Assembly (NCBI GenBank): GCA_029204225.1
Contig: CM055100.1
Span: 27,852,649 to 27,916,648 of the forward strand
Length of the DNA stretch: 64,000 nucleotides
Origin: Diphasiastrum complanatum
Taxonomy: Eukaryota > Streptophyta > Lycopodiopsida > Lycopodiales > Lycopodiaceae
Direction of reading: 5' to 3'
Below the pieces are notes generated by a model. It was not told where the DNA came from, did no database searches, and was given only the letters and a program-made list of their open reading frames with translations. How positions within the stretch are numbered: position 1 is the first letter of the stretch; each line of letters opens with the position of its first letter. A program made the position numbers and the translations under genes. Below are positions 1-64,000 of this stretch, in pieces.

Positions 1-630
1 GTAATCACAACTTTAAGTGTTCTAATTGCCCAACAGGATCTTAAAAATTAATTCATACTTTGAAACAAGAGTACATCCCACTGAAGAGATTAGAGATGGT
101 TTGTATGTAGTACTACTGAAATCAAATTCAATGGAAGAGCAGTATGATATTGCGAGTTCCTCAGGCGTCAAAGACAATCATCGTCTAATCAAAAACTAAG
201 GAGTCGTAGACGTCCGTGTTCTGATCAGAGTGAGTAAACAAGCACGATCAAACAACAATGAAAGTACATTCAATCACAACAAGCATTCATCTACGTTGTA
301 CACAGATAAAAGCAAGTTGTTGTTATATTACACTGAAGCACAATACAAATAGCAATTACAACCAAAATGACGGCGTAATTGGAAGGCTCAAATAATGTGT
401 CTCATGGACGGAGCAACCCGTAATCTGTGCTTGGATGATCTATTTATAGACTTCATCCGTGTATTAGTACATTGAATGCTTGTCACCCAATTAGAAAAGT
501 TGTTGTACTTGAAAGTATATGGCTTTTGTGACAACTGTACACAGTATATATACGGTCAATAATTTAGCATCGTTGACGTTGTTGGGGGTATTCTCGACAA
601 ATTGTAAATAAATAAAATTGACCAATAAAA
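1..630. other. AT-rich sequence without recognisable gene
   Basis: I see no open frame, RNA gene or repeat family that I can name here. It is the left flank of the LTR that follows. Confidence 0.5.
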
Positions 631-1388
631 TGTGTCGTGAGGGCATGGCATCCTGCGCGTATAAGCCCATGGCCTAATGAGTGCGCAAGCTTAAGTTGTA
701 AATAAAATAAAATAGACTTGGGCCTTTGTAATTAATATAAAACCTGAGGCCCAAAGTCAATTTTAAACTTAGAGTTTACTTTTTTAAAGTTGGGTCCAAT
801 TTTGAACTCACATGAGTCTTGTGATTTCCAATGTACTTTTTGTGGACCCTTGGATCAAGTTGGGTCCAAGATGAATGGATAGGATCAATATAAATATTAG
901 CCAATAGGATTTCGGAGCAAGGGCCTTTATTAAAAGGCACCATTTGTACTCTATTTCCATGCTTAATAAGGAGGAAACTCTACCAATTTTGGAAGAGAAG
1001 CATCCTCATTTGCTATTCAATGCTTGCTATTGTTCTTGTTGTTTCTATTTGCTTTCAAGTTCATGCTTTTTGGTTTCAATAGTTTATGTTTCTCCCTTAG
1101 CAAGTACAATGAGCATTTGAGCTAACCTTCACCCTCCCTCTATCTTTCTATTTCTCTATTCTCTTCTCTCCATCTTTTCTAATCTTCCCTTTCCTTTCAC
1201 CTACAATCATGATGAAGGTAGTTTAGGGGAGTAGTATTAGTGGAAGTAGTGTTAGTGGTGGTAGAGTTAGATAAAAAGTAGGAAACTAACTAAAAGTAGC
1301 ATCTATGCATAGTTAGGTGCCTATCCAGTGAACAAACCCTTGTTGACATGCGGGAGGGCTATTACTACATCGGATCGAAGACCCTACA
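631..1388 (+). mobile_element. Ty3/gypsy-type LTR (candidate, 5' LTR or relic)
   Basis: A segment of about 756 bases starts TGTCGTGAGG near 631-633 and ends CCTACA at 1388, so it has the TG...CA ends of an LTR. One base later comes a 17-base primer-binding-site-like sequence. A TATA-like AATATAAATATTAG lies inside, near 885-900. No second LTR and no gag or pol follows: the downstream sequence passes into a CACTA transposon fragment at about 1578. The element is therefore a relic truncated just after its leader. The left boundary is uncertain by a few bases. Confidence 0.55.
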
Positions 1389-1389
1389 A

Positions 1390-1406
1390 TGGCGTTGTTG
1401 TCGGGG
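1390..1406 (+). other. primer-binding site complementary to tRNA-Asp
   Basis: The sequence TGGCGTTGTTGTCGGGG differs at two positions from the TGGCGCCGTTGCCGGGG block that pairs with the 3' end of plant tRNA-Asp, used by Athila/Tat gypsy elements. Its position two bases after a CA end supports the LTR call upstream. The two changes are C-to-T, as expected for decay of a methylated element. Confidence 0.6.
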
Positions 1407-1940
1407 ATAGGTTTCCACTAACTAGTACAGTTGTATTTTAGCTATTTCTTGCTTTTTAAAGTAGTTTTAGGTAGATTTATGGAAGTTAAGAGTTAGGTTT
1501 CAATGTTTTTTTGTGTGTTTGGAGTGTTCATAGCTAGCAGAGGAGGTGTGAGAGGGTAGAGGAGGCCCTGAACAGCCTGTGCATTCACGATTGTGTAACT
1601 CATCAACTTCGTGATGTCATTTACAAATTAGCATTCGTTGTCACGTACCTACATTTATTTTCACATTTTATGCAATTGCTTATTTTTCCTAATACAAGTT
1701 TGATAAATTCATATGAATGTAGTAACATCTAGTTATATTACGGGCCTTGCCGTTTTGCGAGTAAATTTTTTGCGAGTTTATTTCTTCTCATGATTCAACA
1801 AAAAAAGAGCACATGGTGTGCTACATATTTTATGCTATTACTTTAATGTTTATTATTAAGAATGTAGTTTGGTACATAGTTAAAAATGTCACAAACTAAA
1901 AAAGTTTCAAATTAAATTTTTTTTTCAAGTGGTCTCGTCG

Positions 1941-2285
1941 TGCACGCCGACGTGCTGGGTTTGGAGGCTACAATTTTTTTTTCTCATTTCATATAGCACG
2001 CCGACATGCTATTTTTAAAGGTTGCAAAAAAAAAGTAGTTTTTTTTCTTAGCACGTCGGCTTACTATATTCTGAGGTTGAAAAAAATATTTTGAAATAAT
2101 ATTTTTACTCAAAATTTGATTCTCATGTGTCAAAATAGTTTTTCTATTTTATAATATACTCGGCTAGCACATCGGCATGCTAGTCAAATCAGCTCCAAAA
2201 AGAAATTTATTTTTTCAAAAAGTTTTTTGAAAAAACTTCATTTTTTTAAAATAAAAAATTTGCAAGCTAGCACACCGACATTGCT
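1941..2285. repeat. array of five near-palindromic 16-17 bp motifs
   Basis: Five related motifs lie at 1941, 1995, 2050, 2166 and 2269, of the form AGCACGCCGACATGCT or its complement-like variants (AGCACGTCGGCTTACT, AGCACATCGGCATGCT). Each is an imperfect palindrome around a CGCCGAC or CGTCGGC core. Spacings are 54, 55, 116 and 103 bases, close to one or two multiples of 55. They sit in T-rich sequence. Short repeated motifs of this kind bind the accessory protein in the subterminal regions of CACTA elements, so that is the likely role, but these lie inside the fragment and not at a recognisable end. Confidence 0.6.
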
Positions 2286-2568
2286 AGCTTTTATAACTTT
2301 AACAACACTTTTTTTTTTTATAAAAACCTATATTTATAGAGTAACAAAGTATTTTGTGATGGACCTATTTAAAATTTGATGGATAGCCAAAGTTTTAAGT
2401 ATGCATCAAACCACAATTCTTATTCTTCAAAAATCATGTAGTGGCATAAAAGAGTAGCACACAATGTTACTATTTTATTGGATCATGGGCAGAAGAAACT
2501 CACAAAACTCGCAAAAAATTTACTCGCAGAATGTCAAAATTCTTATATTACAAACATGATGTAGATGG

Positions 2569-2937
2569 ATGTGTGATAAGGAGATTCATGAGATAGACAT
2601 GCAAACAAAATATGAAGATATGGTGGAGGCTGCATGTATGTTTAAGAGAGATTTTGCAACTTCAATCATAGACATACATGTGCATCTGCTTGTGCACTTG
2701 GTCGAAGGAGTTGGTATTGCTAGTTTTGTGCACTCAAAGTATAATGCACATGATTTTGATGTTTGTGGCTTCAATAAATGTACTGTACTAAACAACAATT
2801 GGCGGTATGTTGTTCAAGTTAAGCCACGCGCAAGACATGTATTTGAAAATGCATATGAAATGGAGGATTTAAATTTGGACAACACAGATATATCTGATGA
2901 AAATGTAGAGATAGTTTCAAAGTTTTATGAATATTGA
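2569..2937 (+). pseudogene. TNP2-like CACTA transposase, C-terminal fragment
   Basis: The 122-codon open frame contains IIDIHVHLLVHLVEGVGIA (residues 34-52). This matches the conserved HLLVHLVDE segment near the end of the TNP2 transposase of CACTA elements. It is followed by a segment resembling the downstream domain with NNNWRYVVQVKPR (residues 77-89). The usual GPVHxRWMYPxERYM block is missing after the first segment: the sequence jumps from VEGVGIAS to FVHSKYNAHDF, so an internal deletion has removed the middle. Without the catalytic part it is not functional. Copy B has only the second half (15891-16115). Confidence 0.65.
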
Positions 2938-4076
2938 AAACCCCAAAAATGAATTGAATGATAAAAAATAAAAAAAAGAGGACAATAATGATTCTTTGCA
3001 TGAGGACAATATTGAGAGAAAGTCCGATTTCTATAGTGATGATGAAAATCATCTAAGCATAGATGGGTTGCAAGATGTATTGGTGATGAAGCTTGCGATG
3101 ATGAATAAACACTATGTATGTCATTTCAAACACATCTCGCAGTCACTTAGAATTGGAAAAACATATCAATAGATATTTGAATTAATTAAGAGAACAATTA
3201 GAAAATGTAGGACGTTGATTATTTATATATTCTAGTTAAAAAGCATTTTTTTTGTGTAACATCTATGAAAATCCTTTGCCACATTTAATTATTCATTTAT
3301 CTTTGTAAACACACAACCACATGTAACAATACTTGTAGGTTTGCAAATATGAGCAAGAGAACTTCACTTATGAATGAATTCTAATAAGCAAGCTGGTCCT
3401 AAAAGATGATTAAGTGCTCGAGGACGAAAAATTGTCCCTTTTACAACTCATCAAACATTTGTGCATCATAACAATATGATGATCACATGATCTAGTAGTA
3501 AAAAAGTAATTGCAATTCTGAGTGTGATGATTTGGACCTTCGCACTTAAAGCATAAGTGTTTGGTTCGGTATTTAGCCACCTCAATTGATCATTTTGTAT
3601 TTTTTATCTGAGATGTCATAATTTGATTACTATTGATTTTCATTTTTAAGTTCCAAGTGCCACTTAATCTCTTATATTATGATTTTTTTAAACATGTAAA
3701 TATATACAATATTCTTTCTTTATATCAGTACATAAACACATCATAATGTCTATAAATGCATATTTAAATATTATTTATCTGAGTATCAATAAATTTTAAA
3801 GTTAATTCAAATGCATCATAATTTGCAATAAATTTCGTATACATGGTGAGTTGGTCTATTGTACTTCAATTGGGCCTTCCCACCCAAGTTCGATATGTTG
3901 CAATACCATGGGCTTATAATATCAAGAAACATAATTTGATATAATGATTATTTCGTTATCAGCAAGGCCCAAACAGACTCTTTAAATGCCATAAACTGCC
4001 ACTCCTTTTGTAAGGGGAAGTTGTATACGATCTGTATACTAGTATGTATACATACACAAATTATACAACCAGGATT

Positions 4077-4325
4077 ATGGCTGCTCGCACCTATGATGTC
4101 GCCTTGCTCTACCTACATGGCCCCAATGCGACCGTCAATTTTGCAGATTCCCCCTTGATCATTCACCTTGAGCAGTGAACAAGCAAGAAGGACATCCAAG
4201 TGATTGCAGCCATAGCTGCATTGCGCTTTGTCAGACACGCTGCCTTCAACATTAGCAGCAATGTTGCATCATCGTCATATGCTGCAGCAGTCCCACTAGA
4301 AGAAGGCTTTGACGGGGGTCACAGT
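4077..4325 (+). pseudogene. AP2/ERF (DREB-type) transcription factor fragment, copy A
   Basis: The reading frame starts in the middle of an AP2 DNA-binding domain with MAARTYDVALLYLHGPN, matching the AARAYDxAAxxLxGP half of the domain. Then follow VNFADSP, a TGA stop at 4176-4178, and KKDIQVIAAIAAL, typical of the residues just after the domain in DREB proteins. The first half of the domain, which holds most of the DNA-contacting strands, is absent, so the fragment cannot bind DNA in the normal way. The frame breaks off at 4325, where homology to copy B ends. The same stop occurs in copy B. It is a captured gene fragment travelling with the CACTA sequence. Confidence 0.7.
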
Positions 4326-5104
4326 GTGATCTCCTAGTAATGTGATGGGTTGGGTACTGCGCTATACTCTTGGTACGTGTGACCTCTGGCAAAACGATAG
4401 TGACAAGGTTATAGAGATATATGACAGCACTGCTTCCCACCATTTTATGGTATGTCAAACTATCACCTCCGAATATGCCTCTTACGGTGTTTTCATTTTG
4501 CAAGAATGAAGTCAACTAAAAAGTGAATTCAAACACTCACATACTCGTCGACCTAGGGTATCTAATGATGGATTCTCTGACTTCGTCTCAAACTCATGTC
4601 CTGAACTTACTTCTACGGACAGATGACTCGTTCTTTAACTCTCACTCATCACAACAACCTGAACTACGAGACCCTTCAGTGATTCAACTATGTCTCATGT
4701 CAGAAATGTTCAAACTAATGACTCATGAAACGTACTGTCTTTTTGCCTAAGTACCGTAGAGTATTTAGTATTTTCATATATCGATGGTCACAGTAAGTCA
4801 CCTCTAAAAATGAGCTGCAAGCACGAATGTCCTCTTCCCTATGGGTTGGGTGGATAAAATGACACAAATAGTAAACACGTTTGGAATCGGTCTACATTAC
4901 TCATATGATGGCTACTATAGAATATCCTAGCCAGGATAACCATATCAGTCTCTTTCAACCAGTCAAGTAACTTTAACGAGCAAATGACTAGTGTGGGCAC
5001 ACTGTAATGCATAACGGAATTGTAAACAATTTCTTTTGGAGTGACTGGTGATAAATATCCCGAAACCCTAGCTTCTAGGTGTTGTCGATCCAAAAACTAG
5101 GTCT
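4326..5104. other. unassigned sequence
   Basis: No coding similarity or repeat family recognised. Several short open frames on both strands show no family motifs and are judged fortuitous. Confidence 0.4.
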
Positions 5105-5640
5105 TAGGTCAGAACAGTGCAGTGATGGTTGAGTTATGCCTGCCACTCTGTTGACTGAGTGGTAGCACTTTCCAAGTTCCAGGTCTAGCTATTTCACTAG
5201 ACAATACCAGAAATGGTGTGTCTAGTGCAACTTTAGCCAGGCCAGTGTGTTTCAACTGGATCTGACGGACTTCCCGCTCTGGTGTTTCACAGAGGTCGGG
5301 TCCAGTTAACACTCTCCATAAACGGAAAAACGCTTCAAACTTTGACGCTTTATGGTTGTTCAACTAACAATTCCATACTATTGAAGCATAAACTGTAAAA
5401 CGCTTTCGTACTGACTTCCAAACTTCTCCTGGATTCGGCTAGTGATTAGTAGGTTGAAAAAACAGTGTGAAGTAATTCGTTCTCTACACAACTCATACAA
5501 ACTGTATTTTTTCACACCATTACTATGATTTAAACACTTCCCTACTTGAGGTAGCACAAAAATGATTCACTACCATTAATGATTTACGTAACCAAGCCTT
5601 ACCACCATGCGCTTGAAAGTGAGAACAAAATCCTTCATAC
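5105..5640 (-). repeat. dispersed repeat, partner of 51230-51800 in inverse orientation
   Basis: The reverse complement of this stretch matches 51230-51800 over some 550 bases with scattered mismatches and small gaps. The best core reads TACTAATCACTAGCCGAATC in both, flanked by AGAGAACGAATTACTTC. A second matching block reads GACCTCTRTGAAACACCAGA. The repeat has no coding domain that I recognise and no visible terminal repeats, so its class is unknown (a non-autonomous element or part of an LTR). Confidence 0.65.
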
Positions 5641-7380
5641 AATCGAGATGAATATAAACGGGGAATTAAGTAGAGTAGATTATCACAACAAGTCCACAAA
5701 TAGCAATGACAGTCGAATCATACCTCAGAATGTCGTTAGGTAGCCGTTATGTGTGGGTACTCTAGTCATGAATGCCATTTCACTCCTTCAATCGCAATCT
5801 TTTGGCCACTGAAGTAGAAACCGCAGATGAATATCCTCTCAAAAATGTGCTTCTTGTTCTTTCAAACTATAGAGATTCTCTGCTCTGCACATCTTTGGTT
5901 TAGTTTTCACCAACACGAGCGAATTCTGTCGAGCCAGCAGAGGTACGGTGCCTTAGAAAGCAGCGATCTTGCAACATAGGATGACCGCAAAACACCACTC
6001 TTAATGGCAAGGATGGATAGTCAAGGTAGAAACACTTCTCGTGGCGATGAACTCTTCAAAACACGGTCTCTCTGTCAGCGATGGATAGGCAGGGTAGTGG
6101 ACAGCTACTGATAGCCATGAAATTTTCCACAATCTGTAACTCTATCGACTATGAACAAGCAGTGGAAAGAGATCAGAGAGAGAATAGATGGTTGCTCCAC
6201 TGTAAATCAGTAGTTCTGAGAATTTAGCAGGTAGCAAATCAAGAGTTTGGCTTTGAACCTTGTTGTCAAAACAGTCATAACCGGTCTGTGGATACATTAG
6301 CAGCCAGCGAGGAGGCAGTAGCGAGGAGCTGCAAACACAACAGCCAGAAATAGCAGGGCCGCAGGTGGACAGCGGGCAGTAAGCAGGTGCACAGGGCCAG
6401 CGAGGAGCTGCAGGAGCAGCAAACAGAGGCAGCCTCCAACGAGCTAGAGTATGGGATGTAGCGAGCTAGCAGATTCTAATTCAGGGCCTCGGCGAGGGTC
6501 AGCTGGGTTTGGATCCTTCTGCAAATGCTCTGTCAGCAGGGTCTGCATGAGTAAACATCTTGATTGTGCCCACGCAGGTGTTCATGGACAGGTTGTGGAT
6601 TTACCTTCTGTCATGGATCCTTCTGTCTTCAAATGGCAGTGAAGATGATGAGTGCCGTTCTGCAGAGAGAGGCTGTCTCACAGAGAACCCACAGTAGGTT
6701 TCAGCTCACCAGGTGCGAGCTGATGCAAGAGCAAGACAGACTTCTACTCAGTTTAGGCGGATGGCCCAGATAAGGAATTGACCAGGTACACGCACGAACA
6801 CTTAGATAAAGATCTGGCCGCAGGATCTGATGAGGTGATCAATCATTATCTCTGAATCAACAACAACAAGGTGCTTCTTTACGAGATGAGAGAAACTCCT
6901 CGACTTTCTTGGAGACGCCTGCCTGTCGGCCACATACTTTATAATGCGGCAGCTGCTTAGTGTTACTGATTGTGCTGAAATGGGAATAAAAATCGCAGAG
7001 TTTCCACGCATAATACCCCTCTCCAAGTACTCAAGCAACACAATGCCGACGGCCATCCACTACCATCAAACAACCCATTTTAAACAATCAAATTACTAAC
7101 ACTAGACTCATACTAACAATGATTTTTACCCAGCAATATTCCTTCAGCTAACCAACACGACAATCACATTCACATGATTTGAGTTTGATCCACAATCCCA
7201 CCACAACCTATGCAACCAAAAGCACTCATAACAAGAGAAGGTTTCTACTCCCTTTCAACCTGTGAGGGTATTTACAATCACAGTACAACCATCCATCCAT
7301 AACCCACCATTCAAGACAATGCTTCTACTCATTCACAATCAAATACACAAAAACAAAAACAAGACACTCACAATTTTATT
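5641..7380. other. unassigned sequence, partly GC-rich
   Basis: Between 6300 and 6450 the sequence is a low-complexity run of GCAG, GAGGAG and CAGC words. The rest holds only short open frames without recognised motifs, including one of 84 codons on the minus strand at 6802-7056. It could be the LTR or leader of the copia remnant that follows, but no primer-binding site is visible. Confidence 0.35.
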
Positions 7381-7455
7381 CTTATAGTAAGTGATCAAGA
7401 GTGTAGGATTGATGGTGTTGGAACCATTCCCTTATGTCTAAGATCTTTTAAAAGG

Positions 7456-8067
7456 TTGAATCTAGACAATGTGCTACATGTCCCATCTATGACCAAGAAC
7501 TTGCTTATTGTTGGTCAATTGATGGATAATGGTTATGATGTCCACTTCAAGCATGATGTTTGCTCAATAGTGAAGAATGATAAATGCATGGCAAATGGTT
7601 TTAAGCAAGGGAGGTTGTTAAAACTTGATGCTAATGTTTCTAATGAAAGTGTGATGATGGCAAAGGAGGAAGTGACTCAAATGGAGCTTTGGCACAACAG
7701 GTTAGGCCATCCTAACTTCAAATCATTGGAGATGATGTGCACCAAGGAGGTAGCTCATGGCCTTCCAAAGTCATTCTTAAAGAGTGGTAATATGTGTGAA
7801 GCTTGTAGTCTCTCGAAGACACACAAGCTTGCCTCTAATAAAAGTGTGATGATGGCAAAGGAGGAAGTCACTCAAATGGAGCTTTGGCACAAGAGGTTAG
7901 GCCATCCTAACTTCAAATCAATGGAGATGATGTGCACCAAGGAGGTAGCTCATGGCCTTCCAAAGTCATTCTTAAAGAGTGGTAATATGTGTGAAGCTTG
8001 TAGTCTCTCGAAGACACACAAGCTTGCCTCTCAAAGATCTACCACAAGATCTCCCACTCTATTATAA
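7456..8067 (+). pseudogene. copia pol: GAG-pre-integrase domain with 65-residue tandem duplication
   Basis: The frame opens with NLDNVLHVPSMTKNLLIVGQ (the post-protease segment) and continues into the zinc-binding HHCC domain with ELWHNRLGHPNFKS and GNMCEACSLSKTHK. A 195-base unit is then repeated in frame, so the second unit again reads ELWHKRLGHPNFKS and GNMCEACSLSKTHK. The protein therefore has two complete HHCC integrase zinc fingers in tandem. Copia integrases have one. The frame ends at a stop shortly after the second unit, before the catalytic core. Confidence 0.85.
7642..8031 (+). repeat. in-frame 195-bp tandem duplication
   Basis: Unit 1 (about 7642-7836) and unit 2 (about 7837-8031) differ at only a few bases (for example AACAGG against AAGAGG, TTGGAG against ATGGAG). 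The low divergence, set against the heavily decayed flanking pol, shows the duplication is younger than most of the decay or has been homogenised. Confidence 0.85.
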
Positions 8068-9176
8068 GTCATTGATTCTGATGTGCATAGTTTTTCTCAA
8101 GTTTCAAATGGTGGCGCAAAGATGTGTGCGACATTCATAGATGATCATACTAGATACTCTTGGATCTACCTTTTGTCACTGAAAAGTTGGGTGTGAATCC
8201 TTTGTCAAGTTCAAAGCTCTAGCCAAGAATCAACTCAATACTAGAATTAAAGTATTAAGATGTGATATGATGGAGATTATATCTCCAATAGAATGCAAGA
8301 GTTTCGTAATTTGCACATCATTAAGAGGGAGTTTACATGTCCACATACCCCTCAACAAAATGGGATGGCCGATAGGAAAAATAGGTGTCTATGTGAATTT
8401 CCAAAAGCCTTAGGACTTGATTCCTCTCTTCCCAAGTCATTTGGGGGAGAAGCTATTACTTGTGCTAACTGATTGTGTAATAGAGTGCCTAACAATGCCA
8501 TTGGAGGGATCACACCTTACGAAGTTCTACAGGTAAGAAGCCAAATCTCAAAGATCTGAGAGTGTTTGGTTCACCTTGCTATGTCCATAGATCTTTGGAG
8601 ACAAGGAAGAAGGATGTTGCTACATCCATCCATGGGATCTCTGTTGGCTAGGAAGGTGTATAGAGTTTTCAATCCTACTACTAAGAAGATCTTAGTAAGT
8701 ATAGATGTTTTGTTTAATGAAGTGTGAATGAAAGTGCATCTAACATTCTTGGTGTCAATGACCTTCAAGGCTTGAGGAGCAGCGTCAAAGTGAAAAAGAT
8801 CTTGAGGATCAACCTCCGCACCCGAGAACTTCAAGAAGGTCCTCAGGACCAAGGCCAAGCCATTAGGGCTCACTTATGATCACAAAGGTGACAAAGGGAA
8901 GGCATTTTTTCATTCACATCCTACACTATCTTGACTTCAATGCTAGATGAGCCTACATGCTTTGAAGATGCAATTAGATCACAAAGTTGGATTGACGCAA
9001 TGCAAGTAGAGTATGATGCTTTGATAGAGAATCACACTTGGGATCTTGTAGATCTTCCTCGAGGGAAGAAGGCATTGGATTGCAAGTGGTGGTGTATAGA
9101 TTGAAATACAATCGGGTCAACTAGCAAATACAAGGCATGACTTGTGGCAAAGGGATATTTGGAAACGGAGTAGATC

Positions 9177-9530
9177 ATGATCTTCATGAGGCAACCCGAG
9201 GGCTACATTAGAGAAGGGCAAGAAGGGAAAGTGTGCTTTTTGAGAAAGAGTCTTTTTGGACTCAAGCAAGCACGTAGAGCATGGTACTCTAGGCTTAATG
9301 CCTTTCTAAACTCAATAAATTTTAGCTTGAGCTCTTATGATCCTTCTTTGTACATTAGATTGAATGAGAGTTTGATCATCATTCTTGTTTTGTATGTAGA
9401 TGACATCATATTGAGTGGCAATGATGCTTATGGATTTAGAAATGTTGAGATTGCCTTATCAGAAGAGATTAGAATGGTAGATCTAGCCTTCTTCATTTCA
9501 TTCTTGGCATATAGGTCACTAGAGGGGTAG
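9177..9530 (+). pseudogene. copia reverse transcriptase fragment
   Basis: The 117-codon open frame covers the middle of the reverse transcriptase: MRQPEGYI, then FLRKSLFGLKQARRAWYSR, then the catalytic LYVDDIILSGND (YVDD box, residues 62-73). Upstream fragments in other frames read DCKW and KYKA.LVAKGY, which are the N-terminal reverse-transcriptase motifs with stops. Downstream, Q.KFASTILE-like remnants continue in shifted frames to about 9650. It cannot produce an active enzyme. Confidence 0.85.
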
Positions 9531-9660
9531 ATTTTAGGTTCATTTGTCAATCTAAATTTGCATCTACCATCCTTGAAATATTTAGAATGAAAAATTGTAA
9601 AGGCATAGATACACCAATGGAGCAAAATGTAAAAGTTTCTATAAGTGATGATGAAAGATC

Positions 9661-10080
9661 CTTCAAGGTCAAGATTCCTAAAATCTAAGACCTAACTCCT
9701 AAAATCAAGGAAATTAGGGTGGTGAACTACGAACCCCTGTTGCTCAACTAGCCCCAATGATGGTTTTGACATACTTGCTCATTGAGGAGCCATTATTCAC
9801 AATCATAATTTTGGAGTTCACATGCTAGTCTTGGTTTTTCTCTCTTAAAACTTGTTTTTGTGTGATCATATTGCAATCAAAACTTAGTGAACATAAGACT
9901 CTGCTAACACGCCATACAGAGGACTGTACTTCACGCATGTGAAGTCTACTCTGTGTATTTTCACACTCTTTGGATTGCTCTTGCTAGTATCGATCAAGAT
10001 TGTGACTCTATCTCAACCCATTGAAGGTAGATGATCAATGAGATAGGTCTAACTATGCAATTAATCTAGGGATGCCAAGC
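9661..10080 (+). repeat. possible 3' LTR relic of the copia element
   Basis: Patchy similarity is visible to the reverse complement of the LTR at 26668-27300, around CTGTACTTCACGCATGTGAAG here and GCCGTACTTTCACACATGTG there. Position, directly after the pol remnant, fits a degenerate 3' LTR. The similarity is weak and boundaries cannot be set. Confidence 0.3.
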
Positions 10081-10540
10081 ATATGCTCCATGATCGTATC
10101 CTATCCATGATTGAGTTAATTTTTAAGATTCATTGGTGGAGTTATGCATTTGAAGTTTACAAAATCATGTTTTTTGCATGGATGTCATGTGTCGACCTAG
10201 ATGAACCACATTTTAAGAGCTCCCGCTGTTTTGTTTATGCACTTATAGGTTATGTCTATGGTATAAGCCTCAAATGAATACTCTGAGCTGTGCGGGTGTT
10301 TCTAAAATCTATTTAACCAGAATCAAATCTGAGGAAACTCCAGTGGAACCATAAAAGTGGGGGGAAGTTTTCAAACCTAAAAGACCCAATTTAGGGGAGT
10401 TGGGAATTGGCTTTGAGATATACATTCATGGGAATGTATGGTTTCAATCATGTAGCTAGTAATGAGAATAGAATTTCAAATTTGCAATATCGACTTCATC
10501 TGCCTTTTCTCCTTGTTCTGTATTTGTCGAAAGCAACTTG

Positions 10541-10658
10541 TTTGGTTCTTGGTGGACTTCATCCAAGTTATTCTTTCTTCTGTTGTTGTATTTTGCAACT
10601 TTGTCCGGTTCTTGATGGACTACATTCAAGCTTTTCTTTCTCATGTTGTTGAATAGGC
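10541..10658 (+). repeat. imperfect tandem duplication, about 60 bp unit
   Basis: Two adjacent copies of GCAACTTgT..GGTTCTTGrTGGACT..TTCTTTCT.. occur at about 10541-10599 and 10600-10658. The second copy ends in TTGTTGAATAG, which is also the putative splice acceptor of the short MRS2-like exon. Confidence 0.6.
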
Positions 10659-10690
10659 TGCAGAGCCTGAAGAGGAGGCATATCCAGAAG
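10657..10690 (+). pseudogene. possible short MRS2 exon (AAEPEEEAYPE)
   Basis: Between an AG acceptor (10655-10656) and a GT donor (10691) the phase-0 reading is AAEPEEEAYPE. MRS2/MGT transporters have AAELExEAYPxLDELTSKI just before the coiled part, so this fits the order of the gene. The LDELTSKISTLNLERVR block that must follow is not present between 10691 and 11731, and the phase does not match a direct splice to the next exon. It is weak evidence, valued only because of the strong exon downstream. Confidence 0.3.
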
Positions 10691-11731
10691 GTCAGATTAC
10701 TTTGAGACAGTTAATTATAGGCATCCAATTGTTTGTCAAATACTTTGTGTTTGGAATTTGGCAGACTTTTCGTAAACAGGACATTTCAGTTACATTTTAT
10801 ACTTATGTTAAAGACCTTTTATACATAAATAATGACATTCGGAGTTTGTCTTGCTGTTTCCTGGTTCTCTGCAAAGCTTCTTGCTTTGTGTCTCAGCTTT
10901 GAGCTGGTCTCTTTCATAGCTTTGGATAATACATAAGGTAGGGCCATTCAATTCATTCAGTAGTGAAGGGTATCTAACAATGCAGATACAGCTAGGTCAG
11001 ATTAGAGTAGATTTATATCAAGATTCACATTGAGCCTTGAAGATTCAATCTTTTTTTGAAAGATTTATATCAAGCAACGTAACGAAGAGGAGAAGATACT
11101 TACAATAACCTCCTACACATTCCCTAGCTTGCAAGTTTATCACATTAAATGCTAGGTCTCTATACAAGTTTTAAGTTCTGGGCAGGAGTAAAATGGAGAT
11201 TTGAATCTTGCATTGAAAAGATTATAAAAGGTTCGAAAGCATACAAATTGAGACTTGTTGTAACTATGCGTTGAGCACATTTTTGCCCATTTAATTATTA
11301 CCTTATTAGGTTCAGGATTAGGCAGTGCAGTGCAGTCTAGTTGAATATTTTACGTTATGGACAAATGGGCGAATTCCAACCCTTAATTTTGATGAATTGG
11401 GCGTGCTGACTGATGAAGAATTCAATAGTACTGGAGAGTATCAAATTCTCGATCTCTTTTAGACCGAATATAAAAAAAACTGGCCCAAGTGATTGCTCGT
11501 CCAAGTTATACCACTTCTCAAGCAAAACGTTGGGCATTAGGATGTTTGGAATATATACTGCAGAAGGCAAAATTGGCTTAACGTTTTCTGAAAATTATTT
11601 TCTTCCCATCAGTAACCATATAATGTTATTAAGCAGTTATGATTGGCTTTGGGAAGGTTTTGCTATTCATCAACCTATCTTTTACTGTGATCAGAGTTTG
11701 TGCTTAATACATGCATACTGTCATTTTGTAG

Positions 11732-12067
11732 GTTAGAGACGAACTTGAACAGCTTATGGATGATGATGGAGATATGGCTGAGATGTACCTTACTGAAAAA
11801 AAGGAGCACATGGAACATCCAATAGCTAAAGATCAAGCATTACTTGGATTCAAAAGCATGGGGCATGGAGGGTCTATCTCTGCTCCAGTTTCACCTGTTT
11901 GCTCTCCTACTGGTTCCAGGGTGTTAGAAAAGACGCTGAGTATAGGACGGAGCAGGCATGGCAGTCCCAGCAGGTCAGAAAGTGGTGACGAGCGTGTTGA
12001 GGAGCTAGAAATGTTGCTGGAAGCATACTTTGTGGTCATTGATGGCATTCTTAACAAACTAACCGCT
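11732..12067 (+). CDS. MRS2/MGT magnesium transporter, single intact exon
   Basis: This 112-codon exon is bounded by TTGTAG/GTTAGA and ACCGCT/GTAAGT splice sites and is open throughout. It begins VRDELEQLMDDDGDMAEMYL and ends EELEMLLEAYFVVIDGILNK, both hallmarks of plant MRS2 (CorA-type) magnesium channels. These form pentamers in the inner mitochondrial, plastid or plasma membrane. The middle has the usual variable serine-rich stretch (SAPVSPVCSPTGSR). The following exon (SLKEYIDDTEDFIN, two membrane helices and the GMN signature) is not found by 14.3 kb, and neither are the N-terminal exons. It is either a gene fragment left by rearrangement or part of a gene with very long introns. The open frame and perfect splice sites argue that it is young or still in use. 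Confidence 0.85.
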
Positions 12068-14580
12068 GTAAGTTTCATCTTAAGTTTAAATATTAGGTTT
12101 ATCTAGTGCCAAGGGGCTAGAAATCCTCCTCTTAAATCTCCCACCCAAGTATATAAGTACAAGACAAAAATATGTTGGCTCTAATTCATAAAGGTCTAAC
12201 ATTTTGAGTTTATATCTGTTCTAGTGGTGCTGTAATACAAAAGTTTGTTACATGCTTAGTGGCCTTGTTCTTCTGTAGCTAATGCCACAAACTAATCAAG
12301 TGGCCTTGCATATGTTGATTGAGTACTACAGTATGGAGCAAAATGTATACAATAATCTGTTTTTGTGCTCCCTAATTTTAATTTATAATATATGTAGTAT
12401 TGAATTCTCACTCCCCAGTCATTAATTATAATCTACATGGCAACCTAAACACCAGAAAAGCTCTTGTTTTTGCCATAATAGGAGGTTAGGAATAAAAATC
12501 CCCCCCCCCCCCCAAAAAAAAAAAAAAAAAAACCCTAAACTGAATTGCTGATTCTTCTTGAAGTTGCCAATTTTTTCTGGGGGTTGCTGATTCTTTAGTT
12601 TCAAATCCATTTCAACTTAGTTTTTGAAGAGGTTCATAAAACATTGATTCTTTGGTACTTGGATAGTGCATGACATTTTCCATCGGGAACAAGTTGTCTT
12701 TATATGGTAGTCTTTGAATGTGTTGTATTGTAGATGAATCACTTTATTTCAATGGAGCATGCTAGACCTCATTAAGAAAATAGACTACGTACTTTAGAAA
12801 GGTATGTGACTTCTTGGACATTTCCTTTGGACAAAACTCTAATGTACTGCTGTGGAAATGATATCATGAAATATCTAATTATTACCAAAGTTGCATTATA
12901 GTGGAGTAGATCATCTCTGAATGTGCACTTTTGGTATTTATGATTTGGTTGGATCTTGGTTTTACATTAGGCGGAATTTTTCAACAACTGCAAGGTCTAT
13001 CCAAGGAAACAAAGGTAGAGTGGTGCCTTTGTGACAATGTCTATTTGTTCAAGAGTTTGCGATGCAGGATTTCAAATAGGTGTCAGCTAACAATTCTTAG
13101 TCACATGACACAGTATGTCATGCTCTACATTTACTTTCAGATTTTGGGTTCAGTTTATAGTGACCAGCTGATTCGAATCAATTTTGGAACTTTCGAATCT
13201 AGCGTTTTATTTTTGAAAAACAAGTTGCTATTTTTCTTGCATAAACTTCAGGTGTTAGGGAATTATAATTCAGGATGTTTAAGCATGTTGGTACTGGTAA
13301 TAGACCTCACCAAAAGTCTGAAATTCAAAGGGAGATACATTGTCCAGAATCCATAAAACAAGTGTTTTTCAACGACCAATCATCAGAGTTCAGAATCTAG
13401 ATCTATAGTAGACTGTAGTGGAAGTTAAAACTTTTGATTGTCCACCTTTCATGTAAGACCCATCACCTGTCACCTGGGCCGTGTGTGCACTATTGTCCAC
13501 AATTAGAAGCCTTTTTTTCCCTCTAGAAAATTTTGAGAATTTTGTGTAACCAAATCCCTAGGACCTATGATTATTAGTCACCAAAATTTTCAGCAACGTT
13601 TTCACCCACCCATTGGTAGCCGGAAAATAGAAAATTATCCCCTATATTAAACGTCCAATTCGAATCAATTTGGAGGGTTCAATTTGCGATCTGTTGTTTT
13701 TATCATTCACAGCCTGTATTATTGTTGCCAGCAGCAATAACAAGTATTGGCCTCTTTGTTGGAATGGTTTAAGGTGTTTCTAGCAAGGTTGAAACTTCAA
13801 AAGACAGGCATCATTTTTGTGTTGGATTGTTATTTTCATGTATTGTGCTTGTCAATACCTTTAATATTGTTCCTTAAATCATTCTGAATCGTCATGATTA
13901 GTTGCTTCCACGTCAGCAGATCTACACAAGGCATAGAACCGACATGGGCTGGTTGCATCGGCTTAAAGAGATCTATACAAAGCATAGAACCAGGTTGCAT
14001 CCCAATTTTTTCTAAATCAAATGGAACATGGCGGAATCGGTGTCCATTTTTTATGGGCAGGCTGGCTAGCACAGTCGCACAGCTCCTGAAGGGATCTTCA
14101 TTATAAATTATGCTATTTCACACTTTATTTGCTATTTTGAGTCTCTGCCATGCCATTACCCAACATAACACCACGCCAAACTAAACGACCATAAACAAGT
14201 AATGTCCATCGAAGCAAATTATCGAACTTACCCGACAACATGTTAGAGCCCGTTCCTAAAGCTAGCTCAATTTAGGAAGTTGGCACTTTGAGAATCATTA
14301 GAGGAGTTTCAAATGTTAAATAGATACTATAAGCCGCCCGTATTGAATTCTAAGCGAAGAAAAGTTTTGATACAAATGAGAGAACAAAAAATAAAACAAA
14401 TAGAAGAATCTAGTAGATTGTTGCAAACAATAGGGATGTTTATCGAGAACTATTGATTGAAGAATTGTCCAAGCTTTGGAATGGTGTCAATGCGTATGAC
14501 ATCTCAAGGCCTTTGCAAGAAAAAAAAAAATTCTCTTCGGAGAATTCTAATGTGGACAATGCATGATTATCCTAGTTTGA
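12068..14580. other. unassigned sequence downstream of the MRS2 exon
   Basis: No further MRS2 exon is recognised. A run of 14 C followed by 19 A lies at 12500-12532. At 13913-14004 a degenerate duplicated segment (AGATCTACACAAGGCATAGAACC and AGATCTATACAAAGCATAGAACC) occurs. Other short open frames show no family motif. Confidence 0.4.
12500..12532. repeat. C14-A19 homopolymer pair
   Basis: A C run at 12500-12513 passes directly into an A run at 12514-12532. A second C-run/A-run pair occurs at 27709-27737. Lengths of such runs are prone to sequencing error. Confidence 0.8.
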
Positions 14581-15083
14581 GTGAATGTTCAAGTACTATA
14601 CATTGTATGAATTAAGACGTATAATCATTTATTTTTGCGATATATTACATCTCATAAATATATCCAAACTTTCTAAAGCAATCATAAATGCAACATCTGG
14701 ATACAAAGCATGCTACTTATGTGGGCCAAACTTGGAAAGCCGTCATAGTACAAATCTGCTAAGGAAAGTAATACACAAAAATTCCAATTGACCACCCTTT
14801 TGAAACAAGCCAAAGGCAAGCTTGGGGGGGATTGGAAGATGGCCCTTAATCATGCCTCCACCAATCCGAATGGGAGTAAAAGGTTGGTACAATGAGTGGA
14901 TCAAACACCATAATGTAGAAGATTCTTGGGATAAGTCAATTGAAAACATAGGTTGTCGATATTATAACGGTTACCCTATTGGAACAATCTCTTACTCAAT
15001 CACCTCTTGGATCCTGGGCATTTATACTAGAGCATGGGTGAATCTATATGGAAACATATTATTGGTGAAAAGGACATATTGCA

Positions 15084-15709
15084 GTGCGTCAAGACTTGGA
15101 GGTGGCTAAGTTCAAGAGACCCTATTGGATTCAAAATGATCAAAGCGAAATGATAAGTATTTCTAGTGCGCCATGGATTCTAACAAAGAGAGAGTTCTCA
15201 CATGTCAAAAATGTCATAAGACAAATAAGAACTTCAACTTGCTATGCACATTCCTTGTGCAAATCATTCACCAAAGATGACAATTAAGTGGATTAGACAA
15301 GACCTACAAGAATCAAAATAAAAATAAAAAAAGTTTTTGGCCAAAATTAAGTAGTGATGGAAATACCTATACTATTCCAATAGCCCTTTCAATTCTTACC
15401 AAGGAAGACTACAAGTACATAGGATTAGTCATTTGTGAAATGAGAACGCCAACATGTTTTGCTCATTCACTATCAACATTATTCACAGCTGAAGAAAAAC
15501 TCCATGGTCTTAAATTTCATGATTGGTTGAAGATGCTCGAGTACATATTTCCAATGTGCATTCGTGACTGTGTAACTCATCAACTTCGTGATGTCATTAA
15601 CAATTTAGCATTCGTTGTCACGTACCTACATTTATTTTCACATTTTATGCAATTGCTTATTTTTCCTAATACAAGTCTGATAAATTCATATGAATGTAGT
15701 AACATCTAA
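15084..15709 (+). pseudogene. TNP2-like transposase fragments with internal duplication
   Basis: Two consecutive pieces resemble the same part of TNP2. The first reads APWILTKREFSHVKNVIRQI with CYAHSLCKSF. The second reads ILTKEDYKYIGLVICEM with CFAHSLSTLF and continues into HGLKFHDWLKMLEYIFP and RDCVTHQLRDVINNLAF. The second continuation matches the GLKSHDCHVLLQxxLPxxIRG region of CACTA transposases. The KREF..CYAHSL segment thus appears twice, as a diverged tandem duplication. Frames shift between pieces, so no transposase is made. Confidence 0.6.
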
Positions 15710-15890
15710 TTATATTACGGGCCTTGCCATTTTGCGAGTTTATTTCTTGCCATGATTCAACAAAAAAAGAGCACCTGGTGTGCTATATTTTTTACGCTAC
15801 TACTTCAATGTTTATTATTAAGAATGTAGTTTGGTACATAGTTAAAAATGTCACAAACTAAAAAAGTTTCAAATTAAATTTTTTTCCTAG

Positions 15891-16115
15891 GTGGTCTCGA
15901 GTTTTGTGCACTCAAAGTATAATGCACATGATTTTGATGTTTGTGGCTTCAATAAATGTACTGTACTAAACAACAATTGGCGGTATGTTGTTCAAGTTAA
16001 GCCACGCGCAAGACATGTATTTGAAAATGCATATGAAATGGAGGATTTAAATTTTGACAACACAGATATATCTGATGAAAATGTAGAGATAGTTTCAAAG
16101 TTTTATGAATATTGA
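15891..16115 (+). pseudogene. TNP2-like transposase C-terminal fragment (copy B)
   Basis: The 74-codon frame is nearly identical to residues 51-122 of the copy A fragment at 2569-2937. It begins directly after the 784-base deletion junction. A single visible amino-acid difference (DLNLDN against DLNFDN) shows how recent the duplication is. Confidence 0.65.
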
Positions 16116-17290
16116 AAACCCCAAAAATGAATTGAATGATAAAAAATTAAAAAAAAAGAGGACAATAATGATTCTTTGCATGAGGACAATATTGAGAGAA
16201 AGTCCGATTTCTATAGTGATGATGAAAATCATCTAAGCATAGATGAGTTGCAAGATGTATTGGTGATGAATTTGAAGCTTGCGATGATGAATAAACACTA
16301 TGTATTTCATTTCAAACACATCTCGCAATCACTTAGAATTGGAAAAACATATCAATAGATATTTGAATTATTTAAGAAAACAATCAGAAAATGTAGGACG
16401 TTGATTATTTATATATTCTAGTTAAAAAGCATTTTTTTTGTGTAACATCTATGAAAAAATCCTTTGCCACATTTAATTATTCATTTATCTTTGTAAACAC
16501 ACAACCACATGTAACAATACTTGTAGGTTTGCAAATGTGAGTTTCACTTATGAATGAATTTTAATAAGCAAGCTGGTCCTAAAAGATGATTAAGTGCTCG
16601 AGGACGAAAAATTGTCCCTTTTACAATTCTAGTGTTAACATAGTTAGTTGCATGAGACAACTCATCAAACATTTGTGCATCATAACAATATGATGATCAC
16701 ATGATCTAGTAGTAAGAAAGTAATTGCAATTCTGAGTGTGATGATTTGGACCTTCGCACTTAAAGCATAAGTGTTTGGTTCGGTATTTAGCCATCTCAAT
16801 TGATCTTTTTGTATTTTTGATCTGAGATGTCATAATTTAATTACTATTGATTTTCATTTTTAAGTTCCAAGTGCCACTTAATCTCTTATATTATGATTTT
16901 TTTAAACATGTAAATGTATACAATATTCTTTCTTTATATCAGTACATAAACACATCATAATGTCTATAAATGCATATTTAAATATTATTTATTTGAGTAT
17001 CAATAAATTTTAAAGTTAATTTAAATGCATCATAATTTGCAATAAATTTCTCATACATGGTGAGTTGGTCTATTGTACTTCAATTGGGCCTTCCCACCCA
17101 AGTTCGATATGTTGCAATACCATGGGCTTATATTATCAAGAAACATAATTTGATATAATGATTATTTCGTTATCAGCAGGGCCCAAACAGACTCTTTAAA
17201 TGCCATAAACTGCCACTCCTTTTGTAAGGGGAAGTTGTATACGATCTGTATACTAGTATGTATACATACACAAATTATACAACCAGGATT

Positions 17291-17722
17291 ATGGTTGCTC
17301 GCACCTATGATGTCGCCTTGCTCTGCCTACACGGCCCCAATGCGATCGTCAATTTTGCAGATTCCCCCTTGATCATTCACCTTGAGCAGTGAACAAGCAA
17401 GAAGGACATCCAAGTGATTGCAGCCACAGCTGCATTGCACTTTGTCAGACACGCTGCCTTCAACATTAGCAGCAATGTTGCATCATCGTCATATGCTGCA
17501 GCAGTCCCACTAGAAGAAGGCTTTGACGGGGGTCATAGTCCCTACACTGAAATTCCCAACAGATTGAATCAAACGTGGTATCCAATGCCCATAGACTGGT
17601 CGAATCAAGTTAGATTGGAAGAAGATCCAAAGCTGACTCTTCCAGATATGGCTCAAGGAATGTTGCTCGATCCTTTGCCTCCACTGCAATTTCTGTATGA
17701 TTCGAAACAAAATGAAGCCTAG
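17291..17722 (+). pseudogene. AP2/ERF (DREB-type) transcription factor fragment, copy B
   Basis: This frame starts at the middle of the AP2 domain (MVARTYDVALLCLHGPNAIV) and carries the same TGA stop as copy A, at 17390-17392. Unlike copy A it continues to a natural C-terminus. After the post-domain segment KKDIQVIAATAAL it has LPDMAQGMLLDPLPP, resembling the DMAEGMLL-type acidic motif near the end of DREB proteins, and stops at TAG 17720. DREB factors bind DRE/CRT promoter elements in stress responses. This one lacks the N-terminal half of its DNA-binding domain and is interrupted. The donor gene is not in the window. Confidence 0.75.
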
Positions 17723-18140
17723 AATCTGGATAGATGAAAAGACAAACCCTTGCTTCACTTCCACAACTTCTTATCACCAAAAAAACATTGACAATTGTAG
17801 TTGTGAACAAGGATTCTACGCACATTTTGATTTTACGCTCTACTTTTCGAATATTCCTAACAATCTATACATCTTCTAGCTCATCTTATCGTTGTACATT
17901 AGCGCCATCTTTTTTTGATCTATCTCTCTTTGATCATCTCTGTTCGATCCATCTTTGCTTTGGGGGGATCATCTCTGTTCCAGCAGCACGACGGGAGGAG
18001 ATGGATAAAAACACATAAATACGGCCACAACCGAGGGTTGAGAAGAAGGCGCATTTTGTGGGTGGCACATAAACAGTATACCAGGCCTACTAATAACGAA
18101 AGCTAACACTCTTGGGAAGGCTGTTCCGGCTCATTATTGA

Positions 18141-18160
18141 GTCGTGGGCTCGCCCACGAC
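18141..18160. repeat. perfect hairpin GTCGTGGGC-TC-GCCCACGAC
   Basis: Nine-base arms pair perfectly around a two-base loop. It is GC-rich in otherwise AT-rich sequence. No adjacent gene end or T run indicates a function. Confidence 0.8.
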
Positions 18161-19130
18161 CCAATAAAAAGTCAAAATGGGCCTTCCTAGGCCCGTTATC
18201 TATTACATTATTAGTCCACACTTATCCAAGGCTTTCATTAGTAATCCACACGTATTTACAACTCTAAAAAAAATCTCATTTACTTTTAAATTAATCATAG
18301 AGTTATTTGTTTATCAACATCTTGTTCACTCAATTTTTAATTTTAAAGTTTAACACGAAGGCTTTCGAGTCAGCCTATATTTGACTGGCGGGGTCCTCGA
18401 AAAAATGTTGGTGTGGATATGCCATGCGTGACATAGCTACACAAAAGGAAAATGTCAAAATTTCAACTAAGTACCGAGTTCGTGTGGCAACGTCTCATGG
18501 CAAAACGCCCATATGTGTAGTTGTACAAGAATTTAAGAGAAATTGACCACTAGAAATCTCAATGCAACCAACTCTAGTTTATGAACTTAATTTTGGACTC
18601 TTGCCTATTCTAGATACTTTAAAGGGTTCTAATCTTGACCCTCGCACTCTCACTTATGAAATGAACTGGAAACTAATTGAGTTTCAACAACCAATAGGAC
18701 AATTCCTTCTCTAAGCTGGCAATTTTTGGACAACTCAAGTACTAACTTGCAAATAAAGGACTTGCACTATGAATATGGCTTAATCTTTGGTCCACCAACA
18801 CGGAAAGGACTCATGTAGCCTCTATCCAAAGGTGAAGTAAAAAAGTTAATGCTATCACTCTTGCCATACTTTCCAAATCAAAACTAGATTATTGGGACTC
18901 AAATTTTGTTAATTTCTGACTAGTTTTGGATTATACACTTAATCTCTTGTACAAGGCTCTATACCATATGATAATCTACTTAATGGGTACCTTGAATGGA
19001 TTCTATCAATCCACAAGAATGATTGATTGCATTGCAACTTTCATTTCTATCAATGTACAAAGCTAGCAATGAAACAACCTTGATTTGTAAGCAATATCAA
19101 TCAAAACTAAGTGTAATGGATCAAAGGGGA

Positions 19131-19157
19131 CTTCACATGTGTGAAGCACATGTGAAG
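19131..19157. repeat. perfect hairpin CTTCACATGTG / CACATGTGAAG
   Basis: Eleven-base arms (19131-19141 and 19147-19157) pair perfectly around TGAAG. The arm word also occurs, imperfectly, at 9.9 kb and 26.8 kb in LTR-like sequence, so it may be an LTR feature. Confidence 0.75.
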
Positions 19158-21632
19158 TTTGTGTGAACTTCACCACACACCTTACAGGATCTTAATGAGG
19201 TGTTGCGATTCATGAATGATCAAAGAACAAATTACTTGAAAATTCCAAGGCAAGAGCACAATGGTATACCACAAACTCAAAAAAACTAATTGCTTACTAT
19301 GAGAGATACTAATTAGAAATAATTCTAAGTGCTCACTATGGCAAAAATAGGCTGCTCTTGGGTAGAGAGAGAATATGAAGCCAAAAAACTCGGGTAGAGA
19401 AAGAATGTTCAAAAGCTCATCAAAATCTCAATATTCACAATATGGCAAACTAGCCAAGAATTCCCTACATCAAGAGGCTTGAGTTTCTAGGTGGATTTCC
19501 AACTGTACAAAGCTTGATCCACATGTTTTAGTTAACTCTACTATCATAAATCCACATCTCAAAGTACATGCATGATGTGGCAAAAATTGCATATCTACTT
19601 CCTGGACATGTGTAGAATTTTCCTAGTTACATTCTACCTAACTTTGCATGCTACTAACTTTGTGCATGCCAACACATCAAATCCTGCCAAACTCAAACTC
19701 AACCTATTCTAAAAGGATATGTGCTCAATTCACATTCCTTTATGTACAATAAAATATACAAAGAAATAAAATGAGCATAGCCCCCAAAGTCAACATAGGA
19801 AGGTATTTTTTACCATTCTTCACAGTACAACCTCTAGTATGGCTTGAAAACAGAGAAAAAGTTACACAAACTTTTGATAGCATTTCACATCGACAAATTG
19901 CAAGCATTAGAGAAATGAGCAATCTAATACATATGACTTTCATCCAATTAGGCTAGGCCTATACTTTACATGTGGAAACAGGCTCCACACATGTGGGACC
20001 AGATTATTTAAAAAAATATATTGTAAATCAAGCTAGTATTTTGTAATTTTCACACTTGTATGTTTCCAATTATAAGAAGTTGGAATAACTTTGGACAAGG
20101 ATTGAGTAGTATTCTTCCAATCCATAAGAGTGAGCATTTTCTCCTTTGGTTGTAAACCTTTGCAAACTTGAGTTTCCAATGCCTCTTGGGTTGAGTTATA
20201 ACCTCCAACTCATTTGATACCTTCATTTTGATGCAATGAAGAGCAAGTCTTGCTCTTCTCTTGTATTATAGTTGTGGCTCCTCCTTATTTCCCAACACTA
20301 TCCATTAAGTCTTGCATCACAAGCAAGGGTTTCATCCTTAATTTTCATATGGAATAGTTAGAGTCAACTCTTTCACTAGCCTCAAGAAGGCAGGCTCCCA
20401 ATAAACACATATTCAGCTAGCTCTTGTAGAATGACTCTACACTTGACAAGTAATCATCTGATTTGACTTGGCAACTTATTTGCACTTAATTTTCTTCACA
20501 ATTTTACAAATCTCAAGAGATCCTAGTCCTTACATCTTGTATTGACTGTATTTAATCTAGTTTGATCAAAACTTTATTCTTCAAAAATTGAATGTTTCAA
20601 GCCTCTCCTATTCACGAAACATATTCTTGTTTGGGACAATCTCCCTTCAAGGCATGTTGATTTCTTCTTCTGGCGTTGTTTAAAGCGGATGTATTATGGG
20701 TCATATGGAATGCCAAGAATAAGATAATACCCCTCCTATTTGAACGTATGATTACATTCAATATGCCAAGTCAAATAATTCTTATATCAAGATAACACAA
20801 TAATGTTGTTATGTCATTATGTTCTTTGCTTTAAGATGTTGTTGTACAGGTTATACAATGGTATTGTGTTATCTTGCTGAATATGGCTCGATGCCATATT
20901 GAGCTCGAAGATGCTCTCACTTCTATGTATGTTGTACACTTCTCTACAATTAAATATTACCCGCTTACTTCTTTCCACAAGAAAAATGACTACATGGTTC
21001 ATAGTGCTTTTTAATTATAGTATATATATGCTAAATAGTGCTAAAGAAATATTACTTGTGCTTTTGTTTATTTCATTAGAAAAATCAGAAAGCCAGTGAC
21101 CCATATCATGTGAGGAGCTCCAAATTTGACACTAGGATTGGCAATGCCTATTGGGATCAAAATATGGCAAGAGGCCTACAATTTTAAGTCATGATTAATA
21201 ATTGGCATCTCACGCACTTAGATTCCATTTGTGCACAAGGAAAGGGACACACAAGAAAACAAAATGCCACTCTAATGAGATGTGGCTAAGTTCCAATTTG
21301 CATCAAAAACAAGTTTTGTTTTCCCTCTAATTTGTTGCATTGTTCATAAACCTTCCATTTCTTTAGATCTATGGGCCTTAGCTTGGTATGCTCTCATCCA
21401 CACATCCCCTTCAAGAATTGAGCATAGTGTGTTACTGCCAAGGGTGTTTGGCCTGGCCTGCATTGCTCCACATACAATAATGATGTGAGGCTGAGAATGA
21501 GCAGGGGCCAAAGGTCCCAGCTTTTGAGATATAGGCGAATGGAACAATAAACAAGTGTAAAAGAAACTGTTCTACATTGGAGAAATGGACTCGAAAGTGG
21601 GCTGCAATTTCCTATAGTAGGGACTTGCACGT

Positions 21633-21640
21633 ATAAACGT
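21633..21640 (+). promoter_or_regulatory. TATA-like element of the cysteine-rich protein gene
   Basis: GTATAAAC lies about 85 bases upstream of the predicted start codon at 21720, a usual distance for a plant TATA box with a short leader. Inference only. Confidence 0.35.
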
Positions 21641-21719
21641 AGTAGTTTGCTAGTATACAGATAGATGCAAAAGCTAATGCAGTGGAGCTTCAGCCCTTTG
21701 CTTGCTAGTCATAGTTGTA

Positions 21720-22448
21720 ATGGCTCACTTCAGCTCTTCTGTTGTGCTGGGCTTGTTGGTGTTGTTCGTGTTGCTGTCAGGTGAGATATGAATAGTACTT
21801 GTATCTACATTTTTATCACTTTATAGCATTTAAAGGAACTAGTTTGATTTGGCTTTGCACACGCACTTCCCACGTAGCGTTAAAATGATCTTGTTTTGTA
21901 CCTATCATGCAGCTGTAGTGGGTGAGATGATCATTGATACTCGAGAAGCTCGCCAATCAGCTGTATGTTCAATTCTTTTGCTTTTGATTTGAAAAACCTG
22001 ACATAATGAGACGTTTTTTTGAGTTCTCAAACTTTATAGCTCTTGAGTCTCTTTGAGACGGAAAATTACATTAATCTTGCATTGCACTGCAGAAAGAACA
22101 AAGCGACGTCAATGGAGGTAGTCGTCAGCTACTGCATACTCAGGGTAGCTCACTAGTGACAGCTGCTCATCTCAAATCTTCATTTTCCATCTAAAGTTAC
22201 TAAGATCTGCGCTTCTCGTAGTTTCCAATATGGTTGGTTACTCAATTTAAATGTTCATACTGTCCACAGGAGGCAGCAGCTTCGTTCTTTGTCCACCATT
22301 AACTGCGTGTGCAAATGTAAAGCAAACTATAACGTGCAAGAGTGGGCTACCAGCAAGCACTACCTTGTGCTGGTGCTGTCAAGTGAAAGAGTTCCCAGAC
22401 GCCAAGAGTTGCTCTTTAGAGGAGAAAGGAGTCGCTCATCCTTGCTAA
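21720..22448 (+). CDS. small secreted cysteine-rich protein, four exons, intact
   Basis: Four exons, 21720-21780, 21913-21962, 22093-22144 and 22270-22448, join in consistent phase to a 342-base frame encoding 113 residues. All introns have GT...AG ends (donors GTGAGA, GTATGT, GTAGCT). The start ATG opens a classical signal peptide (hydrophobic SVVLGLLVLFVLLSAVVG, residues 7-24). The last exon holds all eight cysteines, in the order C-x5-C-x7-C-x10-C-x-CC-x11-C-x12-C as I count it, within a mature part ending VAHPC. I do not recognise the family: the spacing is not that of lipid-transfer proteins, defensins, GASA or thionins. Likely an apoplastic peptide for defence, signalling or reproduction (inference). 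It is the only complete multi-exon gene without a defect that I find in the window. Confidence 0.75.
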
Positions 22449-22969
22449 CCGCGACCTGCAATTTCATACCATCGGACGTCAGTCGTTAGTTCAGAGACTG
22501 GTTTGTGAAAATTTAGAAGCTGCTCTGGGTCTTCAAGTCTACTTTTGGATTGAAACTGGGTTATGAAAGTGTTTTGGAGTAAGGATGATTCAATGTCAAA
22601 TTTTGTGGGTGGCAAAAGGCCCATGTAGAAGTGATTATGTGAGTAGGTAATGGGCATGGGGGGTACATTTCCTGAAAGTAATCTGCTGCCATGGGTATTT
22701 GTGGTACCTACGAGCCAAGACCGACAGATTGTTTTCAGATCTGTCCAACCCATCACCACTAAATGTTGTAATGGATTGATGTCAATTTTTAGGTTTCCAT
22801 TATTTTTGACATTTTGAAATAAAGAAAAATGCATTAGAAGGTTCCAAAAATTAAAGGTTAGCAGACCGTGGAAAATATTATATAAACCCATAAACTATCA
22901 CAGAACATTGACATCAATTCACTACATGCAACCAATTAGTTGGCATTGAAAGCCAGTAGCACCTATAAA

Positions 22970-22972
<3 letters not shown>
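22449..22972. other. 3' flank of the cysteine-rich gene, no gene seen
   Basis: The 148-codon open frame on the minus strand at 22445-22891 overlaps the end of exon 4 of the cysteine-rich gene and has no recognisable domain. I treat it as fortuitous. Confidence 0.4.

Positions 22973-23064
<92 letters not shown>
22973..23064. repeat. (TC)46 microsatellite
   Basis: An uninterrupted 92-base TC tract. It marks the exact point where the RNase H domain of the minus-strand copia element stops. Confidence 0.95.
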
Positions 23065-23067
<3 letters not shown>

Positions 23068-23090
23068 CGCGCGCGCACACGCACGCACAC
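23065..23090. repeat. alternating purine-pyrimidine tract next to the TC repeat
   Basis: Twenty-six bases alternate G/A with C/T (GTGCGCGCGCGCACAC then GCACGCACAC) directly after the TC tract. Such sequence favours Z-DNA, while the TC tract favours triplex DNA. Confidence 0.8.
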
Positions 23091-23355
23091 CATAAGTAGC
23101 CCCTTTCAATCCAAAGAAGCTCCTTTGTAGTGGTAGTGAGAGCTTTGTACTTGGCCTTAGTAAAAAAAAGTGAGATGGTTTTTTGTTTATTTGACAACCA
23201 AGAATAACTCCTCCACCAATGAATGTTGCATAGGCACTTGTGGACTTTTTATCCCTTTTATCACTTGCAAAATCCGAGTCACTAAAGGCATGCAAATCAA
23301 TAATATGCCCTCTATAGAGAATTCCATGATCTAGAGTGCCTGAGAAGTATCTCAA
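23065..23355 (-). pseudogene. copia RNase H domain, truncated by microsatellite
   Basis: The frame starts RYFSGTLDHGILYRG and has the RNase H words AFSDSDFASDKRDKKSTSAY and GGGVILGCQ (normally WSSKKQ). It then reads through FLLRPSTKLSLPLQRSFFGLK and passes into the alternating tract and the GA-encoded Arg-Glu repeat. The remaining RNase H motifs (SDNQSA, KHIDI) are missing. Confidence 0.8.
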
Positions 23356-23534
23356 GATCCTTTTGGCACTTTTCCAATGATCAATGGATCTTGCATATAC
23401 ATGATCAATGGATCAATGATCTTAGCCTACACACACTAAGTTATGGTAATCCACATCAATGAGCCTATAAGTTGCCTATAAAGAGTGATGTTCATGAAGG
23501 ATCCTTCATGTACTTTATTGAGCACTTTTACATC

Positions 23535-24580
23535 TTATTCCATTGGTGTTTCCACATGCTTGTAATCTTGCATCTTAAATCTATTGAGCAAACTCTGAGC
23601 ATACTTAGATTGACTAATGAAGATAAAATCTGAACCTCTAAGTACTTCTATGCCCAATATAAAGTGAAGTTGACCAAGATCTACCATCTTAAATTCATCT
23701 TTCTTGGTTTTCTCTATGCCATCAATGTTATCATTACTGAGTATGATGTCATCTACATAAATCAATAAAAGTACAATGCCATAAACATCAAACTTTATGT
23801 ACAAGCTTGGATCATACTCACTTTGAGTGAATCCAATAGAAACTAGAAAATCATTAGGTCTTGAATTCCAAGACCTTGATGTTTGCTTCAAGCCATACAA
23901 GCTCCTTTGAAGATGACATACTTTACCTTCCATCCCGAGCTTAATGAATCTGCAAGATACTTGACACCAAATCTTCTATATATTATAAATAAAATCATGT
24001 ACATGATATTTTTAATTCCGCTCTCTCCTTAGCCTTCTAGCTAGGTGGACTCCATGAAGATGGCCTCCTCCAAATAACCATTAACATCCATTTGGAAAAG
24101 CATACAACCAAAATGTGAAGGTTCTAGGAGTAACCTTATGGTGACCATCTTGGCCACAGGTGCAAATGTTTCTTCATAGTCTAGGCCCCTAGCTTGGGCA
24201 TATCCTTTGGAAACTAACCTTGCTTTGTGCTTGTTTACACTTCCATCCAAGTTGAGTTTTAGCTTGAAAACCCATTTACATCCAATCACATTCTTTAGTG
24301 GTCTATCAACAAGGATCCATCATGTGCCATTTTCCATGAAAGCATTGTATTCATCTAACATTTCTTGGAACCACTCTTTGGAACTTAATGCATCTTCTAC
24401 ACATGAAGGTTTTTCAAAACTTGAAATGAGTGCAAATGATGAAGATGGATTACTCTCGGCTTGCTGGCCTTTGTCTTGGTATGTGAGCCTCATTGGCTCC
24501 ATTCTTACCCTGGATGACCTCCTTGGAGTGATTGGTACACTTGGCTCTTGCTCCTCCTCAAGATCAAGATTGTCTTGATC
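23535..24580 (-). pseudogene. copia reverse transcriptase (minus strand), frameshifted
   Basis: Minus-strand pieces in order: the reverse-transcriptase start with ALSSKEWFQEML and YNAFMENGT (24350-24320 region). Next comes [20 protein letters not shown] and [20 protein letters not shown] (24289-24041), then VCHLQRSLYGLKQTSRSWNS and LIYVDDIILS (23933-23535), then GIEVLRGSDFIFISQSKYA. The YVDD catalytic box is present. Between 24041 and 23933 the expected VYMEQPEGF block is displaced by a short unrelated stretch (an insertion near 23950-24030). Confidence 0.85.
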
Positions 24581-24759
24581 CTCAACCACCTCCCTCTTGG
24601 TAGGTGATTTGATTGAGCCATCAACAAGCTTATGCATCTTACTTCCATCAAATATGACATCTCTAGAAACCACAAACTTGTTTGAAGATGGAATGTGTAC
24701 CTTGTATCCTTTGCTTGCATTGCCATACCCGAGCATGATCCCTTTGATTGATGATGGAT

Positions 24760-25250
24760 CTACCTTGGTCCTTTTCTCAAAGGTGTCTGCACATAGCAAA
24801 TGCATCCAAACACCCTTAAGTCCTTGAGATTGGGATTCCCCCCATACAAGACTTCAAATGGTGTTTTGCCTTCAATAGAGCTACATGGAACTCTATTCAT
24901 CAAATTGTTAGCACAAGTGAGGTCTTCTCCCCAAAAAGACTTTTGTAAACATGCATCAAGCCTTAAGGCTTTAGAACATTCACATAATGTCCTATTCCTC
25001 CTCTTGTGATCATGATGCTTTTCAACAAAGGCTTTGATTTTTAAAAAACTTTCAAACACTTGTGCTTTAGATATAAGCAAGAAAACCCAACAAAACCTTG
25101 AGTAATCATCAATAAATGTAACAAACATGGTGGCCCCTCCATTAGACTTTGTACTTGCAAAGTGTACATCCGAGTGGATAACTCAAGTGGGTAAGTTGAC
25201 TTTGTGATGGAGCTTGAGAATGCCTTCTTGTGTGCTTTGGAAAAGCACAA
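24760..25250 (-). pseudogene. copia integrase with core deletion
   Basis: The open frame reads FVTFIDDYSRFCWVFLL (second catalytic region start), FLKIKAFVEKHHDHKRRNRT, then SFWGEDLTCANNLMNRVP and PFEVLYGGNPNLKDLRVFG. The segment with the second catalytic Asp (RSDNGGE) and most of the third motif is deleted between FVEK and KRRNRT. The enzyme would be inactive. Confidence 0.8.
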
Positions 25251-25259
25251 GAATAGACT

Positions 25260-26650
25260 CTATTCTTAGCTTCCAAATAGAGTAATTAGAAGCATTCAAT
25301 CTATCATTTGGATCAAAGAGATATGCATTTATGGAAGCCACCTCTCTCTAATCAAGAGCTTGATTACAAAAAATTGGATGCAAAATAGAAATGATTGAAA
25401 ATCTATCTATCCCACTACTTAGGGAGTTAAGAAGGCTCAAAACATGACCTCTCAATAAGATCCTACTTGATCTTAAGTTAAATAAAATCTATTTGAAACA
25501 ACAAGAATGGAAACTAGCTTGAATTTTAATAAAAAATGGATCTAGAGTTGCCTCCTCCTTGATCTTGACTTCACAAGGTGCTTGGATTCACCTAACCTGA
25601 ATAAAAAAGGAATCAAATGCATATAAGTGTCTTTTCAGATCATCCCTAAAGGATTAGGTTGAATCACTATGCAATAATCAATCCAAAATATTTCACCAAA
25701 ACAAGCAAAATTGAACACAATCTTAGCTAGAATTGCATTCTATGATGAGTACTTTTCAACATCCTTGGGATGACCCCAAAAATGACTTTCAAGGACATCA
25801 ATAAGCCTAAGAACGACCTATTACAACCCCAAGAATGATGATCTACATTCCTATTGAATGATTGAAAAGTATTCCTTGTGATTAAAAGAAGGAAGCACAA
25901 AAAACTTGCTATTTTGATCCAATTGATAAGAGATGACCTCAACTAGGATTTTGAAGCTAAAATACCTATAAATCAAATTCCATTAGATCCCTCGTCACTC
26001 AATTACATCAAAAATTGGAGGTGCTTGTGCCATACCTCTCAATCGAAGCCAAGCAAGCTAGAACAAGGAGGCAACCACCACACCTATGTTGAAGAGAACC
26101 AAAGATGAAGAATAACCACAAGCCACGACAAAGCTCATATAAAAGTGAAGCTCAAAAGGAGATGGATTCCATAATGGAGAGTGAAGAGTACATGAATTCA
26201 TGTGATGGGGCACATGAGACCTAGCAAGATCAAGATCTCATTCACAAAGGAGGAAGAGGAGATGGAGCTCCTAGTTCTCTCAATTGCAAATGAGCCAAAA
26301 GATTCACAAATTGATGTCTCTTGCCTAGTTATAGACAATGCTCTCACGTAAATTAACTTAACTATCTTGAGGGATAGTTAGCCATTGTTAAGTATTATTT
26401 AGGCTACATTGGGCCCTTATTGGCCTATTATCTTTATTAATTACTTTGGAGGGCCTAAAGAGGGAACCGCCTTGTTCTTAAGGCTAATAGCTCCTTTTGG
26501 GCCTACAAAGCTTACATTGGATATTATCTTGCATGTATAAGGATGGATGTACTAACAGGACATGACATCATAGATTATATCTAGATAGCAATCAATGCTT
26601 GAATTGCATCAAAATCTATAATTCTAGCATGATTTATAGCTCATTTCTTG
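25260..26650 (-). other. leader/gag region of the minus-strand copia, no gag recognised
   Basis: Between the primer-binding site and the integrase I find no zinc knuckle, protease DSGA or gag motif. Either these were deleted and replaced by non-coding sequence or decay is beyond recognition. Confidence 0.4.
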
Positions 26651-26654
26651 GAAT

Positions 26655-26667
26655 GGCTCTGATACCA
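26655..26667 (-). other. primer-binding site complementary to tRNA-iMet
   Basis: On the minus strand the sequence is TGGTATCAGAGCC, the standard plant copia primer-binding site. It directly follows the CA end of the LTR. Confidence 0.9.
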
Positions 26668-27300
26668 TGTTAAAAATACAGCAAAATAATTCCAATAGAT
26701 CCTAGAAATTATGGAGAAAGCACCTAATTAAGATCCAATCAAGATCCTGTAGCTAGAGCACAAACCAATACATTGATTTCTGGCTTATCTTGTCTTGAAC
26801 TCCACAATTTGGCTCCAAAATCATGCAAAACTCTTCACATGTGTGAAAGTACGGCATGCTGCTGACTGTGTACTGTACCAACACCCTCCAAACCTTCTAA
26901 TCACTCCAAAAATCAAAATGCCAATAGCAATCATCAAACAAATGATAGACCAAAACTAGTCATGAAAGAAGATCTCAATTTTACTCATAATTGGATGGCA
27001 AATCCATCACATATTTATATATGAATGCCTCGGATCTGAGCATTTAGGGCTTCCTCTGATCCATCCAGGACCTAACCCTAATGTTTAACCTATTAGGTCA
27101 TAAGATCCACCCTAATTGGGGGTCGAGACTTTGAGATTCCAAACAATGTAAAAATTGCTATTTTTAGGTCCTAGAATCTCTCTAGCCTATCTATGCATAA
27201 TTTGGCCTCATTCCAAAGGTGCCACTCGGGATCCAAAGCTAGGTTAGGGATATACTTAGAAAAGAGTATCCTATGCTTTTGGCATGTGTGACATCCCACA
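26668..27300 (-). repeat. 5' LTR of the minus-strand copia element
   Basis: On the plus strand the LTR starts TGTTAAAAATACAGC at 26668, adjacent to the primer-binding site. It ends near ATCCCACA at about 27300, giving TG...CA ends and about 630 bases. The far boundary is my best guess, because no second LTR is available for comparison. Confidence 0.6.
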
Positions 27301-28041
27301 ACATGACCTCAATGCATTTTACAAGTGGAAAAATCAAACTAGCCTTGTGTAATCTTAACAACCAAAATTATATAACATTTATTCAAAACTAACTTAAGAT
27401 ATATGGGGGTTTTTGCTTATGCAAAAGAGAACAATTGGTGTTGTTATTAGCTAAAACCTAAACTCCACCTCTCTTATTAGAAAAGGCATCACTAGCTTCT
27501 CTAGCTAAACTTTCATCATAACATGGTTCACCCTCTTTTTAATCAATTTATGTTAAAAATGCATATATGCTATCTATCCTTAACAACACAAACTAATTTT
27601 CTTATTTAAACCCTTTACTCACCCCTCGTGACTACCTTCAAACACTTTCATTACTAGTTCCAAACAATCCTACCACTTCTTGTATAAAGACCTTAGCACG
27701 CACACCCTCCCCCCCCCCCAAAAAAAAAAAAAAAAAATAGAAATAAAAAATTATCAAGATGGAGCATGGAATATTCTCACAACAATTATTCATACAAGTG
27801 AGACACAAGGCTTCCTCTAGTCACTTGTTGAATGTGTTTTGGTGTTGCTATGACCAACTTTTGACTTTAATAAAAAAGAGAAACAAATCTTCTCCATTAA
27901 AATTTCCAAAGTGAATGTCTAACTTGTAAGTGTAAGCTCATTGATAAACTTTGAATTGAAACCCTCCAAGGTACTTATAAAATCTAGACAATTGAAGTAG
28001 CTTAGAGATGCATAAATCCCTTCCCCTTACTCCCGACCTAT
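27301..28041. other. unassigned AT-rich sequence
   Basis: No gene or element recognised. It contains a C-run/A-run pair at 27709-27737. Confidence 0.4.
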
Positions 28042-29587
28042 TAGTTAGAATTAAAGTAGAACCATTGTGTTACTGTACTATGGGTCCTATCAGTGGATAA
28101 GGATCAGTTGGCCTCGCCACGAGGCAAGTCGACAGGACACACATCCCGCCAACGGCAACCTGGGTCATGCATGGGTTGCCTGAGTGAACAACTATATGTA
28201 CAGTGTAATTTCATTTTGAGAAATACAGTTGCTATGTAAGCTTGTTGTGGAGAGTGTTTTCTGTGTGTCGTCGTTGAAGAGAGCTTCGGGAGAACTGTCT
28301 TCTGAGAGTTCGGGGTTTACGGCGGGTTGAAGACGGAAAGAGAAACACTGGTGCGGAGAGTTTAGCACACAGAAGCTTGGTGAGCTTGAGACTGTGTGAG
28401 GATTCAGAGACAAGGTTTGTCGGCTGAATCAGAATCTCAGAAAATGAAATTTTGAAATTCCGAGGCAGGCTATTTGGTGTTTGCAGTCAGTGTGCATTCA
28501 ATCGGATACCGTTTGATGAACGGATTGAAACATCAGCTTTCCAGCAATAGGACGACCTCAGAGGAAGAGGATAGGCCTGTCAGAACACTGTGAATTGGAA
28601 GCCAAGAACAGATTTGTGTGAAAAATCCTAGTCTGGGGTTTGGACACACAAAATCAGAGATTCCTCTCCATTCTGAGCTCTTTTTGTAGCTGTAAAAGTT
28701 CGAAGGAGGGCGCCCTGCTCAGCTAAGCAAAATCACAGAAGGCCGTGGGCGGCCGCGCATCAGAGAGGGTGCTGAATCGTGTTCTGCAGGGCAAGTGAAA
28801 ACCTTTGTAAAGCCATAGCTGGTAAGCAAGAGGAGAAGAGGCCGTGAAGAGCCCGCAGGCAGATCGCGCGATGTGAAGGAGGGTGGTGACTCAATGTATA
28901 GGAGTGTGTCGTGGCTCCAAGGATTTGGTTTAATGCCCAAACGAAATCTAGATCGTTGGATCCAGATACAAGATAATCAATGGTAGAGATGAGCTTCCTG
29001 TGGGCCGTTGGATTGCTATAAGCCATTAGATGTTGTAGAAAAGGGCCCTGAAGAATTGAAGTGTATTTTGGCCTTCAACTTCATTAAAAAATTTCATACT
29101 GAAATTGGAGTTAGGTCCCTTCACAAGTGAAGAGTGAAGTTTCTTCAAGGAGAAGAAACAGTTCAAAAACTAGAAAAGTCCCTATTTTTGGGTCATTTGC
29201 CCGTTTTGACCCAAACGAAAGGCTATAACCTCCAAACGAAGGGCACCCGGACTGTAAGTTGAAAGGCTTTGGAAGAGTAATGTGGCTGACCTTAATAAAA
29301 AGTTTAATGATTTTTCAAGTACGGTACAGCAAAACAGAGTGATTGTAGTGGAGAAAGTGTTCAGAGTACGCTAGAAGTGATTTCACCATTCCACTGGGCA
29401 CGTTATTGGGAGTTGACGATTGAGTGCATTTCGGAAGGCGACGCCGATTTGGCTTTCAAATTGGTGGAAAAGCGGCGAGTGGCCTGGTAAGGGAAAAAGT
29501 GTAGGTCATTATTTTCAACTTCTGACATCACTGTTGGCCTCGGCATACTGTTTTTAGCCTACGGCAGAAGTTTCAAGCAGTTTTGCG

Positions 29588-30275
29588 ATGGCAAACATGG
29601 GAAAGTCCATTTTGAGTGAAAGTAGCAAATTGGACGGGATTTCCAACTATGCAGTGTGGAAATTCAAAATGAAAAACATACTGATGGAGAAAGACGTGTG
29701 GGAAGTCATCACAGATAATGAGAGAAGGCCACTAAAATGAAGCGGACATCAAAGTGTTCGACAAAAAGATGAGGAAAGCTTTGACCTTCATTAACTTGTC
29801 AGTGAAGGATCACATCATTACCCACATTTGTGATGTTGTTACACCCAAACAGGCATGGGATGTGCTAAAGGAGCAGTTCGATACATCAAATCCGTCAAGA
29901 ATCATGTTTCTGAAGTCAAAGTTGAATAGTGCCCGCATGGAGCAAGGAGAGCACATTCAGACGTACATGACCAGAATCAAGACAATGAGAGATGAACTGC
30001 ATTCTATTGGTGAGTGCATACGTGATGTGGAGCTGGTGCACAATGCATTGTGCGGCATTGCAGAACCCTATCAGATGTTTGTGAGCAGAATAGCATCAAG
30101 AGAAAGATTGCCAACCTTTGACGAGCTCACAGGAATCTTGATGCAGGAAGAGCAACTGCGAGAAATGGTGAAAGCTAGACGTCAAAATACTGACGATCAG
30201 GCACTTGCGACACACCAAAAACAAGGCAAGGGCAAGGGCAAGAAGAAGTCTACACATCAATTTGCCAAGTCTTAG
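29588..30275 (+). pseudogene. copia gag
   Basis: The start ATG opens MANMGKSILSESSKLDG and NYAVWKFKMKNILMEK, the usual gag N-terminus. A TGA ends this frame at 29738-29740. The gag core continues in the +1-shifted frame from about 29750 (DHIITHICDVVTPKQAWDVL, SRIMFLKSKLNS, MTRIKTMRDEL). A TAG at 30273-30275 stops the second frame. The other copy has a CAG (Gln) at this place, so the stop is a C-to-T change. The zinc knuckle CFHCGKKGHWKSEC follows the stop, in the same frame. Confidence 0.9.
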
Positions 30276-32279
30276 GAGGACGAGGGATCTTCCAGTAAAA
30301 CCAAGAAGAAAGGCAAGTGCTTCCATTGTGGTAAGAAGGGCCATTGGAAAAGTGAATGTCGCAAATTCCTGGCGAAACAAGGCAAGGGGAAACCAAAACA
30401 AGCAGGTAACCTTGTCGATGAGGGTGAGATTGAAGACTCTAGCATCTTCATATCTGCATTGTCATCTAATCAAGATGACCAAGCGTGGTATATTGACTCG
30501 GGAGCCACAAAACACATGACAGGTAACAAGAATTTGTTCAGTAGCTTGAAAGTGTTGGATAATGAAACATCTGTTTCACAAGCAAATGGTGAAGTGTGCA
30601 AGATCAAGGGGATAGGCACCGTTTCAATCCAACTACCTGATGACAAAAGCAAGATGATCAGGGAGGTACTTTACGTACCAGGTTTGAAGAAAAATCTACT
30701 TTCTGTTGGAGTCATTACTGATCAAAAGTTGAAAGTAGAATTCGCCCATGATCGTTGCTTTGTGAAGGATGTGAACCAAAAGTTCAAAGTTATTGCGGAT
30801 GGAGTAAGAGAGCCCAATACAAAATTGTACAAGTTGAATGCTACAATTAAGGGGCAACATGGACTTGTATCGTCCATTCCATCGCAAACTGAGTTGTGGC
30901 ATAAGAGGCTTGGTCACTTGAACTTGGGAAGCCTCAATTTGATGAGAAAATTGGAGATGGTAACAGGATTGTCTACCATAGAAGATCACTTGAAATTGAT
31001 GTGCGAATCTTGTGTATATGGAAAACAGCATCGAGAGAAGTTCAATAAAGGGGGTGTTGCAAGAGCAAAGAACATCCTGGATTTAATCCACATAGATTTA
31101 TGTGGGCCTATGAGGACCATGTCCTTAGGTAAAGCCTTCTATTTTGTGACCTTCATTGATGATATGTCACTTAAGACGTGGATCTACTTCTTGAAGAAGA
31201 AATCAGATGCATTTGATAAATTCAAGAGCTTCAAAGCATTGGTCAAAAATCAGACAGGTAGGAAGATCAAAGTCCTAAGATCAGATAGTGGAGGTGAGTA
31301 CAAGTCTAATGACTTGAATGATCTTTGTGATCAATGTGGGATTAAAAGACAATTTACGCAAGCTCATACTACTACTCTCAATGGTGTAGCTGAGCGCAAG
31401 AATCGTACGATTGTGGAAAGTGCCAGATCTATGCTAGCTGAGATGAAACTACCAAAAGATTTTTGGTCAGAAGCATGCAATACGGCAGTCTATCTTCAAA
31501 ATAGAAGTCCTACCATTGCCATACCAAAGATAACACCTGAGGAAGCATTCACGAAGAAGAAGTCAAAGGTGAACCACTTGCGAATCTTTGGATGTAGGGC
31601 CTTTATATACATTCCTAAGGAAGAGAGACGTAAACTTGATGTAAAAGCTATCAAGTGCATATTCCTAAGATATGATGATCGTGTGAAGGGCTATAGATGT
31701 TTTGATCCTGTGGAAAACAAAATCCATATAAGCCGTGATGTTATCTTTGATGAATCCAAGATGTATGAAGACGAGGATGCTGAAAAGATAGACACATCCA
31801 GTGGGAAAGATGGTATAGTGAGGATACCACCTGATGATGATCCATTCATTGACCTTCCGAGTGATGAACATGAGGATACATCTCAAGATACTACTACTCA
31901 ACCTCAAGAGACAGGTTGGAGAGGTAGGGACAAACCTTTTGGTGCAAGAAGGATTGAAGTTGCAGGTGACAGACGCAAGGAGAAAGATGTACCGTGGGAT
32001 ACATTTTCACCAGGAAGCCGATCACCTGACAGGAAGCTCCCTAAGTGGTTTGAAAGATTGTTGGAGAGCCACGACATGGATGACTTTCCAGGATATCTAA
32101 CCAGGGAGAGCTACGAAGATCAACAAGAGAGAAGACTCAACCTGAAAGGTATGAAACAAATTATGCTCTCTTATCTACCATTATTCGAAAACAGGAAAGT
32201 AAAGATAAAGGTCATAATCATTTGGAATGATGTTTGCATGCAGCTTGAATCTTCAAGAAAATCCTTCCTTTGTAGGTGA
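30276..32279 (+). pseudogene. copia protease-integrase polyprotein, open for over 660 codons
   Basis: From the zinc knuckle the frame is open to 32279. Protease: WYIDSGATKHMTGNK (DSGA active site). GAG-pre-integrase: ELWHKRLGHLNLGSL with MCESCVYGKQHR. Integrase core: HIDLCGPM, VLRSDSGGEYKSND and NGVAERKNRTIVESAR, which supply the three acidic residues. The integrase C-terminal region runs through VNHLRIFGCRAFIYIPKEER to the acidic stretch ending in TTQPQE. After about codon 480 the sequence (WRGRDKPFGARRIEV, KLPKWFERLLESHDMDDFPG) is not standard reverse transcriptase. I read it as a family-specific linker, after which the element is cut off. Confidence 0.9.
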
Positions 32280-33469
32280 AAGCTTGTTGTCTCTATTTTG
32301 GAATTGAGATCAGTAACCCTGTTTGATGAAACATGCAATTAAGTTCTTGAAGGGAATGAATGGTCTCTGAATCTCAGAAACCCTGACCGTTCTTGCATTC
32401 GGTTGCTTGTGGGATGTGATTATATCACCATTGCTTGCTGTTCATCAGCAATCCGGGCGTCCAGGTCTATCTTCCCCTAAATATGTGAAACAAGTTCGGT
32501 GCTGTTGAAGCTTGATTCCTGCAAATAACCATCGAACTGCTATTTTTCGCCCTACAGGGGATTCCTCAAATATGGATCTATCAGTGATTTGGAGCCGAAG
32601 GTACAATGGCCAGTAGTATGGACTGTTTTGCGTGAAGAGGGGTAGCCTCCGTTACAGCTGTAGTGGAGCACAGCCAGGGCACCTGTAGCGGCCATGAAAC
32701 ATTTGTTTCCAGCATGATGATGGAATGAGAGTGAGAAAGAGCTGTAGGTGCTACTGTAGAAGGCAGCATGTGGCTGTAGCATAACAGTCGTGGAGAGGGG
32801 GCGGCCGTGAGGATGTTGGACGAGTAGTAGATGCTTTCTTTTGGTTTTACCTTTGAACTCTTCTTATTTAGGGTTTGCATCAGCGTTTTCTAAAAAGCCT
32901 CATTCCCTTTGGTAGCATTGGAACCTTGTTAGGGTTTTTGTATGCATGTGTTGGCTCTTTTCTAGCTTTGCTTGAGGATCTGGAATGTGACTTTGGAAGT
33001 TATACGACTTTCAGTTGTTACATCGGTATTGTATCAATGCTTACACATAAGCTCATAGCTATAGGAACCTTGGTACATTTGTAATCTTGAGTCAAGCTGT
33101 AGTCAGTTTCATAAAAAATAAATTTTAAAAAATCTACCTAAATCGACCTTGATGATGAAATTACCGATTTCTCTAGTTCTTAATCGGGGAAATGGTTGAA
33201 GAATTAATTGTTGCTTGCATTTAATCCTAACTGAGAGTTTGAGAACTAGGTTCATCAAATTAGGATTAACGGCAAATAAACAATTCTTCAAGGTATGGTT
33301 TTCAGGTAGGTACCCTCTAACGGAAATTTTTATTTCAAGGTACCGTGCTTTTAACATTTTTAACTCTAGAGTTATAAGGTTACTCCCGGTTGTTAGATTT
33401 CTTCTGCTCAACCTTAACAAATCGTTCAAGTAATGAGCATCCTGAAAACAGTCGAAGGCCGAAAACATA
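32280..33469. other. unassigned sequence
   Basis: No coding motif recognised on either strand. Short open frames of 60-119 codons show no family resemblance. Confidence 0.4.
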
Positions 33470-33930
33470 TTTCAAACCTTCGCATTTTTCCAAAAACTTC
33501 GTTTTTCCTTAAAACATTTTCGTTTTAAGGCATTGTCGCCTTTTTCGCACCTTAGGGATTTTTGTGCCTTAATCATTTTTAGGCACCTTCGTCTTTTTTC
33601 ACATTTTTGCACTTTCGGGGAAAAAGCGACACTGTCAGGAAAAAGTGACATTGTTGGGTTTTTCCACCTTCGGGGAAAAAGCGACACTGTCGGAAAAAAT
33701 GCGACACTGTGACCAAAATTCATTTTAAAGGCACTGTCAAGTTTTTCGCATTTTTGCACCTTCGTGAAAAATGCGACACTGTGACTAAAATCCATTTTAA
33801 AGGCACTGTCGGGTTTTTCGCATTTCTCTACCTTCGCTTTAAAGGCACCTTCGGGATTTACATGCTTTCTTTGTTCAAGGGCACCTTCGCATTTTTCGGG
33901 TTTTTCCAACAATGGCAGACCGACGTCGCT
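33470..33930. repeat. degenerate short-module repeat array (GCGACACTGT / TTTTTCGCATTTTTGCACCTTCG)
   Basis: Modules GCGACACTGT, TTTAAAGGCACTGTC, GGGTTTTTCGCATTT and GCACCTTCGGGGAAAAA recur in changing order over some 460 bases. Two units of about 72 bases starting at 33701 and 33773 are nearly identical (ATGCGACACTGTGACYAAAA, then CATTTTAAAGGCACTGTC). The arrangement keeps a minus-strand frame open for 146 codons, but its repetitive wording (KVQKCEKLDSAFKM twice) is a by-product of the repeat. The sequence TCGCATTTTTAAAAAATGCA at 45.07 kb is similar. Confidence 0.7.
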
Positions 33931-34514
33931 AACTTATCACTGAACCCTAAAAACAGCTAGACTGCTAAATATCCCAAGGGCGGTTACCCACTTTGTACAT
34001 ATACAAAGACTGGTGTAAAAAACATTCAATGCTCGTAAGATATTTTTTGAAGACACTTGTAAATATATACTACTAGCTGAATCAAGCAATGTAAGTGTTT
34101 TTAACATTATAATCAGAGTTCTTCTGTAGCCAGCATTATTACGCTTAGCAAGCTGAAGTTATCACTTTAAGCCATTGTACTCGCTGTTGATATTCATTAG
34201 GGGAGGTCCAAGCACTATAAGGGCCCTTTGTAAAGATGTTTTTTTTTACTTTTCAACTATTCGACATCCACATGTCCCAATAATATTTTTACATGTGTGC
34301 AGGACCGTAACGATGTTTGTCGGACAAAAAACATTTAGAATTTCTCGGGCATATTTCTAGCCAGTTCAAAACTCCCGTCGGGCAGAGTCTAGACATGTGA
34401 TTGGATAATATATTGTTGCCCGAAACCAAAAGACTGCCCGAGTTTAACTAACTGAAGTTTAACTAACTTGCATGGATGGTTCAACTAAATGAAGTTTAAC
34501 TGAGTTTATTTTTA

Positions 34515-35720
34515 ATGTACATTATCAATCGTTTTGTATCTTGCACTGTTATGCATGTGCAATGGCCGCTTGCAATCGAAGACCACATAGTGCGATTAAT
34601 TCGGTCACTGTCTATAATGAAAGGGATTCTGAAGGGTTATGGATACCATGCACATACAGAAAATTTCAAGGTTGTGATGCATTCCTCATCAAAAGATGCA
34701 TTCCGCAAAAGAAAGAGATCAATTATAGATTACAGAAACTTTTGGAAAGGAAGAATTTTAGAGTTCAAAGTTTCAAAGGGAGGTCAATCCATTTTAGAAG
34801 TCTTGATTCAATATGTGTATATGCACAATGAAGTTATGGTGGTGGATGTCAATCCCGTAAATCGACTCAAATGCAATTGTATGTGATGCAACTTATGCTA
34901 GTTTTTCTATGTTAATTATCCACATTCATTATTGTGATATTTGTGTTAAAATGGAATATTGTCTTTTGCAGACTTGTATCCATCAAGCATAAGCGAATGG
35001 CAACCAATACAATCACTTCCAGGCATACGTCATTCATTCTGATATCGGTTTACTCCAGTACAAGCATCTTCCTTTAAACTCACTTTTGGATTCTGGCATT
35101 TTTTTTGTACGATTCTCTTTGCATACCATGCAAAAATGATTTGAATGGCAAACTAGAAACTCTAGCTCTACCACATTTTTTGAGTGAGGAATGGGTTCCC
35201 ATCGATTCTACCATAGCAAAAAGTTTTAGATCGAAGTTTTTTATGGACATTCAAAACTGCATGAAATGTAGCACAGGTTGAAAAACCAATAGACTATACT
35301 GGTATTTACCATTTGTTTTTGTAGATTTTTTGCTAAAAGTAATGTTCGTAAAACAGCTACAATGTTCGTTGCTAAGGATTAAACTGATGAAATGATATTA
35401 GAACTCCTTGATGATCATTGGGATGTGAAAAATGATGGCAGCATTCAAAGTAGAGTTAACAAATCATCCATGATATTTCGATATCATACAGAAAAACAAA
35501 TGTTTTCTTTTATGTTTTATTATAGAAGATGAATTAGAGTTAATAATGAATGGAAGGCATTAGATCAAGACTTTACAATGAACCATCGTGAGCAAATGCA
35601 AATAGAGGTGAAGCAAAATGGGGTTGTTATTGCGACAATTGAAGTGGAGGAGGACTGGAGTCTGAAATATATATGATCGGAACTTACAATGCTCCAATTT
35701 GACATTCCTCAAAACTATGG
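34515..35720 (+). pseudogene. unrecognised multi-exon gene, decaying
   Basis: Successive coding-like pieces on the plus strand are separated by plausible introns. A first exon ends at 34878 (HTENFKVVMHSSSKDAF...NPVNRLKCN). It is followed by GTATGT and an acceptor at 34970-34971, giving YLYPSSISEWQPIQSLPGI in phase. After a TGA and a likely frameshift in a T8 run come LNGKLETLALPHFLSEEWVP and MDIQNCMK. A later piece reads DEMILELLDDHWDVKNDGS with a TAA just before it, and then a piece with TMNHREQMQIEVKQ. I do not recognise the family. Several stops show it is not functional. It is upstream of, and opposite to, the histone-protease gene. Confidence 0.4.
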
Positions 35721-36103
35721 TTTTGAGTGAATGGAAGAATGGTACGTTTTTGTATTTGAATAGTCTGTTAGGTAATTGTTATCCTGTTATTTATTAACAA
35801 TGATTTATTGATAGACTATTTGCAATGCTAATGCAGATCAGAGCAAGGCAAGAAGATCATATCCCATGCAGAGATTTAATGTCAAACATAGAAATTGTCG
35901 AAACAGAATAAAACTTTGATGGATCAGTAAATCTACAATATTGGTGAGCTTAACTTTCCTTGTTAACTTTTAGATTGTTAACTTTTGGCTCATTTTAGAT
36001 TATCCCACATTGTTTATTGAAAAATGTAATTCCATTGTTTTCATGTGCAGGTTCAAGGAAAGTGTAATGGAAAATGTACAATATACAATTACATCTTTCT
36101 AAA

Positions 36104-36163
36104 GATGGAAATAGCAACAATAGAATATCAAATGATGGAAATAGCAACAATCGAATATCAAAA
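36104..36163 (+). repeat. two 30-bp tandem units
   Basis: GATGGAAATAGCAACAATNG followed by AATATCAAAW occurs twice with a 30-base period (36104-36133, 36134-36163). The copies differ at two positions. Confidence 0.8.
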
Positions 36164-36320
36164 GACTCGTAAGGGTCATCATTTGTACACATTGAATGTA
36201 AATTTTTGAAATACATATTTCTGTATTGGCCTTTCAATAAGACCATCTATCTATTTCTCTATATAAATTTCTTTTCCATCAGCTCTTTCAAGTGCAAATT
36301 CCCAGCTTCTTGTTCCATTG

Positions 36321-37009
36321 TCACCGATGTTGCATTAGTGAGAAAATCTTAATCATCTCTTGTCGAAATTCAAATATGTCATTTTGTGTGAATTTTGGAC
36401 AGGTGAACTGCAAATCATCAACAATAAATAAGTTAGACATACACAAAAATAAAAAATGATATAAATAAAATCAGTGTACATCCAAACTCAAACTACCTGA
36501 CGTATATCGACATTTTTACCTTGGCTAATGAACCACTCCATAAAGCACTTTTAATGGCATACCAGCCACAACTGAATGAGTCAACTTGTTGAGAGGACTG
36601 AAAATCAAAATTGAGAATGTTAGTTTCACATTTTTTATATTGCAATTTGCATCATGAAAAAAGTGATTGAAAAATTGGTTACATGTGCGTCTATTATATC
36701 TATGTGCTTTGCTACACACAGGGCCTTCATTGGAAAATATATAATCATGCTTTTGTACATCTCAATGTCGACATTGAGGTGTGTTGATCTCAAAGAGTTC
36801 ATTCTCAGCACCCTTGGATTGCACAAATCGGCTTCATCCACTCTTAGTGATATAATATGTACAGACCAGTGATGACTGCAAACAACCAAATAGTCAACGA
36901 TATGTAAATGAAAAAAATACAAACATAGATAACAAAACATCATACATACAATCCAAATAAAACAATACATACTTTTGACAGTATGGTACAACAAAAATTT
37001 CTGTATCGC
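36321..37009 (-). CDS. exons 3-6: Ulp1-like cysteine protease core
   Basis: Ulp1/SENP proteases mature SUMO and remove it from targets, acting in the nucleus. The His (NHHW), Gln (QQ) and Cys (SFSCG) of the active site are visible in separate exons whose phases match (2/1, 0/0, 0/0). The catalytic Asp of the LxxDSL-type motif is replaced by Asn (RMNSL). Related cysteine proteases use Asn at this place, so activity is not excluded. ULP-type proteases are often carried by plant MULE and CACTA transposons, so the host element may be mobile. Confidence 0.75.
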
Positions 37010-38214
37010 CTGGCACGGGTCATAAACATGATGAAGCTGATTGCTCGTCCTCAAGCAAGTGACAAAAAAATTGAGTAAGAACAAAAACACCTGGAACACT
37101 CACTTTTGTACAATTGAACCCAATAATTGAGTCCAGCTTCGACAATTGGATCTGTGACATAAGTTTCTTACAGATAGCAGCATTAAAATAATTCATATAT
37201 GAGGCCGAATATATATTAAATATAAAGTGACCACCTAATTTATCTATTTTTTTAGCTATGTACTCGTCAAAATTATATATCGTTCGAAATCAAAAAATGT
37301 CAGCATGGGATCGACCAGATATTGAAAAACTAAATTTTTATATACAGCTCCTATTGATTGAGAAAGGCTTTCGAAAAAGAGAGCAACTGATTTTGTGATG
37401 TATCTGTCCTGATCCTCTATGGTGCATCTGGGCACATCAAAAGACTGGTCACTATCAGAAGAGTAATCTAGTAAAAAATTTAGACCAAGAGTGACATGAA
37501 GACCCTCTTGAACTTTCAGTGTATCAAGAATTAATTGGGTGTGGCTTATCATCTGCTAGGTCTCATCTGATAGTACTAATCTTCTTTTAGGCGGAGGCGA
37601 AGGCGGAGGTGGAGGAGAGAGGGGGAGTTTTCAGCTTTCACCCTAGACAACCTAGCTTGATCATGTTGATCATGAGTTGGCTGGTCTTCCGCTGGTTTGA
37701 TTTGGCCTTTTTTGGCCCTGGTTCCTGACTTCACTGGCCTTGACTGCTTTCTTTTCTTCTGATAAGGGGGTCTAACCCTGGGAGCAGGTCGGGGAGGTGG
37801 AGGTGCCTTGAACACCTGCTCGTAATGATTCCTTAGCCTGAACACAAGCTCCATATCTTTGGGCATGATAGTCACCCGCTTTGCATGTACAGCAGCAAGC
37901 ACAGTGCTCTCAAAAAACCTAATCTGATAATCTTCATAGGCTGTATGCAAAGCTTCTATGGCCGTCACGCACCATCTCACATCCACGGACATAGATCTCG
38001 TCACATCCCTCACTATCCTATTGAAGTGAGCTTTCGGTATCAGCAGGTTGGTGGACTTCTGTAACCTCCTGATATCTCTGAGCCATGGTCGGGGTTTTCT
38101 ATTTGTCCCCCTAACATGAAGTCTAGCAGCAGCAGGATGAAAGGATGATGTAGGTTGAGCAGCAATCGGCGGGACAGTAGATTGTGGACACGCGGTCTGT
38201 TTAGTCCTTGCCAT
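36321..38214 (-). CDS. predicted fusion: divergent histone H3 domain + Ulp1/SENP-type (C48) protease
   Basis: Six exons on the minus strand, 38214-37642, 37552-37091, 37009-36973, 36875-36683, 36597-36520 and 36407-36321, join with GT-AG introns of 81-112 bases in consistent phase. They predict 476 residues, provided one missing T is allowed for in exon 2 near 37266-37269. Exon 1 begins MARTKQTA, as in histone H3, but the H3 lysine-9 context is lost (CPQSTVPP). The fold follows at residues 42-130 (LRDIRRLQKSTNLLI, HAKRVTIMPKDMELV). A basic Pro/Lys extension (APPPPRPAPRVRPPYQKKRK) comes next, where canonical H3 has ended. Exons 3-6 carry C48 motifs: FVVPYC, NHHWSVHII (catalytic His), LRMNSL (Asn where Asp is usual), SSQQVDSFSCGWY (Gln and catalytic Cys), and a final NDIFEFRQEM typical of the Ulp1 C-terminus. 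Alternative: two neighbouring genes or pseudogenes. The intron 37641-37553 joining the halves is the key inference. Confidence 0.7.
37642..38214 (-). CDS. exon 1: divergent histone H3-like domain
   Basis: Read alone, this frame stays open to 37576 (212 residues from the MARTK start, against 135-136 for canonical H3). The core aligns to H3 without gaps, and loop 1 has no insertion. Residues SMSVDVRW and YEDY differ from H3 (KTDLRF, AEAY) and have some CenH3 flavour (RW, AEDY). Lys4 is kept. The start chosen is the MARTK methionine at 38214, because it reproduces the H3 N-terminus; the same frame extends six codons upstream to 38232. It could be a degenerate H3 variant, a CenH3-like paralogue, or a captured histone domain in a mobile element. 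Confidence 0.85.
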
Positions 38215-38386
38215 ATCTTTCCAATATCGCAAACACGCGAGTAGATCGTAGATGAAATTATCGTATACAAGTTTTTGCGTGGCTCCAATATCATATAGAG
38301 AGTTTGCAATATCGCAGGGGCGCGAGCACGGACCAAACCTCTCAAAAAGAAACCAGACCGTCGCGCGGCTCCGATATTGGGTTTGG

Positions 38387-39004
<618 letters not shown>

Positions 39005-39288
39005 GCAATATCACAACCACGCGACTCTACTGCTTTCGTTCCTATTTGCTAGCACTCCCTCGCGTGCCTGCGATATCGGATGTTCTCGTCGACTGCCCAA
39101 TATCGCTACCACGCGACGCTGCTGCTACTTTTCTATTTTTCCATCACACCCTCGCGTGCCTGTGATATTGTTACTCGTTCGTTTCCTTGATATCGCTGCC
39201 ACGCGATAGTGCCTCTCCAAATCCGAATTTTGGCCATTCCTCGCGTTCCTGCGATATCCAGTATCATGTTTTCTCTATCATATCTAGT

Positions 39289-39528
39289 ATGGAATCTGAC
39301 AAACTGCATCAGTTCCTCTCTTACGCTGGTGTTCTAGACAGGACTCAGTACTTTTCTTCTCTTTTTTGACATAAATTTGATGTTGAGAGATTTGTGCTTG
39401 ACACAAGTCTCATCTATTGGAATTATTCAATAGCATCCAAGAATTATCTCTTGTTATTGATGGCCTGAAATTTATTCATTTCCATGAATTGATAGTTGCC
39501 CAGCTTGAAGCCCAGCACAAGCATGATA
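39289..39528 (+). pseudogene. 5' exon(s) of a divergent plus-strand gene, cut by copia
   Basis: An ATG at 39289 starts MESDKLHQFLSYAGVLDRTQ, open to a TGA at 39367. After it another frame reads LELFNSIQELSLVIDGLKFI and LIVAQLEAQHKHDM up to the copia boundary at about 39528. It lies just right of the inverted-motif array and points away from the histone-protease gene, so the two may share a promoter. The rest of this gene could be the exons at 43264-44087 on the other side of the copia. Not recognised as a known family. Confidence 0.35.
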
Positions 39529-39705
39529 TGAAGTTTACCAAGCTGAATGCCACTCTGACTGTCACTATGTATAGTTGTGGGATTTTCCTGTTTCATGCCA
39601 ACTTCATCCAAGATTTGCCTCAACCATATAGCTTCATGTGCTACACGAGACATTGCCTTACACTCTGCTTCTGTGGTGGATAAAGTAACTGTACTTTGCT
39701 TTTTA

Positions 39706-39951
39706 CTAGACCAGGAAAAACAACTCTTGAGGTTGAGTATTAGTATCTTGAGGTGTATCCACGTGTCCATCACTAGAAAAGTCAATAAATGGATCATCAT
39801 CAAAAGGAATCCTCACTGTACCATCTTTCCCACTGGATGTGTCCATCTTCTCAGCATCCTCATCTTCATATATCTTAGATTCATCAAAGATAACATCGCG
39901 GTTGACATGTATTTTGTTCTCCACTGGATCAAAACATCTATAGCCCTTCAC
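39706..39951 (-). pseudogene. copia integrase C-terminus joined to RNase H
   Basis: MKGYRCFDPVENKIHVNRDV and the acidic stretch ending NTQPQE run into FFLV, and in the neighbouring frame into SCFSWSSKKQSTVTLSTTEAEC, LRQILDEVGM and HSDSQSGIQLGK (39720-39530), which is RNase H. In an intact element some 2 kb of reverse transcriptase separates these parts. Confidence 0.85.
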
Positions 39952-40414
39952 ACGATCATCATATCCTAGGAATATACACTTGATAGCTTTTTACATCTTT
40001 CTTCCTTAGGAATGTGTAAAAAGGCCTTACATCCAAAGATTCACAATTGGTTCATCTTTTTCTTCTTCTTCGTGAATGCCTCCTCAGGTGTTATCTTTGG
40101 TATGGCAATGGTAGGACTTCTATTTTGAAGATAGACTGTCGTACTGCATGCTTCTGACCAAAAATCCTTTGGTAGTTTCATCTCAGCTAGCATAGATCTG
40201 GCACTTTCCACAATCGTATGATTCTTGCGCTCAGCTATACCATTGAGTGTAGGAGGAGCTTGCTTAAATTGTCTTTTGATCCCACATTGATCACAAAGAT
40301 CATTGAAGTCGTTAGACTTATACTCACCTCCACTATCTAATCTTAGAATTTTGATCTTCCTACTTGTCTAATTTTTGACCAATGCTTTGAAGCTCTTGAA
40401 AGTGTCAAGAAGGT

Positions 40415-40505
40415 TCCGTCTATATAAGGATCACAATACTTCAATACATTCATTGATGATTACACACACATGACCATTGTCTATTTCTTGAAGAAAGAGC
40501 TCATG
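40415..40505 (+). other. micro-inversion inside the copia integrase
   Basis: Within the minus-strand integrase a stretch of about 90 bases reads in the plus direction as YFNTFIDDYTHMTIVYFLKK, the integrase catalytic-region segment (FVTFIDDxSxxTWIYFLKK). The minus-strand frame on its right ends LGKAFYF, and on its left resumes with TFKSFKALVK, the segments that normally flank it. The piece has been inverted in place. Confidence 0.75.
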
Positions 40506-40681
40506 AAATAGAAGGCTTTACCTAAGGACGTAGTCCTCATAGGCCCCCATAGATCTTTGTGGATCAAATCTAGGATGTTCTTGGCCCTTGCAACACCACC
40601 TTTATTGAACTTCTCTCAATGTTGCTTTCCATACACAAATGATTCGCACATCGACTTCAAGTGGTCTTCTATCATAGGCAA

Positions 40682-41529
40682 TCATCGCACCATTTTCAGC
40701 TTTCTCATCAAACTAAGGCTTCCTAAGTTCAAATGACCAAGCCTCTTATGCCATAGTTCAGTTTGCGATGGAATGGACGAGATAAGTCCATGTTGCCCCT
40801 TGATTGTAGCATTCAACCTGTACAATTTAGTGTTGGGCTCCCTTATACCATCCGCAATGAGTTTGAACTTTTGGTTCACATCCTTCACAAAGCAACGATC
40901 ATGGGCAAATTCTACTTTCAACTTTTGATCAGTAATGACACCAACAGAAAGTAGATTTTTCTTCAAACCTGGTATGTAAAGTACCTCCCTGATCATCCTG
41001 CTTTTGCCATCAGGTAGTTGGATTAAAACGGTGCCTATCCCCTTGATCTTGCACACATCACCATTTGCTTGTGAAACGAACGTTCCATTATCCAACACTT
41101 TCAATCCTTGTTATATGTCATATGTCTCAGTGTGGCTCCTAAGTCAATGTACCACGCTTGATCATCTTGATTAGATGACAATGTTGATATGAAGATGCTA
41201 GAGTCTTCAATCTCACCCTCATCGACAAGGTTACCTGCTTGCTTTGGTTTCCCCTTGCTTGATTCTGCCAGGAATTTCAGACATTCGCTCTTCCAATGGC
41301 CCTTTTTGCCACAATGGAAGCATTTGCCCTTCTTTTTAGTCTTGCTGGAAGATCCCTCATCCTCCTGAGTCTTGGCAAACTGTTTCTTAGACTTCTTCTT
41401 GCCCTTGTCTTTGCCTTGCTTTTGGCGTGTCGTAAGTGCTTGATCATCAGTATTGTGATGTCTAGCTTTCACCATTTCTCGTCGTTGCTCCTCCTGTGCC
41501 AGCTTCGTTTGGTGGTCTTCTCTTGTCAC
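40682..41529 (-). pseudogene. copia gag end, protease and GAG-pre-integrase
   Basis: CFHCGKKGHWKSEC zinc knuckle and DDQAWYIDLGA (active site DSGA changed to DLGA) lie at 41529-41101. The frame then shifts near 41103 and continues through IREVLYIPGLKKNLLSVGV and ELWHKRLGHLNLGSLSLMRK to 40682. The loss of the protease serine and the frameshift both abolish function. Confidence 0.85.
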
Positions 41530-42957
41530 CTGTGATGATATCCCATAGTTCCTTCTCTATCAGTATGTTCTTTATCTTGAACTTCCACACTACATAGTTG
41601 GAAATCCCATCCAATTTGCTACTTTCACTCAAAATGGACTCTCCCATGTTCGCCATCCCAAAACTGCTTAAAACTGCAACCGTAGGCTATAAACAATATG
41701 TCGAGGCCAACGGTGATGTCAAAAGTTGACAATAATGACCTGCTATTTTTTCCTTACCAGGACACCCACTGCTTTTCCGCCAAATTGGCGTTGCCTTCCG
41801 AAATGCACTTTGTCACCAACTCCCAACTACGTACCCAATGGAATGGTGAAATCACTTTTGGCGCATTCCGAACACTTTCTCCGCTGCAATCACTCTATTT
41901 TTGGTACCGTACTTGCAAGGTACAATCCAGGTGCCCTTCGTTTGGAGGTTATAGCCTTTCGTTTGGGTCAAAATGGATAAAGGACTAGAAAATAAGGGCT
42001 TTTTGAACTTTTGAACTGTTTCTTCACCTTGAAGAAACTTCACCTTTCACTTGTGAAGGGACCCAACTCCAATTTCAACTTGAAAATTTTTATTGAAGTT
42101 GAATGGTCAATTTTCCTTCAATGGCCTTCAGGTCCTTTCAAAGCCCCTTTCACCTCAATCTAACGGATTCTTCCAATCCAACGGCCCACCTAGCTTTTCA
42201 TCGATGCGAAGTCCACCGTCGATGGTTGGTCCTCTTGATCTAACGGTTATGTCTGCTTCTACACCTCAATCCACATCCTTAGACTCGCTGGACCCCTTAA
42301 TGCACTAAGAAGGGACTTTTCCACACACGAGTAGACCTGCAAGGTCTCTCCTCCTCCTCTTACAATAAGCTAGCTTCAAAGAGGGTTTCTCCCAACTATG
42401 GCCATCCCTTTTGATCGACCCAGCACATTGTACAGCCTGCAGCTGTCCACGGCCCTTTGCCTACTGATCAATCTCTCCAGGGCGCCCTCCTACACGTTTT
42501 ATAGCTCTAAAAATGGACTTCTATGAAGAGAAAAACACAATTTCACAGTGCAAAACCCTTGGCCAGGATTCTTGTACTCTTCTTCACACCTAGCAGCCTT
42601 TATAGAGTTCTTTAACAGGCAAATTTTCTTGCTTTGAGGTCGCCCTACTGCAAGGAATCCACTACTTCAAACCGTTTGTCAATCGGTATCCGATTGAATG
42701 CACACCAATCGCAAACACCAAGCAGCCTCCCTACGGAATTTCAGAATTCTGTTTGTCTTGAGTTCTGATTCAGCCGACAACTCCTGTCTGTGAATCCTCT
42801 TACAATCTCAAACTTAGCAGGCTTCTGTGTGCTAGAATCTGTGCACCAGTGCCTCACTTTCTGTCTTCAACCCGCCGTAAACTTCGAACTCTCAGAAGAC
42901 TGCTCTTTTCCCGAAGCTCTCTTCAATGGTGACACTGTACTTTGTACACTCCTTGAA

Positions 42958-42971
42958 CCGCTCTAATACCA
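42958..42971 (-). other. primer-binding site variant for tRNA-iMet
   Basis: The minus strand reads TGGTATTAGAGCGG, one base from the standard TGGTATCAGAGC, directly inside the LTR end. Confidence 0.8.
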
Positions 42972-43248
42972 ACTTAGAATTTTCTTCTGACAGGGACACA
43001 GATCATGCTACTCAGTAACACAGATAGAAAACACTCTCCACAACAAGCTCACGTAGCAAAACTGTATTTCTCAAAATGAAAATACATTGTACATATAGTT
43101 CTTCACTCAGACAACCCATGCATGGCCCAGGTTGCCGTTGACGGGATGCGTGTCTCCTCGACTCGCCTCGTGGCGAGGCCATCTGATCCTTATCCACTGA
43201 TAGGATCCACAGTACAGTAACACAATGATTCTACTTTAATTCTAACTA
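42972..43248 (-). repeat. 5' LTR of the minus-strand copia copy
   Basis: A short LTR of about 277 bases. Its ends form a short inverted repeat: GTTAGAATT at the outer end and AATTCTAAG at the inner end next to the primer site. It does not have the usual TG...CA. The outer boundary is where similarity to the copy at 28042 starts. Confidence 0.65.
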
Positions 43249-43263
43249 TCCTATCTGTACTAG

Positions 43264-44087
43264 CCAATGCATTGTCAGAATTTTCGGATATAATAGACTT
43301 CAATCATGATGATTTAATTGAAGGGATTGACTATAAAGATGAAGGTGGTTGGAAGTCTGGAGAGCAGGCCTTACAAATTACAAGGCAACAATGTCTAGCC
43401 TATGGAGCAAATGCTCCTAGTGAGGAGGAGTTCATTGAGTTTCAAAAAAGACATCCTCCTCCAGAGCAATACGTTTTTTCTGAGGTAGTGAGAAGTATTC
43501 TTGTTGGGCATGACTTGCGTGGAAAAGGATTGTTGGAGTATGACCAGCATGACATGGTAATTTTCATTTCTTCTATCATAATCATATTTAGCATTGTATT
43601 CAACCAAGACTCCTGAAAATTTAATTGATTACAAATTTTTGTACTTCTATTGCAGGACACAATTGAAGTTGATGATTTTGCTACACGAAGAGGAGGTGCC
43701 CGAGGTGCTGTTGGCCAAAAGGATTCAACATTATGCCATTACCTTAAATACTTTGTACAAAATGAGATTTGTATTCAACATGATAACTGTTATTCACAAG
43801 CAGTAACTATAGTAATGGCAATAAAGGCATTGTCGTATTTTTGTGATGGACATAGATATCCTAACAGTACATACAAAATCATTTTTGTCAAGAGGGATAT
43901 AGCTATAAAAATATTGGGTTATGTTTCTGAAAATGTATCCAAAAGATCATCTGCTTTAGCAATGTACGCAAGTTACATAGAGTTGAGCAAAAGAAGATCG
44001 ATTGAGCATCTGGATCCATATGAGAGGAGACAATTTCTTCATGACCATACTGCTCAGCTAACCTTTGATACCGATGAGAAGATGTAA
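43264..44087 (+). CDS. unrecognised protein, two 3' exons (upstream part cut by copia)
   Basis: Exon 43264-43556 (acceptor CTGTACTAG, donor ATG/GTAATT) and exon 43656-44087 (acceptor TATTGCAG, stop TAA 44085) join in phase 0 and are open, giving about 240 residues. Words include GGWKSGEQALQITRQQCLAY, SEEEFIEFQKRHPPPEQYVF and STLCHYLKYFVQNEICIQHD. I do not recognise the family. The first exon starts 15 bases right of the outer LTR end of the minus-strand copia, so the copia probably sits in an intron or cut the gene. The upstream part may be the pieces at 39289-39528. Its open state contrasts with the decayed copia and suggests recent or ongoing constraint. Confidence 0.55.
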
Positions 44088-45707
44088 TGTTTTAATTGTT
44101 TTTCTATTACAACGATGAAGTTGAATTGTTTTTCCTTAGAAGTTGGAATGCCTTTTTGAATGAAATGAGATTTGTTGAATATTTGGTTTGATATCTAAAC
44201 TGTGCTCTTTTGTAGAACCATTGAAAATAATTGATATAAATTGCATATCTTTGAATTATATCCTCCATGGTTGGTTGCTCGATGAAAAGCTCCTCTTGCT
44301 TGCCAATGTGATTTCTTCATACCTTGAGAAGACCATCTGGACAAATTCTCTTATTCGGCCTATCTCGAACAATCGACTGCAATTTAATTGTCAACGTATC
44401 AACAAGTACACACGTCACTACCGGACAAAATCAAATATTATCTGACGGCGATTGCCAACAGCATGTAGTGCCTTAACCCATTTGTAAAGAACGGATTAAC
44501 CATTCTTTTAATTAGTTAGCCATGTGTATATAACTAGCAACTTATCAGTTGCTCCATTAGCTGAATTTACTATCTGCTGGAGAGCGCAATTGTCTTGTTC
44601 TTTCTCTTTGTTACTACAGCATATTGTCTCAAAAAGAACGCCTCTCTATCTGCATTCAGACTGTATTTCTACACGACTAATCTGTCAATGTTCCAACAAT
44701 TTAAGTTGTGTATGTTGAATGCTTATTCGTTTTATTGTCAAATAGATTCATGCTCGCAGATAAAATTATTCGTAGATTAAACTATTTCATGTGACTGATA
44801 GCACTGCTCAATCTGTCGTTCTAAGTAAATGTACCCAAATCGCTTCCGCAAAGCTAAATCTGATAAACAAGATAATTTGTGCATGGCTATGGAATCAACT
44901 GTTTAGATCCAGCGACTTTGAAGTTGTGATCAAGTAAGACAGATCCTAATCTGTCTGAATCTGATAGACGTAGTTGCATGTACTGAGGATTCCCCGCTTG
45001 CTTCACTCTGTCGTGACGGGAACAACACCGAATCCCAACAACTTCAACTTCAGGTCATCTCCAACATGTCGCATTTTTAAAAAATGCAAAAAAAGAGAGA
45101 ACATAGGCGAAATATATATACATATATATTCTAAGTCATTTTGAACGAAGTGTCACATTTTTCATAATGTGTGTGTGAAAAAGCCGAAGGTCCATGAGAA
45201 TATGTTGTAAGTCATATTTTGGCCTTGTGTCAGTTTTTTTTTTTTTTTTGGAAATGCAACAAATGTGAATTGTGCGAAACTTAGTTCAAAAATGCAGCAG
45301 TCCGAAAAATGCAAGGAACAAAAAATACGAAACCTGTGAAATATAGAAACTTAAGGTTTTTTCATCTCCATTTGAATCTGTCCAAACATCCATCCATCCG
45401 TAATTGTGCAATTGTTGTCTAGTGTCATCAGCCATCCCTCTCAGTAATTGTCCAATTGTTGTCTAGTGACATCAACCATATGCTCTTACTTTCATCATTC
45501 TACTTGAACATACATCCATTCACAATACCAACCTCCAACCATCATCACCAACCAATTCTTCCAAAATCCACTCAGATTCACTGTCACCGTAAGCCTCCGC
45601 TCCCTATTGCATAGTGAATGATATTGAGATCTTATAGAAGATTATTAACAAAGAATCTAGAGCTACGTCAAGTAACAATGAAAGAGATTTGGGTAAATTA
45701 AATATTA
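44088..45707. other. unassigned sequence with AT-rich stretch
   Basis: Short open frames only (for example 85 codons at 44188). At 45060-45310 words resembling GCATTTTT and AAAAATGC recur, similar to the modules at 33.5-33.9 kb. Confidence 0.35.
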
Positions 45708-47195
45708 ATGGATCAACAGATTCCTATGCCAACGGTACCTCCAAGTAGAAGGACACCCAGACTGGAATTGCCCAAGTTTGATGGATCCACCAATCCTATC
45801 AGTTTTTTGCAAATCTATGGGCAAGCATGCGATATTTATGGTGAAACCACCATAGCAGAGAAGCTAAAGTTGTTTCCAATGTTCTTGACAGGTGTAGTTT
45901 TAGACTGGTTTTTCAACCAGACAACATAAAAACGAACTGATTGGGAAGTGGTAAAAGCGGCTTTGATCACCATATTTAAGCCATGGAATTTCCTTGACAA
46001 TCCATTTCTCCTACTTAAAATGGAACAAGAGAAAGGGTCAAAGACTATATGGAAAGGATCAAACACCTACGATCCAAGTGTAATGTAGAGTTGACTCTCA
46101 ACCATGCGGCATAACGTGGTTTCTAGTGGGACTACCCAGAAGCATCCGACATGAGCTGAAAAGATGAGAGCAGTATGCCGCTTTGCACGAGGCTATGAAA
46201 GATGCAATGAAGGAAGAGGATAAGGTATTAGATGATGATTTTGCACCGAGAACTACATCTATTCATGCATAAAATCCTTCTATGGAATCAACCTTAGATT
46301 CAACGAGCTCACGACGATGAAAACTGAAATATTTCTCCAATAGGAAATGCAACAATGATATGGACATGACAAATCTTTCATCAATCATGCCATCAATAAG
46401 TATTATGCCACATATGTTGCACAACCACAATGCCAAGATGGTAGACTTTATGGATGATATGGATGTGGAGAAGGACACACGATTGTCGAATCTCCAGACA
46501 TATAAGTTCATACACCCTTCTACCGTGAATGTGGATATAGACATTGCTACAAAAACTTTCCATCGAGAGCTAGTGCTGGTGCACCATTAATTTGGATTGC
46601 GGTCCATTCAGTAGGCACCAAGCACAAATCCACACCAGAGACCTTTGTATCCTAATGTTCCAATGTTAGCAGTTACACGAGCACAAAAATGCAAGGGGTA
46701 GCTCCAGATTCAAAACACTCTCTTTCAATGTCAGCAGATCTACCCTATCCTAATGTGAGAGAAAAACAAAGATGTTATCAGAAAATCGAGCATTGCATAC
46801 AAGAAGCATAGGTCGAGGAAGCTGCCAACAATGTAGAGCAACCAATAGCTCATCAAGGAGCTTCACTAGCAAGAGAACATCAAGCAACGTCACCGCAAAG
46901 TTCACCACAAAGATCCGATGTGAATGTGATATTACACCATCAGAAAATATCATTCCATATGGCTGAACCCGAAGCTCCAAGGACGGAATTGTTGGCGAGC
47001 ATCTTATCCAACAAAATGAACCTCTCTATTGGAGAGTTCCTTTGACTTGCACCTCAAGCAAAGGGTGTCTTGTTAGATTGGCCGAACACTACACCAAACA
47101 CAACTCTTAGAGAACCATTATTTTGTGCTAGATTTGAGAAAGCCAATAATGTTCTAAATGTAGGTGCATCTTGGGAGAGTGAGTAGCATAATATC

Positions 47196-47478
47196 ATGCT
47201 TCCAATCAAGCACAAATTCTACAAAAAAGAAGCTGTTGTAGTAGATGGAGGATCATGTGTGAATCTTATCTCCACTACATTGTTGTACGATAAATGGGGT
47301 CTAGAAGGCCTGAAAGCTATGAAGTTTGTCATCAAGTTAGCAGATCAATCATGTGAGTGGCCTAAGAGAATCGTAAAAGACATACCAGTCAAGATAGCAA
47401 GGGTACAATTTATCATCATGTTTGTGGTGATGGATATTTCTGAAACACCCACTGCCAATCATATTTTATTGGGTTGAC
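47196..47478 (+). pseudogene. gypsy retropepsin domain
   Basis: VVVDGGSCVNLI carries the aspartic-protease active site in the DGGS form seen in Tat-type gypsy elements. FVIKLADQSCEWPKRIVKDI and VVMDISETPTANHILLG follow, the rest of the domain, with a stop just before the final PWL. Flanking sequence is out of frame. Confidence 0.75.
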
Positions 47479-47789
47479 CTTGGTTGTGATTTGTGCAAAT
47501 AGTTCATGATTAGAGAATTAAAAAAATTACATTTGAGAACAGAGAGTGGGCAGTAATCACCACGTCGTCCAAGGTGTAATATTTGAAGTTTTGTGACACA
47601 TCATGGGTTGGTGTCTTACTCATTTTTTCTATCAAAAAATTAATCCTAGTTCAATTCATGAGTGATAATTCTTGCATTGCTTCTGACATCCCTGAAGCTG
47701 ATGTAGAAGCTTGGTCTAAAGTTCCTAGATCCAAAGACAAAAATGGCTATGACCTTATCTGGTAAGTCGCTCAGCTAAATCACCTGCTT

Positions 47790-48260
47790 TTATCTTTGTT
47801 TTTGTTGGTTCTTTTTTAGTATGGGTGCTTTCAGTGGTAACATCTTGGAGACTATAGCATGAGGGGGCTGAACTAGTATTCGTTGAAGTTTATAGGTAGG
47901 ATCCATGTGGTGCAGGATCTGTTCAGTTGTCAATTTAGCTTCCTCGCTATAAGAAAATGCATGTTGCCAAGAAACTAGATCATCTTCAACAGATTCTGAA
48001 ATAGATTCTTTCGAAAACCATGCTACATTCATCATGTTCATCCCATATGAGATATTCATGTCTAAGGTAAGTCCTCATTGTAGTAATATCTTGGGTTCTG
48101 GATTTGAGTCTGGATTTAAATGACATGTATGCCCAACCATGCAATCAATTGTTGCCAATGCATCCTTCCAAAAAATGGTGTCAGTCTATGAATCATAATA
48201 AACACCCATTGTAGCTCTCAGGCGATCAATGTTGTGGTCCATTGTGGATGAATTGTCATC
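47790..48260 (-). other. inverted segment within the gypsy element
   Basis: The minus strand here (MNMMNVAWFSKESISESVED, SYSEEAKLTTEQILHHMDP) corresponds to the plus-strand segment at 55950-56260 (NMINVAWLFAKTIEDLVDDD, NTELTNEQVLQHMDP). Sequence on both sides of the segment is in plus orientation relative to the same reference, so some 470 bases were flipped. Confidence 0.75.
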
Positions 48261-48734
48261 AGCTTTGGGTGGTACATGATTCAGCGCCCATGTGGAGGAT
48301 TTGTTACCAAAAGCATAGTGGGAACCTGATACAAATCAGAAAAAAGAAGAACAAGTCTACGAGGGACCATATCACACACAACCAATCAATTTAGCGGAGC
48401 CAAGAGAAGAAGACAAGATTGTTCATGTGAGAGCACAGCTCACACCCTCAAAATTCACCAAGCTATGAACTATTGATGGAATATAAAGATTGTTTTGCAT
48501 TGTCTTCTAAAGATCTAAAGAGAATTCCGTCATTTGTTGTCCAACATATTATACCTTTGGTTGAAGGAGCAATGTCAAAGGTGAGCTGATACTAGTATTG
48601 TTGCAACCTGAACTACATCGAACTAATCAAGCAAGAGTTACCCGATGCCAATTTCATCTATAAAATCAAGCACACAAAATGGGTATCATCCATAGTCATC
48701 ACCTCCAAGAAGAATGGCAAAATGCAGGTGATGC

Positions 48735-49530
48735 CTCGGACCTCAAGGTAGTAAGGCCCATTGGTCGGAACTCATTCAGGAGTTTGAATTCGACATTAAG
48801 TACTATCGAGGTGCGTCGAATTGCGTCATTGATGCTTTGAGCCGGATTAAAGAGGTTAATAAGTTATTTTTGTTGAGTTCCAGTCTGAGTTGTATCTTTC
48901 TTTGTGAGACCTTTGTTGGATCGATGAGTTCTTCGATCATATTTGGCAAGAAGTAGGCTCTACTTGGAGAGAGAATCTTGGAAAGTAGGATTTCTAAGAG
49001 TCTCGCGAAGAGAAGATAGCTGTGGATTATTCCATGAAATGGTTTACTTTTTTTAAGAGGAAAAGTATGTGTGCCAGATTCAGTGGACATTAGGGCCCAA
49101 ATCCTGCACAAGTGTCACAATAGTCCCAATGTGGGACATCTTGGTATACAAAGATGACAATCAGATCAAAAAAACTATCTCCCAATGGTTGAGTTCTCAT
49201 ACCATAGCATGAAGCATTCTGCCACTAGATTTAATTCTTTTATGCTCTTGTACAACTTTCAGTCTCGTTCTCCTATCTTCGTTGGACTCAAAGGTCTCAA
49301 GGTACAAGATGCAGTTGATTTCTTGCATAATATGCAGGAAATGTTGCAGGTGGCTAAGGAAAGCATTAGATCGGCAGTGGCTCAGGATCGAACACAATTC
49401 TAGTCTAACCGAAGCCACTCTCCTTGGAAATTTGAGAAGAGTGACTAGGTGTATCTTAGAATTCCAAAAGATTCTAAGGTCCTTCGACACTATGAGTTAC
49501 ATAATCCTTCTTTAATGACTCATTCCTAGC
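48735..49530 (+). mobile_element. second gypsy type (chromovirus-like): RNase H end and integrase end
   Basis: KYYRGASNCVIDALSR (48805-48850) is the end of a gypsy RNase H domain. VGHLGIQR (49130) and LPMVEFSYHSMKHSATRFNS (49180-49240) belong to the integrase. MLQVAKESIRSAVAQDRTQF and VYLRIPKDSKVLRHYELHNP follow, typical of the integrase C-terminal side of chromovirus-type elements. The central integrase is missing, so about 1 kb is deleted near 49100. It directly abuts the Tat-like fragment. Confidence 0.7.
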
Positions 49531-49639
49531 ATAAAACCACTATTTTTCTAGGGTAAATCTACCTTATCAAGATTCATGATATGAAATGACAAACTATCTA
49601 CATAATCCTGAATCTTCAATGGTGAGTGAGGGACAAGTT

Positions 49640-50580
49640 GGTTTCAAACCTACTACTCCTCACTTGCCGCCAACCTAACCACATACTTGTGGTCACTTGG
49701 TGCGGTTGCTAGCTTGAGCTTCAGCACCAATTTAGGATTAATAAAATTATGCGTAGAAAATAAAAGACTCACAAGTTGGTTGTCCACCAGCACATTCATG
49801 TGAACGAGGTCGTGAGGTCCAAAAATTACAATATTAAAACAACAATTACTACAAACTGTTTCATCCTTAAAGGACACATAAATGCAAGAAATTGAAAAAT
49901 TACATGGTTCCTTGAAGAAATAGCCACCCTTCTTCCTTTTCTTCGGGCAATCCTTTGAGAGGTGCCTCTTCTCCATACATGAGAAACATAACCCATCGCT
50001 TTTGGTTTTATCAAAGTTCACTCTCTCCAACAAAGTTTTCTTCTTCTATCCCGAATGAGCTATGCCAACAATTTTTTCTTTGCCCTTTTTGAAAGAGGGG
50101 CGATGAGGGTTTGTCCTTGAATTCAAGCTTTTGGCTTTGTTGCTCTGTGCGGGTTACCACATTCGTGTCATCAAAAATTCTGGCGAAGCACACCACATCC
50201 TCAAGGGTTAGTGGCTGGTTACAACGGACCTGAAATTGGTATTCCTTGGGCAAGCCCAAAATAAAGTGAAGCTTAAGCAGAACTCCGTCCATCCGGTTTA
50301 CAATCGTGAAGCCGCCTCTTGGAAATATTCCAAATACACATTCAAAAGCTTCATTCCCATTTGCAATGTTGCAAATCGACGATAGTATTCAAAATCATCC
50401 AAGATCGGCATAAATGCGGCCTTAGAAGCTACCTGAAATTTTTTCCAAGTGGTTAGAACTATAGCTTGCTCTTTGAGATCCAACCACCAAGAATACACTT
50501 TTTTGCATAGAAATATGATGGTCGTGGTGATCCTGGCAGATCGTGCATGGACAAGTGGGAAGTCCATCGATCTAGCCACA
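49640..50580 (-). mobile_element. gypsy gag-protease fragment, minus strand
   Basis: Minus strand, 50580 to 49640: gag (VYSWWLDLKEQAIVLTTWKK, AASKAAFMP-like, LKLHFILGLPKEYQFQVRCN, QPLTLEDVVCFA). Then zinc knuckle CFSCMEKRHLSKDC (C-x2-C-x4-H-x4-C), and a degraded protease (VHMNVLVDNQ and FSTHNFINPKLVLKL, where DSGSTHNF is normal). Stops occur at about 50290 and 50010. It lies head-to-head with the plus-strand integrase fragment at 48.7-49.5 kb and is the same general type, so one element has probably been broken and partly inverted. Confidence 0.8.
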
Positions 50581-51229
50581 CCGAGACAATATCCTAGTGT
50601 CTATCTTTCTTCTCCCCAATAAAAAATTCCCCAGATAAACATCGGGTTCAAGAGGGGTTGACAAGATTGCGACAAGTCCATCTCTGCCTCTGCCCTGCAT
50701 GTCAATAAACTCTTGTTGAAGTAGATTTATCGCACACCATTTTTTCCATATCGGCCAATGCAGGGCCTGGAGCTTGGGTTGTCTCCATAGGAGAGTCCAT
50801 GGAAAAGGAGAGGGGTAGAAGAAAAACGGAGAGCAACTGTATGAAAACCGTCAAAAATTGAGGAAAATAGTCAAGAAACAAGGATATGCTTGAGCTAAAG
50901 AAGCCACAAATTAAAACTTGGAAAAGTGAGATGAGGAAAAGTGAGCGTACGTTAATGAGCATTTGATCCAAAGTTTGTATGGTGTTGAGATTGCAATGGT
51001 TTGATTGAATGGGTTGAGTATTTGGTTTAGGGTGTGAATGATGAGTGTGGCTTGATTCTTGTGAGAGTGTTTTAGAATGTGTGAGGATGATTACTATTCG
51101 GATTGATTGAGTGGATGTGGTTTATCTTTCCTTTGTCATTAGGGTTTCATTATGGCTTGCTCAAACGAGCTTGTAGTAGATGACTTGTTTTGTGTGGAGT
51201 AATGGGTTGCTAGTGAGCATCATGAATGC
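50581..51229. other. unassigned sequence upstream of the minus-strand gag
   Basis: Probably the leader and part of an LTR of the minus-strand gypsy fragment. No primer-binding site recognised. Confidence 0.35.
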
Positions 51230-51800
51230 TTGATATGCAAGGGCGAAAGAGGTTGCTTGCATGATTTCACTTGTGGGATATTGGGAGGTTGTGAACCATT
51301 TTGTAGGACTTCAAGTAGGGAGATGGTTTTAACTTATAGCAATAGTATGATAAAATGCAGTTTGTATGCCTTGTTTAGAGAACGAATTACTTCCCGCTAC
51401 TTTTTTGACCTACTAATCACTAGCCGAATCCAAGAGAAGTCTTGAAGCCGTGCACCTTACTAGCATTAACTTGAAGTCATTATTCAACTGTATTCTATAA
51501 ACGAGTCAGAAAACATTTTTGTACATACACTTTATACTTCGCTAGGATGGAACTGAAAAATAATAAAATGTCAAGTTTGGAAGCGTTTTCCATTTTTGTC
51601 ATTTATGAAGAGTGTCAACTAGAGCCGACCTCTATGAAACACCAGAGCGGGCCGTCCACCATCCGTGGTTGAAAAACACCACAGTGGTTAAAGCGTCACA
51701 CTAGTCACACCCGCTGTTGGTACTGTCTAGTGAAATACCTAGACCCGACGGTCGGCGAAAATACCACCGCTTATCAAACAAAGCGGTGCGTATAACTTGC
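51230..51800 (+). repeat. dispersed repeat, partner of 5105-5640 in inverse orientation
   Basis: Matches the reverse complement of 5105-5640 over most of its length, including TACTAATCACTAGCCGAATC at 51409-51428 and GACCTCTATGAAACACCAGA at 51627-51646. Function and class unknown. Confidence 0.65.
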
Positions 51801-52665
51801 ACCCCATGAGCACTCTATACAGCACGGAAAAATAACTAAAAATAGGATACCTCACATCCATTTAACGAGCAATGATATTGCAAGGTCTTTTTCTGTATGC
51901 TCTATGATTGTTAATAAAGTTTGGACATCGCTATGAAGTTTGCAAGTGTCAGCCTCTTACACCCCATATGATCTACCAAGAGCCTAGTCCCACCCATTGA
52001 GGGTCCCACGACCTCAAAGGCACGTAATTACACGTTGTGGCCTATAGACATAGTCCTAAAACTTAAAGGTAGTATCCTAATCTTAAAGGACCAATCCCTA
52101 AGGAGTTAAGGACAAGTTCTTAGGATAGTATCTTAAGATATAAGGGTAGCTTCTAAACACGTAGGGTATGGGATTTTAGTGGACTAAGAATGTCCGCGAT
52201 CACGATGGCCACAATCCGCTAACACCCTCATTATAGGGACAGTGCCTTGAAAATGAAGGCAATACTCTGAACCACTAGAGGATGCCCTACGTCACATCTC
52301 CCAAAGGCCATTTGAAAGTCAAACATACTGTTAGCGAGATCCTAGCGTGATCAAGCATTCAGAAGTTTGTACGGAATCGTAATCCTAAAAAGCTAGTGAA
52401 TCATTGCATCAGAAGTACTAGCACCCCCTCCTTACAGTCATACTTCTGAGAGCCTGGAAAACACTCATTGGCTCTGGAGCACGGGGTAATAGAGGAAGCC
52501 CCCAGGATTGGATGTGGCAAGACCTCCGTTACTCACGTAGGGCATAACCACCATCAGTAGTGGTGCCCTTGAATTTTTTAGGACTTTTTGGTGGGACCAA
52601 TCCCCTGCCGAAAATTGCCCTAACAGACATTTTCGTCTTTCGCAAGAGCTTGAATAATAATCCAA
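51801..52665. other. unassigned sequence
   Basis: Contains runs of CTTAAAGG/TTAAGGA words near 52020-52150 but no gene that I recognise. Confidence 0.35.
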
Positions 52666-52671
52666 AAGATT

Positions 52672-52890
52672 TCGCGAATTGTTCGTGACAATTTCGCGAC
52701 ATCTGAGGTTTGAACAAGAAACAGAATATTTTGCGACAAGATTCTGTTCGCGAATCTTTTGAACTTCAACAAGAAAGCCACGAGCTTCTACAAATAATTG
52801 TTTTGCGAATCTTTCGAGTTGACTGCAAGACAAAGTCCGCGAATCCTTCGAGGTTGATCATGAATAAAAATGCTTCGAGTTCGCGTTCGT
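52672..52890. repeat. recurring GCGAATCTTTCGAG motif
   Basis: TTCGCGAAT or GCGAATC(T/C)TT(T/C)GA occurs at about 52672, 52750, 52804 and 52838, with TTCGAGTTCGCG at 52878. Spacing is irregular (34-78 bases). It lies beside the truncated end of the minus-strand copia, possibly in an LTR relic. Confidence 0.5.
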
Positions 52891-53056
52891 TTCTTATCCT
52901 TTGTCAAGTAAATTGCGTGCAGAATCAAGATCTGTCTGATCAGTTGTTCTATAGCTCTCTCTCAAAGTGGGCAGTTGGATTAACCCCAATCTTCTCCGTT
53001 GCTTCTCAAACAAAGCTTTACTGAGTGGCTTTACTGAGCTGCTTTTTTTGAATTGT

Positions 53057-55575
53057 TTAAGGACACTGATCCTTTGACAATTTGAGACCTGGTTCCATTG
53101 GTGAGAGAGCTAACTTGCAATTAATCAAATTATATTTGACTAACATATTGTAGATGTAATTCTGTTGAGTAATGTATATCAGCTTCTGTTTTCTGTGGAT
53201 TTGAATACCAAGGCAGAAATGAGCTCCGCCCAGATCGGTCATGTCGAATTCGGAAGATAGCATTGTCTTGGTCTCTTTTATCAGATCGGTACTGTTGCTG
53301 AAAATCAATGTATCATCCACGTATAAAGTAATAATGATAAAAGACTGCTACACTACGAAATCTGAAGAGCTTGGTATTGATCAATAAGAAAAGTATTGAT
53401 CATTTGAAACCATGCTCAAGCAAATTGCTTCAAGCCATAAAGTGCTTTATGGAGTTTACACGCATGATTGTATTTACCTTCGATATCATAACCTGCAGGT
53501 TGCACTATGTAAATGTCTTCTTCGATAACTCTATTGTAATATGTTGTCTGTACATTCATTTGATGTATTTCCAAATCTACTACAGCGGCAAATGATAGCA
53601 AAAGTCAAATAGAAAAATGCTTGACTACTGGATTGAAAGTCTTAGTTCAATCAACGTTGCATATCTGAGAAAAACCTCTAGCTACAAGTCGTGCCTTTCT
53701 CCTGTTGATGCTTTCATCTGCGTTGTACTTGACTTTGAAAATCCATTTGCAATCAACTACATTTCTGCTAGCAGGTAATTTGACAATTGTCCATGTCTGG
53801 TTCTTGATAAGAGATGAATACTCTTTATCCATAGCTTTCTTCCATAGATCTGAATCTAAATGATTGAGTGCCTCTTTGACAGTCGTCGGCTCCTGAACAA
53901 GGTAGGCTACAGAGTCATCGATATACCTGATAGGTGGTCTGCTGGTTCTTGATGATCTTCTGGGGAATAGAGGAAGTTGATCATTTTCATTATACTATAG
54001 TTGTTGAACTGCAACATCATCGTCTTCGGATTCGCCGTTGATATGTTGTTTGTCGAAAGTAGATGATCTTGGATCTTCAATGGGAATAGTCAACTGAGGA
54101 ACCAGGAAGATCAATATGTCAGGAGAATCTGACAGGTCGGCTATGTGGGTTTTGCCTTTTTCTTTGAGGCCGATAAACTGATCTTCGATGAAGATGACAT
54201 CCCAACTAGTGAATATCTTTGACTCGATGGAATCGAACAACTTGTAGGCTTGATCTAAAGTAGTGTAGCTGATGAAAATGCATTTGATACTTTGGAAGTC
54301 GAGTTTCTTCTTGAGATCATGAGGAATCTGCGCATAAGCAGTACATCCAAAAACTCATAATTTGATAAAGAAGGTTTGGTGCTTGTCCAAACTTCGAATG
54401 GTGTTTTGTCTGAGAGACCTTTAGTAGGACATTTGTTCTGAATATAGGTTGTTGTCGAATTATTAATAACAGATTTGTAGAGAGTTTAGGAACATATAAA
54501 ACTTTTGACAGTAGTTTGATTAGATCGTGCTGGAATTGCAATCTTACAATACCTTCACCTTCAATCGTGTGAGTGCTATTGTCACCAAGATAAACATACT
54601 TACTTGTGTTGTAAGAAGTATAGGAGTTGAAGATCTCACGTTGATTGGTCATGTGTTGAGCTCCAGAATCCAGAAATCAAGAATCATCCAAAACTGTGTT
54701 TTGGTCTTTGACCATAAATGCGTCTTTGTCCACTTCGACCTGGGGAGTTGATATAACTGTATATTTGTTTGTTGATCAGATTGCTTGGCTGCGTTCTTCG
54801 CTTTGAGAATTCGGCAATCCCGGATCTCATGGTTATTGCGCTTGCAATGCTTGCAAAACATCTTCTTCTTTGACTGTGGATTTGATGATTGTCCTTGACT
54901 TTGAGTCGGCTTCTGATTCGTTGCAGCCCTCTTGGAGCTTTTCTGCTTCTATCATTTTGAGTGTTTGTTGATGTATAGAGCCTGAGATGAGGAAGTAGAC
55001 GAAACGTCCTGACTTCTTCAATTGTCTTCTTGCAGTAACATAGTGATAACTCTGGTAAGAGTTAAATTTGAGTGTGTCGTGATGATCATCACCCAATTCT
55101 CATATGTAGAGGGCAGGCTTGAAAGCAATGTCATGATTGTGTCTTGCTCGTCTATGACTGATTTGACAGTGGCCATCTGTTGCAAAAGCTTCTTAAACTG
55201 GTTAATATGATTCTAAAGAGAATCATTATTCGACATCATGAGTGTGAAGAATTTTCTTCGTAGGTGTAACTTGGTAGTTACGTCCCTCACGTCATATAGT
55301 GAGCTCATGATGTCCCAAACTTCTTTTGAAGTTTTGGTTTCAGTTATGTGTCCAATCTGCGTATTTAATATATTGAGGATAATAAGCACGAAAACGTTAC
55401 CATCCTTCAATTTTCACTTTGAGTCTTTTGTGTCGTCTTCAGGTTTCACTTCGATACCTGTAACAACATCCCAGAACTCGTTGGCGATTAGCAAGGTCTT
55501 CATCTCAAATTTTCTGATAATTGGATCCGTTCAGCTTGTCTGCAATAAGGCCAGCTTTACTTTGAGAATCCATCT
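53057..55575 (-). mobile_element. Ty1/copia retrotransposon, minus strand, internal deletions
   Basis: Minus strand from 55575: gag start MDSQSKAGLIADKLNGSNY. Then gag pieces (KDGNVFVLIILNILNTQIGH, EVWDIMSSLYDV), zinc knuckle CKHCKRNNHEIRDC (54850), protease remnant (IFNSYTSYNTSKYVYLGDNS, with the DSGA site lost) and VLYVPKLSTNLL. Then the integrase C-terminus (IFTSWDVIF) and reverse transcriptase pieces (NQTWTIVKLP, CKWIFKVKYN, LHKALYGLKQ, MDDTLIFSNS, LSSEFDMTDLGGAHFCLGIQ). GAG-pre-integrase and the integrase core are deleted. It ends at the reverse-transcriptase/RNase H border with no LTRs visible. It sits between two parts of gypsy sequence. Confidence 0.85.
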
Positions 55576-55654
55576 TGAACTTAGTCTATCAATTGTATCG
55601 ATGACCCTAAGATGTAGTGATGCCAACAACCTTCCGATAAAAATAGTGAGAATG

Positions 55655-57860
55655 TAGTTCGTGATCACCTTTGTGGTGATGGACATACCAGAAGCCCCTT
55701 TCTGCATACCGCGTTTTACTAGGAAGACCTTGGTTGAGGATCGCGCAAGTGGTTCATAACTGGGGAACCGGAAAACTTACCTTTGAAAATAGAGAGTAGG
55801 TTGTAAAGGTTGACCCAACCACATGGGCGGTGAAACCAACTACACCAAAAGCTGATGACAGATCGTCCACCATCGATCACACCATTGATCGCCCAAGGCA
55901 AGCCAAGGGAGATCACTACGACTCTGAAACAAATATCATGAGATAGACGGACGCATTGGCAACAGTTGATTGTATGGTTGGACATGCTTGTCAACCTGAT
56001 TCAGATCCAGAACCCACCACATCTTCACCCAAGTGTTATACCATGGACACACCAATTACATTCGAGGTGAATATGATCAATGTAGCATGGTTGTTTGCAA
56101 AAACTATTGAGGACCTTGTGGACGATGATTTAGTCCCTTGGCAACATGCTTTTACCTACAACAAAAATACTGAGCTGACTAATGAGCAGGTCCTGCAACA
56201 TATGGACCCAGATCGCTATGGAATGAGGAAAGCACCAGCTCAGACACCTCAAAGATCGCCCATGGCGAAGTTTTCAAGACAGATCCACCGAAGGCACCAA
56301 TAACTATGAAAAACCAAATGAAACAGCGCTACAGTCAGGTGATTCGATGGAGCGATTTGCCGGAAGAAGCAATAGCCACGATGGATATTGATATTCGTAA
56401 TCACAAAGCGAAAACCAACCCAATCCTAAAATAGACAAGAAGAATGAATCCAACTACGTGAAGAAAAAAAAAAAGTGTTGGACTCCTTAAAGTCAATCCG
56501 GATGGAATCAGATACAGCGTCGACATCACAGACGGCTCGAAGTGCAAGGATTACAAGTCGGACTAAGATCAACATACTGAAGGAGGAATCCCTCCGAACT
56601 CCATTTCACGAGATGCCAAAAACCTTCAAGAACTATACCTTAAAACGTGGTAATCATGATGTCGCAAGCACAACGAGAACCTGATCAAACTTAGAAACCA
56701 GCGGAACAAGTCTTCGAAGGACCTGCGCGTACACAACCTATGAATCTAGTTGAGCCAGGTGAAGAAGAGAAGATCGTACATGTGGGAGAACACCTGACAC
56801 CCACCCAATTCAAAAGGCTACGCGCATTGTTGGTGGAATACAAAGATTGCTTCACATGGAATTACAAAGATCTGAAGGGTATACCACCAACCGTAGTCCA
56901 ACATACCACACCCTTGGTGGATGGAGCAGTCCCCAAGGTAAGCCGCTACTATCGCTACAATCCTAACTACACTGAATTAATCAAGCATGAGTTGCAGAAG
57001 TTACCTGATGCCGATTTCATTTATGAAATCGAACACACAAAATGGGTATCACCAACAGTCATAGTACCCAAAAAGAATGGCAAGATGCGAATTTGTGTGA
57101 ACCTGAAAACGTTAAATGCAGTTACAAAAAAAGGTCATTTTCCCTTACCTTTTACGGAAAGTGTTCTGGACAGAATAGTAGGTGCAGAAGCCTATAGTTT
57201 TTTGGACAATTTCAACGGCTACAACCAAGTCAAAATAGCGTCAGACGATCAGCACAAGACAACATTCGCCACTGAATGGGGAACCTATGCCTACAAGGTA
57301 ATGTCGTTTGGACTTTGTAAAGCCCCAAGTACCTTTCAACAAGTTATGCAGGCGGCGTTCAAAGAATATTTACAAAAATTTCTGGAAATCTTTATGGATG
57401 ATCTGTGTGTGCACGAGCCTAACTCTGAGCACTTATCCAACTTGGAAAAGGTGCTAAAAAAGTGCCACGAATATGATATCTCCTTGAACCCAGAAAAGTG
57501 TTAGTTTTGGGTGACACATGGCCTCATATTAGGCCATATCGTATCAAGATACGGAATCGCCACTGATCTATCAAAGATCATGATCATTGTTGATTTGCCA
57601 CCTCCAAGGACAATTCGCGAAGTCTACATGTTTATGGGCCACGCTAACTACTACCAAATTTTTATTCTAGATTTTGTGGAGTTAGCATGACCAATCTACA
57701 AGCTGACAACGGAACCACATTGGGTGGAGGATGCCCTGCAGTCTTTCTAGAAGCTTAAAGATGCATTGGTCTCAGCACCAATATTAAGACCCCCCAATTG
57801 GTCCATAGAGTTTCATGTGCATACGGACGCATCAAAGTAGCAGTGGGAGCAGTCTTAACC
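55655..57860 (+). mobile_element. Ty3/gypsy (Tat/Athila-like) fragment: protease end to RNase H start
   Basis: The left end reads FVVMDIPEAP, then in another frame IAQVVHNWGTGKLTFENRE, the end of the retropepsin region. It passes through a spacer (NMINVAWLFAKTIEDL) to a long intact reverse transcriptase frame at 56740-57504 and on to the start of RNase H (VHTDASK, with a stop) near 57840. It is broken off there. The 55.65 kb end abuts the minus-strand copia, suggesting that the copia inserted into this element. Confidence 0.8.
56740..57504 (+). pseudogene. gypsy reverse transcriptase, 254 codons open
   Basis: The frame contains ALLVEYKDCFTWNYKDLKGI, HTKWVSPTVIVPKKNGKMRI, CVNLKTLNAVTKKGHFPLPF, YSFLDNFNGYNQVKIASDD and the catalytic FMDDLCVHEP (FMDD variant of YMDD), with ISLNPEKC at the end. 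It stops at a TAG that replaces the codon before FWVTHGLILGH (reads C-stop-FW). The open frame with an intact active site is unusual among the decayed neighbours; the stop and missing RNase H make it inactive in transposition. Confidence 0.85.
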
Positions 57861-58354
57861 CAACCTGAGCACTTTCTCAGGTTCCAAAGGTACTCTAAGT
57901 AACAAATCTTACAACTACTTACCAATTTTCCATTAGAAATGAATCTAAAATATAAAGGTATATCATATTGGAGAAGCAACAACCACAAAAGATTGATCTT
58001 TGTTATTGTGATCTATTGAATCTTGAATTTATCTATTGAAAAGATTACACTATAATATGTTGTTCAATTCGGGAAAAAAAAAAAAAAAAGCCACAACAAA
58101 GCTTCATAGAGTCAGCTATTGTTAAAGCCCACCTCAATATGTTATTCAAGGTCACAATTTTGAATCAAATTCCTAAATAGTGACTGAGGCAATTTGTATT
58201 TGGTTATGCACATAAATAGAAATTATTAACCTACTCCGAATTGATATAGTGTCTTTTCAACAATTGGAAATCATAACCTAGTTCCACGCAAAGTGTATTT
58301 CTTGCTTCTGGATCATCACGAATTATAAGTATAAGTAGAGGTCAATATGGCCAC

Positions 58355-58407
<53 letters not shown>
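58355..58407. repeat. (CT)n microsatellite, interrupted once
   Basis: Fifty-three bases of CT with one TTT interruption near 58376-58378. Confidence 0.9.
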
Positions 58408-58412
<5 letters not shown>

Positions 58413-59500
58413 ACATGGTTAATAAATACCAAAAATGCCCTAAAATATTCCAAAACACTTGTAAAGAAGACCAAACAATAGTAGCTAGCTAATTGTGCTT
58501 TTTCTATCTACTATATCTCGTTTTAGTGTATTAAGACTAGCTTTATGACTATTGCATTGCTAACAAAAACAATACTCCAAAGTGACCTTTAAAAAGACCC
58601 CAATAGGGCCATTGAGAGTGCACATCATTACATTAACATGCCCACTTGGTAGGTCTTAAAATATGAACATGGGAATGATGATGAAGCACAACATTAATAG
58701 ACACCAAGATTTTGCCTGGCTAAGAGACAATAAACTATATTAGCAAAACGACAATTGAGCAAGAGTTCAAATCAAAGAATTTAAACTATCAGCAACTTGA
58801 TCCTCTCACAAATTATTCAATTAGCCCTAATTATATTACAAGCGAGCCTCCTAGAACTCACAAGGGAATTGATATTTTGCAAGTGAATTGTTTGCTCCCA
58901 ACTCACAACCCTGCTACAACATCTCTCCCCTTGCATTTTCTTTCAAGCATCTTCCATAGTTCGTCAAAACAATACGCTATACATCCAAGACATGGTGATA
59001 TAAGTAGCAAATCCCTATGTTATGAATTGGAAGTTAAAAGTTACGAAGTTACTTGGTCCCTATTTAAGCCTAAAAATTTCTTGCTCCCTTAGACAACATG
59101 TATATATCTTGATAAGTTGGTGAGATTCTACCTTCTAAGTGTATTCTCTTAAATGCAACTCCTAGGTGAAACCTTAGCAACAAACAAGTATAAACAATAA
59201 TGGTTCAATGTAGATTTACAGTAGCCTCTAACTCAAGAGCTCAATGTCAGAGATGAGGTTCCACGGGTACTCAATCAACATGGAAAAGATTACCTTTGTA
59301 AGCTCCTTGGTTAACACTCTATGGAGAAATAACTTATGTAGTCATATTTGTAGATATACTTTATCAGGCCACAATTCCCGATCAGAAAAGTTTACAAATA
59401 GAAGGATGCAAGTGTTCCCTGAGAGTCACCCATTAACCGTTCATGACATACCTTCAATCTCATATCTATAATGCTAAAAATACAGTTCAAATAAATTGTT

Positions 59501-59687
59501 AATGATCGAGTTGGTACAATTAGACGATCAAAATAAGCACCTATAAAGTTGAAACCAATCAGCAATTTAAGCCCACTATTTTGTAATCAGCTCCATAATC
59601 GAGCTGGTACAATCAGAACAATCAAAATAAGCACCTATAAAGTTGAAACCAATCATCGATTTGAGCCCCACTATTTTGTAATCAGCT
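59501..59687 (+). repeat. tandem duplication, about 93 bp unit
   Basis: Unit 1 (59501-59592) and unit 2 (59593-59687) share AATAAGCACCTATAAAGTTG and CCACTATTTTGTAATCAGC with a few changes in between. Confidence 0.8.
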
Positions 59688-60828
59688 TACAATTTTTACC
59701 AAAAAAGCTATACATGTCTCTCTTAAAGTTCATAATTCCAGTTCTAACCATTGAAAATATTACTTTCGATTAAATAACAAGTCTTATCCAAAGAATCTCT
59801 TTTGTGGAGTTTGTACCCATACATTTCAGTCTTAGCACTCAATCTAACTTTGTAAGGAACTTACACTGTCCCCACAAGAAGCAGATAATTGCTCGACTAC
59901 ATCAAACCAGAGAGTAAAAAATAAGACGTTTTTTTTGCAGAGGATTTAAAAAGCCATAAGGCGTTTTTGACATAGACGACCTGCAGATATAAGCAGCATT
60001 TAAGTTGCACAATGGACACAGTACTCTTCTACAACATGTCCCACTTTCCTACATGGAAGAAACTAGGTGTTAGATGAAGTTGTAGTAAGCTTAACACATT
60101 GATCAAGAGCTAGAGGAAAGTCCAATAACTCTTTGGAGACGAGGTTGCCTAAAGGGAACCAGAGTAAAGAGGGCATGTCATTCTCTTAATGTCTTGATCA
60201 GCTTGGATTTCTTCTTGCAAGGTAGACGTCAGCTATCACCAATTAGTTATTTCAGCATTATTCTTGAACATTTCGCACTTAGTTTCCCAATGGGTGAGCA
60301 CGAAAACATCAGGGCCCTTGAATCAATAATTTATGTAACAGGTTCTGTAGTAGTCTTTAAAGAATGGCCTTGTTCTGGTTATTTAGATGGAGTCATGAGA
60401 TTTCTCACCAGAAATGGTGTGCATAGATCCCCCTCCCTCCCTCTCACAGAGATGGCAGTCTAGTATCCACACATGCCAGAGGATTCTTTGTACTCATTAT
60501 CCTTATGCTTATACAAGACAAAATTGCCATATGTCAAAACCGCAGCCAAACATTCATCAAGGATGAGTGTCAACATCTTGATGGTGCTCTCTTGCAGACA
60601 AGTTTCTGTCCTCGATTTTGATCATGAAACTATATCAGCTATTCTATATAAGACTAAAGATAAGGATCATCTTTAGCCCTCCAAGGTGATGCCATATACC
60701 TGATAGATATGAGGCATCAATAAGCAGTCTATAGAAGATTACAAACCTCTTGACAGGATCATTTTGTACGCAGCATGTCTTAGTCAATACAGAAAGACCA
60801 ATCGCTTATAGTATGTCAACTTACGTCA

Positions 60829-62166
60829 TCACAGAAGGTTGCTGGTAGTCTTTCCAGAAGAAACTACCAGAACCTTTCCTGAAGGCCGCCTTTTCAGGCG
60901 TTGTTGCATCAATCCCTTCTGTATGTGGTTTTTGATTGCTTTTTCCTGTAAAAGGAACATATGAGTCTCAAGTCTCGAAAGAAATTTAAATTACATAAAG
61001 GCCACGTTAAAATAAAAAAAGATGACAAGCTATTAGGTAAAATAGGAAATATTCCATGCAAGCCGAGCATTGGAGGATCCAAACCTCGAAGATTTTTATC
61101 AAATTATTTTGGCAAACAATCCAAGGTTCAATACACGGTTTGGAAAGAAATTATTGCAGCAACTCAAGATTTCGAAAAAGAAGGTTCTACTCGTATACAC
61201 AAAGTAGAAGTTTGGAAAAAGTTGGACAACATGGTGAAATACTTGAAAAAAGATAAATTTTCAAATACTAATGTACAAATGATACAGAAAACAACCAGTG
61301 AATTTGTGGATGCAGTTCAAAGTGCATGGGGTGTTGATCATATAACACATTATATGATAAGATTTTGATTTTACACTGCGATAGACAAATATGTGCAATT
61401 AAATTAGATACTTTTGGTACTGATTTAGATTATGCACTGCGATAGACAAATATGTGCAATTAAATACATCATTCGACATTCTTTGCAAGAAATAGTGGAA
61501 GTCTTAGCATATGGTCATCGCAAGAAATGAAAAAATCTCATTGGCAAGCAAGAGCGGCATTTCATAAAAGTACGCTCAATGGTTTTCAGGGTGGGAACAC
61601 AAGCTTACCATAACGTGGCAACCTTCTTCAAATTTTTCAAGGAAGCCACTGACCCAACGATCTGCATTCTCTACCCACTCACTGTGAAGGATGCCTGCTG
61701 TTTTGGCTACTGTGTTGAGCTGCAAAACATAACATACTAGTATAACTACAAGTCATAGGAACTGAGAAAGCAGATTTGTACTCCAAGTACAGATTCTCTC
61801 CCCCCTCTATTCTCCAAAAGACAAAAAGCCCTGAGGGTGTTTCAGTCAAATAGATTTGACATGTATGATTTAGTATCATGCATTTTGAGAATGGGAGAAA
61901 AATTTGAGAGATGCGAAAAACTTCCCAGACTGGTTGCTGGCGCACTTACCATATTTCCATATTCCCAACAATTTAACTCCTTCAATATGCTTTTAATTGC
62001 TTCTTTGAAAAGTTCAGTGTGGTTACCTCATATACTAACAAAGCTCTAACACAAATGAATTTTAACTATTCAAGATAGCATGTGCTGTCTGACCTACCCG
62101 CTCTTGCTGTTCCTTCACTTTTTGCCGCAGCTTCCGCATTCCCATGTTCACCTGTAATTGTTTTTC
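60829..62166 (-). CDS. unrecognised gene, three C-terminal exons
   Basis: Minus-strand exons 62166-62098, 61719-61609 and 60945-60829 are bounded by AG acceptors and GT donors (GTAGGT, GTAAGC) and all join in phase 0. They encode 98 residues ending in [23 protein letters not shown], then [20 protein letters not shown] and [11 protein letters not shown], then [20 protein letters not shown] and [10 protein letters not shown]. The first part is a likely coiled coil. No family comes to mind. The intron between the last two exons contains a transposon remnant (60961-61580), on the opposite strand. Upstream exons are probably beyond 62.2 kb; one candidate is at 62780-62883. An alternative third-exon frame ([20 protein letters not shown]) ending at the GTAAGT at 60825 is possible. 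Confidence 0.5.
60961..61580 (+). pseudogene. DNA-transposon-like C-terminal protein fragment in an intron
   Basis: An open frame of 135 codons ([40 protein letters not shown]) is followed after a break by [20 protein letters not shown] in another frame. The two pieces recall the conserved THYMHxxxxH and GxxGxWSxQAMEKSHxAAR segments of a transposable-element protein family seen in plant and animal genomes. I know it from pattern memory and cannot name it with certainty. The short duplicated segment TACACTGCGATAGACAAATATGTGCAATTAAAT occurs at about 61372 and 61434. Confidence 0.4.
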
Positions 62167-62779
62167 CTGCATCACACAATCACATGAATTGACCTGTTCA
62201 AAGAGGGTAGAAAATTTTCTGCCTGAGCATTGTGACAATTTTGACCTCTAAAAACATACTTTTGAATAACAAGTGGAAGCTTTCAGTGTTATCAAATAAT
62301 CGAACTTTCTCAAGTGACAAGAAAAATCTCATTTACTTGAAAAATTGTATTGTTCCTCTGAGACTAAAGGAGATATCTTTGACATCTCCTTATGCATTCA
62401 GGTGATTTCCAGGAATGTGGAAGATGATTTAAACTTTTGAGTCCTCCAATACGAGATCGGTAGCATTTCGAACGTGATTGTTCAAAAATCCATTCTGTGC
62501 GTTCTTTGTATGAAACATGGGTAAGTATACCACATTCCATACGCCAGTTACGGACAGTTACTTTATTTCCGTGTTCTGAAAAATCTCCCTGGTTCGCTGC
62601 TCACTGCTGGTTCACTATTACCACCACACTCATTTTAAAAAGTGAGAAACAATAAAATGATCACAATCATTGCTGGTGCGATATATCACCAACGAAGAAA
62701 AAAAAACATAAGTAACAAAGCTCATTAAGGGTAGCAAGGAAGGAGGCACGGAAAGGGAGAAGGTGCATAAGGTCGGAAC

Positions 62780-62883
62780 CATTGAACCTGCCTTGAATCT
62801 GAAGCATTATTAGGATAGAAAGCAGGCGAGGAACGGGTACTTGCAAGAATGAGAGGAGCTCGTAATGGATTTACATAAGCCAT
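62780..62883 (-). CDS. possible exon of the unrecognised minus-strand gene
   Basis: After a good acceptor (TTTTTGTCCCCACAG) the frame reads TMAYVNPLRAPLILASTRSS and PAFYPNNASDSRQ, then CAG/GTTCAA as a possible weak donor. A methionine codon three codons in could be a start. Nothing identifies the product, and the link to the exons at 62.17 kb is only by strand and order. Confidence 0.25.
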
Positions 62884-63019
62884 TGTGCGCTGTGGGGACA
62901 AAAAGATATCTCCATTTAGGAGTGTTGTGGGCGTTCATGGAGAAAAGAGTTCAGTGTACACAACAATTACTTTTATACATCCTTTTGCACATACAAAAAA
63001 CAATGGCTCAGAGAAGCTG

Positions 63020-63240
63020 CTACTTCTTGTCTTAAGCTGGAAAGTGACCACAACACAGCTTAGTAGTTTGAAACGTATGGAAAAGCATGCATTGTGGCAA
63101 ATCTTATTTAAGCATGCTTTGAAGTGTTGGCAATTGGACACCCGAACCTTCCAGCTATTCAGCTGCCAGTTTTTCCAAATGTTTCAAAGTCCAAACTACT
63201 AAGCTGTATTGCGTTCACTTTCCAGCTTAAAACAAGAAGT
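63020..63240. repeat. foldback element (imperfect inverted repeat, arms about 60-75 bp)
   Basis: The left arm (63024-63090) contains CTTCTTGTCTTAAGCTGGAAAGTGA and CTTAGTAGTTTGAAAC..ATGGAAAA. The right arm (63160-63240) contains the complements TTTCAAAG..ACTACTAAGC and TCACTTTCCAGCTTAAAACAAGAAG. A smaller hairpin (AAGCATGC / GCATGCTT) lies in the loop. It resembles a MITE or foldback transposon. Confidence 0.7.
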
Positions 63241-64000
63241 CATCCCTCATCTGCTGCTGCTGTGTCACCATTTTCAAAGTGTATTCAGAAAACAACCCTT
63301 CCTAGCTGCCTATATTCATATCATATTTTTTAATTTCAGTAGCTTTCCCAAAAAGCTTCTTCATTAAATTTTTATGATGTAGACCAGCCCCTTCATTTTT
63401 TTAATCATCGTTAGAAAGAAATCATGCATTATGATCAATTAAATGGAACTCTTCTGAACTCTATATGCTGCCCACTATTACAATGCATGTTTCATGTGTT
63501 ATAATAACTCACCCAATGTAGAGCTAAAACTTAGGCTTCCCGTGCCTTTCCAAAGTGACGCACAAAATTTAACAATGATGAATGCTAGCAACTGTTAGAG
63601 CAGCAGCATCACAATTACTTGCTACTTAGTCGCTAGATACATCTACAAAAGGATGTATGTAGCAATTTGTTCACTAGTAGCAGGCAGGACATCATGCTTT
63701 GGATAATATCACGTTTTTCTGAAGGGGAAACATGTCACCCAATGTCCACATTTCCCAAGCATGGGAAATGTGTGGGAGAAATGCTGGAGGGAAAGTCTTT
63801 GCCTACCAAAATACGAGCATAAGGAGGTAATCTTGCATGTGGGAAACAGACTTCAATTCTAGGAAACATGTGTTGATATATTATCTGTGTAACATGAGTT
63901 ACATAGGTGGATTATTCAATGTTTGAATCAAAAAATGCAATTTGACAAAAATTTCAACACGATGTAATGGTGTGGCAATTCTTGTTTCCAGTATACCATT
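63241..64000. other. unassigned sequence
   Basis: No gene recognised apart from the hairpin at 63747-63772. Confidence 0.4.
63747..63772. repeat. perfect hairpin CACATTTCCC / GGGAAATGTG
   Basis: Ten-base arms around AAGCAT. No gene context. Confidence 0.85.

Follow-up and report, generated by a model that had tools for sequence, protein, structure and literature searches.

The closest described systems include a hAT transposon of the fungus Pyrenophora tritici-repentis, which has terminal inverted repeats and carries, besides a transposase and another frame, a diverged H3-like gene (H3L) with a PF00125 domain; in the accessible part of that paper H3L is described as neither H3 nor CENH3, and 26 copies are given for the reference genome (PMC3538342). 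In plants, the Kaonashi (KIU) genes encode a Ulp1 domain within Mutator-like/VANDAL elements, and KIU-carrying VANDALs have been linked to anti-silencing, with the role of the Ulp1 domain there called unknown in the available text of a 2026 review (PMC13317346). According to the same text, some VANC genes also contain a Ulp1 domain. As far as the accessible portions of these papers go, VANC proteins of VANDAL elements remove silent marks, which sets a precedent for anti-silencing (PMC10398659), and bind noncoding DNA of their own element (PMC5735166), and SUMO proteases act on the loading factors of CENP-A/CENH3 (PMC6726658; PMC12903445).

We examined a stretch of 64,000 nucleotides from the Diphasiastrum complanatum genome (hereafter the window; contig CM055100.1, positions 27,852,649 to 27,916,648). 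A preliminary description had proposed that a single gene of six minus-strand exons at 38214-36321 of this window joins a histone H3 domain to a Ulp1/C48 SUMO-type protease, and that no family with this architecture had been described. The latter statement holds for the fusion itself, which was not found in the available text of the literature searched, but needs qualifying for its parts, as a free-standing H3-like gene has been published from a fungal hAT element (PMC3538342, consulted in part) and Ulp1 domains are well known from plant transposons (PMC13317346, likewise). The multi-copy transposon nature of the locus had gone unmentioned. We find that the window locus is a broken copy of a histone-protease gene from a dispersed transposon lineage that is abundant in the genome.

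The window copy and its relatives

The H3-like open frame extends from ATG to stop at 37576..38214 on the minus strand (as do all parts of the gene given below) and starts MARTKQTACPQS, beginning MARTKQTA; in this copy the linker that truly continues it lies in a different frame. Residues 1-129 match H3 chains in the PDB (phmmer E 8.3e-24), and the H3 histone fold, residues 38-128 at 37831..38103, matches PF00125 with E 7.7e-25, which bears out the proposed H3-like N-terminus and fold. A single-sequence structure model of this frame was too poor for fold search (mean pLDDT 56.1), and its helices, at 43-53, 61-73, 79-110 and 118-135, occupy the positions expected of H3.

Downstream on the same strand lie the linker and the N-terminal part of the Ulp1 region, with a frame change (37091..37552), and the coding end of the first long exon, DTEIFVVPYCQ (36973..37009). 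Three GT-AG introns follow, of 97 bases (36876..36972), 85 bases (36598..36682) and 112 bases (36408..36519), each at a place where the uninterrupted relative described below, L045, also has an intron. Between them are a Ulp1 exon with HHW and MNSL, the latter with Asn at the place of the catalytic Asp (36683..36875), and a Ulp1 exon with QQVDSFSCGW, in which the Cys is present and a Gln stands six residues ahead of it (36520..36597); the last exon runs to TGA at 36321..36407. The Ulp1 core was recognisable by its HHW and QQVDSFSCGW words, but the protease pieces, joined as in the preliminary model with an X at the frame change, gave E 0.0012 and 19.2 bits against PF02902, slightly below the cut-off of 20.7.

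The six-exon layout, with GT-AG introns of 81-112 bases, is possible, and its last three introns fit; the first two are not introns. Among the five proposed introns, AT content is 48% at 37641-37553, 59% at 37090-37010 and 73-75% in the remaining three. The stretch at 37553..37641 is decayed coding linker, proline-rich and containing KRRLVLSDET: in another frame it gives PPPPPSPPPKRRLVLSDET and then a stop. Of the 15 relatives that we fetched from the window's subfamily, which we call A (L009-L023), 13 read this stretch in the frame of H3, whereas two of them and the window copy do not. Similarly, 37010..37090 is coding sequence, interrupted by a stop in the window copy; a protein alignment over this stretch was obtained for 10 of the same 15 relatives, nine of which are stop-free there. 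As both stretches read as protein in relatives, the window copy is broken by stops and shifts of frame, the idea that it is a working gene is not supported, and the agreement of exon phases that had been offered as evidence of splicing fits decayed coding sequence instead.

The search for relatives covered the window's own genome (1.745 Gb, 5176 contigs), in which the window's H3 part gave 150 scored matches among 6837 first-look candidates. We fetched 20 copies, chosen for identity, long open frames and spread, 15 of them belonging to subfamily A. A recognisable Ulp1 piece is present in 18 of the 20 (L009 and L013 are without one), and in the 13 A copies that have it the first Ulp1 piece is in frame with H3 in eight and out of frame in five. 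Pieces of one relative, L024, scored 16.9 bits against PF02902, below the cut-off of 20.7.

The fusion is real because uninterrupted relatives exist elsewhere in the same genome. In L045 (C8:18046200-18050200), of subfamily D, H3 fold, linker and Ulp1 core form an uninterrupted four-exon gene: the first open frame, of 340 aa, opens with the H3 part, spans fold and linker and reaches into the Ulp1 region, and three more exons follow, separated by GT-AG introns, with no frame change and no stop. The joined pieces clear both Pfam cut-offs, with 87 bits for PF00125 (E 7.5e-25; cut-off 26.4) and 38.2 bits for PF02902 (E 1.8e-9; cut-off 20.7). A further phmmer match to H3 chains in the lineage reached E 1.6e-25 (8.3e-24 for the window), and the PDB sequence nearest to the element's Ulp1 domain is Ulp1 itself (1euv, E 0.0028), aligned around the His and the Cys. 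With the first exon of L045 as query we obtained 119 scored matches (78-100% identity) among 9624 first-look candidates, and these D copies are spread over C1 to C24. By a count made by eye, in which some rows are near-identical copies on small contigs, the first exon is stop-free over 305-337 aa in 26 of the 119, L045 included, and has at least one stop in the other 93. In subfamily A, L014 has a single frame of 527 aa that reads through the first true intron, from H3 and linker into the N part of Ulp1 and on to HHWS and MNSL.

The preliminary description had also named homologues in which the two parts are never adjacent as evidence against a single gene. Within the D. complanatum genome we found the reverse: among 101 of the 150 listed H3 matches, compared with 104 of the 150 listed protease-exon matches (the lower rows being left out), the exon with His and Asn lies 893-1355 bases downstream of H3 on the same strand in 54, compared with none in 200 random shifts. 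A protease match on the opposite strand within 3 kb was seen for two of the 101. The stop at 37576 and the frame change in the window would agree with separate H3 and protease genes that lie side by side and were joined in error; this reading is nearly refuted, as H3 continues in a single frame into the Ulp1 region in L045, L014 and the 26 stop-free D copies, and introns are at the same places in L045 and the window. The claim of one gene joining H3 to a Ulp1-type protease is therefore upheld, most strongly outside the window. Judged from its sequence, the uninterrupted gene is very probably a transposon gene whose product is an H3-like histone bearing a Ulp1-type protease domain at its C-terminus. 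No relatives of the L045 first exon were found in collections of prokaryote contigs, viral contigs and plasmids, an absence which, given what these collections hold, says little about plants.

The carrier element

Common to the copies are the 5' end CATTAGGGG and the 3' end CCCCTAATG, which are inverted repeats of each other; AAGGGCCCT lies further inward from the ends. All 40 scored matches to the 5' end start within the first three query bases, and all 40 scored matches to the 3' end finish within the last three. Four copies have the H3 gene enclosed by both ends, with 6.8 to 15.7 kb from one end to the other. These come from a set of 73 of the 150 H3 matches in which the last picks were made partly for nearness to an end, so that the 27 rows of that set do not give a rate. 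A helitron reading of the ends was rejected because both ends are inverted repeats. No target-site duplication was seen by eye in any of the four elements with both ends, whose ends may be worn or mispaired. Mutator-like elements make a long target-site duplication, of about 9 bases.

The element's genes include the H3-Ulp1 gene, an upstream putative transposase gene, a gene B divergent from the H3-Ulp1 gene and a gene D convergent with it. The genes other than H3-Ulp1 gave no Pfam match above cut-off in the pieces tested. For the conserved upstream gene, two pieces (from L027 and L012) gave no Pfam match at E 5, neither to Mutator nor to hAT, and no PDB relative better than E 0.21; that it encodes a transposase is our impression only. 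Its conserved protein, with NVSHGANxKHPCLYC and HICTLHxEVRIIEKL, was seen at 512-1518 of L012 and 3-785 of L027 (both oriented), and possibly represents an unnamed transposase group.

In the window, the whole stretch homologous to the element covers 34195..44339 (minus strand). It ends in the 3' terminus CCCCTAATG at 34195..34203 (minus), and the 5' terminus was not seen within the window. Part of gene D, with stops, lies at 35389..35724 on the plus strand (tblastn 56% to L026, E 1e-40). The first part of gene B is at 39289..39544 (plus; tblastn, with a blastn edge at 39544) and its remainder at 43248..44084 (plus; tblastn 92-94%, E 5e-88 and 5e-46). The gap in element homology between them, 39545..43247, holds retrotransposon frames that we take to be copia-like from their motifs, and constitutes an insertion into gene B. 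Between gene B and the H3-Ulp1 gene, which diverge, a long (TC)n run at about 38390-38543 immediately precedes the H3 start. Elsewhere in the window, 60982-61365 (plus) is a piece of the putative transposase gene of another subfamily, with 62% identity to L027.

Local clusters of a diverged 3' portion of the element, protease exons included, are found at C21:36.45-37.16 Mb, C22:32.0-32.45 Mb and C6:57.0-57.24 Mb (L052, L053). H3 was absent from the cluster stretches fetched, at the two places examined, and two cluster stretches that were compared are 98% identical.

A further repeated H3-like gene, family E (L038-L044 and L054-L056, on C10, C17, C156, C8, C4157 and C12), codes for a protein that starts like H3, continues through a long disordered region with polyproline and has its H3 fold at the C-terminal end. 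Of three copies, two give a protein starting MARTKQTARDPR; the other starts MAWTKQTARDPR, and in it a single frame of 440 aa leads from this start through the long disordered stretch to the fold. Neighbouring frames match the putative transposase (E 2.9e-26), gene B (6.2e-6) and gene D (2.6e-9), and no Ulp1 match was found at E 0.1 in the family E stretches fetched. Family E thus keeps the histone without the protease, so that the two are separable.

Constraint, catalytic residues and relationships

We calculated pN/pS over exon 1 in seven D copies (L045 and six others, picked for absence of stops): the fold gave 0.215, the Ulp1 part 0.385 and the linker 0.673. In a second set, in which A was represented by ten of the 15 fetched A copies (the window counted among the ten), fold pN/pS was 0.17 within D, 0.29 within A, 0.30 between A and B, and 0.31 both between A and C and between B and C. 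Weaker values were found within B and within C (0.41 each), between A, B or C and D (0.44-0.57) and against host H3 (0.37-0.58); between subfamilies, pS is near saturation in this set. These substitution patterns demonstrate purifying selection on the H3 fold.

Over its whole length the tail has a pN/pS of 0.97 in subfamily A and of 0.48 in subfamily D. At the N-terminus, ARTK is found in 12 of 13 A copies, both B copies, one of two C copies and two of three E copies, and in none of seven D copies; the exact ARTKQTAR is kept in 3/13 A, 1/2 B, 0/2 C, 2/3 E and 0/7 D. A conserved H3 tail with modifiable lysines was accordingly not found: beyond loosely kept first residues in A, B, C and E, the tail diverges.

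In the protease, His, Gln and Cys are kept in subfamilies A, B, C and D, and all four have Asn at the place of the catalytic Asp (RMNSL, KMNSL, KMNSI and KMNSA), as read by eye from one copy each in B and D. The full catalytic set of Ulp1/C48, His-Asp-Cys with Gln, is therefore not found, and with Asn for the usual Asp throughout, the domain is a putative SUMO protease only. A His-Asn-Cys protease occurs in asfarviruses.

In kind, we regard the gene as a host gene captured by a transposon, in a fused architecture not found described in the literature searched. Host H3 and Ulp1 sequences might have been copied along as passengers without function, as gene capture is common in plant transposons (PMC13317346, available in part) and drift was suggested by the fungal authors for their H3-like copies (PMC3538342, likewise). 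Most scored copies are indeed broken, as the 93 of 119 D copies with at least one first-exon stop indicate, and the A tail lacks constraint. We nevertheless consider a functionless passenger improbable. Fold pN/pS of 0.17-0.31 in five comparisons, and the difference between Ulp1 part and linker in D, argue against it, as do the presence of the same fusion in four subfamilies whose folds are mutually only 38-70% identical and the retention of His, Gln, Asn and Cys in each of them (from single copies in B and D).

Identity of the window fold is 47% with H3 and 44-46% with plant CENH3 sequences. In a tree of 13 rows, A-D group together by their H3 parts with moderate support (90/85), separately from the two rows of plant CENH3; this tree does not decide between an H3 and a CENH3 origin. 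The host genome has 13 full-length H3 genes on C11, C5 and C23 (nine of them on C11), which are 97-99% canonical, and host H3 has the IRKYQKST form seen in plants.

These relationships bear on a second alternative, in which a CENH3-like histone module brings the element or its protease to centromeric chromatin. The fold contains CENH3-like words (LLIP, VT, RW), loop 1 is one residue longer in D when set against CENH3, and alphaKNL2 and CENH3 are under SUMO control in Arabidopsis (PMC12903445, consulted in part). Against such targeting stand the slightly higher identity of the window fold to H3, the separate clade of A-D and the occurrence of copies on C1 to C24, and we judge it unlikely.

The histone fold might instead work inside a transposition complex, binding DNA or a partner, while the protease matures or regulates the transposase. 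The H3-Ulp1 gene stays with the element's other genes, and the aligned A-D rows retain the residues that correspond to H3 His113 and Asp123, which take part in the H3-H3' contact. This reading leaves the H3-type first residues of A, B, C and E unexplained; its probability appears very low.

Proposed function and comparison with known systems

The explanation that we favour, and consider fairly probable as a whole, is that the locus is a broken copy of a transposon's histone-protease gene, whose uninterrupted product would act as a histone-tethered deSUMOylase that opens silenced chromatin. The histone part would put the protein into chromatin through pairing with H4; alternatively, proteins that read or write H3-tail marks would be offered the H3-type N-terminus (ARTK...). 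The protease domain would then strip SUMO from chromatin or silencing proteins at the element, and removal of SUMO would allow the element to be expressed and hence to move. The fusion may in this way help the element to escape silencing.

Taken by itself, the step from sequence to a histone-tethered deSUMOylase working against silencing is tentative, and we hold it to be possible but somewhat doubtful. Several results count against it: the Asn at the Asp place, the unconstrained A tail, the loss of ARTK in D and the loosely kept N-terminus elsewhere, and the existence of family E without the protease. Furthermore, the pieces of both the window copy and L024 fall below the PF02902 cut-off, and constraint on the fold is weaker within B and C (0.41) and in comparisons with D or host H3 (0.37-0.58). 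A broader proposal is more doubtful still, namely that a transposon lineage with its own histone, entering nucleosomes or H3 pathways and accompanied in four subfamilies by a His-Asn-Cys SUMO protease, enables the element to write its own chromatin state.

The precise function of the Ulp1 domains known from several plant transposons is unknown according to the accessible text of the 2026 review (PMC13317346). Fusion of such a domain to a histone is a direct hint that the protease acts in chromatin, and the H3-Ulp1 fusion offers a protein on which the function of transposon Ulp1 domains can be tested. If a selfish element does maintain a selected histone of its own, it would be a natural probe of H3, in which the fold is kept and most of the tail is free to change.

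The fungal element (PMC3538342) and the present one have in common an H3-like gene on a DNA transposon with inverted ends, so far as the available text allows comparison. H3L is free-standing and 'ulp1' occurs nowhere in the main text of that paper, whereas here H3 is fused to a Ulp1-type domain; the fungal carrier has a hAT transposase, whereas here the pieces tested gave no hAT match; and 26 copies of H3L compare with 150 and 119 scored matches here, from 6837 and 9624 first-look candidates. With its His, Gln and Cys places and its best PDB match, Ulp1 1euv, the protease resembles the yeast Ulp1/SENP SUMO proteases (C48), from which the Asn at the catalytic Asp place sets it apart. Set beside the Kaonashi-carrying Mutator-like elements, the present element has short inverted ends, with no target duplication seen in the four copies examined and no Mutator match in the pieces tested. 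It resembles Kaonashi in being a plant DNA transposon that carries a Ulp1-domain gene and differs from it in the histone part: in the available text of PMC13317346, 'histone' does not occur, whereas 'ulp' begins a word 11 times. No histone part was found described in the accessible VANC literature. The likeness to VANC lies in the function proposed here, that of a transposon-coded protein which would clear silent marks from its own copies.
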